Notes under the pieces: generated by a model | Seen by the model: only the letters and a program-made list of their open reading frames with translations | Databases searched by the model: none | Told to the model about the DNA's origin: nothing | Part shown: in pieces, positions 1-35,157 of the stretch | Layout: each line of letters starts with the position of its first letter | Numbering within the stretch: the first letter of the stretch is position 1 | Translations under genes and position numbers: made by a program | Virus record (IMG/VR): IMGVR_UViG_3300037459_000158 | Coordinates: 1-35,157 of that record | From: a virus | DNA length: 35,157 bases | Strand: one strand, 5' to 3'

Positions 1-2
1 CA

Positions 3-296
3 ACGGAGTCTGAGGTAAAGATACTTGCCTATGCGTACGCTGACACCTGTTTGGTCGCAGAAGACTCTGAGGATCGTGATAGCGCGATTGAAGACGAGGT
101 CCAAGGGTCAGGGGGTGGACTGGAACAGGTGCAATCGGCCTATATCGCGGTGTTTCGGAACTACATCACTGGTGGGCCAGGATACATGGGAGCGGTTTAT
201 CTGATCTTGTGGGATGGCGCACCAGAGTTCGTGTCGGTGGCCTATTGGGAGCGATCCCCGAGGCGAATCAAGATGATCCACTACGGCAACGTGTGA
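3..296 (+). CDS. hypothetical protein, 5'-partial
   Basis: The reading frame is open from the window edge to a TGA at 294-296, so the gene starts outside the window. A TTG at 51 is possible, but nothing upstream of it resembles a ribosome binding site. The visible part has an acidic stretch (EDSEDRDSAIEDE) followed by a compact part rich in aromatic and hydrophobic residues (YIAVFRNYI, YLILWDGAPEFVSVAYWERS), which suggests a small beta-rich domain. I do not recognise the family. It heads the visible part of a plus-strand operon of small genes. Confidence 0.6.
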   Translation, partial: TESEVKILAYAYADTCLVAEDSEDRDSAIEDEVQGSGGGLEQVQSAYIAVFRNYITGGPGYMGAVYLILWDGAPEFVSVAYWERSPRRIKMIHYGNV

Positions 297-326
297 GACA
301 GGATAGGGGGAAGAAAGGAATAGGGA

Positions 327-557
327 ATGAACAACAACGTAGGTAAATGGGTGTCGGTAAACGGTTCGATTGAACTGCCTTATGAAAGCGACTTCGTGTT
401 GGTGAAGGCTGCGTTCATCGGAGAAGACGGTTGCACGGTCAAGAGTCTAGGAGGACGGTACTACTTCGTGAGAAAGGGCCGCTTCGCAGACTTCCCAGGT
501 CCAAAGTTCGTGATTGACGCAACGAAGGATACGTTTCTTAAAAAGGGGGGACTATGA
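327..557 (+). CDS. small hypothetical protein (76 aa)
   Basis: The ATG at 327 follows a purine-rich AAAGGAATAGGGA. The stop overlaps the next start as ATGA, which supports translation as part of the operon. The product is a mixed hydrophobic and charged 76-aa protein with a GRYYFVRKGRF segment and no cysteine pairs, signal peptide or membrane helix. The family is not recognised. Confidence 0.7.
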   Translation: MNNNVGKWVSVNGSIELPYESDFVLVKAAFIGEDGCTVKSLGGRYYFVRKGRFADFPGPKFVIDATKDTFLKKGGL

Positions 558-835
558 AGCACAACGTCCACTTTTATGTGACGGTCAGGGTTGTGGTTGA
601 GGACGTGGAAGCTGACTCGCAGCTGGAAGCCATTGCCGAGGCTGAAAAGATCCTACTGCCCAAGCTCAATCACGGAATGTTGGACAATTATTCTGGTCAC
701 CCAACGGAATACGCCGACGAGGTCATCGGCTATCTGGTGGACGAGCAAGGCGACGAGGAGTATCTCCAGACCAGGGCTTATGACCAGAACAAAAACCCAG
801 GGAAACTATCGCCCACAACAGGGCAACCGATATGA
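554..835 (+). CDS. small hypothetical protein (93 aa)
   Basis: It starts at the ATG of an ATGA overlap and is preceded by AAAAGGGGGG. It ends in a second ATGA overlap with the DNA-binding gene downstream. The N-terminus (HFYVTVRVVVEDVEADSQLE) followed by a helical EAIAEAEKILLPKL looks like the beta-strand plus helix start of small phage proteins sometimes called DUF-type 'EAD/EAE' proteins. That resemblance is only by eye. Function unknown. Confidence 0.7.
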   Translation: MKHNVHFYVTVRVVVEDVEADSQLEAIAEAEKILLPKLNHGMLDNYSGHPTEYADEVIGYLVDEQGDEEYLQTRAYDQNKNPGKLSPTTGQPI

Positions 836-1584
836 CACCGCGAGGAGGCAAGAGGAGGTACTTCTGGACCGAGGAGCAGGACGAGTTCATGCGCCAGCAC
901 TACAACGGAAAGGTTGCAGGTCGAGCAGCCTGGATTGCCAAGGAGTTTGACGACTGGTATCCAGTTTGGCAAATCAAGAAACGTGCTGGAGTGTTGGGCC
1001 TGACAGTAGCAGCAGACCGACGCAACTGGACGGAGGTTGAGGAAAAGTTCCTCCGTGACTACCTCTGCTCTGCCAGTGCGCAGTACATAGCCAAGAAGCT
1101 CAAACGCAGCCTTGCTGCGGTCATGCTCAAGGCCAAGCGGGAGAAGATTCGGCGCGTAGCGATCAGGGAAGGCTACACCTTGCACCTATTGGAGCAATGC
1201 TTCGGGATGGATCACAGGGTTATCCAGCGTTGGATGAAGGAGAAGAAGCTCAAAGGGAAACGGCGCGGAGAGAACGGAGATCGCAGCACTTGGCATTTCA
1301 CCGAGCGGGACGTGCTGGAGTTCGTGATTGCCTACCCACTGGAGTTCCGGTTGGACAAGGTCAATCAGGCTTGGTTCATGGACTTGATTACTGGAGGACG
1401 GGAGAACGCGGAGCGGTCCACGGTCTGTGTCATGTGTGAAAGATGGCCGGGGGATGATCCTTATGTGCATCACAGGCCGACAGGCGACAACGAGGCCATG
1501 GAGATCTGGATTTACTGTCGAGGGTGCAGCGTTGTACCGAAGAAAATGGCGAAGAAGGAGGAACAGAATGGGTTTAAGGATTGA
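832..1584 (+). CDS. multi-domain DNA-binding protein (SANT/HTH plus zinc ribbon)
   Basis: This 250-aa protein appears to stack three helical DNA-binding units and a zinc ribbon. Residues about 8-57 (FWTEEQDEFMRQHY) and 63-106 (NWTEVEEKFLRDYL) each begin with the W-T-E-x-E pattern of SANT/Myb-like or GcrA-like helix-turn-helix repeats. Residues about 115-170 (LLEQCFGMDHRVIQRWMKE ... FTERDVLEFV) look like a MerR/excisionase-type winged helix. The C-terminus has CVMC and a later CRGC, a probable zinc ribbon. It overlaps the upstream gene by ATGA and the downstream zinc-ribbon gene by 17 bases. A transcription factor or site-specific DNA-binding role is inferred; its target is unknown. Confidence 0.75.
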   Translation: MTPRGGKRRYFWTEEQDEFMRQHYNGKVAGRAAWIAKEFDDWYPVWQIKKRAGVLGLTVAADRRNWTEVEEKFLRDYLCSASAQYIAKKLKRSLAAVMLKAKREKIRRVAIREGYTLHLLEQCFGMDHRVIQRWMKEKKLKGKRRGENGDRSTWHFTERDVLEFVIAYPLEFRLDKVNQAWFMDLITGGRENAERSTVCVMCERWPGDDPYVHHRPTGDNEAMEIWIYCRGCSVVPKKMAKKEEQNGFKD

Positions 1585-1786
1585 AGAAAAGGTCCCTGAA
1601 ACCGTCAGTGGTGAGTGTCCGTTCTGCCAATGCGACGACATACAGGGAGACTCGTTTGACGTTGAAGGGAACCACGTCTACCAGAGAATGTTTTGCCTTG
1701 GGTGTGAAGCATCATGGGACGACGAGTACAGGTTGGTGCGCCAAGCGAACACGGACGGGCGCACGATCACAAAGGAGGACAAATGA
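1568..1786 (+). CDS. small zinc-ribbon protein (72 aa)
   Basis: I chose the ATG at 1568 because AAGGAGG lies 6 bases upstream. The gene starts inside the 3' end of the preceding DNA-binding gene and ends in ATGA with the next. It contains CPFC (with a further C two residues on) and, about 27 residues later, CLGC, the two knuckles of a zinc ribbon, followed by an aromatic and acidic tail. Such mini zinc ribbons are common in phage accessory regions. The specific role is unknown. Confidence 0.75.
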   Translation: MGLRIEEKVPETVSGECPFCQCDDIQGDSFDVEGNHVYQRMFCLGCEASWDDEYRLVRQANTDGRTITKEDK

Positions 1787-1923
1787 AACAGATAACAGTG
1801 GATGAGATCAAAGAGGAGATCCGCTTCCAGATCAAAGCCTTGGAAGCAAACGTCAACCTGGAGTTGCCCCAAACCGTATTCGCACGGCTCTTGGAGTGGA
1901 TTGAACTGAAACGAGGAGGTTAA
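1783..1923 (+). CDS. small helical protein (46 aa)
   Basis: The start at 1783 is set by AAAGGAGG 5 bases upstream and by an ATGA overlap with the previous stop. The 46-aa product is almost entirely predicted helix (ITVDEIKEEIRFQIKALEAN ... VFARLLEWIELK). No known family is recognised. It ends with GAGGAGGT, which doubles as the ribosome binding site of the next small gene. Confidence 0.65.
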   Translation: MKQITVDEIKEEIRFQIKALEANVNLELPQTVFARLLEWIELKRGG

Positions 1924-2055
1924 TTGGAACTGTTTTTGTTTATCACTGGACTCTCACTGGCTGTGTGTACCGATGGTGGTCCACGTCGGTTGAGGAAACT
2001 GGCAAAGCATGGATGGGTGGTCGCATGTCTGTTGCACGTCTATTGCTGCGCCTGA
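1924..2055 (+). CDS. small membrane-type peptide (43 aa, TTG start)
   Basis: This short reading frame begins at TTG 1924, directly after the previous stop, with GAGGAGG 5 bases upstream. It ends at TGA 2053-2055, eleven bases before the next gene. The product starts with a hydrophobic stretch (ELFLFITGLSLAVC) and has a second hydrophobic stretch near the C-terminus (WVVACLLHVYCC), with a basic segment between. It could be a two-helix membrane peptide. Function is unknown; the support is the strong Shine-Dalgarno and the exact fit between its neighbours. Confidence 0.5.
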   Translation: MELFLFITGLSLAVCTDGGPRRLRKLAKHGWVVACLLHVYCCA

Positions 2056-2065
2056 AAGGAGCAGG

Positions 2066-2698
2066 ATGGCACTCGATACTCTGAAGTCGGCCAAAGAACT
2101 GGCGAAGGACAAGCCTCACGGTGTGAGGATGAAGTATCTGGGGGGATGCCGGTGTCTGCCTTGCAGGGGAGCTTACTCGCAATACGAAACGGATCGGCAG
2201 CGGGAGATCCGTGAGAGTGGCCGAAAGACAGGGACCGTTTCTGCTGACGAGGCCAGAGAACACCTGATTATGCTGTCAAAGAATGGTGTCGGCAGAAGAT
2301 CCGTGCATCATGCCAGTGGAGTGGCCGACACGATTTTGCACGAAATCAAATTGGGTAGGCGTAAGCGGATCTTTGCGAAGACGGAACATCGAATCCTACA
2401 GGTTGACGAAACAGCCAAGGGTGCAGCGGGGATCATACCAGCTGGCCCAACCTGGAAGCTGATAAACGAATTACTGGAGGAGGGCTACACCAAGTCGTAC
2501 TTGGCGAAGCGTCTAGGGCGCAAGGTTCCTGCACTTCAGATACACAAGGAGAGGGTGACCGTCAGAATCGCAGTCGAAATTGAACGGCTGCATCACACCA
2601 TCATGCTCAACGGGAGATCGGAGGCATCAGAAGCAAGGCAAATACGGAAAGATTATCAAGGGATGAAAGGAGGAAAATGGACGAACGAAAGAAGATGA
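2066..2698 (+). CDS. phage helix-turn-helix regulator with N-terminal Cys motif
   Basis: I chose the ATG at 2066 because AAAGGAG is correctly spaced upstream. The N-terminus carries the pattern HGVRMKYLGGCRCLPCRGAY, which I recognise from small DNA-binding proteins of actinophages and other phages (HGT..Y..GCRC..CR.A). It is followed by VSADEAREHLIMLSKNGVG and a helix-turn-helix with a LGRRKRIFAKTEHRIL segment typical of that family. A second helical DNA-binding unit (LINELLEEGYTKSYLAKRLG) lies near residues 130-155. It is probably a transcriptional regulator. The 210-aa product overlaps the start of the next mini-gene by 22 bases. Confidence 0.75.
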   Translation: MALDTLKSAKELAKDKPHGVRMKYLGGCRCLPCRGAYSQYETDRQREIRESGRKTGTVSADEAREHLIMLSKNGVGRRSVHHASGVADTILHEIKLGRRKRIFAKTEHRILQVDETAKGAAGIIPAGPTWKLINELLEEGYTKSYLAKRLGRKVPALQIHKERVTVRIAVEIERLHHTIMLNGRSEASEARQIRKDYQGMKGGKWTNERR

Positions 2699-2775
2699 CC
2701 AGATCAGAAGTTTTTGAACGAATCATGTTGCTAGGCCTGTCGGTAGCGGCAGCGGTAGCACTCAACGGTTGCTGA
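2677..2775 (+). CDS. mini membrane or lipoprotein-like peptide (32 aa)
   Basis: The ATG at 2677 follows AAAGGAGG by 4 bases and overlaps the end of the regulator gene. The 32-aa product has a charged N-terminus (MDERKKMTRSEVFER), a hydrophobic helix (IMLLGLSVAAAVAL) and ends in LNGC, which looks like a lipobox whose cysteine is the last residue. If processed, only a lipid-modified cysteine would remain, so it may simply be a membrane peptide. Function unknown. Confidence 0.5.
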   Translation: MDERKKMTRSEVFERIMLLGLSVAAAVALNGC

Positions 2776-2786
2776 AAGGAGGAACA

Positions 2787-2966
2787 ATGAAACAGCCAAT
2801 CAAGATCACGGTAGAGAAATCGGTACTGATTGCAGCGAGACAGAAGGCCATGGGGAAGGAGACTGTAATCAGCAACATCATTGAGGGGTTCTTGTCCCTG
2901 TGGATTGCGGGGAAGCTCGCGGATCCGGAGGAGTTGATGAGGGAAGTCGAGGAGGCCCAGGTATGA
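2787..2966 (+). CDS. small ribbon-helix-helix-like protein (59 aa)
   Basis: The start at 2787 has AAAGGAGG 6 bases upstream. The N-terminus reads as one beta strand (PIKITVEKSVLIAARQKA) followed by two helices (ETVISNIIEGFLSLWIAGKL), the order seen in Arc/CopG ribbon-helix-helix DNA-binding proteins and antitoxins. It overlaps the serine recombinase by ATGA, so it may regulate or accompany it. No toxin gene is adjacent. The family assignment is by fold pattern only. Confidence 0.6.
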   Translation: MKQPIKITVEKSVLIAARQKAMGKETVISNIIEGFLSLWIAGKLADPEELMREVEEAQV

Positions 2967-3547
2967 AACGCGCTGCGATTTACGCAAGGATCTCAACGGT
3001 ACGCCAAGACGAAGGCATGCAGTTGGAGGACTTGCGGGAGATGGCGAAACGGCGCAAGTGGGAGATCGTCGAGGAGTACGTTGACCGAGGGGTGAGCGGA
3101 AGCAAGGAGTCCCGAGAGGCTCTGGATCGAATGATGGCAGACGCGAAGCGAGGGAAGTTCGACATTGTCATGGTGTGGAAGTTTGACCGCTTTGCGCGAA
3201 GCCTACACCATCTGGTTTCTGCCTTGAGGGAGTTCAGCGAATTAGGGGTCCAGTTCGTTTCACACCAGGAAGCCGTGGACACGTCTACACCGATGGGCCG
3301 AGCTATGTTCGGGTTAATAGGCATCATGGCCGAATTTGAGCGCGAGCTTATTAACGAACGGGTATTGGCTGGACTGGACAGAGCCAGGAGGAACGGCACT
3401 CAACTCGGTCGCAGGGAGACACAGTTCGACGAGGCTTGGGCTGTTGTGCTGCGCCACGAAGGGAAATCATGGAGGAAGATCGCTGAACTGGTAGGTGTCT
3501 CCAAGACTGTGCTGCACAGAAGGATGAAAGAGAAAGGAGTGATATGA
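2963..3547 (+). CDS. small serine recombinase (resolvase/invertase family)
   Basis: The 194-aa protein matches the resolvase/invertase family in length and motifs: the N-terminal AIYARIST with the likely nucleophile Ser11, the region VDRGVSGSKESREALDRM, the WKFDRFARSL segment with conserved Asp and Arg, and the long E helix (GLIGIMAEFERELINERV). A C-terminal helix-turn-helix follows (SWRKIAELVGVSKTVLHRRM). Such enzymes resolve multimers or invert DNA between short res/inv sites; this is not a large integrase. The start at 2963 is fixed by an ATGA overlap with the preceding gene. I did not find obvious paired crossover sites next to it. On a phage-plasmid it could resolve dimers. Confidence 0.9.
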   Translation: MKRAAIYARISTVRQDEGMQLEDLREMAKRRKWEIVEEYVDRGVSGSKESREALDRMMADAKRGKFDIVMVWKFDRFARSLHHLVSALREFSELGVQFVSHQEAVDTSTPMGRAMFGLIGIMAEFERELINERVLAGLDRARRNGTQLGRRETQFDEAWAVVLRHEGKSWRKIAELVGVSKTVLHRRMKEKGVI

Positions 3548-3966
3548 AACCAAAGAAAGAGGAATGGAGATACATGGGGCGGATCCGGGACGGGAAGGTT
3601 CTCTTCTATTCCTATCAGGACGGAGACGGAGAACTTCGAGTCTTCAAGAAGCTCCCGGCGAGTTCCCCTGGAAGCCTGTACGAAGTCGAGGTCAAGCGAG
3701 AGAAGAATGGCGGGATCATAGTTCACGGCTCCCCGTCCTATGTGTTCGGTCAGGATATCTCGGAGGATAAAGAGATACGACTGAAGGCAGCCGCCGATGA
3801 TCGAGCCATCTCGATACAACTGGACACCGAACGCGCTGAGAAGGCCGGAGCCTATAAGGAACTAGAGGAAAACCTGGATGCTTTGAGATCTCTATATTTC
3901 AGACAAACTGGAGGTAGACGCGCTGCGTTTCTGGCTCACGTCATCCAAAGATTAACGAAACGATAG
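3544..3966 (+). CDS. hypothetical protein (140 aa)
   Basis: It starts in an ATGA overlap with the recombinase. The N-terminal half alternates beta-type segments (YMGRIRDGKVLFYSYQDGDG, SLYEVEVKREKNGGIIVHGS) and resembles a small barrel. The C-terminal half is helical (TERAEKAGAYKELEENLDAL). No cysteines or membrane segment are present and no family is recognised. Co-translation with the recombinase is suggested by the overlap; a functional link is not shown. Confidence 0.7.
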   Translation: MKPKKEEWRYMGRIRDGKVLFYSYQDGDGELRVFKKLPASSPGSLYEVEVKREKNGGIIVHGSPSYVFGQDISEDKEIRLKAAADDRAISIQLDTERAEKAGAYKELEENLDALRSLYFRQTGGRRAAFLAHVIQRLTKR

Positions 3967-3974
3967 GAGGACGA

Positions 3975-4232
3975 ATGTATATCCACACACGACCATTAAG
4001 AGTCGAGCATCTGGGTAAGCGGATTTACCTGCTCGACGACAAGAACTGCCTCGTCGCTGAACTTTCAAGTGACGAAGATTTCGATGAGAGACTTGGTCGA
4101 GCAGTCGCCATTGCCAAGGCGGTTGAGACCTATGAGATAGCAGAAACCTTGTATAAGGATCTCACCGAAGAAAAGGATCTTGTTGAATCCTTGGGTGAGT
4201 TCAAATTGGCATGGAGGGAAGCACATGGATAA
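3975..4232 (+). CDS. small hypothetical protein (85 aa)
   Basis: The ATG at 3975 follows AGGAGG by 4 bases, a strong ribosome binding site. The product has a short beta hairpin-like start (RLRVEHLGKRIYLLDDKNC is the approximate region) and a long helical remainder rich in Glu and Lys. It overlaps the next gene by 8 bases. Function not recognised. Confidence 0.7.
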   Translation: MYIHTRPLRVEHLGKRIYLLDDKNCLVAELSSDEDFDERLGRAVAIAKAVETYEIAETLYKDLTEEKDLVESLGEFKLAWREAHG

Positions 4233-4854
4233 ATCTTACCAAGGCCGAAGGGTTGAGAATGAATTGACTGTCACTGTTGTCCCCGGCCAGTCCAATGTTG
4301 GGAACCGGAAGCCATTGACCCACGTTTCTTACCACTCACCGGATGGGTTCGAGTGGGGTTACGGGGGCAGCGGTCCAGCGGATCTGGCTCTGGCGATCCT
4401 GACCGACTGGTTCGAGGAAGATCCAGTCAAAGTACAGACGTATGCACGAACAGGCGAGGGAGATCCGTCGTCGGCGGTCATCTTCCACCAGCAGTTCAAG
4501 GACAAGTTCATCGTGGGGTTGCCAAGGACTACCTGGAGGATCGCGGGTGGATCAATCAAGGCGTGGTCCAGCAAGATCGGTGCGCTGTGCAAGGACTGTA
4601 AGCGGGGTATGTACGAGTCGGACGGGTGTCGGGAGTTTGTTATCCCGATGAAAGATGGGGACAACCTACCTCCGATCAAGCACGGCGAGGAAACCAGAGC
4701 GGATTGGGGGAGTGACGGAGGTCGCTGCCATGACTGCGGAGCGAAGGTTGGGAAGTTTCATCACCCAGGTTGTGACGTGGAGGAATGCCCGAAGTGTGGG
4801 GGTCAGTTAATTGGGTGCAGCTGCGTGAAATACGCGGACGAGGAGGAAGAATGA
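4225..4854 (+). CDS. hypothetical protein with C-terminal zinc ribbons
   Basis: I chose the ATG at 4225, which has GGAGGGA upstream and overlaps the previous stop. The 209-aa protein has an N-terminal globular part with a GYGGSGPADLALAILTDWF segment also seen in phage proteins that contact DNA (by-eye resemblance). After it come CKDCKRG, CHDCGAKVGKFHHPGC and CPKCGGQLIGCSC, probably two or three zinc knuckles. It ends in ATGA with the next gene. It may be a nucleic-acid-binding accessory protein; function is unknown. Confidence 0.7.
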   Translation: MDKSYQGRRVENELTVTVVPGQSNVGNRKPLTHVSYHSPDGFEWGYGGSGPADLALAILTDWFEEDPVKVQTYARTGEGDPSSAVIFHQQFKDKFIVGLPRTTWRIAGGSIKAWSSKIGALCKDCKRGMYESDGCREFVIPMKDGDNLPPIKHGEETRADWGSDGGRCHDCGAKVGKFHHPGCDVEECPKCGGQLIGCSCVKYADEEEE

Positions 4855-5090
4855 GCGATTTATTAACTTGGGTGTGGAACGTGTACTATTTCATAGATGG
4901 TGTTTCGTGGCTGTTTGGTGTCATAGCTGTTGGATTCATCGGTGTTGTTGTTGGGTTGAGGAAATTGATGGTTTACTGCTGGCCTGACCTGGACACTTCA
5001 CTGAATAAGGCACTTAGGGCTGCGAAGCAAGGCCGGCCAGAGGGTGACCCAAAAAACGACGATGAGGTTGGCCGTGACGCGGTTAACTGA
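4851..5090 (+). CDS. small membrane protein (79 aa)
   Basis: The ATG at 4851 overlaps the upstream stop and has GAGGAGGAAG before it. The N-terminal half is hydrophobic (YYFIDGVSWLFGVIAVGFIG and on through VVVGL), giving one long or two short membrane helices. The C-terminal half is soluble and charged (KAAKQGRPEGDPKNDDEVGR region). It is the last gene of the plus-strand operon. A membrane role is inferred from hydropathy only. Confidence 0.7.
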   Translation: MSDLLTWVWNVYYFIDGVSWLFGVIAVGFIGVVVGLRKLMVYCWPDLDTSLNKALRAAKQGRPEGDPKNDDEVGRDAVN

Positions 5091-5188
5091 CAGTCCCGCA
5101 AGCTCTTACACCCCTTAAAAGTAAAGAGTACCCTAACATTCCCATCCGTGACTGAACGGCTCGACCCTAGCAAGGCTCACTGAGAGTA
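5091..5188. other. convergent junction between the two operons
   Basis: The plus-strand operon ends at 5090 and the minus-strand operon ends at 5189, so transcripts converge here. A weak hairpin can be drawn between CTCTTAC (about 5103-5109) and GTAAAGAG (about 5121-5128), without a clear U tract. A copy of the dispersed motif lies at 5133-5144 on the minus strand. A palindrome CCTCCGGAGG lies just inside the minus gene. No confident terminator is seen. Confidence 0.4.
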
Positions 5189-5506
5189 TCACTCCTCCGG
5201 AGGATCTACCAGTTCCGCTTCTGGGGTTTCCTCCGGGTCCGCCTGTCGCGGTGGGTTCCCCAGGAGAACGGCAGCTTCCTGCATTAACTGGTCTTCCATA
5301 ATCCGGTGATCGGTTTTCATGCGGGAGTACCGATCCAGCCAGCCTTTGAGTTTATTGCTGAAAAGCCTCTCCTCGAGCAAGTTGCGATCAAAGCTCTCCT
5401 TTTGCTCAAGCATCAAACGGGAGAGGCTATCAACGTCATGCTGCTCGTGGAGCTGGTCCGAGCGATCGGACTTTACAAGGGACTGGTCGGGTTTTTCATC
5501 GACCAT
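5189..5506 (-). CDS. hypothetical coiled-coil protein (105 aa)
   Basis: I chose the ATG at 5506 because GGAGG stands 6 bases upstream. Longer in-frame starts at 5614 or 5650 would overlap the upstream gene and add a basic, amphipathic segment. The product is highly charged and helical (MLEQKESFDRNLLEERLFSN, KLKGWLDRYSRMKTDHRIM), with an acidic proline-rich tail (PEETPEAELVDPPEE). This could be a coiled-coil protein. It is the last gene of the minus-strand operon. Function unknown. Confidence 0.6.
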   Translation of the reverse strand: MVDEKPDQSLVKSDRSDQLHEQHDVDSLSRLMLEQKESFDRNLLEERLFSNKLKGWLDRYSRMKTDHRIMEDQLMQEAAVLLGNPPRQADPEETPEAELVDPPEE

Positions 5507-5582
5507 GAGTATCCTCCAGAGTAGTTTAGAGAGAAGGCGTTGAAACCACAGCGAGAATCTTACCCGCAGCCGGTGACGAATC

Positions 5583-5948
5583 TCAGAATCGGACCTGTTT
5601 CGCATGGTTGTCATTGAAGTAGTTCTCCAGAGGCCAGAGGTTGTGGTCATGGAAGCCGCGGCCGAGCTTGACCTTGATGCGCTGTCGCATTTCCGTGTAG
5701 GTGATAACGTCGATTTTGAGTTCCTGCAGGCACTTCCCTCTGCGCTTCCTGTACTTGACTCTCAACTTGAACAGTTTGAGCTCCAGTGGGGTGAGGACAG
5801 CCATCAAGACGGAATGGAAGTCGAAGACGTAGTCCTGCATACGGGGATGGAGGGCGAGTTCCCCCGGGTCAGCTTCGACCAGCACGTCATACTGGATGAA
5901 GCATTCGGTAAAGATGTGGTACGCAGCTTTTTCAGTTATTTTCGTCAA
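5583..5948 (-). CDS. hypothetical protein, weakly sigma-region-4-like
   Basis: The start is TTG 5948, overlapping the stop of the upstream gene. The 121-aa protein has a segment, residues about 52-100 (LTPLELKLFKLR ... YTEMRQRIKVKLG), whose spacing recalls the LT..E...L.LR ... R.R..K..L pattern of sigma-70 region 4. The match is weak and the helix-turn-helix is not convincing. If real it would be a small DNA-binding regulator. It lies just downstream of the repeat-rich noncoding block. Confidence 0.5.
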   Translation of the reverse strand: MTKITEKAAYHIFTECFIQYDVLVEADPGELALHPRMQDYVFDFHSVLMAVLTPLELKLFKLRVKYRKRRGKCLQELKIDVITYTEMRQRIKVKLGRGFHDHNLWPLENYFNDNHAKQVRF

Positions 5949-6196
5949 TCAATAGAATCCAGAAGGTCGGCGAGTTCGTCTTCGAGAGGAACGGCCTCTT
6001 CGAAGGGTTCGTCCTGGTCCTGTCCCACACTGATGTGGCTTGATTGGTCCTCGTGTGCTGCTGCCAGCGGTAAAGCGGTGTGCAGCGGAGATGAGTCGGG
6101 TGGTTCTTCATCGAAGAGTGGCGCCGACTCGGGGTGAGTGGAATTACTACTGAGTTTGGAGAAGAATTTAGAAAATCCATCCTTCTGCTCATTCAT
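5945..6196 (-). CDS. acidic low-complexity protein (83 aa)
   Basis: I chose the ATG at 6196 (MNEQKDGFSKFFSKL). A TTG at 6241 would add a cysteine-rich stretch and is less likely. The protein is acidic and disordered in the middle (FDEEPPDSSPLHT, QDQDEPFEEAVPLEDELADL). It is the first gene after the long noncoding repeat block at 6197-6900. No strong Shine-Dalgarno is visible at this start, so the boundary is uncertain. Function unknown. Confidence 0.5.
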   Translation of the reverse strand: MNEQKDGFSKFFSKLSSNSTHPESAPLFDEEPPDSSPLHTALPLAAAHEDQSSHISVGQDQDEPFEEAVPLEDELADLLDSID

Positions 6197-6251
6197 GACT
6201 TTATGCAAGAACTGGAAGGCAGTTGCACAACATGTGTGCAAAATGGAAAGT

Positions 6252-6557
6252 GGTGAAAGGTCCCTGGAGCCAGAAGGTATTCTTTTTCAGAGACTTCAGA
6301 GGGAAATGGTGCAAGGTGGTGAAAGGTCCCTGGACACTTTTCACCAGAGTTAAGATCTTTTCTATCAAGAGGATATCCTGTGTAAATGTATTGGGTGCAA
6401 GGAAAGGGGTACATAACTCTTTCTATAAATCTCTAAAAGGGTTTCCGGGTTTCCTATACTAAAGTCTTGGGAGTGGGGGGGTTACCTTTCACCATCCTGT
6501 AAGTCCTTTCTTCTCAGGCTCTAATTTGGTGAAAGGTGGTGAAAGGTGGTGAAAGGT
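6252..6557 (+). repeat. iteron-like GGTGAAAGGT decamers
   Basis: Direct copies of GGTGAAAGGT begin at 6252, 6318, 6528, 6538 and 6548. The last three are in perfect tandem, and an inverted copy (ACCTTTCACC) lies at 6484-6493. The copies at 6252 and 6318 extend to a shared 17-mer GGTGAAAGGTCCCTGGA. The set resembles iterons bound by a replication initiator or operators bound by a repressor. Confidence 0.75.
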
Positions 6558-6575
6558 GTTTTAGTTCGCTAAAAC
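6558..6575. other. perfect hairpin with TTCG loop
   Basis: GTTTTAG and CTAAAAC form a 7-bp perfect inverted repeat around TTCG, immediately after the tandem decamers. On the plus strand it is followed by AAAAC and a G run rather than by a U tract, so it is not a clear terminator. It could be a cruciform or protein-binding site next to the repeats. Confidence 0.5.
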
Positions 6576-6785
6576 AAAACAGGGGGGGTTTCGTGGTCAG
6601 TCAAATACTTTGCTGATTTACTATGCACCCTATTCACCAAACCGGCTCCCGAAATGGTGCAAGGGTGCATGCTATTTGACCATCTTTTTTATTTGACCCG
6701 GAAACTACCCACCTAACCCACACTCTCTCTATCCTCCCAATCTCGTATTTATACACTTTTCTCTGTATATTCCACTTCTTCTGAG

Positions 6786-6912
6786 CTAACATTCCCGGAG
6801 ATCCAGTACCTAACACTCCCTCTGCGACCTGGAGCCTCAATCCACCTAACATTCCCCACAGGGAACACCGTTCTAACACTCCCCCATAATAGGGACGCTG
6901 CTAACACTCCCC
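6786..6912 (-). repeat. array of five copies of the dispersed GGGRRTGTTAG motif
   Basis: Copies on the minus strand occupy 6786-6797, 6810-6821, 6846-6857, 6873-6884 and 6901-6912, with start-to-start spacing of 24, 36, 27 and 28 bp. Bases between the copies are not conserved. The last copy contains the stop codon of the zinc-ribbon gene at 6901-7179; the others lie in noncoding sequence downstream of it. Confidence 0.8.
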
Positions 6913-7179
6913 CGCTGGTACTGCCTCTTTCCCACCGTCGCAGCAGGACTCGAAGTAGCCACAATCGCGGCAGAACAGCTTGTCGCGGATCCATTTGGTC
7001 GGTGCACCGCAGAACGGGCATCTGGGCTTCCTAGATCTAACATTCCCACAGGTCGTCTTTCTAACATTCCCCCGGTACGGCTCCATCCCCCGGCCCCAGG
7101 AGAAGGCAGCTTCCCAGAGGTCCAGTGGCTCGGGTCCCAGGACCCAATCGTTGTTGAGCGGTCTATCTCCGTCACTCAT
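6901..7179 (-). CDS. zinc-ribbon protein (92 aa) with embedded motif copies
   Basis: The ATG at 7179 (GTG at 7182 also possible) follows a copy of the dispersed motif at 7189-7200. The C-terminal part is a clear zinc ribbon (CPFCGAPTKWIRDKLFCRDC). In the linker before it, two motif copies (7037-7048 and 7061-7072) are read in frame as GNVR repeats, and a third motif copy supplies the C-terminal EC and the TAG stop. The gene therefore tolerates three motif copies. It is probably a small nucleic-acid-binding protein. Confidence 0.7.
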   Translation of the reverse strand: MSDGDRPLNNDWVLGPEPLDLWEAAFSWGRGMEPYRGNVRKTTCGNVRSRKPRCPFCGAPTKWIRDKLFCRDCGYFESCCDGGKEAVPAGEC

Positions 7180-7199
7180 CACGATGCTCTAACATTCCC

Positions 7200-7466
7200 T
7201 CAGTACGTTGGTGGCCATGAATCTCCATGCCCATCATCCCAGGGTTCCTGCGGTCCTTTTCCTAATACTCCCTCTTTAGTGTCGATAACGATGGGCGAGT
7301 GCAACCCCGGATGCTCTTTGACTATTTTCATGGGGGTCCCCCCGCTGCGCAGCGAGGACCAACCGACGACAATGTCCTTTCCCTCTGCGTTCGTGGCCCT
7401 GACCTCGTAGCGCATATCGTCGGTTTTGAACAGGTCTACGATCCACTTCATCCACTGTTTATTCAT
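7200..7466 (-). CDS. hypothetical protein (88 aa)
   Basis: The ATG at 7466 is preceded by GAGGGAG, and the stop TGA abuts the motif copy at 7189-7200. The product begins with an amphipathic helix (KQWMKWIVDLFKTDDM) followed by a beta-rich part (RYEVRATNAEGKDIVVGWSS). A variant of the dispersed motif (7262-7273, GGGAGTATTAG) lies in frame. The YEVRATNAEGKDIVVG segment recalls small phage proteins of unknown function. Confidence 0.65.
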   Translation of the reverse strand: MNKQWMKWIVDLFKTDDMRYEVRATNAEGKDIVVGWSSLRSGGTPMKIVKEHPGLHSPIVIDTKEGVLGKGPQEPWDDGHGDSWPPTY

Positions 7467-7473
7467 GACTCCC

Positions 7474-7557
7474 TCAGTAGTGTGGAAACAGCCATTTGCT
7501 TATCGTCACCCCGATCACAATCACAGCGATAACGGTAACCACATCCCCACTATCCAT
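7474..7557 (-). CDS. small single-pass membrane peptide (27 aa)
   Basis: This short frame starts at ATG 7557 after the motif copy at 7564-7575, whose GAGGGAG is about 12 bases upstream. It ends at TGA 7474, just before the next gene. The product is a single hydrophobic helix (VVTVIAVIVIGVTISKWLF) with a very short N-terminus, typical of phage small membrane peptides. The evidence is composition and exact fit between neighbours. Confidence 0.45.
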   Translation of the reverse strand: MDSGDVVTVIAVIVIGVTISKWLFPHY

Positions 7558-7563
7558 CTGTAC

Positions 7564-7601
7564 CTAACACTCCCTCTGTCTGCTCTTTTCTAACACTCCC
7601 A
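7564..7601 (-). repeat. pair of dispersed-motif copies
   Basis: Two copies (7564-7575 and 7590-7601) lie 26 bp apart between the stop of the 7590-7805 gene and the start of the 27-aa membrane peptide. The upstream copy contains that gene's TAG stop codon. Confidence 0.75.
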
Positions 7602-7805
7602 CGTTCCCTTGAGCGATACACTGGCGTAGGGTGATTTCGCGTCCGGATCGACTCCCATCTCTCTCAACTCAGCGCGGATGGGCCGTAGGTCGATCTTTGT
7701 TCGCCATTTTCGGCACTGGCAGCAGTATTCCAGATAGCCTTCCCTGGACGCGCTGATCTGGGTGATCTGGTGTTTGTCGTCCACTGGACAGGTTCCCAGG
7801 GTCAT
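7590..7805 (-). CDS. small Cys-containing protein (71 aa)
   Basis: I chose the ATG at 7805: GAGAGGA is 9 bases upstream, and the previous gene's TAG lies only 2 bases before it. An ATG inside the motif at 7814 is less well spaced. The protein has a first cysteine in GTCPVDD and a later CCQC, probably metal-binding, and a helical C-terminal half (LRPIRAELREMGVDP). It ends GTWEC, with the TAG supplied by the motif at 7590-7601. Function unknown. Confidence 0.65.
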   Translation of the reverse strand: MTLGTCPVDDKHQITQISASREGYLEYCCQCRKWRTKIDLRPIRAELREMGVDPDAKSPYASVSLKGTWEC

Positions 7806-7807
7806 TA

Positions 7808-8206
7808 CTAACATTCCTCTCTCACCGGCCTCGTCTTGCCGATGATCTCGTAGGTCACCTGGTCGATATCTGAGAGGTCCTCGCGGTAGGACCAGGCATC
7901 GGACTGGACGCTTACCCCTATCCCAGATTTCTCTCTATTCCTGACTACGACATTCCAGACGGGGTCCTTCTGTGTCTTGCTGTCCTGGAATTTACGGAGT
8001 CGCTCCGCTCTCTTGGCCTCGTCCTGATCACATTTATTGCACGACCACAGGGCCTCGTCCGCGATCTTCTCCAGGATCAGTTGAGGAGCTGCTGGTTTCC
8101 TTCCGCGCTTGTATGCGTCGATGTGGTCGTCACACTCAGCGAAGGGTTCACCGTGCTGCTCTTTGTCCAGATTGTAGAAGCGGTAGAGCCTGACGTTCTT
8201 ACTCAT
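7808..8206 (-). CDS. hypothetical protein (132 aa) with CxxC
   Basis: I chose the ATG at 8206, which forms ATGA with the upstream stop and has AAGGA 6 bases upstream. The region around residues 20-60 (CDDHIDAYKRGRKPAAPQLI ... ALWSCNKCDQDE) looks like a small metal-binding module. The C-terminus ends VREEC with the stop inside the motif copy at 7808-7819. No family is recognised. Confidence 0.65.
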   Translation of the reverse strand: MSKNVRLYRFYNLDKEQHGEPFAECDDHIDAYKRGRKPAAPQLILEKIADEALWSCNKCDQDEAKRAERLRKFQDSKTQKDPVWNVVVRNREKSGIGVSVQSDAWSYREDLSDIDQVTYEIIGKTRPVREEC

Positions 8207-8487
8207 AGCCATTCCTTTTTCTTACGCTGGTGATCGAGCCAGAACTGGAAGTTCTCCCGCATGGACTCCATCCCTCCGAAGTCATCCTCGATCACTTCGA
8301 GGGCTGCTGCGACTGCCATGTTCTGGAGGTGCGCAGCCTCGTCGTCGCTGCACTCACAGTTCTCCCTGGCGAGAAGGGGAGAGATAACCTTCTCCAACTG
8401 CGTGAGCCGCTTGCTGCTGGCGCGGATCTCTGCCATGAATCGCTTGAGCAGCTCCTCGAAGGCTACGGGATGGTACTTTTCACTCAT
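8203..8487 (-). CDS. helical hypothetical protein (94 aa)
   Basis: ATGA overlaps join it to the genes on both sides, and AAGGA precedes the start. The product is almost all helix (AFEELLKRFMAEIRASSKRL, HLQNMAVAAALEVIEDDFGG), with one pair of nearby cysteines (ENCECSDDE). It could be a small coiled-coil or four-helix protein. No family is recognised. Confidence 0.7.
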   Translation of the reverse strand: MSEKYHPVAFEELLKRFMAEIRASSKRLTQLEKVISPLLARENCECSDDEAAHLQNMAVAAALEVIEDDFGGMESMRENFQFWLDHQRKKKEWL

Positions 8488-8810
8488 TCAAATTCCTTAA
8501 CCACAAGATCGACCAGCTCCCCTATCGACACTTCTCTACCCATGAGCTTGGATACTTCCTTCCTACTCGCGGCGGTAAAACAAGCCTGGAAGTCCTCCTT
8601 TGAAATTTCACCGCTCTTGATCTTCCTACGGAAACACCCGTTGCAGATTTTTCTCGTCAGAACCGTGGTTTCTGGTCGAAGATAAACGGTACAACCACAC
8701 TCACCACACTTATCGAGAACGTCATCGTCGTGATAGCCCACATCTGAGCAGACAGCAAGGTGGTCTTCATCTTGATCTATGGTTATTTCAGGAACAGATT
8801 TAATTTCCAT
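8484..8810 (-). CDS. zinc-ribbon protein (108 aa)
   Basis: The ATG at 8810 shares bases with the upstream TGA (TGATG). A first knuckle CGECGC and a second CNGC, 24 residues apart, mark a zinc ribbon in the middle of the protein. It is followed by a helical C-terminus (EDFQACFTAASRKEVSKLMG) that recalls small DNA- or RNA-polymerase-binding phage proteins. Role unknown. Confidence 0.7.
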   Translation of the reverse strand: MEIKSVPEITIDQDEDHLAVCSDVGYHDDDVLDKCGECGCTVYLRPETTVLTRKICNGCFRRKIKSGEISKEDFQACFTAASRKEVSKLMGREVSIGELVDLVVKEFE

Positions 8811-9094
8811 CACTCGTACTTGACCACCCAACGGCCCTTCGCTCCACAGTCGCATTTGAGGTCCTGACGCGGGAAGGTGGTGAAGTTGTAGGTGTACTCC
8901 TTCCCGCAGCAGCCGACGATGATCTTCATGGTGAACAGTTTAGAGATCAGTTCGTCCTTCTCTGGAGTTGGGCCAGCTCCACCCTTGACTCCGGAGAACA
9001 GGACCCCAACCATCTGATCGGGGACGTTGCTTGTTCCTCCAGCGACTCCACCAACGTCGATAGTGATCTTTGGGTTGCTCCCGTTCGATCTCAT
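8810..9094 (-). CDS. zinc-ribbon protein (94 aa)
   Basis: I chose the ATG at 9094 from the ATGA overlap with the upstream gene. The N-terminal half is glycine-rich (ITIDVGGVAGGTSNVPDQMV), and the C-terminus has a zinc-ribbon-like pattern (CCGKEYTYNFTTFPRQDLKC followed by CG). The function is unknown. Confidence 0.65.
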   Translation of the reverse strand: MRSNGSNPKITIDVGGVAGGTSNVPDQMVGVLFSGVKGGAGPTPEKDELISKLFTMKIIVGCCGKEYTYNFTTFPRQDLKCDCGAKGRWVVKYE

Positions 9095-9297
9095 CCTGTA
9101 GCCGCCTTCAGGAGTTTCATAACGTGCTTCTTGACCCCCATCCATCCATAATACTTTCCGTCACCCAGGTTGAGGGCCATCATGAAACAGTCCCAACAAA
9201 GGTCGACGTTGTCCCAATGCCTCTTACCGATGGAGTAGACCTCACTACTGTCCTCGATGATCAGTCCGCAGTTCTCACACTTGTAGACGATGCTCAT
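9091..9297 (-). CDS. zinc-ribbon protein (68 aa)
   Basis: It starts and ends in ATGA overlaps. It has CENC near the N-terminus and CWDC about 24 residues later, separated by a typical beta-hairpin linker, and a basic helical tail (VKKHVMKLLKAATG). A treble-clef or rubredoxin-like knuckle pair is likely. Function unknown. Confidence 0.7.
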   Translation of the reverse strand: MSIVYKCENCGLIIEDSSEVYSIGKRHWDNVDLCWDCFMMALNLGDGKYYGWMGVKKHVMKLLKAATG

Positions 9298-9698
9298 GGC
9301 CTTCTCTCCTTGGCGTGTCTGACCACCTGGTTGATCGTTTCGACGTAGATCTGTGTCTCACAGACCTTCTGTGCCTCATTTGGAGTGACGAAGGCCAGGT
9401 CTTGGATCTCCTCCGGAGGGTCAACCCCCCAATGGTCCTTATAGTTGCCCCCGCAGGCCAGTTTCTCATCGGGCCAGCTGTCCCCGCTTGTATCCAGGCC
9501 GCGTATGTGAATGTGGATGGTCTGGCAGCGGAGACACCGCTTGATGGTCGTTGCGTCCCCGTCGAAAATGATCCCTATGCGAGTGTAAAGATGGCCTTTT
9601 GAGATCTTCTCGGTACAGGCAGAGCAGATATGCTCGACGCGGGCCCTTATCGTTTTCTCGTGGTAGACCTCGTAGTATTCCTCGACGTAGTTGCTCAC
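9294..9698 (-). CDS. zinc-binding phage protein (134 aa)
   Basis: I chose GTG 9698, which overlaps the upstream TGA. The sequence has the pattern CSAC ... I..G..Y .. CLRC, which I recognise from a widespread group of phage proteins of unknown function with a zinc-binding core. Between the pairs lies KISKGHLYTRIGIIFDGD. The C-terminal third is helical. It is embedded in a run of five consecutive zinc-ribbon genes. Confidence 0.7.
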   Translation of the reverse strand: MSNYVEEYYEVYHEKTIRARVEHICSACTEKISKGHLYTRIGIIFDGDATTIKRCLRCQTIHIHIRGLDTSGDSWPDEKLACGGNYKDHWGVDPPEEIQDLAFVTPNEAQKVCETQIYVETINQVVRHAKERRP

Positions 9699-10255
9699 AT
9701 CACCGCCTTGTCGTAGACCTCTTTGATCTGCGCGGCCAGCACGCAAATCTCTTTCTGGACATAGACGAGATCCTTGTAGCTGGTTTCAAAGCGGCCATCA
9801 CCGAAGTCCACGGCATCGGAGAGGTGACGAGCCATCTTGCCCACCTCTCCTGCAAACTGCATCACATCTTTGTCGTGTTTAGGCGAGAAGTCCCAACTAT
9901 GGGAGCAATCAAACCCGATCCACCAAACGTGATCGGATCGGCCGGCAGCAGGGACGTGACACACTCCATGCTCCTTCTTGTCCTCCTGACACAAGTTGGT
10001 GAAGGTGACCCCGCCGTGCACATCCATATCACCAGGCCCAGGATACGCTGAATAGTCCTTTTCGAAGAAGGGGTGACCATCCATCACTCCGACATAACCG
10101 CACCAGGAGCCACTAGGACCGCGAACCATGAGGCAATCGAGGTCCGTGGCCTTGTCGATCCACTGGACCTTGTCGGGTTCATCCTGCCAGGGGCCTGGTC
10201 CCCAAGCCTTCTTGTCGAGGAATCGGTACTCTTTGTGATTCTTAGCTTTTGTCAC
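9695..10255 (-). CDS. conserved phage hypothetical protein (186 aa)
   Basis: I chose the GTG at 10255; another GTG lies inside the motif copy at 10261-10272. The middle of the protein (GSWCGYVGVMDGHPFFEKDY, VHGGVTFT, VWWIGFDCSHSWD, YKDLVYVQKEICVLAAQIKE) is a pattern I recognise from a family common in phages and prophages, with no assigned function. Conserved aromatic, Cys and His residues suggest a metal or ligand site. Its N-terminus overlaps the last 14 bases of the upstream gene. Confidence 0.8.
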   Translation of the reverse strand: MTKAKNHKEYRFLDKKAWGPGPWQDEPDKVQWIDKATDLDCLMVRGPSGSWCGYVGVMDGHPFFEKDYSAYPGPGDMDVHGGVTFTNLCQEDKKEHGVCHVPAAGRSDHVWWIGFDCSHSWDFSPKHDKDVMQFAGEVGKMARHLSDAVDFGDGRFETSYKDLVYVQKEICVLAAQIKEVYDKAVM

Positions 10256-10577
10256 CCTTACTAACACTCCCTTTTGCGAGTTGCCATTGCCATTTGGTTT
10301 CGTCCAGTTCTTCGTTCCATTGCTTGAGCGTCCACCCCCGCGTGTCTTGAGACTTGGCCGTGGCAAGACAGTGATCAGCCATTGTTTCCACCAAACTGCG
10401 GTGTGGCGACCACAAGTTGGGTAATCGTTCTCTGTAGTTTTGAGGGTTGGCTGTAAAGACCGTTGATCCATCTGATCCACCGAGAGGGACGGTGTGAATT
10501 AAGTAGATCTGTTTGAACGAGGCCAACAAAGCAAGAGGGCTGATAGTAAAGAGTTTAAGCAGGGTTCTTCTTAGCAT
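10242..10577 (-). CDS. protein with twin-arginine-like N-terminus (111 aa)
   Basis: The ATG at 10577 shares bases with the upstream TGA and has GAGAGGA nearby. The N-terminus MLRRTLLKLFTISPLALLAS has an Arg-Arg pair followed by a hydrophobic stretch, as in Tat signal peptides or an N-terminal anchor. The mature part is soluble with many Trp and charged residues (GWTLKQWNEELDETKWQWQL). A motif copy at 10261-10272 is read near the C-terminus as KGSVSK. Export is inferred; function unknown. Confidence 0.6.
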   Translation of the reverse strand: MLRRTLLKLFTISPLALLASFKQIYLIHTVPLGGSDGSTVFTANPQNYRERLPNLWSPHRSLVETMADHCLATAKSQDTRGWTLKQWNEELDETKWQWQLAKGSVSKGDKS

Positions 10578-10783
10578 CAGTCCTCTCGCTCCTTCAGCTT
10601 TTGCTCCTCCTTGGCGATCCGCTTCCGGGTCTCCAAGCTGGCCTTGTACTCTCTCTCTGCGCGGTGTACTCCCCGGCTGCAGGGACCGCAAATCGCGTCA
10701 ATATCGAAATCTTCTTTGATGGCAGCTTCTTCACAGTTGCACTCGCTACACTCACATTTCCAAATCGGACCTGGATTACCCAT
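10577..10783 (-). CDS. Cys-rich small protein (68 aa)
   Basis: Its ATG overlaps the upstream gene by 8 bases and follows GGAGAA. The N-terminal half has CECSECNC and then CGPC, a probable zinc knuckle pair. The C-terminal half is a charged helix (YKASLETRKRIAKEEQKLKE). This combination suggests a DnaK-suppressor-like or TraR-like small zinc protein, but the typical DksA motif is not clear. Function unknown. Confidence 0.65.
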   Translation of the reverse strand: MGNPGPIWKCECSECNCEEAAIKEDFDIDAICGPCSRGVHRAEREYKASLETRKRIAKEEQKLKERED

Positions 10784-10994
10784 CGGGATTCTCCTTCCAG
10801 TTGATTGCCCTCAGTTTCTCCAGCTGGCGGATCTTGGTGTCGTCACGCTTGATCCGCTCGAGAAGGCTCTGGATCTCCTGCAACATGGCCCCCTGAGAGG
10901 CTGAGGGGTTCAACTTCCATCCCTTCTCGACCTTCAATTCCATCTTGGCCACTTCGATGTTGTCCGCTGGCTTGGGTAACTTCGGTCTCTTCAT
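10776..10994 (-). CDS. small helical protein (72 aa)
   Basis: The product is helical and charged (AMLQEIQSLLERIKRDDTKI). It starts at ATG 10994 with no strong Shine-Dalgarno. The start lies within the upstream membrane-protein gene, which continues in another frame to 10843, an unusually long overlap of 152 bases. Both frames appear intact, but one of the overlapping parts may not be maintained. Function unknown. Confidence 0.55.
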   Translation of the reverse strand: MKRPKLPKPADNIEVAKMELKVEKGWKLNPSASQGAMLQEIQSLLERIKRDDTKIRQLEKLRAINWKENPDG

Positions 10995-11118
10995 ACTTGT
11001 GTCTCCCGATCATGTAACCGACAAACCCCGCAGCGGCCATCATGCAGACCTGGGCGACGACGAAGATCAGTAGCTCCGCAGCTCCCGTTTCCTGCATGAA
11101 GACTTCGAAGGTAGCCAT
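10843..11118 (-). CDS. small membrane protein (91 aa)
   Basis: The ATG at 11118 overlaps the upstream TGA (TGATG). The N-terminal half is a clear membrane segment (AELLIFVVAQVCMMAAAGFV, then GYMIGRHKYEE). The C-terminal half overlaps the next gene in another frame and is of low complexity (GQHRSGQDGIEGREGM), so the natural C-terminus may be unconserved. A single-pass inner-membrane protein is inferred. Confidence 0.6.
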   Translation of the reverse strand: MATFEVFMQETGAAELLIFVVAQVCMMAAAGFVGYMIGRHKYEETEVTQASGQHRSGQDGIEGREGMEVEPLSLSGGHVAGDPEPSRADQA

Positions 11119-11390
11119 CACGGAGCGGGACCAACTTCAGCTTCCAGAGCCACTTCCTCATCCTCAATCGCTTTGGTCTCAATCTGGCGAGAGAAAAGAT
11201 CGAGTTGAGGCAGCACAACTGAAGTGAGGAAGCCCTTGATCTGATCGACGGGCATGAGGTTACTGTGGGCTTCCGAGTTGATCTCCAGTCGGCCCAGGAA
11301 AGCGGTCTCCCGTCCGGCGCGCAGCACGTCCCCGTCGTCGTATCTGGCCTCAATAACCCCCTGTCCCATGACGATCTCGATTTTTTTCAT
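11118..11390 (-). CDS. hypothetical protein (90 aa)
   Basis: ATG 11390 has GGAGGGA 4 bases upstream, a strong site, and it is the first gene after an array of four motif copies. The product has a short beta-rich N-terminus (MKKIEIVMGQGVIEARYDDG), a helical middle and an acidic Ala/Glu-rich tail (EDEEVALEAEVGPAP). It ends TGATG with the membrane gene. Function unknown. Confidence 0.65.
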   Translation of the reverse strand: MKKIEIVMGQGVIEARYDDGDVLRAGRETAFLGRLEINSEAHSNLMPVDQIKGFLTSVVLPQLDLFSRQIETKAIEDEEVALEAEVGPAP

Positions 11391-11420
11391 AATTCCCTCC
11401 GCGTTTTAATCTGGATCCGT

Positions 11421-11507
11421 CTAACAATCCCCGGAGAACCTTCTGCTAACACTCCCCGGTAGTGGTTTCCTAACACTCCCGATTCAAAATCAGTTCTAAC
11501 CTTCCCC
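11421..11507 (-). repeat. four-copy array of the dispersed motif, about 25-bp period
   Basis: Copies at 11421-11432, 11446-11457, 11470-11481 and 11496-11507 are spaced 25, 24 and 26 bp apart in the same orientation, close to two and a half turns of the helix. The last contains the stop of the 11496-11795 gene. The next gene starts 31 bases after the first copy. Bases between the copies differ, so this is not a CRISPR array. Confidence 0.85.
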
Positions 11508-11795
11508 TTCGGTCCTCTGCTTCCAGAGTTCCATGATAGTCAGCTTCCCGTTGCATTGTTCCTTCAGTCCCTCAATAAATGCGGCGTAGCCAGCGTGACC
11601 TTCAGCTTCGTACTTCTCGATACCCTCGTTCCAGTCCTGGAGGGTCATCTGATAGCCCACGGACCCACACTCCGGACAGCATGGGATACCGTGACTGATA
11701 GCCTCACCCTCAACTGGTTCCGTGGCCGACAGACTATCCCACTCGTCGGTCCAGTAGGTGCAGAATCCATACCAAATCTCTTGTTCGTCATTCAT
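11496..11795 (-). CDS. zinc-binding phage hypothetical protein (99 aa)
   Basis: It starts in an ATGA overlap with AGGAGAAG upstream. The sequence has CCPECGSVGYQ, then a helical segment (NEGIEKYEAEGHAGYAAFIE) and a final EQC. The IPCCPECGSVGYQM segment is a zinc ribbon half seen in several phage proteins of this size. The stop codon lies in the last motif of the array. Function unknown. Confidence 0.7.
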   Translation of the reverse strand: MNDEQEIWYGFCTYWTDEWDSLSATEPVEGEAISHGIPCCPECGSVGYQMTLQDWNEGIEKYEAEGHAGYAAFIEGLKEQCNGKLTIMELWKQRTEGEG

Positions 11796-12025
11796 ACTTC
11801 TTCTCCTCGTTGTCTGAGTTTCTGTCTCAGCTCTTTTTCGATCGAACGGGCTTCGTCGATCAGTTTGTTGAGATGGGTCATTCCTTTTTCTATGTGTTCA
11901 ACCAGGAGCGCAGAGTCCAGAGTTTCAGGGGTACCATATCGGAAGCCCTCCTGCATCCCCTCGGCGTAGCCCTTGATCTGGGACAACTTCGACATGAGAT
12001 TGAGTAACGAATGAGGTACGCTCAC
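11792..12025 (-). CDS. helical hypothetical protein (77 aa)
   Basis: The GTG start at 12025 overlaps the upstream stop (GTGA). The product is helical, with a charged C-terminal coiled coil (KLIDEARSIEKELRQKLRQR). No family is recognised. It is co-translated with the HAD-like phosphatase upstream. Confidence 0.65.
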   Translation of the reverse strand: MSVPHSLLNLMSKLSQIKGYAEGMQEGFRYGTPETLDSALLVEHIEKGMTHLNKLIDEARSIEKELRQKLRQRGEEV

Positions 12026-12375
12026 AGCTTCTCCCCCTCTTTCTCCTCGATCTCAAGGATATCGAAGAAGGCCTTCTCCCATTCGGTGAAGCGCAAGGCC
12101 CGATCATCCAGGTAGACGTGCGCTGGTGGTTTTCCTCCGCTGTAGAAGCGGTCATACGGGATATCGTGCTCCTTGAGCCACTTCGTAGCTTCTGCCTTCA
12201 GCTCCTTGTCGTTGCCGCGAGTGGTGAAGATAATGATCCTGTGGCCGCGCTCCTTGAGCCGCTTCATAGCATCTTGGCATCCAGGCATGGGTGGGTCATA
12301 TATTGTCCCATTGTGCCAGCCCTTCGAGTACCTGTGGATCACTCCATCGAAATCAACTGCAATCTTCAGCTTCAC
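12022..12375 (-). CDS. HAD-superfamily phosphatase-like protein
   Basis: The GTG at 12375 follows AGGAGG by 5 bases. The 117-aa protein has the HAD motif I DxD near residues 8-10 (AVDFDGVIHR), motif II Thr in IIIFTTRG and a C-terminal acidic motif (VYLDDRALRF). It lacks a large cap domain, like small phage HAD proteins of the nucleotide or sugar-phosphatase type. The substrate is unknown. The parS-like site lies directly upstream of its ribosome binding site. Confidence 0.8.
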   Translation of the reverse strand: MKLKIAVDFDGVIHRYSKGWHNGTIYDPPMPGCQDAMKRLKERGHRIIIFTTRGNDKELKAEATKWLKEHDIPYDRFYSGGKPPAHVYLDDRALRFTEWEKAFFDILEIEEKEGEKL

Positions 12376-12387
12376 ATCATCCTCCTA

Positions 12388-12403
12388 TGTTTCACATGAA
12401 ACA
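12388..12403. promoter_or_regulatory. parS-like centromere site
   Basis: TGTTTCACATGAAACA is one base different from the conserved bacterial parS (TGTTTCACGTGAAACA), with both TGTTTCA/TGAAACA arms perfect. It lies between the ribosome binding site of the HAD gene and the motif copy at 12411-12422. A ParB-like gene lies at 27852-29471. A host ParB could also bind it. One such site by chance in 35 kb would be unlikely by a rough count. Confidence 0.65.
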
Positions 12404-12410
12404 CTCCGCG

Positions 12411-12461
12411 CTAACATTCCCCGTACAAACGTCTGTACTCTACAGCGTTCTAACATCCCCC
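12411..12461 (-). repeat. two dispersed-motif copies
   Basis: Copies at 12411-12422 and 12450-12461 lie between the 12450-12656 gene and the HAD gene. The second contains the upstream gene's stop codon. The pair flanks the parS-like site on one side. Confidence 0.75.
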
Positions 12462-12656
12462 TTTGAGCCACGCCAGTTCCTTCCCGGCCTGTGTCAACTC
12501 CACCATCCCGGCCAATCGTGTCATCAATCGCTCACCTGACTCATCTTTCGGCGGGAAGCAATCCAACACCCCGGCCGGTGTCTTCACGGCTAGCCTGTTG
12601 TGCTTCTCGTCGTGAGGCTCAAAGGTGATGACGGTGGTACTGATCGTGATCTTCAT
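12450..12656 (-). CDS. small hypothetical protein (68 aa)
   Basis: I chose the ATG at 12656 from its ATGA overlap with the upstream gene. The product starts with a beta hairpin (MKITISTTVITFEPHDE) and ends with a helix; it has one cysteine in the middle and one at the C-terminus. The final GGC and TAG stop are encoded by the motif copy at 12450-12461. Function unknown. Confidence 0.65.
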   Translation of the reverse strand: MKITISTTVITFEPHDEKHNRLAVKTPAGVLDCFPPKDESGERLMTRLAGMVELTQAGKELAWLKGGC

Positions 12657-13057
12657 GCGACCTTCCGCAGCAGCTTCACGCCCTGGACCGCCAGCGTTCC
12701 TGCAGGAGCCGTGATCCAGAATCCTCCGTCTTCCCACAGAGCTGCTCGTCGCAAGATCCCGGCCCGGAGTTCCGCTGGATCGTCGGGCCAGGTGAAGACC
12801 TCGATCTGCTTCGACACTTGGCCCAGGTACTTGACCTCTTTGGCCGGCCCTTTGATCTCGCACTCCCAAATCTCCCGGCCTCCATGACTCCAGCCCTTCG
12901 CGTTGTGGAGATCGTTGAAGACGAGCAGCCCGATAGTCCCCTCAATAGGATGCGCCCACTTCTTCTTGGGATAGGTGACCTTGGCTCCCCTCGGAGGACA
13001 ACAGGACACCAGGCTCAACCCGCTCTTTTGCACAACCTTGTAGTAGATATCACCCAT
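12653..13057 (-). CDS. hypothetical protein (134 aa)
   Basis: The ATG at 13057 has AAGGAGGACGGG upstream and overlaps the previous gene's stop by 8 bases. The product mixes beta segments and Trp (IYYKVVQKSGLSLVSCCPPR, EIWECEIKGPAKEVKYLGQV, FWITAPAGTLAVQGVKLLRK). The CEIKGPAKEV and FVFTWPDDP-like layout recalls phage proteins of unknown function with a DUF-type pentapeptide-like fold; this is not a firm match. Confidence 0.65.
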   Translation of the reverse strand: MGDIYYKVVQKSGLSLVSCCPPRGAKVTYPKKKWAHPIEGTIGLLVFNDLHNAKGWSHGGREIWECEIKGPAKEVKYLGQVSKQIEVFTWPDDPAELRAGILRRAALWEDGGFWITAPAGTLAVQGVKLLRKVA

Positions 13058-13478
13058 TCCCGTCCTCCTTTTCGGCCCACTCCTCCGGGTCAACACCTTG
13101 ATCAGCCAAGCTCGGATGGTCTTCATGCTCCTTCTCCCTCACATCGACTTCCTGGAGGTCCTCCAGGTTGACACCCAGGCCCGTCAGTTTCTCTTTCAGT
13201 ACCCTGATAAATTCGTCCTCATTGGCAGCGGATCCCGCAGCAAAACTCCCCTCGAAAGGAGTCAGGCAACCCGCAGGGAGGCCATTGAACTCGACAAAGA
13301 GGCAATACGGGGGAATCCCATCGACTGTCTCAGGGTGTCCGTTGATCTTGATGAACCACTTGTCGTCTACCTTGTGGCTCCAGACCTTGTTCCGGATGGG
13401 AGCCTCACCCACGGCCTCGGCCAATTTAGCGACCAAGTAATAGAGCGTGCACAGCTGACCTGATTCTTTCTGCTTCAC
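13050..13478 (-). CDS. hypothetical protein (142 aa)
   Basis: The GTG at 13478 overlaps the upstream stop. The first 90 residues are globular (LVAKLAEAVGEAPIRNKVWS, WFIKINGHPETVDGIPPYCL), with a VEFNGLPAGCLTPFEGSF segment; the C-terminal third is acidic and unstructured (HEDHPSLADQGVDPEEWAEK). The globular part matches a size and pattern seen in phage hypothetical proteins. Function unknown. Confidence 0.65.
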   Translation of the reverse strand: MKQKESGQLCTLYYLVAKLAEAVGEAPIRNKVWSHKVDDKWFIKINGHPETVDGIPPYCLFVEFNGLPAGCLTPFEGSFAAGSAANEDEFIRVLKEKLTGLGVNLEDLQEVDVREKEHEDHPSLADQGVDPEEWAEKEDGNG

Positions 13479-13846
13479 TCCTCTTCCCTCACCCAGAGTC
13501 TAGCGATCTCACAGAGGGCGACAAACACGGCATCCTTATCCCGCTCCAACGTGCCGAGGTCGTCATAAGGCACGAGGTCAGGATGGATGCGCTTCTCAGC
13601 ATCGTATTTCTCTCCATAAACCCATCCTCGGTCATAGTAGGCTTGCATCCACGATCCATGGAGCTCCTCCGGGGAAGAAGAACGATTCGGCCCACACTGA
13701 CGCTCGATCACCTTCAGGAATTGCTCCCTGAAATCGTCTTCCCGCTCTCCCCAAGGCGCGGGAACGATGGGTGCTTTAGAAGCGATCGCTGCCAATCGCG
13801 CACCTTCATAAACAAGCACAGCCCGTCGAGTGTTCAGATCCATCAT
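13475..13846 (-). CDS. RyR-domain protein
   Basis: Residues about 30-120 carry the RyR-domain pattern: WGEREDDFREQ, then HGSWMQAYYDRGWVYGEKYD followed by a basic HPDLVPYDDLG. This domain, named after ryanodine receptors, is common in phage and bacterial proteins of unknown function. The start at ATG 13846 (ATG also at 13843) overlaps the upstream stop. Phage RyR proteins are small and stand-alone as here. Role unknown. Confidence 0.8.
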   Translation of the reverse strand: MMDLNTRRAVLVYEGARLAAIASKAPIVPAPWGEREDDFREQFLKVIERQCGPNRSSSPEELHGSWMQAYYDRGWVYGEKYDAEKRIHPDLVPYDDLGTLERDKDAVFVALCEIARLWVREEE

Positions 13847-14202
13847 TCCTCCTTCAGCAGTTCGGTTACTTCGGTTGATTCGCCAGCTCCCCTGCGAGCC
13901 TCGATCCAGCTGGCCCGGAGCCTCCGGAAGCCCCGCAGCAGGGTATCGACAGGACTCTCGCCTGTCTCCCCCCGGCCTATGTCGTGCTTAACGAACTTGG
14001 TGACCTTCTCCAGCTCCCGGTTCGCCAGCACCAGGCGGTACTCCGCGCACTCCGCAAGCGTGTGAGTCCACCCGCAGCGGCTACACTTGAAATTGCCTAT
14101 TGCATCGAAGCTGATGATTTCCTTCTCTGTGGTCTGGAGGTTTAGATTAGGGATAAGTGCTTCTCTGCTCGTTTCCGGTTCATCGTCCGTAGTTTTGACC
14201 AT
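13843..14202 (-). CDS. zinc-knuckle protein (119 aa)
   Basis: ATG 14202 follows GGGGGA. The protein has CSRCGWTHTLAEC near residues 39-51, a helical C-terminal half (LANRELEKVTKFVKHDIGRG) and a charged end. It opens the small-gene operon after a 150-base noncoding gap with repeats. Function unknown. Confidence 0.65.
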   Translation of the reverse strand: MVKTTDDEPETSREALIPNLNLQTTEKEIISFDAIGNFKCSRCGWTHTLAECAEYRLVLANRELEKVTKFVKHDIGRGETGESPVDTLLRGFRRLRASWIEARRGAGESTEVTELLKEE

Positions 14203-14222
14203 AAATGTCCCCCAAAATGTCC

Positions 14223-14250
14223 AAGTTAAGTTAAGAGATAAGTTAAGTTA
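14223..14250. repeat. two 11-bp direct repeats AAGTTAAGTTA
   Basis: AAGTTAAGTTA occurs at 14223-14233 and 14240-14250, 17 bp start to start, in an AT-rich stretch upstream of the 13843-14202 gene. The neighbouring sequence also repeats TTTCCG and AATGTCC elements. This may be a promoter or operator; no promoter is clear by eye. Confidence 0.55.
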
Positions 14251-14354
14251 GAGGGAAAATGACCCACACCATGTCCTCTTTTTTTCCGTTAAATGTCCAC
14301 GTTCATTTCCGCTTTATTTCCGTTTCATTGCCGGTATTTTACTAACATTCCTCT

Positions 14355-14450
14355 TCACATCATGGTTATGTTGTCGAGATACCAGATCAGTCCACCCACC
14401 ACTAGACCCGCCAGAATGATAAAACTGAGAATAAGAATCGTAACTCTCAT
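14355..14450 (-). CDS. small single-pass membrane peptide (31 aa)
   Basis: The short frame starts at ATG 14450 in an ATGA overlap with the RMF-like gene, with ACGGAA before it. It ends at TGA 14355-14357. The product is a single hydrophobic helix (RVTILILSFIILAGLVVGGL) with a short tail, and a motif copy (14342-14353) follows two bases after the stop. Confidence 0.5.
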   Translation of the reverse strand: MRVTILILSFIILAGLVVGGLIWYLDNITMM

Positions 14451-14608
14451 TTCCGTTTCATTTCCTTCTCCCCTTCAATCTTGCCCTTCTCCCAGGCATC
14501 CGTGTACTCACGCTTGCTGAAGATGGTGAAGTGGCAGTTCTTTTGATTGGGTCCGTTCCTTCCTGCGTCCAATCCCATTTCGTAGGCGTAGGTTTTCTTC
14601 TCGCTCAT
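14447..14608 (-). CDS. RMF-like small protein (53 aa)
   Basis: The ATG at 14608 overlaps the upstream stop (ATGA). The 53-aa product resembles ribosome modulation factor and the CrpP-type family in pattern: an aromatic-Gly start (AYEMGLDAGRNG), a central Cys followed by an aromatic (NCHFTIFSKRE), and a W..G (DAWEKGK) before the end. RMF dimerises ribosomes in stationary phase, whereas CrpP-like phage and plasmid proteins have other, poorly known roles. The similarity is by eye and moderate. Confidence 0.6.
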   Translation of the reverse strand: MSEKKTYAYEMGLDAGRNGPNQKNCHFTIFSKREYTDAWEKGKIEGEKEMKRK

Positions 14609-14871
14609 ATTAGACCATGCTCCCTCTGGATCTCGTTAAGCTCATCTACCATCTTGTCCACTTCTGGCGACCAGGGAAGGTGAACTTGCATGACTCCACT
14701 GATCACTTTCCCGTCCGGACTGCGAGACAGCTCCTTCCACACGATCTCGATATCGTCCATCGTGTACTTCTCCTTGACCTCCAGGGCCGCTTCGATCTTC
14801 TCAATCGGCAGAGCTGCTCCTGCCAGAAGTGCCAGCATACTGAGTGCTTGTCGTCTATCCATTCCATTCAT
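14605..14871 (-). CDS. Tat-signal small exported protein (88 aa)
   Basis: Starts at 14871 and 14862 are both possible; the first has GGAG 9 bases upstream in the motif copy at 14875-14886. The second start would give MDRRQALSMLALLAGAALP, a compact twin-arginine signal: RRQAL and a hydrophobic run ending at AALP. The mature part is acidic and helical (EVDKMVDELNEIQREHGLI). Export to the periplasm as a folded protein is inferred; function unknown. Confidence 0.6.
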   Translation of the reverse strand: MNGMDRRQALSMLALLAGAALPIEKIEAALEVKEKYTMDDIEIVWKELSRSPDGKVISGVMQVHLPWSPEVDKMVDELNEIQREHGLI

Positions 14872-14874
14872 GAT

Positions 14875-14942
14875 CTAACACTCCACTCCCATCAGCACGT
14901 TATATCTAACATTCCCTCGTTGATCCGGAACTAACATCCCCC
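14875..14942 (-). repeat. three-copy array of the dispersed motif
   Basis: Copies at 14875-14886, 14906-14917 and 14931-14942 have spacings of 31 and 25 bp. The middle copy supplies the TAG stop of the 14906-15436 gene, and the third is read in frame near that gene's C-terminus as KGDVSS. The first lies right before the Tat-signal gene and provides its ribosome-binding GGAG. Confidence 0.8.
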
Positions 14943-15436
14943 TTTGAATAAAAGAGAGTCTCGATGATCTGCCAGATCTCGGACATATCCCCGTTGCTCC
15001 AGCCTTCCTCACTGTCGGCGTATCGTTCCGAGATCTCCTGGATCTCCTCCATGGCTGAACGAACCTTGGTCGGCTCTGATAGTACCGTCCTAACACTCCC
15101 CAGGTAGTATTTGCCCGGATTCAGGGCAAACCTTGCCTTGGCTCCCTTGTCGGTGCGCATCCTCGTCCCACCCAGGAGGCCGTAGTTGGTTTTCTCGGCG
15201 TAAAAAAGGAGAGCCTCGACCATGATGGCGTTCGCTGTCTCCGAATCCTCGTTGACGGTCCCTCCTAGAGCCAGCTTCTCGTTGAGCGCGTCGATCTCGT
15301 TAGCGGAACAAGCGGAGCAGAGGCCGTGACGTTGAGCGTGAATGAAGTGGGGGTTTGTGGATTGGATGAGGGTGGTGGGACAGTTCTTACAGGTGACCGA
15401 GGCTATGGGTGAACTTTTCTTCTTCTTACGTTTCAT
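14906..15436 (-). CDS. zinc-binding protein (176 aa) with embedded motif copies
   Basis: The ATG at 15436 opens a 176-aa protein with a basic N-terminus (MKRKKKKSS), a knuckle CKNC and a second CSAC about 26 residues later. The rest is mostly helical (ANAIMVEALLFYAEKTNYGL). In the middle GSVR is encoded by a motif copy (15090-15101), and near the C-terminus KGDVSS by another. The stop is in a third copy. Function unknown. Confidence 0.65.
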   Translation of the reverse strand: MKRKKKKSSPIASVTCKNCPTTLIQSTNPHFIHAQRHGLCSACSANEIDALNEKLALGGTVNEDSETANAIMVEALLFYAEKTNYGLLGGTRMRTDKGAKARFALNPGKYYLGSVRTVLSEPTKVRSAMEEIQEISERYADSEEGWSNGDMSEIWQIIETLFYSKGDVSSGSTREC

Positions 15437-15448
15437 GTCGATTCAGGT

Positions 15449-15706
15449 CTAACATTCTCCTCCGGTGGGGACCCCTGGCGCCCTTTCTGGATTGATACCC
15501 AGGAGCTGCTCGACCTCGGTGAAGTTTTCAAGGAAAGTGGGTCCGTCATAGTCGTGGCCGTGGATGGAATCCATGACGATAGCTCCCTCTACAGCTTTGC
15601 TGACCGCATGGGCCTTCTCGTAGAGCCGCTTCAAGGCTCCCTCCAACCTCTTGATGCGCTGCTCGTCACCCAGGAAGGTCTTGTGCATATCCAAGATCCC
15701 ACTCAC
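15449..15706 (-). CDS. helical hypothetical protein (85 aa)
   Basis: I chose GTG 15706, overlapping the upstream TGA (GTGA). A TTG at 15727 is also in frame. The product is largely helical (QRIKRLEGALKRLYEKAHAV) and ends GGEC, with the TAG in the motif copy at 15449-15460. Between this stop and the next start lie 12 bases. Function unknown. Confidence 0.6.
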   Translation of the reverse strand: MSGILDMHKTFLGDEQRIKRLEGALKRLYEKAHAVSKAVEGAIVMDSIHGHDYDGPTFLENFTEVEQLLGINPERAPGVPTGGEC

Positions 15707-16179
15707 GCGACTTTGGGCCTCCAGCAATTAACTGTCAATGCGGCTTCTCCATCGGCCTTGATCACACCGTCCTGGCATTTGATCCAGAGGCTATCCATAA
15801 CGAACGTACTGCCATCAATGGGTGTCTGAAACAACAGGTGGTTCCACCTCCGGGATTCCGCAAGGGGCCTCACCGAGACTCTGCACCCCACTGTATCCAA
15901 ACACGCTGCTGAGATGCCCTTGATGTAAGTGAACCCTTTCAACTGCGCTTCTCCACCGCCCTGTGGAAAGTAGAACTTAAAAAGCTGAAAATCCTCGGCC
16001 CCAATCGTGTAGAGCTTCGATTGGCTCTCCGATAATGGAAAAGCAGAGGTAACGATCTTGTCGTAGTCCGGATCCGGAAGCTCCGGTAGGTCTGTGCCTG
16101 GGTGTACGTCTAACAGTCCCCCGGCAGCAGCACTTACGATAACGCCGGCAGTTGCCTTGAAGAAATCTCGTCGTTTCAT
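15703..16179 (-). CDS. Tat-signal exported protein (158 aa)
   Basis: ATG 16179 overlaps the upstream stop (ATGA) and gives MKRRDFFKATAGVIVSAAAG, the best twin-arginine signal in the window: Arg-Arg, Phe-Phe-Lys, then a small-residue hydrophobic run. The motif copy at 16110-16121 is read right after the signal as GGLLD. The mature part (about 130 aa) is beta-rich with cysteines (CLDTVGCRVSVR, WIKCQDGVIKADG). Export as a folded protein is likely; function unknown. Confidence 0.75.
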   Translation of the reverse strand: MKRRDFFKATAGVIVSAAAGGLLDVHPGTDLPELPDPDYDKIVTSAFPLSESQSKLYTIGAEDFQLFKFYFPQGGGEAQLKGFTYIKGISAACLDTVGCRVSVRPLAESRRWNHLLFQTPIDGSTFVMDSLWIKCQDGVIKADGEAALTVNCWRPKVA

Positions 16180-16388
16180 TCCCACTCCCTATAAAGAAAA
16201 GTGTCTTGGGTGACCTGTCTCTCGTAATGGAAGGTGAGTTCGTTGACCTCGACGCTCTCGAACGGGTCAGGGTCGGGTGCGATTGGTCGTTCCACGACTG
16301 CGAAGCGGATGGTGTGCAGCGGGTGTCCACCACCCTCTATCGTTATCACCTTATGGAAGCCCTTCTTGTCCGTAAGGATTGCGAACAT
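16176..16388 (-). CDS. small hypothetical protein (70 aa)
   Basis: It starts at ATG 16388 in a TGATG overlap and ends in ATGA. The product is beta-rich (MFAILTDKKGFHKVITIEGG, LHTIRFAVVERPIAP). Prokaryotic toxin-antitoxin or capsid roles cannot be recognised; no cysteine pair or membrane segment. It is translationally coupled to the Tat-signal gene downstream. Confidence 0.65.
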   Translation of the reverse strand: MFAILTDKKGFHKVITIEGGGHPLHTIRFAVVERPIAPDPDPFESVEVNELTFHYERQVTQDTFLYREWE

Positions 16389-16555
16389 CAGACCTTCTCT
16401 CCTGGGTTCAAGATCTGGACGTTGCTCATATAGAAGCCTTTCGGGTGCTTCTCAATCAGTTCCTTCAGGAACGACACATCTGCTTTATTGAAGAGGACAG
16501 TAGCCATCTTGCGGCCACTGGAAGCCTTGTCCTTCTGCATCTTGATCTTCGCCAT
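16388..16555 (-). CDS. small hypothetical protein (55 aa)
   Basis: I chose ATG 16555, sharing bases with the TGA of the membrane peptide upstream (TGATG). The basic N-terminus (MAKIKMQKDKASSGRK) is followed by a helix-rich part (DVSFLKELIEKHPKGF) and a short C-terminal strand. No family is recognised. Confidence 0.6.
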   Translation of the reverse strand: MAKIKMQKDKASSGRKMATVLFNKADVSFLKELIEKHPKGFYMSNVQILNPGEKV

Positions 16556-16644
16556 CAGAACAGATAATCCAGTATGTTCAAAACGAGCCACACGACGAAG
16601 ATAAAGACGACCACCTGAACGCCTCTTCTAACCCTAATATCCAT
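16555..16644 (-). CDS. small single-pass membrane peptide (29 aa)
   Basis: The ATG at 16644 overlaps the end of the Tat-signal gene by 11 bases, and the stop shares bases with the next ATG (TGATG). The product has a basic N-terminus (MDIRVRRGVQ) followed by one hydrophobic helix (VVVFIFVVWLVLNILDYLF). Its exact nesting between two genes supports translation. Confidence 0.5.
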   Translation of the reverse strand: MDIRVRRGVQVVVFIFVVWLVLNILDYLF

Positions 16645-16858
16645 GCCAAATGTCCTGGGCCAATCTGAGAGACATACGCTTCTGCGCAGCGACCATTCTA
16701 TTGTGAACGAGCGTACTCATACCGATGCTCCTGGCTTTCATGATGAGGATGCGATCTCCCCAATAATCGCGGAGGCGTTGTCCTGGTATTCCTAACAATC
16801 CCCTCTTGGCAGCGACTACAGGCAACAGACTTGTGAGTAGAAACGATCTCCGATCCAT
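16634..16858 (-). CDS. Tat-signal small protein (74 aa)
   Basis: ATG 16858 follows TGGAGG with 4 bases between. The start MDRRSFLLTSLLPVVAAKRG has a clear twin-arginine and FLL motif followed by a hydrophobic run. The motif copy at 16792-16803 is read in frame as GLLG right after the signal. The mature part is short and basic (RLRDYWGDRILIMKARSIGM). Export is inferred; function unknown. Confidence 0.65.
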   Translation of the reverse strand: MDRRSFLLTSLLPVVAAKRGLLGIPGQRLRDYWGDRILIMKARSIGMSTLVHNRMVAAQKRMSLRLAQDIWHGY

Positions 16859-17021
16859 CGGGCCTCCAGACGATTGTGGGTACGACTAACATTCCCGGGA
16901 GCGATCTGGTAGGCGTAGGGTATCAGAGATCTTGAAGAAATTTAAGGCAGAAAGGCGGTTAGCTAACAATCCCCTGGAACTTCTGCCACTATACTGGAAT
17001 TTTCACCAGTATTTTGGTGGC

Positions 17022-17831
17022 TCAACTCGTCTTCTGATAGAACTTATCGACCTGATCGTCGTCAACGGGCGTTTTGGCCGAGGTCACAGGATCAGGACTG
17101 TCCGTTATAACGGACGATTGTCCTTTCTCCTCGACGGGAGGCGTATCCCCACTGTAGAAGCTCGTCGACATAGTGACTCCCCGCGCCCTGGAACTCATGT
17201 AGTTGCTCAATCCCCGGTTGGTCTGTGTGAACGCCTGGGCGTAGCCAGCTGGAGTGTTGACGAAGGTCTGCGTGTTGCCCTTGGGAATGTTGAGGTCCTG
17301 CTGGATCTTGGCGAGATCCTGATTCGACCCCAGGTAGACAAACGTCCATCGGCCTGTCTTGGTGAGCCGCTGCACCCGCTCGGAAATGCTGGCGTAGGTC
17401 TGTCGCTTGGAGTTGTTCTCCTGACCATCAGAGACCACCAGGACCAGGACCGCAGTTTGCTCGTCCTCGATATCCTCTTGCTTCTCCAGCTTGTCGATGG
17501 TCATGCCGACACAATCCAGCATGGCGGTCATGCCTTCCGGTCGGTAGTTCTCCTCGGTGAGATCGTTGAGGTTGTTCGCGTTCTCGCACCACAGCAGCGG
17601 GGGGTTGACGTAGCTGGCGAAGGTCATCAAACAGACCTTCGAGTCCATCTGATTACCCGATCCCGCGCGGATCGTGGCTGCGTGTTCGTTGAATCCTGCA
17701 ATGACCTCTTTCTTGATGGCCTGCATGGACGAACTTGAGTCCAGGACCACGGCAATGTAGGTCTTCTTCTTCTTGTCGATCTGCATTGGGTCCTGTTTGG
17801 CGAGAGCTTCGCCGTTTGGTTTGTCTGTCAT
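17022..17831 (-). CDS. VWA-domain protein (269 aa)
   Basis: I chose ATG 17831 because AGGAGGGG stands 5 bases upstream; an upstream in-frame start would cross the promoter. The N-terminal region has a complete MIDAS: DSSSS (residues 31-35), the Thr in EGMTAMLDCVG and an Asp in VVSDGQEN. Von Willebrand A domains bind metal and protein ligands; the TerY-type small VWA proteins of phages and tellurite clusters are one comparison. The C-terminus is polar and flexible (TSAKTPVDDDQVDKFYQ). It is the first gene of the small-gene operon downstream of the repeats. Confidence 0.8.
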   Translation of the reverse strand: MTDKPNGEALAKQDPMQIDKKKKTYIAVVLDSSSSMQAIKKEVIAGFNEHAATIRAGSGNQMDSKVCLMTFASYVNPPLLWCENANNLNDLTEENYRPEGMTAMLDCVGMTIDKLEKQEDIEDEQTAVLVLVVSDGQENNSKRQTYASISERVQRLTKTGRWTFVYLGSNQDLAKIQQDLNIPKGNTQTFVNTPAGYAQAFTQTNRGLSNYMSSRARGVTMSTSFYSGDTPPVEEKGQSSVITDSPDPVTSAKTPVDDDQVDKFYQKTS

Positions 17832-17861
17832 GTGTTCCCCTCCTTTTGGGTTATGTGTATG

Positions 17862-17890
17862 TGTATAAGATCGGAGGAGTGTCGGTGCAA
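17862..17890 (-). promoter_or_regulatory. candidate promoter for the VWA operon
   Basis: On the minus strand TTGCAC (17885-17890) and TATACA (17862-17867) are 17 bases apart, with the -10 box about 30 bases before the VWA start and its Shine-Dalgarno between. The match to the sigma-70 consensus is partial (3 of 6 and 4 of 6), so it is only a candidate. Confidence 0.35.
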
Positions 17891-18000
17891 AAAAATAGGG
17901 TGAGGATTTCTTTGTCGTTTTCACTCACCTTTCGACAAAACAATCGGGAGGGAAAAAAATAAGGGTTTTATGCAGTCAAGGGGCAAGAAAATGGTGTTTT

Positions 18001-18089
18001 TTTACCCTATTTACCCTATTTACCCTATTTCCGGTTCTTTCCGGTTCTTTCAATTTTCTTTCCGGTTCTTTCCGGTTCTTTCAATTTTG
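18001..18089. repeat. nested tandem repeats upstream of the VWA operon
   Basis: TTTACCCTA is repeated three times (18001-18027). It is followed by a 31-bp unit, twice TTTCCGGTTC then TTTCAATTTT(C/G), present two times in tandem (18028-18058, 18059-18089). TTTCCGGTTC therefore occurs four times, at 18028, 18038, 18059 and 18069. The surrounding 17832-18181 gap is AT-rich and has no gene. Iterons of a replication origin or operator sites for a regulator are both possible. Confidence 0.8.
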
Positions 18090-18181
18090 TCAAATTCCGC
18101 ACCTTCACTTTTTCTTACTTTTTTGGAGGTGCGTACCTGACAAATCGGGTACTCAGCCCCCTTTTAATAAAGGGGCCTTGG

Positions 18182-19120
18182 TTACAAGTTCTCCGGCTTG
18201 TACTTGGCCTGTTTCCATTCTTCCCACGGAACTCTTTTGTCGTAAGCTCCCACTATCCACCTTTGGAAACCAACCAGCTCTCTGGTTCTCTCGTAGGGCA
18301 TGGGATAAGGGATGGCTCCGAAATCCCTCAACTGCTGCTGGCGGTAGAGCCGATCATCTTCAGTCTCTCCCGGCCAGTAGCCAACAAGCATGTAGACCAT
18401 GATATCTCTGGGCTTTACACCGTGTTTCACCAAGGCATTGAGTCCAGCAAAGAGCCTCTTTTCATCTTTGCGGTTGTCCCAGGCGGTGTAGATCTGCTTC
18501 CTGTCCATCCTGGCGTTGCGGTAGTCAACGGACGCGATCGCCGCGGCCGTTTCATCATTGAGCATCCGAGCGTTGATCCCCTGGTTGAAGTTCACCTTGA
18601 AGGGACCGGCCTGGATCTCTTCAATACGATGGGGCCAGTCGGGATGCCCGAAGAAGTCATTGTCGAGCAAGATCAACTCCTTGGGCCAAGGCTCCCCCCG
18701 GTAAATCGTGTCGATACTGTTATCCCATCTCACGGCTCCCTCTTTCCGGGGGACCACGCAAAACGGACATTTCAGGCGACACCCGCGCTGAGTAAATCCC
18801 AGAGATTGCCGAAATTGGGGATAGTCCGTGTAGTCAGGCTCGATATCGTAAATGCCTATTGATTCGATCGTCAGGGTTTCATCCCATCCAGTTCCTCCGA
18901 CCAGGGCGCGGGGATGGACGTGAATGGCTTTCTCAGCGGTTTCTCGCGTTCTCTGGAAGATGAGGGAGATATAGACCTTATCCCAGGTCGGATCCCACAG
19001 CTTCGTGCTGTAGCCCCTCCTGAGAAGCACGGTATCGCCCTTCTTTCGATGGTGAGTGGCGATCCGCATCAGAGCAAGGTTGGGCAGTTTCCCGTCCAGT
19101 TGGAGGAGTAGGACATTCAT
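18182..19120 (-). CDS. radical SAM protein (312 aa)
   Basis: I chose ATG 19120 (TGATG overlap). The N-terminus (VLLLQLDGKLPNLALMRIAT, residues 3-22) has the pattern seen at the start of B12-binding radical SAM proteins, but the cobalamin motif is not evident. The radical SAM cluster is CxxxCxxC at Cys114, Cys118 and Cys121 (GFTQRGCRLKCPFC). Later GELILLDNDF-like and NQGINARML segments fit the SAM barrel. The substrate is unknown: tRNA, nucleotide and peptide modification are possible. It is unusual in a phage replication region. Neighbouring genes give no clear partner. Confidence 0.85.
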   Translation of the reverse strand: MNVLLLQLDGKLPNLALMRIATHHRKKGDTVLLRRGYSTKLWDPTWDKVYISLIFQRTRETAEKAIHVHPRALVGGTGWDETLTIESIGIYDIEPDYTDYPQFRQSLGFTQRGCRLKCPFCVVPRKEGAVRWDNSIDTIYRGEPWPKELILLDNDFFGHPDWPHRIEEIQAGPFKVNFNQGINARMLNDETAAAIASVDYRNARMDRKQIYTAWDNRKDEKRLFAGLNALVKHGVKPRDIMVYMLVGYWPGETEDDRLYRQQQLRDFGAIPYPMPYERTRELVGFQRWIVGAYDKRVPWEEWKQAKYKPENL

Positions 19121-19434
19121 CAGTTGATGGGCGGTTTCTCCAGGTGTTCCTGGCGAACCACGAGAAGACGGGGATCCCAGGGTGGATCTTGCACTTTGAC
19201 TAGGCAGAAAGTGTCCCAATCGGAGTAATCATCAGTGGCCTTGCAGCCGATAATCCGAACCTCGTCTTTTTTGGGCCCAAAGATCATTTTGCCGCCTGTG
19301 GGACAGAATGAGACAGAAGCGACCATAGAGCCGATATCGTCGGGCTTTAATCGTAATTTGGCAAGCTCTGATTCCAGCTCGTCTTGGTCAGCAAGCTCGG
19401 TGAACCAGCGCATCTTGAGATACTCAAGCAACAT
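19120..19434 (-). CDS. hypothetical protein (104 aa)
   Basis: I chose the ATG at 19434, which has GAGGGGGGGGGA 9 bases upstream; a TTG at 19443 is too close to it. The N-terminus is helical (YLKMRWFTELADQDELESEL), the second half beta-type (VASVSFCPTGGKMIFGPKKD) with single cysteines. It is coupled to the radical SAM gene. Function unknown. Confidence 0.6.
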   Translation of the reverse strand: MLLEYLKMRWFTELADQDELESELAKLRLKPDDIGSMVASVSFCPTGGKMIFGPKKDEVRIIGCKATDDYSDWDTFCLVKVQDPPWDPRLLVVRQEHLEKPPIN

Positions 19435-19443
19435 TGAACTCAA

Positions 19444-19715
19444 TCCCCCCCCCTCTACAGAAATACGGAATTTTTACATTTCCTGGGCGGTTCTATTTTG
19501 CTTTTCGGTTTCGGCTCGGATTTGGTGGGTTGCCCCTCCCCGCATGGCCCACCGGAGCTGATTACCGTGCAGTCAACGTCCTGTCGCATCAGCCCTTACC
19601 CTCACGGAGAATGGTCCGGGACGCTTCAACACAGGACCCACTCGAAAAGGCCCTCGCCCCCAACGTCCCGGTGTCACTTCAGGCTGTGAGTCGAATGAAT
19701 GGAGGCGTGGTCCCA
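19444..19715. other. noncoding gap with inverted repeats (possible structured RNA)
   Basis: No credible gene is seen in these 272 bases. CCGGGACG (19616-19623) and CGTCCCGG (19664-19671) can form an 8-bp stem. GCTGAT and ATCAGC (about 19557-19592) form another. The two stems together suggest a structured leader or small RNA, or a transcript end after the primase gene. No U tract follows. Confidence 0.35.
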
Positions 19716-22355
19716 TCATATACCTTTGTCCTGTTTCAATCTGAAGGTGTAAACCTTGCGTCGACCACGGCCCACTGTCTCTGTGATCTCGAAGAACTCA
19801 TCCAGATTGCTCCGGAGGTTCCGGAACTTCTGCGAGAAGGACCGCTCCTTACCTGCGTAGACGAACTCGTATCCGTCCCGCTGCGCGATCTCTGATAGCG
19901 CACGGCACAGCCCTGCCCCTGAGATCTCTTTGCCTTCATTTTCCTTGACCCAAACAATCAACACGTCGAAGATGGCTGTTCCTTCAAGAGCGTAGTAGCT
20001 TTGCTCCTGCATGAGCTTCGTAAAAATCTTCTGGAGTTGATCTGAAAAGCCAGCTCGCGTGGCAATCTTGAGGCTGAAGTCAGCGAAGTCAGCCATGCGA
20101 AAGGCTGTCGAGAAATCATCATCGGCGTGATCCTTCAGGGCATGGATGCAATGCTGGAGTTGGTAGATGAGCTCGACCCAAATATGATCTCGGTTCTTGA
20201 GGACCTCCGCGATCAACTTATTCTCAGGAAGGAAGTGTTTGTAACGCATGCACTTCATCATCAAAAGCCGGTCGGCCACATCATCACGCTTGAACTTGGG
20301 AGTCCTGGCCGTGATCGAACAGAAGCAATCGAGCATGAACTTGACCATCTCATTGGTGGTGTAGAGCTTGCGCCTTGAGATAGCCCCGCTGGTTGCCAGG
20401 GTAGCAAGCCGGTCCTCGAACCAGGGCTTCCTGGTATCGGCATTGTCCACGCAGACAAAGGCATTGTTGGTGATGATCGCGTCGAAGTCCTCACACTTAT
20501 CGGGAAGCGGTGTCAGTTGGAACTTGGACCCAAAAAAGGTGCAGCCGAGCTTCTTGTTGGTGATCGACTTACCTGATCCCTTCTCTCCGATCCAGGCCAG
20601 CTCCGGGCGAGTCTGGTTGATCTCCCTGAAGAAATTGCAGTAGACCCACAGCATGAAGAGGATGCAGCGATCATTCGGCTCCAGAATATCCTCGGCAAAG
20701 TTAATCATTTCAACGATTAGCTTCAGAAACTTGGAGTCTTTGCTAGCGTCCCATACATCGAGGTTGGACACCTTCTCGAACTGCTTCTGAAACCACCGGT
20801 GATCGGTCAGGAATGGCTCGGCCTCCGAGTCGGTCAAGAATAAGACCCCATCAGTGCCGTTGTCGACCAAGTCAACGGCTTCCGTTGTGAGGCGGTACAT
20901 CTGATTGTTGTAATTGTGGATGTATAGGGTGTAGGAGTCTGGCTTGTAGTGGGAAAAGCGGTGAGCGTGAATCCGTGGTCCATCGTGAAAGGCTGCGTTT
21001 CTCAGGCCCTCAATGATGTACCTGGAGATATTCTCCGCTGCATTGACCCCGTACTTCGCCAACAGCAAGACAAACTCATGATCGTTGGGGCTGACCTCCA
21101 GTAGCTTCTTCTCCTTCCTCTTGAAGAAGTAGGCCGTGTAATCGTCATGGTAGAGCGTTCCACGGATCAGAATGTCCTCTAATATCAACTGCTTAACCCG
21201 ATCATTGATCCGGTGTTCCTTCTTCTTAACGTCCCTGGCCTCCTGGATCTCCGATGCCAGTCCGGAGAAGTGACGATAGAACCACTCGCGGTCCTCCAGC
21301 ATTTCCCTGACCGCTGTCCAGGCCTCCGTGTTGTTCTTGAATTGAAGGATGAACTCATCCACGTCCGAGCAGCCGTTGGGCGTGGTCGCTGCCTCGATAG
21401 CCATGAACTCCTGCGCTTTGCTGACCAGCATGAACCCTGCGTTGTCATTCTCGCTGTCGTTGTCATAGAGAAGGATGGGGTCCGAAGACACTTGGCGAAT
21501 GGTGCTGTAGTCGGCCTGGTTGACCCCGCCGGCCGAGGCACAGTACAGATAGCTCAGGTCCGTACCGGTGTCGTCACCATATCTGACCAGAAGGGATTGG
21601 AGCTGGAGGGAATTGAACTCCCCCTCCGTGACGATGAGCTTGTCGATGGGAACCTTGGAGTTACCCTTTGGGAACATCTGGTGACCGAACAACCCGAAGG
21701 CTTTGAATGGGTTATAGGAGACAAACGCAAAGTTCTTCTCCACTTCGAAGGGATTCCGCAGCCGAATGGCGGTGAATCGGTGGGTAGAATCGGCGTAGTG
21801 GAAGGTCAGCCAGTTCTCTCGCTTCTTGATCTTCTCTGCGAGGTCCTTCTTCTTGGCCTGGACAAAATTCAGGCTCTTTTGGAGGCCCTCGACGCGCTGC
21901 TGCTGCATCTTGCTTGGCCGACCGCCCTTCCTCATGTCTGCTGCTGCATCATCGAGCGTATCTGCGAGCTGTTTAATGACCGGATCAAAGGCAGGCCCAA
22001 GGTCGTATCCAGGGGGAACGCATCCTAATGGGGCATCCTGAAGCACCTGGGAATGGATTTGACGCTTGTTCCTGCAATACAAGTAGACATTCGGGCCTTC
22101 CTGGTCAGCCAGGGAGAGGAAGTGTTTGTGGAAGTCATGGTAGACCCCTTCTAAGGCTTTGTGGAGGCTTCGTTGGTAGGAAGGACTGGCTGCGTGGAGG
22201 GTGATATAGCGGAGACAGCTGGCATGGAAGCACTTGGCGAGAGTGTCGTCCGCTTTGATGGACATCGTGTGATGCTTACAAAACGGGCAGTCGATCCGTG
22301 CGCGGGGCTGTGTCTGGATTCCGAACTGGTTGGCAAGGATTTCTACAACACTCAA
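19716..22355 (-). CDS. bifunctional DNA primase-helicase (879 aa)
   Basis: The TTG at 22355 has GGAGAGGGCG just upstream. The N-terminus has a zinc finger (C23PFC26 and C42FHASC47) as in DnaG-type primases. A Toprim-like region follows (VTEGEFNSLQLQ, then ILLYDNDSEND), with acidic residues that bind metal. Near residue 590 a Walker A (GEKGSGKS) and a Walker B (VCVDNAD) belong to a D5-like or RecA/AAA-type helicase. It should prime and unwind DNA at the phage replication fork. The C-terminal region is probably a winged helix (EFFEITETVGRGRRKVYTFR). Confidence 0.9.
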   Translation of the reverse strand: MSVVEILANQFGIQTQPRARIDCPFCKHHTMSIKADDTLAKCFHASCLRYITLHAASPSYQRSLHKALEGVYHDFHKHFLSLADQEGPNVYLYCRNKRQIHSQVLQDAPLGCVPPGYDLGPAFDPVIKQLADTLDDAAADMRKGGRPSKMQQQRVEGLQKSLNFVQAKKKDLAEKIKKRENWLTFHYADSTHRFTAIRLRNPFEVEKNFAFVSYNPFKAFGLFGHQMFPKGNSKVPIDKLIVTEGEFNSLQLQSLLVRYGDDTGTDLSYLYCASAGGVNQADYSTIRQVSSDPILLYDNDSENDNAGFMLVSKAQEFMAIEAATTPNGCSDVDEFILQFKNNTEAWTAVREMLEDREWFYRHFSGLASEIQEARDVKKKEHRINDRVKQLILEDILIRGTLYHDDYTAYFFKRKEKKLLEVSPNDHEFVLLLAKYGVNAAENISRYIIEGLRNAAFHDGPRIHAHRFSHYKPDSYTLYIHNYNNQMYRLTTEAVDLVDNGTDGVLFLTDSEAEPFLTDHRWFQKQFEKVSNLDVWDASKDSKFLKLIVEMINFAEDILEPNDRCILFMLWVYCNFFREINQTRPELAWIGEKGSGKSITNKKLGCTFFGSKFQLTPLPDKCEDFDAIITNNAFVCVDNADTRKPWFEDRLATLATSGAISRRKLYTTNEMVKFMLDCFCSITARTPKFKRDDVADRLLMMKCMRYKHFLPENKLIAEVLKNRDHIWVELIYQLQHCIHALKDHADDDFSTAFRMADFADFSLKIATRAGFSDQLQKIFTKLMQEQSYYALEGTAIFDVLIVWVKENEGKEISGAGLCRALSEIAQRDGYEFVYAGKERSFSQKFRNLRSNLDEFFEITETVGRGRRKVYTFRLKQDKGI

Positions 22356-22371
22356 CGCCCTCTCCTGGAGG

Positions 22372-23772
22372 TCAGAACAGCATGGCTTCGGTCTTTTTCA
22401 GTCGATACAGCCGACGTCGTTTCGTGGCTGCTTCTCTCAGCGGGAAGTAACGCACCCGTATGCCTTTCTTATTCTCTCTGAATCCGTCAACGTGCGTGTC
22501 CACGAAGTCAATGACAGTGGCAGCACTCTTTCCTTCCTTAGCCCTGGCGACCCGCCCGATGGCCTGGACGGTACGCGATCCCCCGGCAATAGGAGTGACA
22601 AGGTAGAGGAGATCCCACCCGGGAACGTCCACTCCCTCTCCAACGATTCCAATGGTAGCAATCGTCAGCTTGGTTCCCTTTCTGACTTTCTCCATCCTCT
22701 CTCGCCGGTCCTGGGCTTTCAGCTTCCCATGAAGGAGGACGGGTTGAAACTCGTACAATCGTCGGGCTAGAAGCTCTGCGTGGGCGACCCGATCGGTGAG
22801 GATCAGGGCTGACTCGCAATGAGGGATGCTGTCTGTAATCTCCCCGATGATCTCGTTGTTGCGCTCCGGGTTAAAGGCCAAGTTGTTGAGCATGGCGGTC
22901 CACTCGCCCTTGTCGTAGAGCGTGTACCTGTAGTTGGTCGTCCGGAACAGGAAGGTGGGCCACACAACACGGCCAGCCTCGATCACTTCCTCTTGGTTGA
23001 TCTCCGCTGTCTTGCCACCGGTGAACCTCCAGATCAGGAAGGTGTACCCATCCTTGCGCTGCGGGGTAGCGGTGAAGGCGTACTTGTACCGAGCGGGGAA
23101 TTGATTCAGGACAGTGGCCCAGGTCTTGGCAGCTACATGGTGACCCTCGTCGGTGAGGATAGCCCCGAAGTATCCTGTGATCTCGGACAGATCCCGGCGG
23201 GCCAGGGTTTGGATCATGGCTACGGTAATCTCCTTGATCTCCCACTTCCCGGAGCCGATCATCCCAGGTGTCACCCCAAGCCAATCCTTGCAGCGTTGGA
23301 TGGTCTGAGCGAACAGCTCCTTGGTGTGGACGATGATCATGGCACGAGTCTTGAGTTGTGGGATGGCAGACAGGAGGATATTGGTTTTCCCGCAGCCGGG
23401 GGGACCGACCAGGGTTCCGCAGGGGAAGTGGAGTAGGTCTTCCAGAGCCTTTTGCTGGTATTCTTCCAGGTCACCGTTGACCTCCAATCCAAAGTTGGCC
23501 CACGGTTCTAAGGTGTCGTCCTGAATGTGGAAGACGATATCGTTACGCCGGGAAATGGCAATAACCGCAGGGAGATACCCGCGAGGCAGCTGAAGCTCTT
23601 CCTCTTTGATCGACCACAGTTTCATGCGTTGCGGAGTAGTTTTGTACCATTTGCCGAGGGCCTTGAGCTTCTGATACTCAGGGTTGTCGAATGTGTTTTC
23701 TTCAATGAACTGCTTCTTCAGAATCTCTGGAACTTGAGCCAGAGAGAGATTCGACGTGATCGTGATTTCCAT
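22372..23772 (-). CDS. SF2 DNA/RNA helicase (466 aa)
   Basis: It contains Walker A GPPGCGKT (residues 123-130), the DExH box as DEGHH (208-212), TATP (234-237) and the later motif QAIGRVARA with the arginine finger. It therefore belongs to the SF2 family, like UvsW, RadD and phage helicases. The start at ATG 23772 lacks a good Shine-Dalgarno. The gene precedes the primase by 16 bases, and both are likely used in replication or repair. The C-terminus is basic. Confidence 0.9.
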   Translation of the reverse strand: MEITITSNLSLAQVPEILKKQFIEENTFDNPEYQKLKALGKWYKTTPQRMKLWSIKEEELQLPRGYLPAVIAISRRNDIVFHIQDDTLEPWANFGLEVNGDLEEYQQKALEDLLHFPCGTLVGPPGCGKTNILLSAIPQLKTRAMIIVHTKELFAQTIQRCKDWLGVTPGMIGSGKWEIKEITVAMIQTLARRDLSEITGYFGAILTDEGHHVAAKTWATVLNQFPARYKYAFTATPQRKDGYTFLIWRFTGGKTAEINQEEVIEAGRVVWPTFLFRTTNYRYTLYDKGEWTAMLNNLAFNPERNNEIIGEITDSIPHCESALILTDRVAHAELLARRLYEFQPVLLHGKLKAQDRRERMEKVRKGTKLTIATIGIVGEGVDVPGWDLLYLVTPIAGGSRTVQAIGRVARAKEGKSAATVIDFVDTHVDGFRENKKGIRVRYFPLREAATKRRRLYRLKKTEAMLF

Positions 23773-23888
23773 TTAACCCACATAAGGATGCTGGAGGGGC
23801 GACTTCTCCTGAACAATTCAAGAGGATCGTTTACACCTTTTTTAACTGAGTTGGTCGACCTCCAGCCGAGCCATTATAGTTTTTTAAG

Positions 23889-24389
23889 TTACCAAAAGAC
23901 CAGCCAAATTGTCAGGGCCAGCAGACCGCCGGTGATATACATATAAATGTGGCCCCAGGTCCCGCTGCCCCGGATCCGGACCAGGTCATAGTATCCGTCC
24001 ACTTCGTCCCAACGGGCTAGGCCCATGCTGTATAGATTGTCGTTCTTGAATCGCTTGGCGAACATCGGCAGCGGGAGCCAACCCCGGTACATCACGGCAG
24101 AGAGCATCGTGTTTCCAGCCTTTGGAATGGGCATAACGTGGCCGTACTTCCTCAAGAACTCCTCGGCTCCACTGACGTTGTAACGGGCCTTATGCTCAGG
24201 TTTATTGAAGTGGCTGAACCTATGACGATCGGCAGCGGTCCACCCGGAGTTACCGAGCAGCAACTTGGGCGGGACAGGCCAGTTCTTTCCGCACTTGGCG
24301 GTCCAGCTACGCTTCACCCATCCGACGTACCACCGCCAATCGTCGTGTCTCTTGCCCTTCAGACTTTCCGGTAAACAATCATCACCCAT
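23889..24389 (-). CDS. hypothetical protein with C-terminal membrane anchor (166 aa)
   Basis: ATG 24389 overlaps the upstream gene by 8 bases. The first 140 residues are soluble, aromatic-rich and basic (HDDWRWYVGWVKRSWTAKCG). The C-terminus is hydrophobic (MYITGGLLALTIWLVFW), a tail anchor. It may be a peripheral membrane protein with the bulk in the cytoplasm. No family is recognised. The 116 bases between its end and the helicase hold nothing clear. Confidence 0.65.
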   Translation of the reverse strand: MGDDCLPESLKGKRHDDWRWYVGWVKRSWTAKCGKNWPVPPKLLLGNSGWTAADRHRFSHFNKPEHKARYNVSGAEEFLRKYGHVMPIPKAGNTMLSAVMYRGWLPLPMFAKRFKNDNLYSMGLARWDEVDGYYDLVRIRGSGTWGHIYMYITGGLLALTIWLVFW

Positions 24390-24978
24390 GTTTCACCACC
24401 TTCTTGAACGCGCGCGCCGTTAAACGGTCCTGCTTGAGTACCCTGCCCAAGATTTTACTCACTGGATAGTCGACAGGAATCAGGTCCCCTGGTTTGAGTT
24501 TCCCTCGGTGCGAGAGGTGGCTGTTGCTGGCGTAGTAAAGCTCGGGAATCTCCCACGACTCGATGTACTTGCGGAGCCTCTCCAGGGCTTCCTTCCGGGC
24601 TTCCTGTTTATCCTCCGTACTGGTCTTGTCAGTGATCAGCGGGAAGTCTGGTTGGTAGGTGAGATCCATGACGTAGTTCAGGTTGACCAGCGCACCGTTT
24701 GTTCCAGTGGTTGCTGCGTAAAAGGCAGGACGCTCCCGATCATAAGAGTCCCTCGGATCTTCCTCGTTCAGCCCATCGACTGGCTCCGCGATCCACTGGC
24801 CCACGTTGACCGGGACGTTGATGGATTTCTTCCAGCCTGTCCAAAAGAAGAAGTAGTCGCCTAGCTTGGTCTCTTGGGTGAAGCGGTTTGGTGTTGTCCA
24901 ACTTCTAACACTCCCCTGAGCAATTCTGGAGCTAACAGTTCCCCCGATCACGGCTCCAAAGAAAGTTCTTCTATTCAT
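24382..24978 (-). CDS. Tat-signal exported protein (198 aa) with two motif copies in the signal
   Basis: ATG 24978 is in an ATGA overlap. The start MNRRTFFGAVIGGTVSSRIA has a twin-arginine and FF motif followed by a small-residue run. Two copies of the dispersed motif (24932-24944 and 24905-24916) are read in frame in the signal and just after it, as GTVSS and GSVRS. The mature protein has aromatic and charged parts (DYFFFWTGWKKSINV, EDKQEARKEALERLRKYIES). Probably periplasmic; function unknown. Confidence 0.7.
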   Translation of the reverse strand: MNRRTFFGAVIGGTVSSRIAQGSVRSWTTPNRFTQETKLGDYFFFWTGWKKSINVPVNVGQWIAEPVDGLNEEDPRDSYDRERPAFYAATTGTNGALVNLNYVMDLTYQPDFPLITDKTSTEDKQEARKEALERLRKYIESWEIPELYYASNSHLSHRGKLKPGDLIPVDYPVSKILGRVLKQDRLTARAFKKVVKHG

Positions 24979-25547
24979 TCCCTCTCCTTCACGGTGATGC
25001 TGGCTTCAAGCGCGTACTCAGACAGCTTGTAAGCGGTTTTGAAAGCCTGGGTCTTGGACGAGTAGGCTTCCGAGTACATGAGGATCTGACCGTTGGCTCC
25101 GATCAGGTGTATCCTCCATTTCTTCGCCTTGTCTTTGAACATTCCGATCCTGGGTACGATATGTGGGTGTTCACCCGTTTCTTCCTCGTTCTCCAGGTCC
25201 GGACACGCTGCCAGGACCTCTCTCGCACGTTTGGCCGCACGACGAGCGTTGGATCGGCTATGGCCCTCGCTGGTTAGAATGATCCTGCCATTGGGAGTGA
25301 GCAGATGAAACCGCCACTCCTCTCTCTTATCAATGAACAACTCGAACCTGACTTTGCTGACCATGGGCCTGACTTTGGCCTGTCCGATGTAGAAGTACAC
25401 CCCAAGAGGATCCTCGTGCTTCCACTTCAGGCCAAGCTCGTCCAGGATTTTCTTGTGACGGTCAGGTGGGATGGTGATCACATCGGGCATCCCGGTCCCG
25501 AAGATGGCATGGACTGAGTTCTGAAGCTCCTCAAATTGTTTGAACAT
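24975..25547 (-). CDS. DUF1508/YegP-like protein (190 aa)
   Basis: I chose ATG 25547 because GGGAGG lies 7 bases upstream. The C-terminal half has two copies of the pattern F.i..d...W.fhL...NG.ii..Se.y.s...a: WRFHLLTPNGRIILTSEGHS and WRIHLIGANGQILMYSEAYS. I recognise this from DUF1508 (YegP) domains, which are small beta folds of unknown function. The N-terminal 70 residues are less typical. It overlaps the upstream gene by 17 bases and is coupled to the Tat gene downstream. Confidence 0.75.
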   Translation of the reverse strand: MFKQFEELQNSVHAIFGTGMPDVITIPPDRHKKILDELGLKWKHEDPLGVYFYIGQAKVRPMVSKVRFELFIDKREEWRFHLLTPNGRIILTSEGHSRSNARRAAKRAREVLAACPDLENEEETGEHPHIVPRIGMFKDKAKKWRIHLIGANGQILMYSEAYSSKTQAFKTAYKLSEYALEASITVKERE

Positions 25548-25920
25548 GAATGTCCTCCCTGCTGTTAGCAACCAGGACGTGCAGCCCGACCTCTTTCACC
25601 CCCTTGGCGCGGGCTTTATCCAGCAAAGGTATCCTGGCGGGATCCAGTTTCATCTTGGCCTCTCCCTCAGTTTCAGCCACTACCCCCACAACCCACTCGT
25701 TGCGGTCATGTCGGCTGTCGTCCCGGCCCGTCCACCAATACCAACGCATCGGACGATGCCAATGCTGTCGGAAAGCCTCTTCCCTGGTAGCCATACGCTT
25801 CTTCCATGACTTAGCTGCATGATCCGCTCCGAATCCCCAACCGATAGCCCCGCCCATGATGGCGACAACCAGCAAAACAAAACTAGCCTGGAGCCAAGTC
25901 CACATTGATATCTCACCCAT
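25531..25920 (-). CDS. membrane-anchored hypothetical protein (129 aa)
   Basis: ATG 25920 overlaps the stop of the TnpB-like gene (TAATG). The N-terminus is a single membrane helix (TWLQASFVLLVVAIMGGAIG), followed by a basic, Trp-rich segment (HRPMRWYWWTGRDDSRHDRN) and a helical, soluble C-terminus. It is coupled to the TnpB-like gene, which suggests that gene is part of the phage operon rather than a recent transposon insertion. Function unknown. Confidence 0.65.
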   Translation of the reverse strand: MGEISMWTWLQASFVLLVVAIMGGAIGWGFGADHAAKSWKKRMATREEAFRQHWHRPMRWYWWTGRDDSRHDRNEWVVGVVAETEGEAKMKLDPARIPLLDKARAKGVKEVGLHVLVANSREDIHVQTI

Positions 25921-27203
25921 TACTGCTCTCCCCTCTGGCCTACGGCCAACAGTCTATTCTTTAACCGTGACTCGATCATGTTCAATTCCTCCACCTTACC
26001 CTTCAGGATCTTTCCCGGCTTGCGGGTGATCTTCCTTCGGCTCTTAGGCAACAGGTTCTTGAGCGCGTTCCACTCAGCCCAATGGGACCGCCCACACTTC
26101 TCGCACAGGACGGAATGAGAAGCGTTGACCACCTGGGTCTGGCCTCCGCAGCGGCAACAATTACGGGTGACTCCCACCTTGTAGTCATTGACTACCTTGA
26201 AGGGCAATCCTGCCAGGGCCATCTTGTACTGAAGCTCGTCCAGCAGCTTCGCAAAGCAGTAGTTGGCCATGCGATAGTTCTTGGCCTTCTCCGGAGGACT
26301 CTTGCCCTTGGTGAACTTGTCGCGCACACGATTGTGACGACCTACGGTGATGGCAGGATTGGTTCCCTCAACAGCCACGAAGATCCAATCACAGACCTGG
26401 GCCGAGACTGTATGCGTGATCCAGGTAGCAAAGCGGTTCTCTCTCTGTCCGATCTGCTTGATCTTCTGGAGCTTCTTCTTCTCTCCCAGGGCCTTGCGGA
26501 GATTCCTCCACTTCCTTTTCAATGCCCAATAGCTCTGGCCCCGCACGGTCATGTAGCGATAGGAGTTGTCGGCGTACACCACCAGGACCGAGACCAGCTT
26601 CCGCTGCCCTGTGTGGATGGTCACCAGGGATCTTCCTACCCCCTTCTTCCGCTTCACAATCGGCAACCGGCAAGCGATCGCTGCGAACCATTTGCTTTTC
26701 CTCCGGAAGATCTCGACCTCTCCATGTTTGATAGCCTTCTCGAGTACGATTTTCTGTCTTTCTCCGCAGCGGAACTCACAGTCAATGACCATATCCTTGC
26801 GGAGTTGGATCCGCAGCCGGTACTCCCGTTTCATTTCATCATTCACAGGCAGGACCGAGACAGCCCGATCCCGCGCACAGAAGCGAGGCTTCCCGTCAGT
26901 CACGGAGGGCAGACCCCTCTCCTTGCTTTTCCATAGGCCAACATAGGATCTCCAGTTGGCGTTGATTTCCTGTGCAGCGGAGTCTTTCAGGTGGGAAGGG
27001 TAATCCTTCGGCATGGCGTGACGGGCCACGGAAGCGGTAGCAGACTCATCCTCAGCTTCTTTGGCAGCTAGGACAGAGCGGGTTCCCCTGACGAGACAAT
27101 CTTTGTAGAGTTCACACCAGTAAAGAAGTTCAGCTTCAATCTCCGGTGTGACAAGGAGTTTAACTTTGGCGGCAACGGTCTGCTCGGTTTGGTCCTGTTT
27201 CAC
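25920..27203 (-). CDS. TnpB-like protein with substituted RuvC catalytic residues (427 aa)
   Basis: I chose GTG 27203 (AAGGG 9 bases upstream); an ATG at 27224 inside a motif copy gives 434 aa. It has the TnpB/Cas12 C-terminal layout: a RuvC-I strand at IHTG, a RuvC-II strand at AVEG, a zinc ribbon (NCCRCGG ... CEKCG) and RuvC-III at WAEWNALKNLL. In active TnpB these are DxG, E and DxN. Here the first Asp is His197, the Glu279 is kept, and the third Asp is Glu377 (numbering from the GTG). Nuclease activity is probably lost. No terminal inverted repeats or TnpA gene are seen. Nuclease-dead TnpB repressors (TldR) are a known precedent; the role here is inferred. Confidence 0.75.
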   Translation of the reverse strand: MKQDQTEQTVAAKVKLLVTPEIEAELLYWCELYKDCLVRGTRSVLAAKEAEDESATASVARHAMPKDYPSHLKDSAAQEINANWRSYVGLWKSKERGLPSVTDGKPRFCARDRAVSVLPVNDEMKREYRLRIQLRKDMVIDCEFRCGERQKIVLEKAIKHGEVEIFRRKSKWFAAIACRLPIVKRKKGVGRSLVTIHTGQRKLVSVLVVYADNSYRYMTVRGQSYWALKRKWRNLRKALGEKKKLQKIKQIGQRENRFATWITHTVSAQVCDWIFVAVEGTNPAITVGRHNRVRDKFTKGKSPPEKAKNYRMANYCFAKLLDELQYKMALAGLPFKVVNDYKVGVTRNCCRCGGQTQVVNASHSVLCEKCGRSHWAEWNALKNLLPKSRRKITRKPGKILKGKVEELNMIESRLKNRLLAVGQRGEQ

Positions 27204-27217
27204 TACGGTTGTCCCTT

Positions 27218-27229
27218 CTAACATTCCCT
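27218..27229 (-). promoter_or_regulatory. dispersed-motif copy overlapping the TnpB-like gene start
   Basis: AGGGAATGTTAG lies directly after the terminator-like hairpin and contains the ATG of the longer start of the TnpB-like gene. This is the only motif copy in the stretch between 24944 and 29494. Confidence 0.7.
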
Positions 27230-27230
27230 A

Positions 27231-27285
27231 AAAAGGGGATGGGGAGTGTGTGGCCCGACCTTTTGGGTCTACCACCCTCCCCATC
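27231..27285 (-). terminator. Rho-independent terminator after the tRNA
   Basis: On the minus strand the arm GATGGGGAG (27277-27285) pairs perfectly over 9 bp with CTCCCCATC (27238-27246), with further pairs and a short apical stem above. It is followed by CCCTTTTT. It would end transcripts that include the tRNA. A small second hairpin (27288-27306) lies upstream of it. Confidence 0.65.
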
Positions 27286-27331
27286 GTGCGCTGTGTTAGG
27301 CAGCGCGGACGGTTAGCGAACTTGAGCGCAC
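27286..27331 (-). ncRNA. candidate structured RNA between tRNA and terminator
   Basis: The 46-base stretch between the tRNA end and the terminator has a perfect GCGCTG/CAGCGC hairpin (27288-27306). A longer alternative pairing joins GTGCGCT (27286-27292) and AGCGCAC (27325-27331). No gene fits. Whether it is a stand-alone RNA, part of tRNA processing or a guide-RNA scaffold is unknown. Confidence 0.3.
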
Positions 27332-27343
27332 ACCGCCTCACTA

Positions 27344-27420
27344 TGGTAGCGGGGGAGGGATTCGAACCCTCGACCTCAAGGTTATGAGCCTTGCGAGCTA
27401 CCGGACTGCTCTACCCCGCG
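27344..27420 (-). tRNA. tRNA-Met (CAT), initiator-like
   Basis: The 77-base minus-strand gene folds as a complete cloverleaf: acceptor CGCGGGG/CCCCGCU, D-stem GAGC/GCUC, anticodon stem CAAGG/CCUUG with loop CUCAUAA, T-stem GAGGG/CCCUC with UUCGAAU, and an encoded CCA. The 1:72 pair is C-U and cannot form, and position 11:24 is A:U; both are initiator tRNA hallmarks. The three consecutive G:C pairs at the bottom of the anticodon stem, typical of initiators, are not all present: the 29:41 pair is A:U. It follows directly after the stop of the gene at 27421. Confidence 0.9.
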
Positions 27421-27852
27421 TTAATTCAGCATGACATCTGATTGAATGAGTTTTCCCTGTTCGACCAGGTCAACGGCTTTTTCTAGCATCCACAATACAC
27501 TCTGCTTATTGCCAGGGTCCAGATGTTTGACCTCGATGGTGACCCCTTGCCCCAATTCTTTACCTTCTGGGCCTGTCAGCTTCCAGGTCTGAATCTCCAA
27601 AGTGGGGTTAAGGATGTTTCGGTCGATGTCACCACCCCCCCCACAGTACGGACAGGGATCGAGGATCTTACCTTCCGACTTCAGTTGCCCTACTCCCCGG
27701 CAGAAGTTACAGACGACTCTAGCCCCGCCTGTCTTGCGCTGCTCCTGCAGCAACACTTCCATTATGGCTTTGACCGTTTGCTGGAGGACCTCAACGGCTT
27801 CCGTGAGGTCCTTGTTGGCCGAGAGCAGGGTCTCGATTACTTTCCCTTCCAT
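27421..27852 (-). CDS. DnaJ-type zinc-finger protein (143 aa)
   Basis: ATG 27852 overlaps the ParB stop (TAATG). The sequence CNFCRGVGQLKSEGKILDPC plus PYCGGGG is a CxxCxGxG zinc-finger pair like that in DnaJ. The N-terminus is helical (DLTEAVEVLQQTVKAIMEVL), and the C-terminus mixed. It lacks a J-domain, so it is not a chaperone itself. Its role beside ParB is unknown. Confidence 0.75.
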   Translation of the reverse strand: MEGKVIETLLSANKDLTEAVEVLQQTVKAIMEVLLQEQRKTGGARVVCNFCRGVGQLKSEGKILDPCPYCGGGGDIDRNILNPTLEIQTWKLTGPEGKELGQGVTIEVKHLDPGNKQSVLWMLEKAVDLVEQGKLIQSDVMLN

Positions 27853-29471
27853 TATGATGCTAGCTTTGCAAGGTTGACGGGTTCGAGTTTCGTTTTCTTT
27901 TTCGTGGCCTTCTTCTTGGCCGTTTTCTTCTTGGCTTTGGCGGTCTCTTTCGCCTTGGCCTCTCGCTTCACATCTTTTTCAATCTGTGCCGAGTCGATAT
28001 CGAACATAGTACACGCATCCTTGAAAGAATCGTGAAGTTTTCCATTCCAATCTCTGTGTCCTTCCCGGCTCACGACCAACTCGACAACGATGCTTCGCAC
28101 TTCAGAGCCTTTGGCCGTTTCCAGATAGTCGAGCAGAAACTTACCCCATTTCATATCCCAGGCATCCTTCGCCATGGTGTAGGGAATCTCTCGACGCTTG
28201 ATGAGGGCCTGAAGGTTGTCGCTGGTGTACCAATTATGGGTCAGTGATTTAGCAAGAAACAACCAGAATTTGTCGGTGACTTTCGTTGACTTGGCGTTGT
28301 CAGCGATCTGAGCTAGAGATTCCTTGAACACCTGGGCCTGGATCTTCCTTTTCGCTGTCTCTCTTTTCTGCTCGTCCTTCCATTTATTATCTCGATTCCC
28401 TGACTCTCGCGCCCACTTGAACTTCTTTTTGAGGACCGCTTCGGCTTCCTTTTTATTCACGGTAGGGAGAAGCCCATCCTCGGTTTGAACCAATGTGATC
28501 TCAGGACAATCCTTACCGAGCAACTCTTGATAGCTCCGGGTCTTGCCATCCTGGTAGCATTGTTTTTTGAGTTCAAGCAGGGAACTGTTGTGCGACAGCC
28601 GACCATAGGAGATATGCTTCTCAGCTTCTTTCCCCGCCAGAACTTCCTTGCCCTGGGCTTTTGCTTTCTCTATGAGGATCGCTTGGTTGGTTTCCACTTT
28701 AGCGCGGAAACACTCCGGGTCAGTACACACATCTGCACTCGTATTCGGGTAGAGATCCTTCTGATTCCCGGTGCGCTTGGGACAGGTCGTACAGGGTCCT
28801 GCCTTGGGTAGCAGCTTTTCATCCTTCGTGGAAAAACCACAACCCTTGAGTCGGATCATGTAGTTTTCCTCGATATGGTCCTTAGCTGCACGGAAAGTCA
28901 TTGCTCCGTCTTCGTTCCAGTTGTCCCCTTCAAGAATTTCTTGCAGAGCCTTATCCTGTTGGGCTTTGCCGGGGATACGAGCGATCAGCAGCCCTATGGA
29001 GGCAGAGATCTCCCCCTTGTCCAAAGCCTTCTGGCCTTTACCGCAGAGACTTACCAGCTTCAGCCGACCATAGATATAGGCTCGGCTCTTGTTGATCTTC
29101 TCGGCCAAGTCCTCGGCTTTGTACCCGAACTTGTCGAGCATGTAGCGGTAGCCTTTGGCTTCCTCTATCTCTGTGAGGTCCTGACGCTGAAGGTTCTCGA
29201 TCATCCCAAGCTCAAAGGCTTCTTCGTCCGTCAATTTCTTGGTGATCGCTGGAATGGTTTTGACCTTGGCTTCCTTGCTGGCCCGGAACCTTCGTTCCCC
29301 GACGACCAGCTGGAACTTATCGCCGTTGGGTCTAACCAAGATCGGTTGAAGAACTCCGTGAGTCTTGATGCTATCGGCCAGTTCCGTCAGCTGCTCTGGA
29401 TCGAAGTGCTTGCGTGGGTTGGTTTTGGAGATGGTGACGCTCTCCAATGGAAGATTGATTACATTTCCCAT
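27852..29471 (-). CDS. ParB-like partition protein (539 aa)
   Basis: The start MGNVINLPLESVTISKTNPR matches ParB N-terminal domains. The CTP-binding motif GERRFRA stands at residues 58-64 and ENLQRQ at 92-97, and a helix-turn-helix at about 117-138 (EDLAEKINKSRAYIYGRLKL). A cysteine cluster follows (CTTCPKRTGN ... CTDPECFRAK), as I recall from ParB-like proteins of mobile elements. The C-terminus is long and Lys-rich. ParB binds parS and spreads by CTP hydrolysis; the parS-like site at 12388-12403 fits. No ParA is in the window. Confidence 0.85.
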   Translation of the reverse strand: MGNVINLPLESVTISKTNPRKHFDPEQLTELADSIKTHGVLQPILVRPNGDKFQLVVGERRFRASKEAKVKTIPAITKKLTDEEAFELGMIENLQRQDLTEIEEAKGYRYMLDKFGYKAEDLAEKINKSRAYIYGRLKLVSLCGKGQKALDKGEISASIGLLIARIPGKAQQDKALQEILEGDNWNEDGAMTFRAAKDHIEENYMIRLKGCGFSTKDEKLLPKAGPCTTCPKRTGNQKDLYPNTSADVCTDPECFRAKVETNQAILIEKAKAQGKEVLAGKEAEKHISYGRLSHNSSLLELKKQCYQDGKTRSYQELLGKDCPEITLVQTEDGLLPTVNKKEAEAVLKKKFKWARESGNRDNKWKDEQKRETAKRKIQAQVFKESLAQIADNAKSTKVTDKFWLFLAKSLTHNWYTSDNLQALIKRREIPYTMAKDAWDMKWGKFLLDYLETAKGSEVRSIVVELVVSREGHRDWNGKLHDSFKDACTMFDIDSAQIEKDVKREAKAKETAKAKKKTAKKKATKKKTKLEPVNLAKLAS

Positions 29472-29493
29472 TTCCCTATCCTTTCTTTTCGTC

Positions 29494-29506
29494 CTAACAA
29501 TTCCCC
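29494..29506 (-). promoter_or_regulatory. dispersed-motif copy upstream of the ParB gene
   Basis: GGGGAATTGTTAG, one base longer than the consensus, lies 22 bases before the ParB start, between it and the upstream small gene. A gap of 78 bases separates the two genes. Confidence 0.65.
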
Positions 29507-29549
29507 TGGGGAGTTATTCCCCATTAAAGAATTTTAACACATAACCCTG

Positions 29550-29786
29550 TCAATCCTCTCCCTTCATCACGGTAATCAGGCGGTCATACCTCTTGGTCAG
29601 GCTCTCGTCACCCATAGCTTCGACCAAAGGTCGCATATGCTCTGCCTCCGTGACGCTCTTGAGGAAATCCTTCTCAACTTGCCTGAAATAGATCCACAGA
29701 CACTTGGTACAGCGTGAACGAAACCCGTTGGGTGGGCCTTCGGCGGGGAAGTAGAGGGGATGGATCTCGCAGTAGCTTTCCGTCAT
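29550..29786 (-). CDS. small zinc-binding protein (78 aa)
   Basis: ATG 29786 overlaps the RuvC-like stop (ATGA). The N-terminal half has CEIHP and CTKC, resembling a mini treble clef or HNH remnant, followed by a helical, charged tail (VTEAEHMRPLVEAMGDESLT). It is coupled to the resolvase gene. Function unknown. Confidence 0.65.
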   Translation of the reverse strand: MTESYCEIHPLYFPAEGPPNGFRSRCTKCLWIYFRQVEKDFLKSVTEAEHMRPLVEAMGDESLTKRYDRLITVMKGED

Positions 29787-30361
29787 ATGAGACTCGCAGC
29801 TTTCAGGGCATCTCGCTGGTACTCGGTGACGGTCTCTGCGTTGGGATCTTCGATGGCTTCACCTATCTTGGTCAGCACCAGGGCATCAGCCAGGTCGTCG
29901 GAGTCCAGGTCGATCTTCCACCGCTTGAGGACCTCCTTGGGAATCATGCTCTTGCTCCCGGGGCTACCCACGAAACGCTTCAATGTGGAGGGTGAGACAA
30001 GAATGTAAGGCACTTCCATATCATTGAGCGTAAACCTTACGATTCCTCCGATCTCACAGAGGATGGACTTGCCACGGCCTATGGCTCCGAAAGCGTAGTC
30101 CTCCAGGATCACTTCGTCGGAGTGGTCAGCGAAGAACCTCACCCTTTCAACAATGTGATCCCATTTCTCTTCTCTTGATGGTCCCGGTTTCTTCTTCGTC
30201 GGCCGAGGGAAATCAATGAGGAAAAAGGAGTAGCCTTTCTTATTCAGAACGCCTGGGTGAGACACGCTATCTATAGTGCCGGCGAATTGTTGCAGAGCAT
30301 CAGTGCGTATGCACAGCCCTGTGGAGTTGAGCGACAGGTCAATACCTAAGATGCTTTTCAC
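29783..30361 (-). CDS. RuvC-like Holliday-junction resolvase (192 aa)
   Basis: GTG 30361 has AAAGGTGAT upstream and overlaps the previous stop by 23 bases. Motifs fit the RuvC family: GIDLSLNSTG with Asp8, VILEDYAFG with Glu87 and the C-terminal DDLADALVL with Asp157/Asp160. A KSMIPKEVLKRW segment precedes the last motif, as in phage RuvC-like resolvases. It should cut branched DNA in recombination or before packaging. Confidence 0.85.
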   Translation of the reverse strand: MKSILGIDLSLNSTGLCIRTDALQQFAGTIDSVSHPGVLNKKGYSFFLIDFPRPTKKKPGPSREEKWDHIVERVRFFADHSDEVILEDYAFGAIGRGKSILCEIGGIVRFTLNDMEVPYILVSPSTLKRFVGSPGSKSMIPKEVLKRWKIDLDSDDLADALVLTKIGEAIEDPNAETVTEYQRDALKAASLI

Positions 30362-30764
30362 TGTCCATCACCTTTCTGAAGGGTCCGTAGAGATCGTCCG
30401 ACACCTTGAGCAGCCGCTCAAAGATTCGTCTTACTGGCTTCTCCTTGATCCGTTTCTTGGGTCTGCAACCGAAAGGACAGTGCATCCTCTCGTCTTTGGT
30501 AGCCCCGTACAGCTGGCAGAGGATCGGCCTGACCTCATGGATCGAGCAGAGCCCCTCCTTTAAGTAGGGACAAGTGAGCGAATCCATGTTCGTGGCTAAC
30601 AGCTCCTCCTGGCCCCGCTGCTGGAGCCAATCGACAATGACGAGCTGCTCCGCTTCGCTCCAGAAGACAGGACCGCAGGCTTCCTGACACTTCTTCTTGC
30701 ACTCAAACTCCGGTATCCTGCTGGAGACTCGGTCGTACAGCTCCTTGGCGTGGCTGAGATTCAT
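30339..30764 (-). CDS. YkgJ-like Cys-cluster protein (141 aa)
   Basis: ATG 30764 is an ATGA overlap start. Cysteines follow the YkgJ-type pattern: FECKKKCQEACG, then CPYL..GLCSIHEVRPILCQLYG and CPFGC. YkgJ proteins are thought to bind zinc or iron; the role is not established. It lies between the SbcC-like ATPase and the resolvase, so a link with DNA repair is suggested only by position. Confidence 0.75.
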   Translation of the reverse strand: MNLSHAKELYDRVSSRIPEFECKKKCQEACGPVFWSEAEQLVIVDWLQQRGQEELLATNMDSLTCPYLKEGLCSIHEVRPILCQLYGATKDERMHCPFGCRPKKRIKEKPVRRIFERLLKVSDDLYGPFRKVMDSEKHLRY

Positions 30765-32626
30765 AGCTGTACGACGCTTGAAACCCCCTCCTCGTTCTTC
30801 ACCATGTAGAACTGCGCCCACTTCACCGGCGGCTTCTTGAACTCCTTCTCAGGAATCATGAGGCTCCAGAAGACAAAGCTCTGATCCAGCTTCGCTTCCT
30901 TGATCATATCCAGCATGACCATCCTAAAGGGTGGGGTCAGAATCTCAGCGTTGTCCACACAGATGAAGTTGAATTTCGACCACTTCGCCAGGGCGATCTG
31001 CAAGGCCACACCCAAACGAAATCGCTCCGACCTGGACAAGCTGGCTACGGGTCGGTTCCTGGCTTTGATCAGCCATGGGTCCACTTGGATATCCAACTCA
31101 AACCCGAACTGCTTCAGGGGTCCATTGACCGCATCCTGAAACAAGGAAACCTTGTCATGGATCAGCTGTAGCCGAACCCCCTTGGGTCCGAAGAACTCGA
31201 CCAGGGATTCCAGGTGTCCGGACTGGATCTCCAGCTCCTTCATTTTCTCGGCTACTTGGTCGACCATGTCCCGGCGCAGTTTCCATTGCTTCGCTTTCTC
31301 CAGGACACTCCGGCCGACCTTGATTCTCTCCGCAAGTTCAGCCTTCCACTTCTCCAGCTTGACCACTTCTGGGTTCTCCGTCGTGTCCTCCTGACCCTCC
31401 AGGTCCTTCAGCTTTTCTTCCAGTTCTTTCAGCTTCTCCTTATTGCTGTTGTAACTCTTGGTCGTTTTCCGGAAGACTTCAGCCTCTGCTTCGACTTCAG
31501 AGGGAGAAGTGTAGTCAGCCTCTAGCTTCATCATTTTCTCTTTGAGGTCGTGGGCTTCCCCCTGCTTCTCCCTCTCCAGGGCCGTCTGTTCCACCACCCC
31601 GGCCTGAATCTGCTTCACCTGGGCAGGACACTTGAAGGTAGCCCCAATGCAGGAGCCGTCGAAGTGTTCCAGTAGCACCTTGGCCTGGGAGTGCTGTGTC
31701 ATGTGGGCCAGGGCGTAGGTGCGGGCGCGTTCCAGCTCGTCGTGCTTCTTCTTGTGTGCTGCCTCATTCTTCTTCGCCTTGTTCAATTTGGCGGTCAGCT
31801 CCTTGGCTGCATCTTTGGTGGGCTTCTGGATGTTCTCGAACCAGTTGTTCAGGGTGGTGATCTCACCCCGCAGCCGGTCCATTGCGTTGCGCTGAAACCC
31901 CTTGCCGTGTCCAATCAGCTCTGCTGTCTCTGCAATCGCTTCCTTCTCCTGATCCTCAATACCCCGCAGCTGTGCCTCGATCTTGTCGATGGGTGGTTCT
32001 TCACCCTCCGGAGGATCTGGGGCCTTGGTCTGCTTGATCTCCCGGTTCACATCGGTGCGTTCCCGGTACACCTTTTCGTAGGCAGCGTCCAGGACCGGGA
32101 TAGAGTTGAACTTCAATCCACTGACGAACTCTAGCGCAGCTAGATCCCCGTCGAACTTCTCGAGGATTGCTTCATGTTTGACCTCAACCCCAATGATATT
32201 TAGGATCGCTTCCTTCTGCACCTTGGAATCCCACAGAAAGAAGTCCGTTGTGTTGAGGCACGCCGATATGATCTCCGGACGGAAGGGAAGCTCGACAGTC
32301 TCGCAGGACTCACCCTTTTCGTTGATCCATTCGACGTAACGATTTGTCAGGGCAACACCCCGCTCGGCTATACCCCAATCCGTTTCGACACGGACCTGGA
32401 ACCGCTTGGCATCGTCCAGGTCGTGAATCAGATCCCTTACGTTGTCGTTGCGCTTGCGGTAGCTCTCGCACTGACCGACCAGGGCGAACTCGATGGCCTT
32501 TTTGATTGAGCTCTTTCCCGCGTTCAAGGAACCCAGGAACAGGTGGATTTTTGGAGTCTTCTTGAACTGCAAGTAGGTCTTTCGGTGACTGGTGAAATTG
32601 TCCAGCGATAGGCTATTGATCAGCAT
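30761..32626 (-). CDS. SbcC/Rad50-like SMC-type ATPase (621 aa)
   Basis: It has a Walker A GSLNAGKSS at residues 32-40, long coiled-coil parts (EAEAEVFRKTTKSYNSNKEK), a possible zinc-hook-like segment with cysteines in the middle (CIGATFKCPAQ), a signature-like LSRSE and a Walker B ICVDNAE. In canonical SbcC the Asp is followed by Glu; here it is Asn. No SbcD nuclease gene is beside it; a PD-(D/E)XK nuclease is two genes upstream. A role in DNA-end handling or recombination is inferred. Confidence 0.85.
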   Translation of the reverse strand: MLINSLSLDNFTSHRKTYLQFKKTPKIHLFLGSLNAGKSSIKKAIEFALVGQCESYRKRNDNVRDLIHDLDDAKRFQVRVETDWGIAERGVALTNRYVEWINEKGESCETVELPFRPEIISACLNTTDFFLWDSKVQKEAILNIIGVEVKHEAILEKFDGDLAALEFVSGLKFNSIPVLDAAYEKVYRERTDVNREIKQTKAPDPPEGEEPPIDKIEAQLRGIEDQEKEAIAETAELIGHGKGFQRNAMDRLRGEITTLNNWFENIQKPTKDAAKELTAKLNKAKKNEAAHKKKHDELERARTYALAHMTQHSQAKVLLEHFDGSCIGATFKCPAQVKQIQAGVVEQTALEREKQGEAHDLKEKMMKLEADYTSPSEVEAEAEVFRKTTKSYNSNKEKLKELEEKLKDLEGQEDTTENPEVVKLEKWKAELAERIKVGRSVLEKAKQWKLRRDMVDQVAEKMKELEIQSGHLESLVEFFGPKGVRLQLIHDKVSLFQDAVNGPLKQFGFELDIQVDPWLIKARNRPVASLSRSERFRLGVALQIALAKWSKFNFICVDNAEILTPPFRMVMLDMIKEAKLDQSFVFWSLMIPEKEFKKPPVKWAQFYMVKNEEGVSSVVQL

Positions 32627-32664
32627 TGTCTCTCCCGTTTTTTAGTACCAACTCAATGAATTGA

Positions 32665-32676
32665 CTAACATTCCCC
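32665..32676 (-). promoter_or_regulatory. dispersed-motif copy upstream of the SbcC-like gene
   Basis: GGGGAATGTTAG lies 6 bases after the preceding gene's stop and 38 bases before the SbcC-like start. It is the rightmost copy seen and matches the consensus exactly. Confidence 0.7.
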
Positions 32677-32681
32677 AAGCT

Positions 32682-32900
32682 CTAGGTCGGGAGCCTTCGG
32701 TACGGCCATGCTTCGAAGCGTTTGATGGACAGCTCGATACTCGCAACACCCTCCTTGTTCCCAATAGCTTCCATGAGATCCCGGTAGGCTCTCAGCGCAT
32801 GGGAAGCCAGAACGTCCTGCGCTCTAAAGACGACAACTGGCTCGTTCTCGTCGTGAATCCGGTCAATCTTAATCTCTCCGTACTTCACATCTTTTGCCAT
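32682..32900 (-). CDS. small hypothetical protein (72 aa)
   Basis: ATG 32900 overlaps the nuclease stop (TAATG). The product is mostly helical with a beta start (YGEIKIDRIHDENEPVVVFR) and a final basic piece (RFEAWPYRRLPT). The PVVVFRAQDVLASHALRAYR stretch recalls phage proteins without assigned function. It lies between the nuclease and the SbcC-like gene. Confidence 0.65.
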   Translation of the reverse strand: MAKDVKYGEIKIDRIHDENEPVVVFRAQDVLASHALRAYRDLMEAIGNKEGVASIELSIKRFEAWPYRRLPT

Positions 32901-34024
32901 TACTCTTCCTCCTCCTGGGATGGTTTCTTTTTGAACTCGAACTCACTATGAGATCGGTTCTCGGATACTTCCTGGAGATCTCTCTCAAACTCAGGGTATC
33001 TCCGGAAGGTCTTTTTCAAGAGCTGTTTGCTTGGGGCCAGGCCGTTGAGTGGATCCAGTCCGTACTGCTCGTTGAGTTTCATCAGCGCAGCCCTGTCATA
33101 CTTCCACTTCTCGACAAGATGGAAGTCCAGGACCTCCTCGGTCAACTCGATCTTCGTGTCCTCTTTAGAGGCAAAGTGCTTGAGGGCTTGCATCATCTTG
33201 GCTGATCGTTTCCTCATCGTCAGGGCTGTCTCAGCTATGCTCAAAGCATCATCGTACTTCTGGACCTGGACGACAGCCTTGCTATCCAAACCAGCGGTAA
33301 TCAGGGGACACTCCAGCTGGCAGTAATTGCATGTGCTGTGACCACCCATGGCCGGGAAGTGATTGTTCTCTATGGCCTCCAGTAAATTGCTTTCCCATCC
33401 CTCGATCTGTGGCTGCACGGCGATCAGCAGTTCGTCTTTGCTGAAGGTCCGGTCCCGGATCACTCCGAACCTCACGAAGTCCAGGTGGAAGTTGATCTCA
33501 GTCAGGTGCGGGAACACCTTGGACAGCAACCAGGGGTAGTAAACGGTCTGGATGGTCTCCACGTCAAAGACAGCACGGTTCGTCTTGTAGTCGTAAATGT
33601 CGGCCACGTCCCCGTGCATTTCTACGCGATCCAGAGTACCTGAGTAGGGGCTGTATTTGATGGGCGTGTCCGGTGGGACGGGCTTGAAATCCCAATCCAG
33701 GAGAATGTTGAACTCTGTGGCATAGATCCGCTCCGGGTAGAAGATGGATCGTTCGCACCAACGATTAATGAGGCCCTGACAATCAGGGTAAGCCTGGGCA
33801 ATCTCCTCTGCCTTGGCATAGTGGGTGTACTGACCTGTCTCTACAAGGTGGTCCACATATTCTTTAGCGGCCGCGTGGAAGTGAGTCCCTCGAACGGAAG
33901 CCTCCGAGTCACCCTTGCGGATCCCTTTGATGTGATGCTGTTGGTAATGGTAAAGGCAGCGAGCGTCGGTGAGAGAGGATTGTCGGATTCGGACTGGAAG
34001 TTCTAGTGCAACTCGCTTCGGCAT
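32900..34024 (-). CDS. PD-(D/E)XK nuclease with Fe-S-type cysteines (374 aa)
   Basis: I chose ATG 34024 (GAGGA 3 bases upstream). The nuclease motifs GTLDRV (Asp132) and YDYKT (Asp145, Lys147) define the PD-(D/E)XK core, with GTHFHA before. Four cysteines, Cys23 near the N-terminus and Cys232, Cys235 and Cys239 (CNYCQLEC) near the C-terminus, match the Fe-S cluster pattern of RecB/Cas4/AddB nucleases. It is likely an exonuclease for recombination and lies between the RDF-like and SbcC-like genes. Confidence 0.85.
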   Translation of the reverse strand: MPKRVALELPVRIRQSSLTDARCLYHYQQHHIKGIRKGDSEASVRGTHFHAAAKEYVDHLVETGQYTHYAKAEEIAQAYPDCQGLINRWCERSIFYPERIYATEFNILLDWDFKPVPPDTPIKYSPYSGTLDRVEMHGDVADIYDYKTNRAVFDVETIQTVYYPWLLSKVFPHLTEINFHLDFVRFGVIRDRTFSKDELLIAVQPQIEGWESNLLEAIENNHFPAMGGHSTCNYCQLECPLITAGLDSKAVVQVQKYDDALSIAETALTMRKRSAKMMQALKHFASKEDTKIELTEEVLDFHLVEKWKYDRAALMKLNEQYGLDPLNGLAPSKQLLKKTFRRYPEFERDLQEVSENRSHSEFEFKKKPSQEEEE

Positions 34025-34028
34025 TTCC

Positions 34029-35157
34029 TCAAAAGGCCGTCCACTCAGAACCCTGGTCTTCGTCCTCATGCGGGGGGGGTTCTTCCTGCTTCGGCTCTGC
34101 CTCTGCCTTCTTCTCTTTCTCCTCTTCCTCTTTGGGAGCCGCTTCCTTTTTAGCTGGCTTCAGCTTCTTGATCTGATCCGCTAGCTCCTTCATCAGCCAG
34201 TCAGGATTGGTGATTCCCTGCTCCATCCATTCGGTGACCTGTTTGACGGTGGGCTTCAGCTTTTTGACAGCCTTGAGGACATTGGCAAGGAACTTCGTTG
34301 CAGCTTCCAGGTCCCCGCCGTAGTGGTGCAGCAGCGCATCGTGCTTGGCCTTGGTCAGCTTCATCTTCTTGGACAGCTTGTCGAACTCGATAATGTCTTT
34401 GTGCTCAACCTTAGCCTCTGCTTCTGGCTCGGCTTCCTCCGGGGCTTTCCCTTCCGGATAGAACTCAGGCTGTATGACCTTGGCATCCTCTTCTTCGGTG
34501 AGAGTCACAACGCCGGGAAGCTCCCTGCCTGCTCCAATGGCGAGTACCTTTCGTTCCTGCAAAGCAAAGTGATGCTCCAGCTGGAAGGACTGCGCTACCA
34601 TTTCCTCCAGCATCTTCTCGTGATCATCGGCACGGAACTCAACATGCGCAAAGAAAGCATTGGATGTTTTGGTCGCGCCCTTGGAGTCGCGGTATCGCGC
34701 CTGCCCTGGTTTGAGGACAAGGCGTAGCTTCAACCCTGCCAAACGGCCCCGCGTGAGCGTGTGGATTCGGTTCAGACCACTGAAGATCCTGCGGATCGAC
34801 TCATACGATGTGGTGTTGAACACGGAGACTGCACCCATGACTCTCTGCTCTGGAATCATGAACCGCAGCTGGCCGTGGGGCTTGCACATTTTCTTCTCTA
34901 ACTCAGGACAACCATCATCCCCGCAAGGTGTCCAGGGCGCAAACCGCTTGCCTTTGTATTCCTCCAAGATCTTCTTGTCCTTGATCTCAGAGAGAACGCG
35001 CTGCGCTTGCAGCCCGTCACCATGGCATTTTCGCTCTGAGGATCCCCACCATGCGTAGCTGGTCCCAAAGACCTGTTCGATATCGTCACTGACAAACTGA
35101 ATGTTGAAGGACCGGACGGGGTTCTTGTCCGTAAGGCCTTCTTCCTCGGCCTGTTTG
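34029..35157 (-). CDS. RDF-like/phage 'metal-binding' protein, 5'-partial (375 aa visible)
   Basis: The frame is open to the window edge, so the start is missing. The N-terminal visible part (FNIQFVSDDIEQVFGTSYAW, KCHGDG) and the middle CGDDGCPELEKKMCKPHGQL and SVFNTTSYESIRRIFSGLNR match, by memory, the phage family often annotated as recombination directionality factor-like or hydrolase/metal-binding. Its Cys residues suggest zinc. The C-terminus is a Glu/Lys-rich tail. It heads the recombination gene group. Recombination directionality activity is not established for most members. Confidence 0.65.
   Translation of the reverse strand, partial: KQAEEEGLTDKNPVRSFNIQFVSDDIEQVFGTSYAWWGSSERKCHGDGLQAQRVLSEIKDKKILEEYKGKRFAPWTPCGDDGCPELEKKMCKPHGQLRFMIPEQRVMGAVSVFNTTSYESIRRIFSGLNRIHTLTRGRLAGLKLRLVLKPGQARYRDSKGATKTSNAFFAHVEFRADDHEKMLEEMVAQSFQLEHHFALQERKVLAIGAGRELPGVVTLTEEEDAKVIQPEFYPEGKAPEEAEPEAEAKVEHKDIIEFDKLSKKMKLTKAKHDALLHHYGGDLEAATKFLANVLKAVKKLKPTVKQVTEWMEQGITNPDWLMKELADQIKKLKPAKKEAAPKEEEEKEKKAEAEPKQEEPPPHEDEDQGSEWTAF

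What the first reader, a model, noticed from the sequence alone, without database searches (positions are those of the whole stretch)
11421..11507. Motif copies form arrays with a 24-28 bp period
Arrays at 11421-11507 (spacing 25, 24, 26), 6786-6912 (24, 36, 27, 28), 7037/7061 (24), 7564/7590 (26), 14906/14931 (25) and 24905/24932 (27) show a preferred spacing near 2.5 helical turns with unrelated spacers. Spacing of this kind suggests side-by-side protein binding or multi-copy RNA elements rather than chance.
Basis: seen in the sequence. Interest (0 to 1): 0.65.

Follow-up and report, generated by a model that had tools for sequence, protein, structure and literature searches.

The report
Mobile 24-base modules in phage genomes

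Summary
All listed copies exist, on one strand. In this window 10 of 35 neighbour distances are 24-29 bases, against about 1.3 expected. In related contigs with the window left out, 67 of 97 distances between 11 and 61 bases are 24-29.

The explanation does not hold. The spacers are not unrelated. Read on the coding strand, the unit is GGGANTGTTAG plus the next 13 bases. The same 13-base tails recur between other neighbours: identity is near 100% over 24-25 bases and falls to background outside, even where no second copy is near. About 14 tail families lie at two or more distant loci. Fifty comparisons show a different tail between conserved flanks. No tail is repeated within one contig except one diverged tandem pair. 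The core's one variable base travels with the left flank, not with the tail. Array period is module length plus 0-5 filler bases, not helical phasing.

The carriers are one uncultured tailed-phage clade (complete relative about 108 kb). Units lie between small, presumably early, genes, follow transcription, and are absent from structural genes. Mechanism is inferred: core-anchored copying or capture of a short tract of fixed length. No reverse transcriptase, tyrosine recombinase, hairpin or known RNA family was found.

The parts
11408..11431 (-). module: core GGGATTGTTAG (11421-11431) plus tail ACGGATCCAGATT (11408-11420)
   Evidence: exact core; absent at the same site in G003 and G001
11433..11456 (-). 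module: core GGGAGTGTTAG (11446-11456) plus tail CAGAAGGTTCTCC; 1-base filler at 11432
   Evidence: same tail with other neighbours in G001, G003 and G005
11457..11480 (-). module: core GGGAGTGTTAG (11470-11480) plus tail GAAACCACTACCG; no filler
   Evidence: exact core
11483..11506 (-). module with one mismatch: GGGAAGGTTAG (11496-11506) plus tail AACTGATTTTGAA; its TAG is the stop codon of ORF 11496-11795
   Evidence: same site in G001 and G003
6773..6911 (-). array of five modules, cores at 6786, 6810, 6846, 6873, 6901; fillers 0, 12, 3 and 4 bases; tails CTCAGAAGAAGTG, GTACTGGATCTCC, GTGGATTGAGGCT, AACGGTGTTCCCT, CAGCGTCCCTATT
   Evidence: tails recur with other neighbours in relatives
7024..7071 (-). 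two modules back to back (24 bases), cores 7037 and 7061, inside the zinc-ribbon-like ORF 6901-7182, read in frame as GNVR
7249..7272 (-). isolated module (core 7262-7272, GGGAGTATTAG) with tail GAAAAGGACCGCA, a tail found in 8 other contigs
7551..7600 (-). two modules, cores 7564 and 7590, 2-base filler
14862..14941 (-). three modules, cores 14875 (one mismatch), 14906, 14931 (one mismatch); tail ATATAACGTGCTG recurs in relatives
16097..16120 (-). isolated module inside a coding sequence, tail ACGTACACCCAGG; the same tail lies at four distant loci in relatives (about 15.0, 97.05, 105.9 and 106.5 kb on G003)
24892..24942 (-). two modules, cores 24905 and 24932 (one mismatch)
27205..27228 (-). 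module at the 5' end of the TnpB-like gene (25920-27224), tail AAGGGACAACCGT, found in an unrelated array in G014
5120..5143 (-). exact module near the left limit of the motif-bearing region; apart from a one-mismatch copy at 5087, no copy lies further left (1-5086), where genes run on the + strand

Best explanation
The arrays are pile-ups of a mobile sequence module of 24-25 bases, (G)GGGANTGTTAG followed by 13 bases, oriented with the transcript. SHOWN: the module has the same length wherever it sits, is gained and lost between phages, occurs at distant loci in different phages, has its 13-base tail replaced at a conserved site, and has a tail that is practically never repeated within one contig; a new module often lies 0-5 bases from an existing one, which gives the 24-29 period. 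INFERRED: the core is the recognition or annealing site from which a tract of fixed short length (core plus about 13 bases on its 3' side) is copied or captured into another site. The simplest picture is core-primed short-patch copying: the left flank and its core, including base 5, stay in place, 13 new bases are synthesised from another module, and the strand rejoins its own right flank. Capture of about 24-base protected or nuclease-cut fragments is the alternative. Also inferred: the core is tolerated or useful between genes because it serves a transcript-oriented regulatory function.
For: Length-defined unit: 195 context-different pairs sharing a tail have identity near 1.0 over offsets 5-19, 0.83-0.91 at 20-23, 0.61 at 24, 0.40 at 25, and background about 0.25-0.3 from about offset 28 on. 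The same boundary appears for 20 independent tails where neither partner has a second core within 60 bases. Mobility: 62 tail families have two or more units; 17 were flagged at loci more than 250 bases apart on G003 coordinates, about 14 of them real on inspection. Chance sharing is about 0.6 pairs (13-mer arithmetic), against 191 flank-different pairs. Gain and loss: filled and empty sites at matching flanks. Tail replacement: 50 pairwise cases with conserved left and right flanks; base 5 is unchanged in 40, and several have exactly zero length change, e.g. G010:85 against G002:886. Base 5 goes with the left side: 8% mismatch when only the left flank is shared, 39% when only the right is shared, 45% when neither is. 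Uniqueness: 1 of 3051 within-contig pairs share a tail. Tails are not copied from elsewhere in the virus: 5 of 161 match outside units against 1.6 for shuffles. Placement: 194 of 274 copies lie between called genes although 82% of the DNA is coding; 5 of 8 reverse copies lie in a block whose genes are also reversed.
Against: The enzyme and the copying step are not identified; no reverse transcriptase or tyrosine recombinase was found, so the step may depend on host proteins. Some filled sites carry inserts of about 20-39 bases rather than 24. A few fillers travel with their tail (CAAAGCGTCAGTG-tg), as plain recombination at cores would predict. Selection on the core could not be separated from recency: two-mismatch copies show no excess (117 against 141 on the other strand), which fits either. 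Many pairs counted are not independent, and most contigs are short fragments.
Confidence: 0.5

Rival explanations
1. Plain recombination or template switching between the 11-base cores shuffles whatever lies between two cores; the module has no defined length of its own.
For: Base 5 of the core stays with the left flank. Array insertions fit a junction inside the core: between GTACTGGATCTCC and CTCGATTGAG the left core keeps G while the right core changes from G to A when a unit is inserted (G012 against G005/G006).
Against: Isolated units with no second core within 60 bases show the same 24-25-base boundary. Fillers behind the same tail differ: GTACTGGATCTCC is followed by 0, 2, 3, 4, 5 or 12 filler bases.
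Confidence: 0.2
2. The core is a DNA site for a phage repressor or transcription factor (like the stoperators of cluster A mycobacteriophages) and the spacing is set by neighbouring bound proteins.
For: Asymmetric, clade-specific, dispersed, oriented with transcription, concentrated between small genes, absent from structural genes. L5 stoperators share orientation and intergenic placement (PMC9283540).
Against: Does not explain shared 13-base tails or the 24-base boundary of isolated units. The spacing range 24-29 is about half a helical turn. No repressor-like protein was recognised in 128 G003 proteins, though no cluster A repressor sequence could be fetched for a direct comparison.
Confidence: 0.12
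3. The core acts in the mRNA: a cleavage, decay or translation-control site for early phage messages (RegB-, CsrA- or SAS-like), present in many copies.
For: Sense orientation also in the inverted ParB block; position between small genes or at stop codons (40 copies supply the stop codon).
Against: No conserved structure: folding energy of core plus tail is no better than with shuffled tails. No Rfam match except a tRNA. Copies are not at a fixed distance from start codons. Does not explain tail mobility.
Confidence: 0.1
4. Spacer-like acquisition: tails are taken up from a limited outside source (host or other mobile elements) next to a fixed core, so the same tail is acquired independently by different phages.
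For: Tails do not come from the phage genome, are practically unique within a contig and shared between genomes. A related phage carries a CRISPR array.
Against: The genome-contig scan found no cellular genome with this pattern beyond simple repeats and chance pairs, the host is unknown, and units are scattered and often single.
Confidence: 0.06
5. Assembly artefact: chimeric contigs joined at short shared words.
For: Metagenome contigs, many short; left-only and right-only shared pairs exist.
Against: The same tails occur with both flanks different in independent samples; tail replacement leaves both flanks intact; the period is the same in the 108 kb contig with matching ends.
Confidence: 0.02

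Closest known systems
Stoperators of cluster A mycobacteriophages (L5; PMC9283540)
   Same: Short asymmetric sequence, more than twenty copies, oriented with transcription, in short intergenic spaces
   Different: 13 bases, different sequence, bound by a known two-domain repressor; I know of no mobile tails or 24-base modules there
Start Associated Sequences of cluster K mycobacteriophages (PMC3203893)
   Same: Asymmetric, one orientation, restricted to the non-structural half of the genome, function unknown
   Different: Sit 3-7 bases before start codons; consensus GGGATAGGAGCCC; no tail exchange reported
12 bp indels of Sulfolobus rudiviruses and lipothrixviruses (mentioned in PMC4390879)
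   Same: Very short length-defined insertions and deletions in a virus family
   Different: 12 bases, generally within ORFs; I know of no constant core (own knowledge)
Mobile regulatory cassettes (PeSL) of T4-type phages (from memory, not re-read)
   Same: Small regulatory pieces that move between intergenic sites of phage genomes
   Different: Larger, promoter plus stem-loop; here no stem-loop and a 13-base exchangeable part
CRISPR arrays
   Same: Constant short element alternating with unique sequences shared between strains
   Different: Units occur singly and scattered, filler length varies, core and tail move together, no cas gene recognised

Membership tests
Cluster A stoperators | asymmetric short site oriented with transcription, in short intergenic spaces, many copies | tested here: met
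Cluster A stoperators | cognate repressor with HTH and stoperator domain in the same genome | tested here: inconclusive
   no repressor-like family in 128 G003 proteins; the L5 record was not available for direct comparison
Start Associated Sequences | 3-7 bases upstream of start codons | tested here: not met
   distance to the next start is broad, mostly tens to hundreds of bases
CRISPR array | regular repeat-spacer array with constant repeat and near-constant spacer length | tested here: not met
   188 of 330 units have no second core within the next 60 bases; fillers vary
CRISPR array | cas genes nearby | tested here: not met
   no Cas family in the Pfam and PHROGs scans other than a TnpB-like TNB domain
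Integron cassettes | IntI tyrosine recombinase and attC sites | tested here: not met
   no tyrosine recombinase among 128 G003 proteins scanned; a 24-base unit is too short for attC
Diversity-generating retroelement | reverse transcriptase and adenine-directed mutagenesis | tested here: not met
   no RVT_1 in the window or G003; only one core position varies
Palindromic repeat elements (REP, GC clusters, double hairpins) | inverted repeat or hairpin | tested here: not met
   folding energy not better than with shuffled tails
Rfam RNA families | match at gathering score | tested here: not met
   only tRNA-Met

The most novel reading that the evidence does not exclude
A phage clade carries a previously undescribed micro-mobile system: a constant 11-base core from which an exchangeable 13-base tail of fixed length is repeatedly copied or swapped between sites and genomes, giving each genome a set of practically unique tails, by a length-measuring mechanism not known from transposons, integrons, CRISPR or diversity-generating retroelements.
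Probability: 0.35. Interest if true: 0.85.

Novelty: new variant of a known kind. Interest (0 to 1): 0.62.

Why it matters
If right, DNA pieces of only 24-25 bases can behave as discrete mobile units with a constant and an exchangeable part, smaller than any transposon or cassette I know of. It would point to an unknown short-patch copying or fragment-capture process in phage infection, and it would warn that regular spacing of short motifs need not mean side-by-side protein binding: it can be the length of a moving unit.

Tried and rejected
Helical phasing as cause of the period: rejected, isolated units keep the same 24-25-base boundary. Hairpins in core plus tail or upstream: no signal. Reverse transcriptase: none found. 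Tails copied from elsewhere in the virus genomes: no. Known RNA family: none but tRNA. Cellular genomes with the same pattern: the one genome-contig scan gave only simple telomere-like repeats, tandem repeats and chance pairs. Low-GC marine-type contigs found by the first pattern carry a 22-base tandem array GGGAGTGTTAGGGACATAGTAT, not this system; G024 and G028-G030 also unrelated. More distant relatives found through the major capsid protein lack the core and carry other dispersed repeats. Purifying selection on the core: not separable from recency. Indel-length spectrum across the family: weak, because many unrelated indels occur between genes. The L5 repressor record was not in the collection.

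Full report
The observation. On the + strand the motif is CTAACANTCCC; most genes in this part of the window run on the - strand, so on the coding strand it reads GGGANTGTTAG. The window holds 36 copies with at most one mismatch, all on one strand, where shuffles give about two. All coordinates and spacings in the finding are correct. Ten of 35 neighbour distances are 24-29 bases; two null models give 1.3-1.4 and never reach 10 in 5000 trials.

The carrier. The window is an IMG/VR virus record, 92% identical over 17 kb to part of a 108,390-base contig (G003, IMGVR_UViG_3300024521_000001) with matching ends about 130 bases long. That genome has terminase, portal and major head protein matches; the nearest cultured head proteins, at 26-28% identity, are those of Myxococcus phages Mx8 and Mx9 and a Stenotrophomonas phage. 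About 26 further contigs of the same clade carry the motif. In G003 the copies lie at about 80-108 kb and 15-17 kb among small genes and helicase, ParB-like and nuclease genes; none lie among the structural genes (about 25-75 kb) or in a leftward gene block (0.3-14 kb). That this is the early region is an inference.

Spacing in the clade. Three scans of the whole viral collection for core pairs at 22-30, 31-61 and 11-21 bases make the histogram nearly free of selection: only two extra contigs were added to the family set by the wider scans. With the window left out, 67 pairs lie at 24-29, 4 at 11-23, 5 at 30-35 and 21 at 36-61.

The spacers are not unrelated. The 13 bases 3' of the core recur with other neighbours and in other genomes. 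Examples are gtactggatctcc, aacggtgttccct, cagaaggttctcc, gaaaaggaccgca, acgtacacccagg and ctgccagcctcgt. In 195 pairs that share a tail but differ on both sides, identity is near 1.0 up to offset 19, then 0.91, 0.83, 0.88 and 0.89 at offsets 20-23, falls to 0.61 at offset 24 and 0.40 at 25, and reaches background a few bases later. The boundary is not made by the next core: 20 independent tails compared in isolated contexts give the same drop at 24-26. The unit is therefore a module of 24-25 bases, and the array period is module plus filler. Fillers behind the same tail vary, for example 0, 2, 3, 4, 5 and 12 bases behind gtactggatctcc.

Dynamics. Filled and empty sites can be aligned at many places; inserts are usually near 24 bases but range from about 20 to 39. 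In 50 comparisons the same left and right flanks enclose different tails. Projection on G003 shows about 14 of 62 shared tail families at two or more loci more than 250 bases apart, acatacacccagg at four; a further three flagged families were set aside because they fall at the circular joint or only just pass the limit. Within one contig only 1 of 3051 unit pairs shares a tail, a diverged tandem pair. Base 5 of the core varies (A 156, G 77, C 21, T 20) and stays with the left flank: 8% mismatch when the left flank alone is shared, 39% when the right alone is, 45% when neither is. This places the junction right of base 5. Tails do not come from elsewhere in the viral genomes.

Orientation. Five of eight reverse copies lie upstream of ParB in contigs where that block is inverted and its genes run the other way, so orientation follows transcription rather than a genome-wide strand; three copies are exceptions, one of them (G010:339) an antisense copy of a tail known from the sense orientation.

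What it is not. No hairpin, no Rfam family other than a tRNA, no reverse transcriptase, no tyrosine recombinase or recognised repressor among 128 proteins of G003. The genome does encode a serine resolvase-like protein, a TnpB-like protein, a PD-(D/E)XK nuclease, a RuvC-like resolvase, a RadC-like protein and a phage recombination-directionality-factor-like protein; any of these, or host proteins, could be involved, but nothing here links them to the modules.

Mechanism. The facts to explain are a fixed length counted from the core, retention of the left flank and of base 5, return to the original right flank after 13 new bases, insertion next to existing modules, and near absence of duplicates within a contig. 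Core-primed short-patch copying fits the first three, and with a second switch at a neighbouring core the fourth; capture of protected or nuclease-cut 24-base fragments fits the first and the insertions. Near-uniqueness may reflect loss of duplicates by recombination or a one-copy-at-a-time process. I hold the module as established (about 0.9) and the copying mechanism as a best guess (about 0.3); the single confidence of 0.5 is for the combined statement. Whether the core also has a regulatory function is open: its placement resembles stoperators (PMC9283540) and SAS elements (PMC3203893), but conservation of the core cannot be separated from recency.

Limits. Most contigs are metagenome fragments; many pairs are not independent; the host is unknown; gene calls are my own simple model. 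Chimeric assembly cannot be excluded for individual contigs, but it would not create the same tail with two different sets of flanks in several samples, nor a constant 24-25-base boundary.

Noticed in passing
G032 and G033 (IMGVR_UViG_3300018057_000010 and IMGVR_UViG_3300038429_000587); G033 39819-40428, loci L153-L154: Relatives of this phage carry a CRISPR-like array: 37-base repeat GTTGCAGRCTAGCGAGAGRYGATGGGTTTGYTGYAAC, spacers 32-36 bases, nine repeats in one array and a second short array.
   Followed up: partly
G034 (L156-L158) and G031 (L142-L147), dispersed: Each of these relatives has its own dispersed palindrome (GTCCATATATGGAC and GTCCCAATTGGGAC), perhaps centromere-like sites for a ParB-like protein.
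   Followed up: no
window + strand about 12389-12438; G003 and G001 at the same site: A parS-like palindrome GTTTCATGTGAAAC lies next to another palindrome GTACAGACGTTTGTAC; the genome encodes a ParB-like protein at 27852-29471.
   Followed up: no
window 25920-27224 (-): A TnpB-like gene (TNB domain) whose first codons overlap a module; in G014 the same module tail sits in an array about 65 kb away on the linear G003 map.
   Followed up: partly
L012, L013, L016, L017 and about 15-20 other low-GC contigs: A different 22-base tandem array GGGAGTGTTAGGGACATAGTAT by chance shares the core sequence.
   Followed up: no
Genome-contig loci L088-L107, Tidjanibacter sp. RGIG6250: Many contigs of this one genome bin carry telomere-like TTAGGGAGTG repeats, unusual for a bacterium and perhaps foreign contamination of the bin.
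   Followed up: no
window about 6200-6600: A long stretch without called genes, with repeated CTTTCACCAC units, beyond the last array, possibly a replication origin.
   Followed up: no
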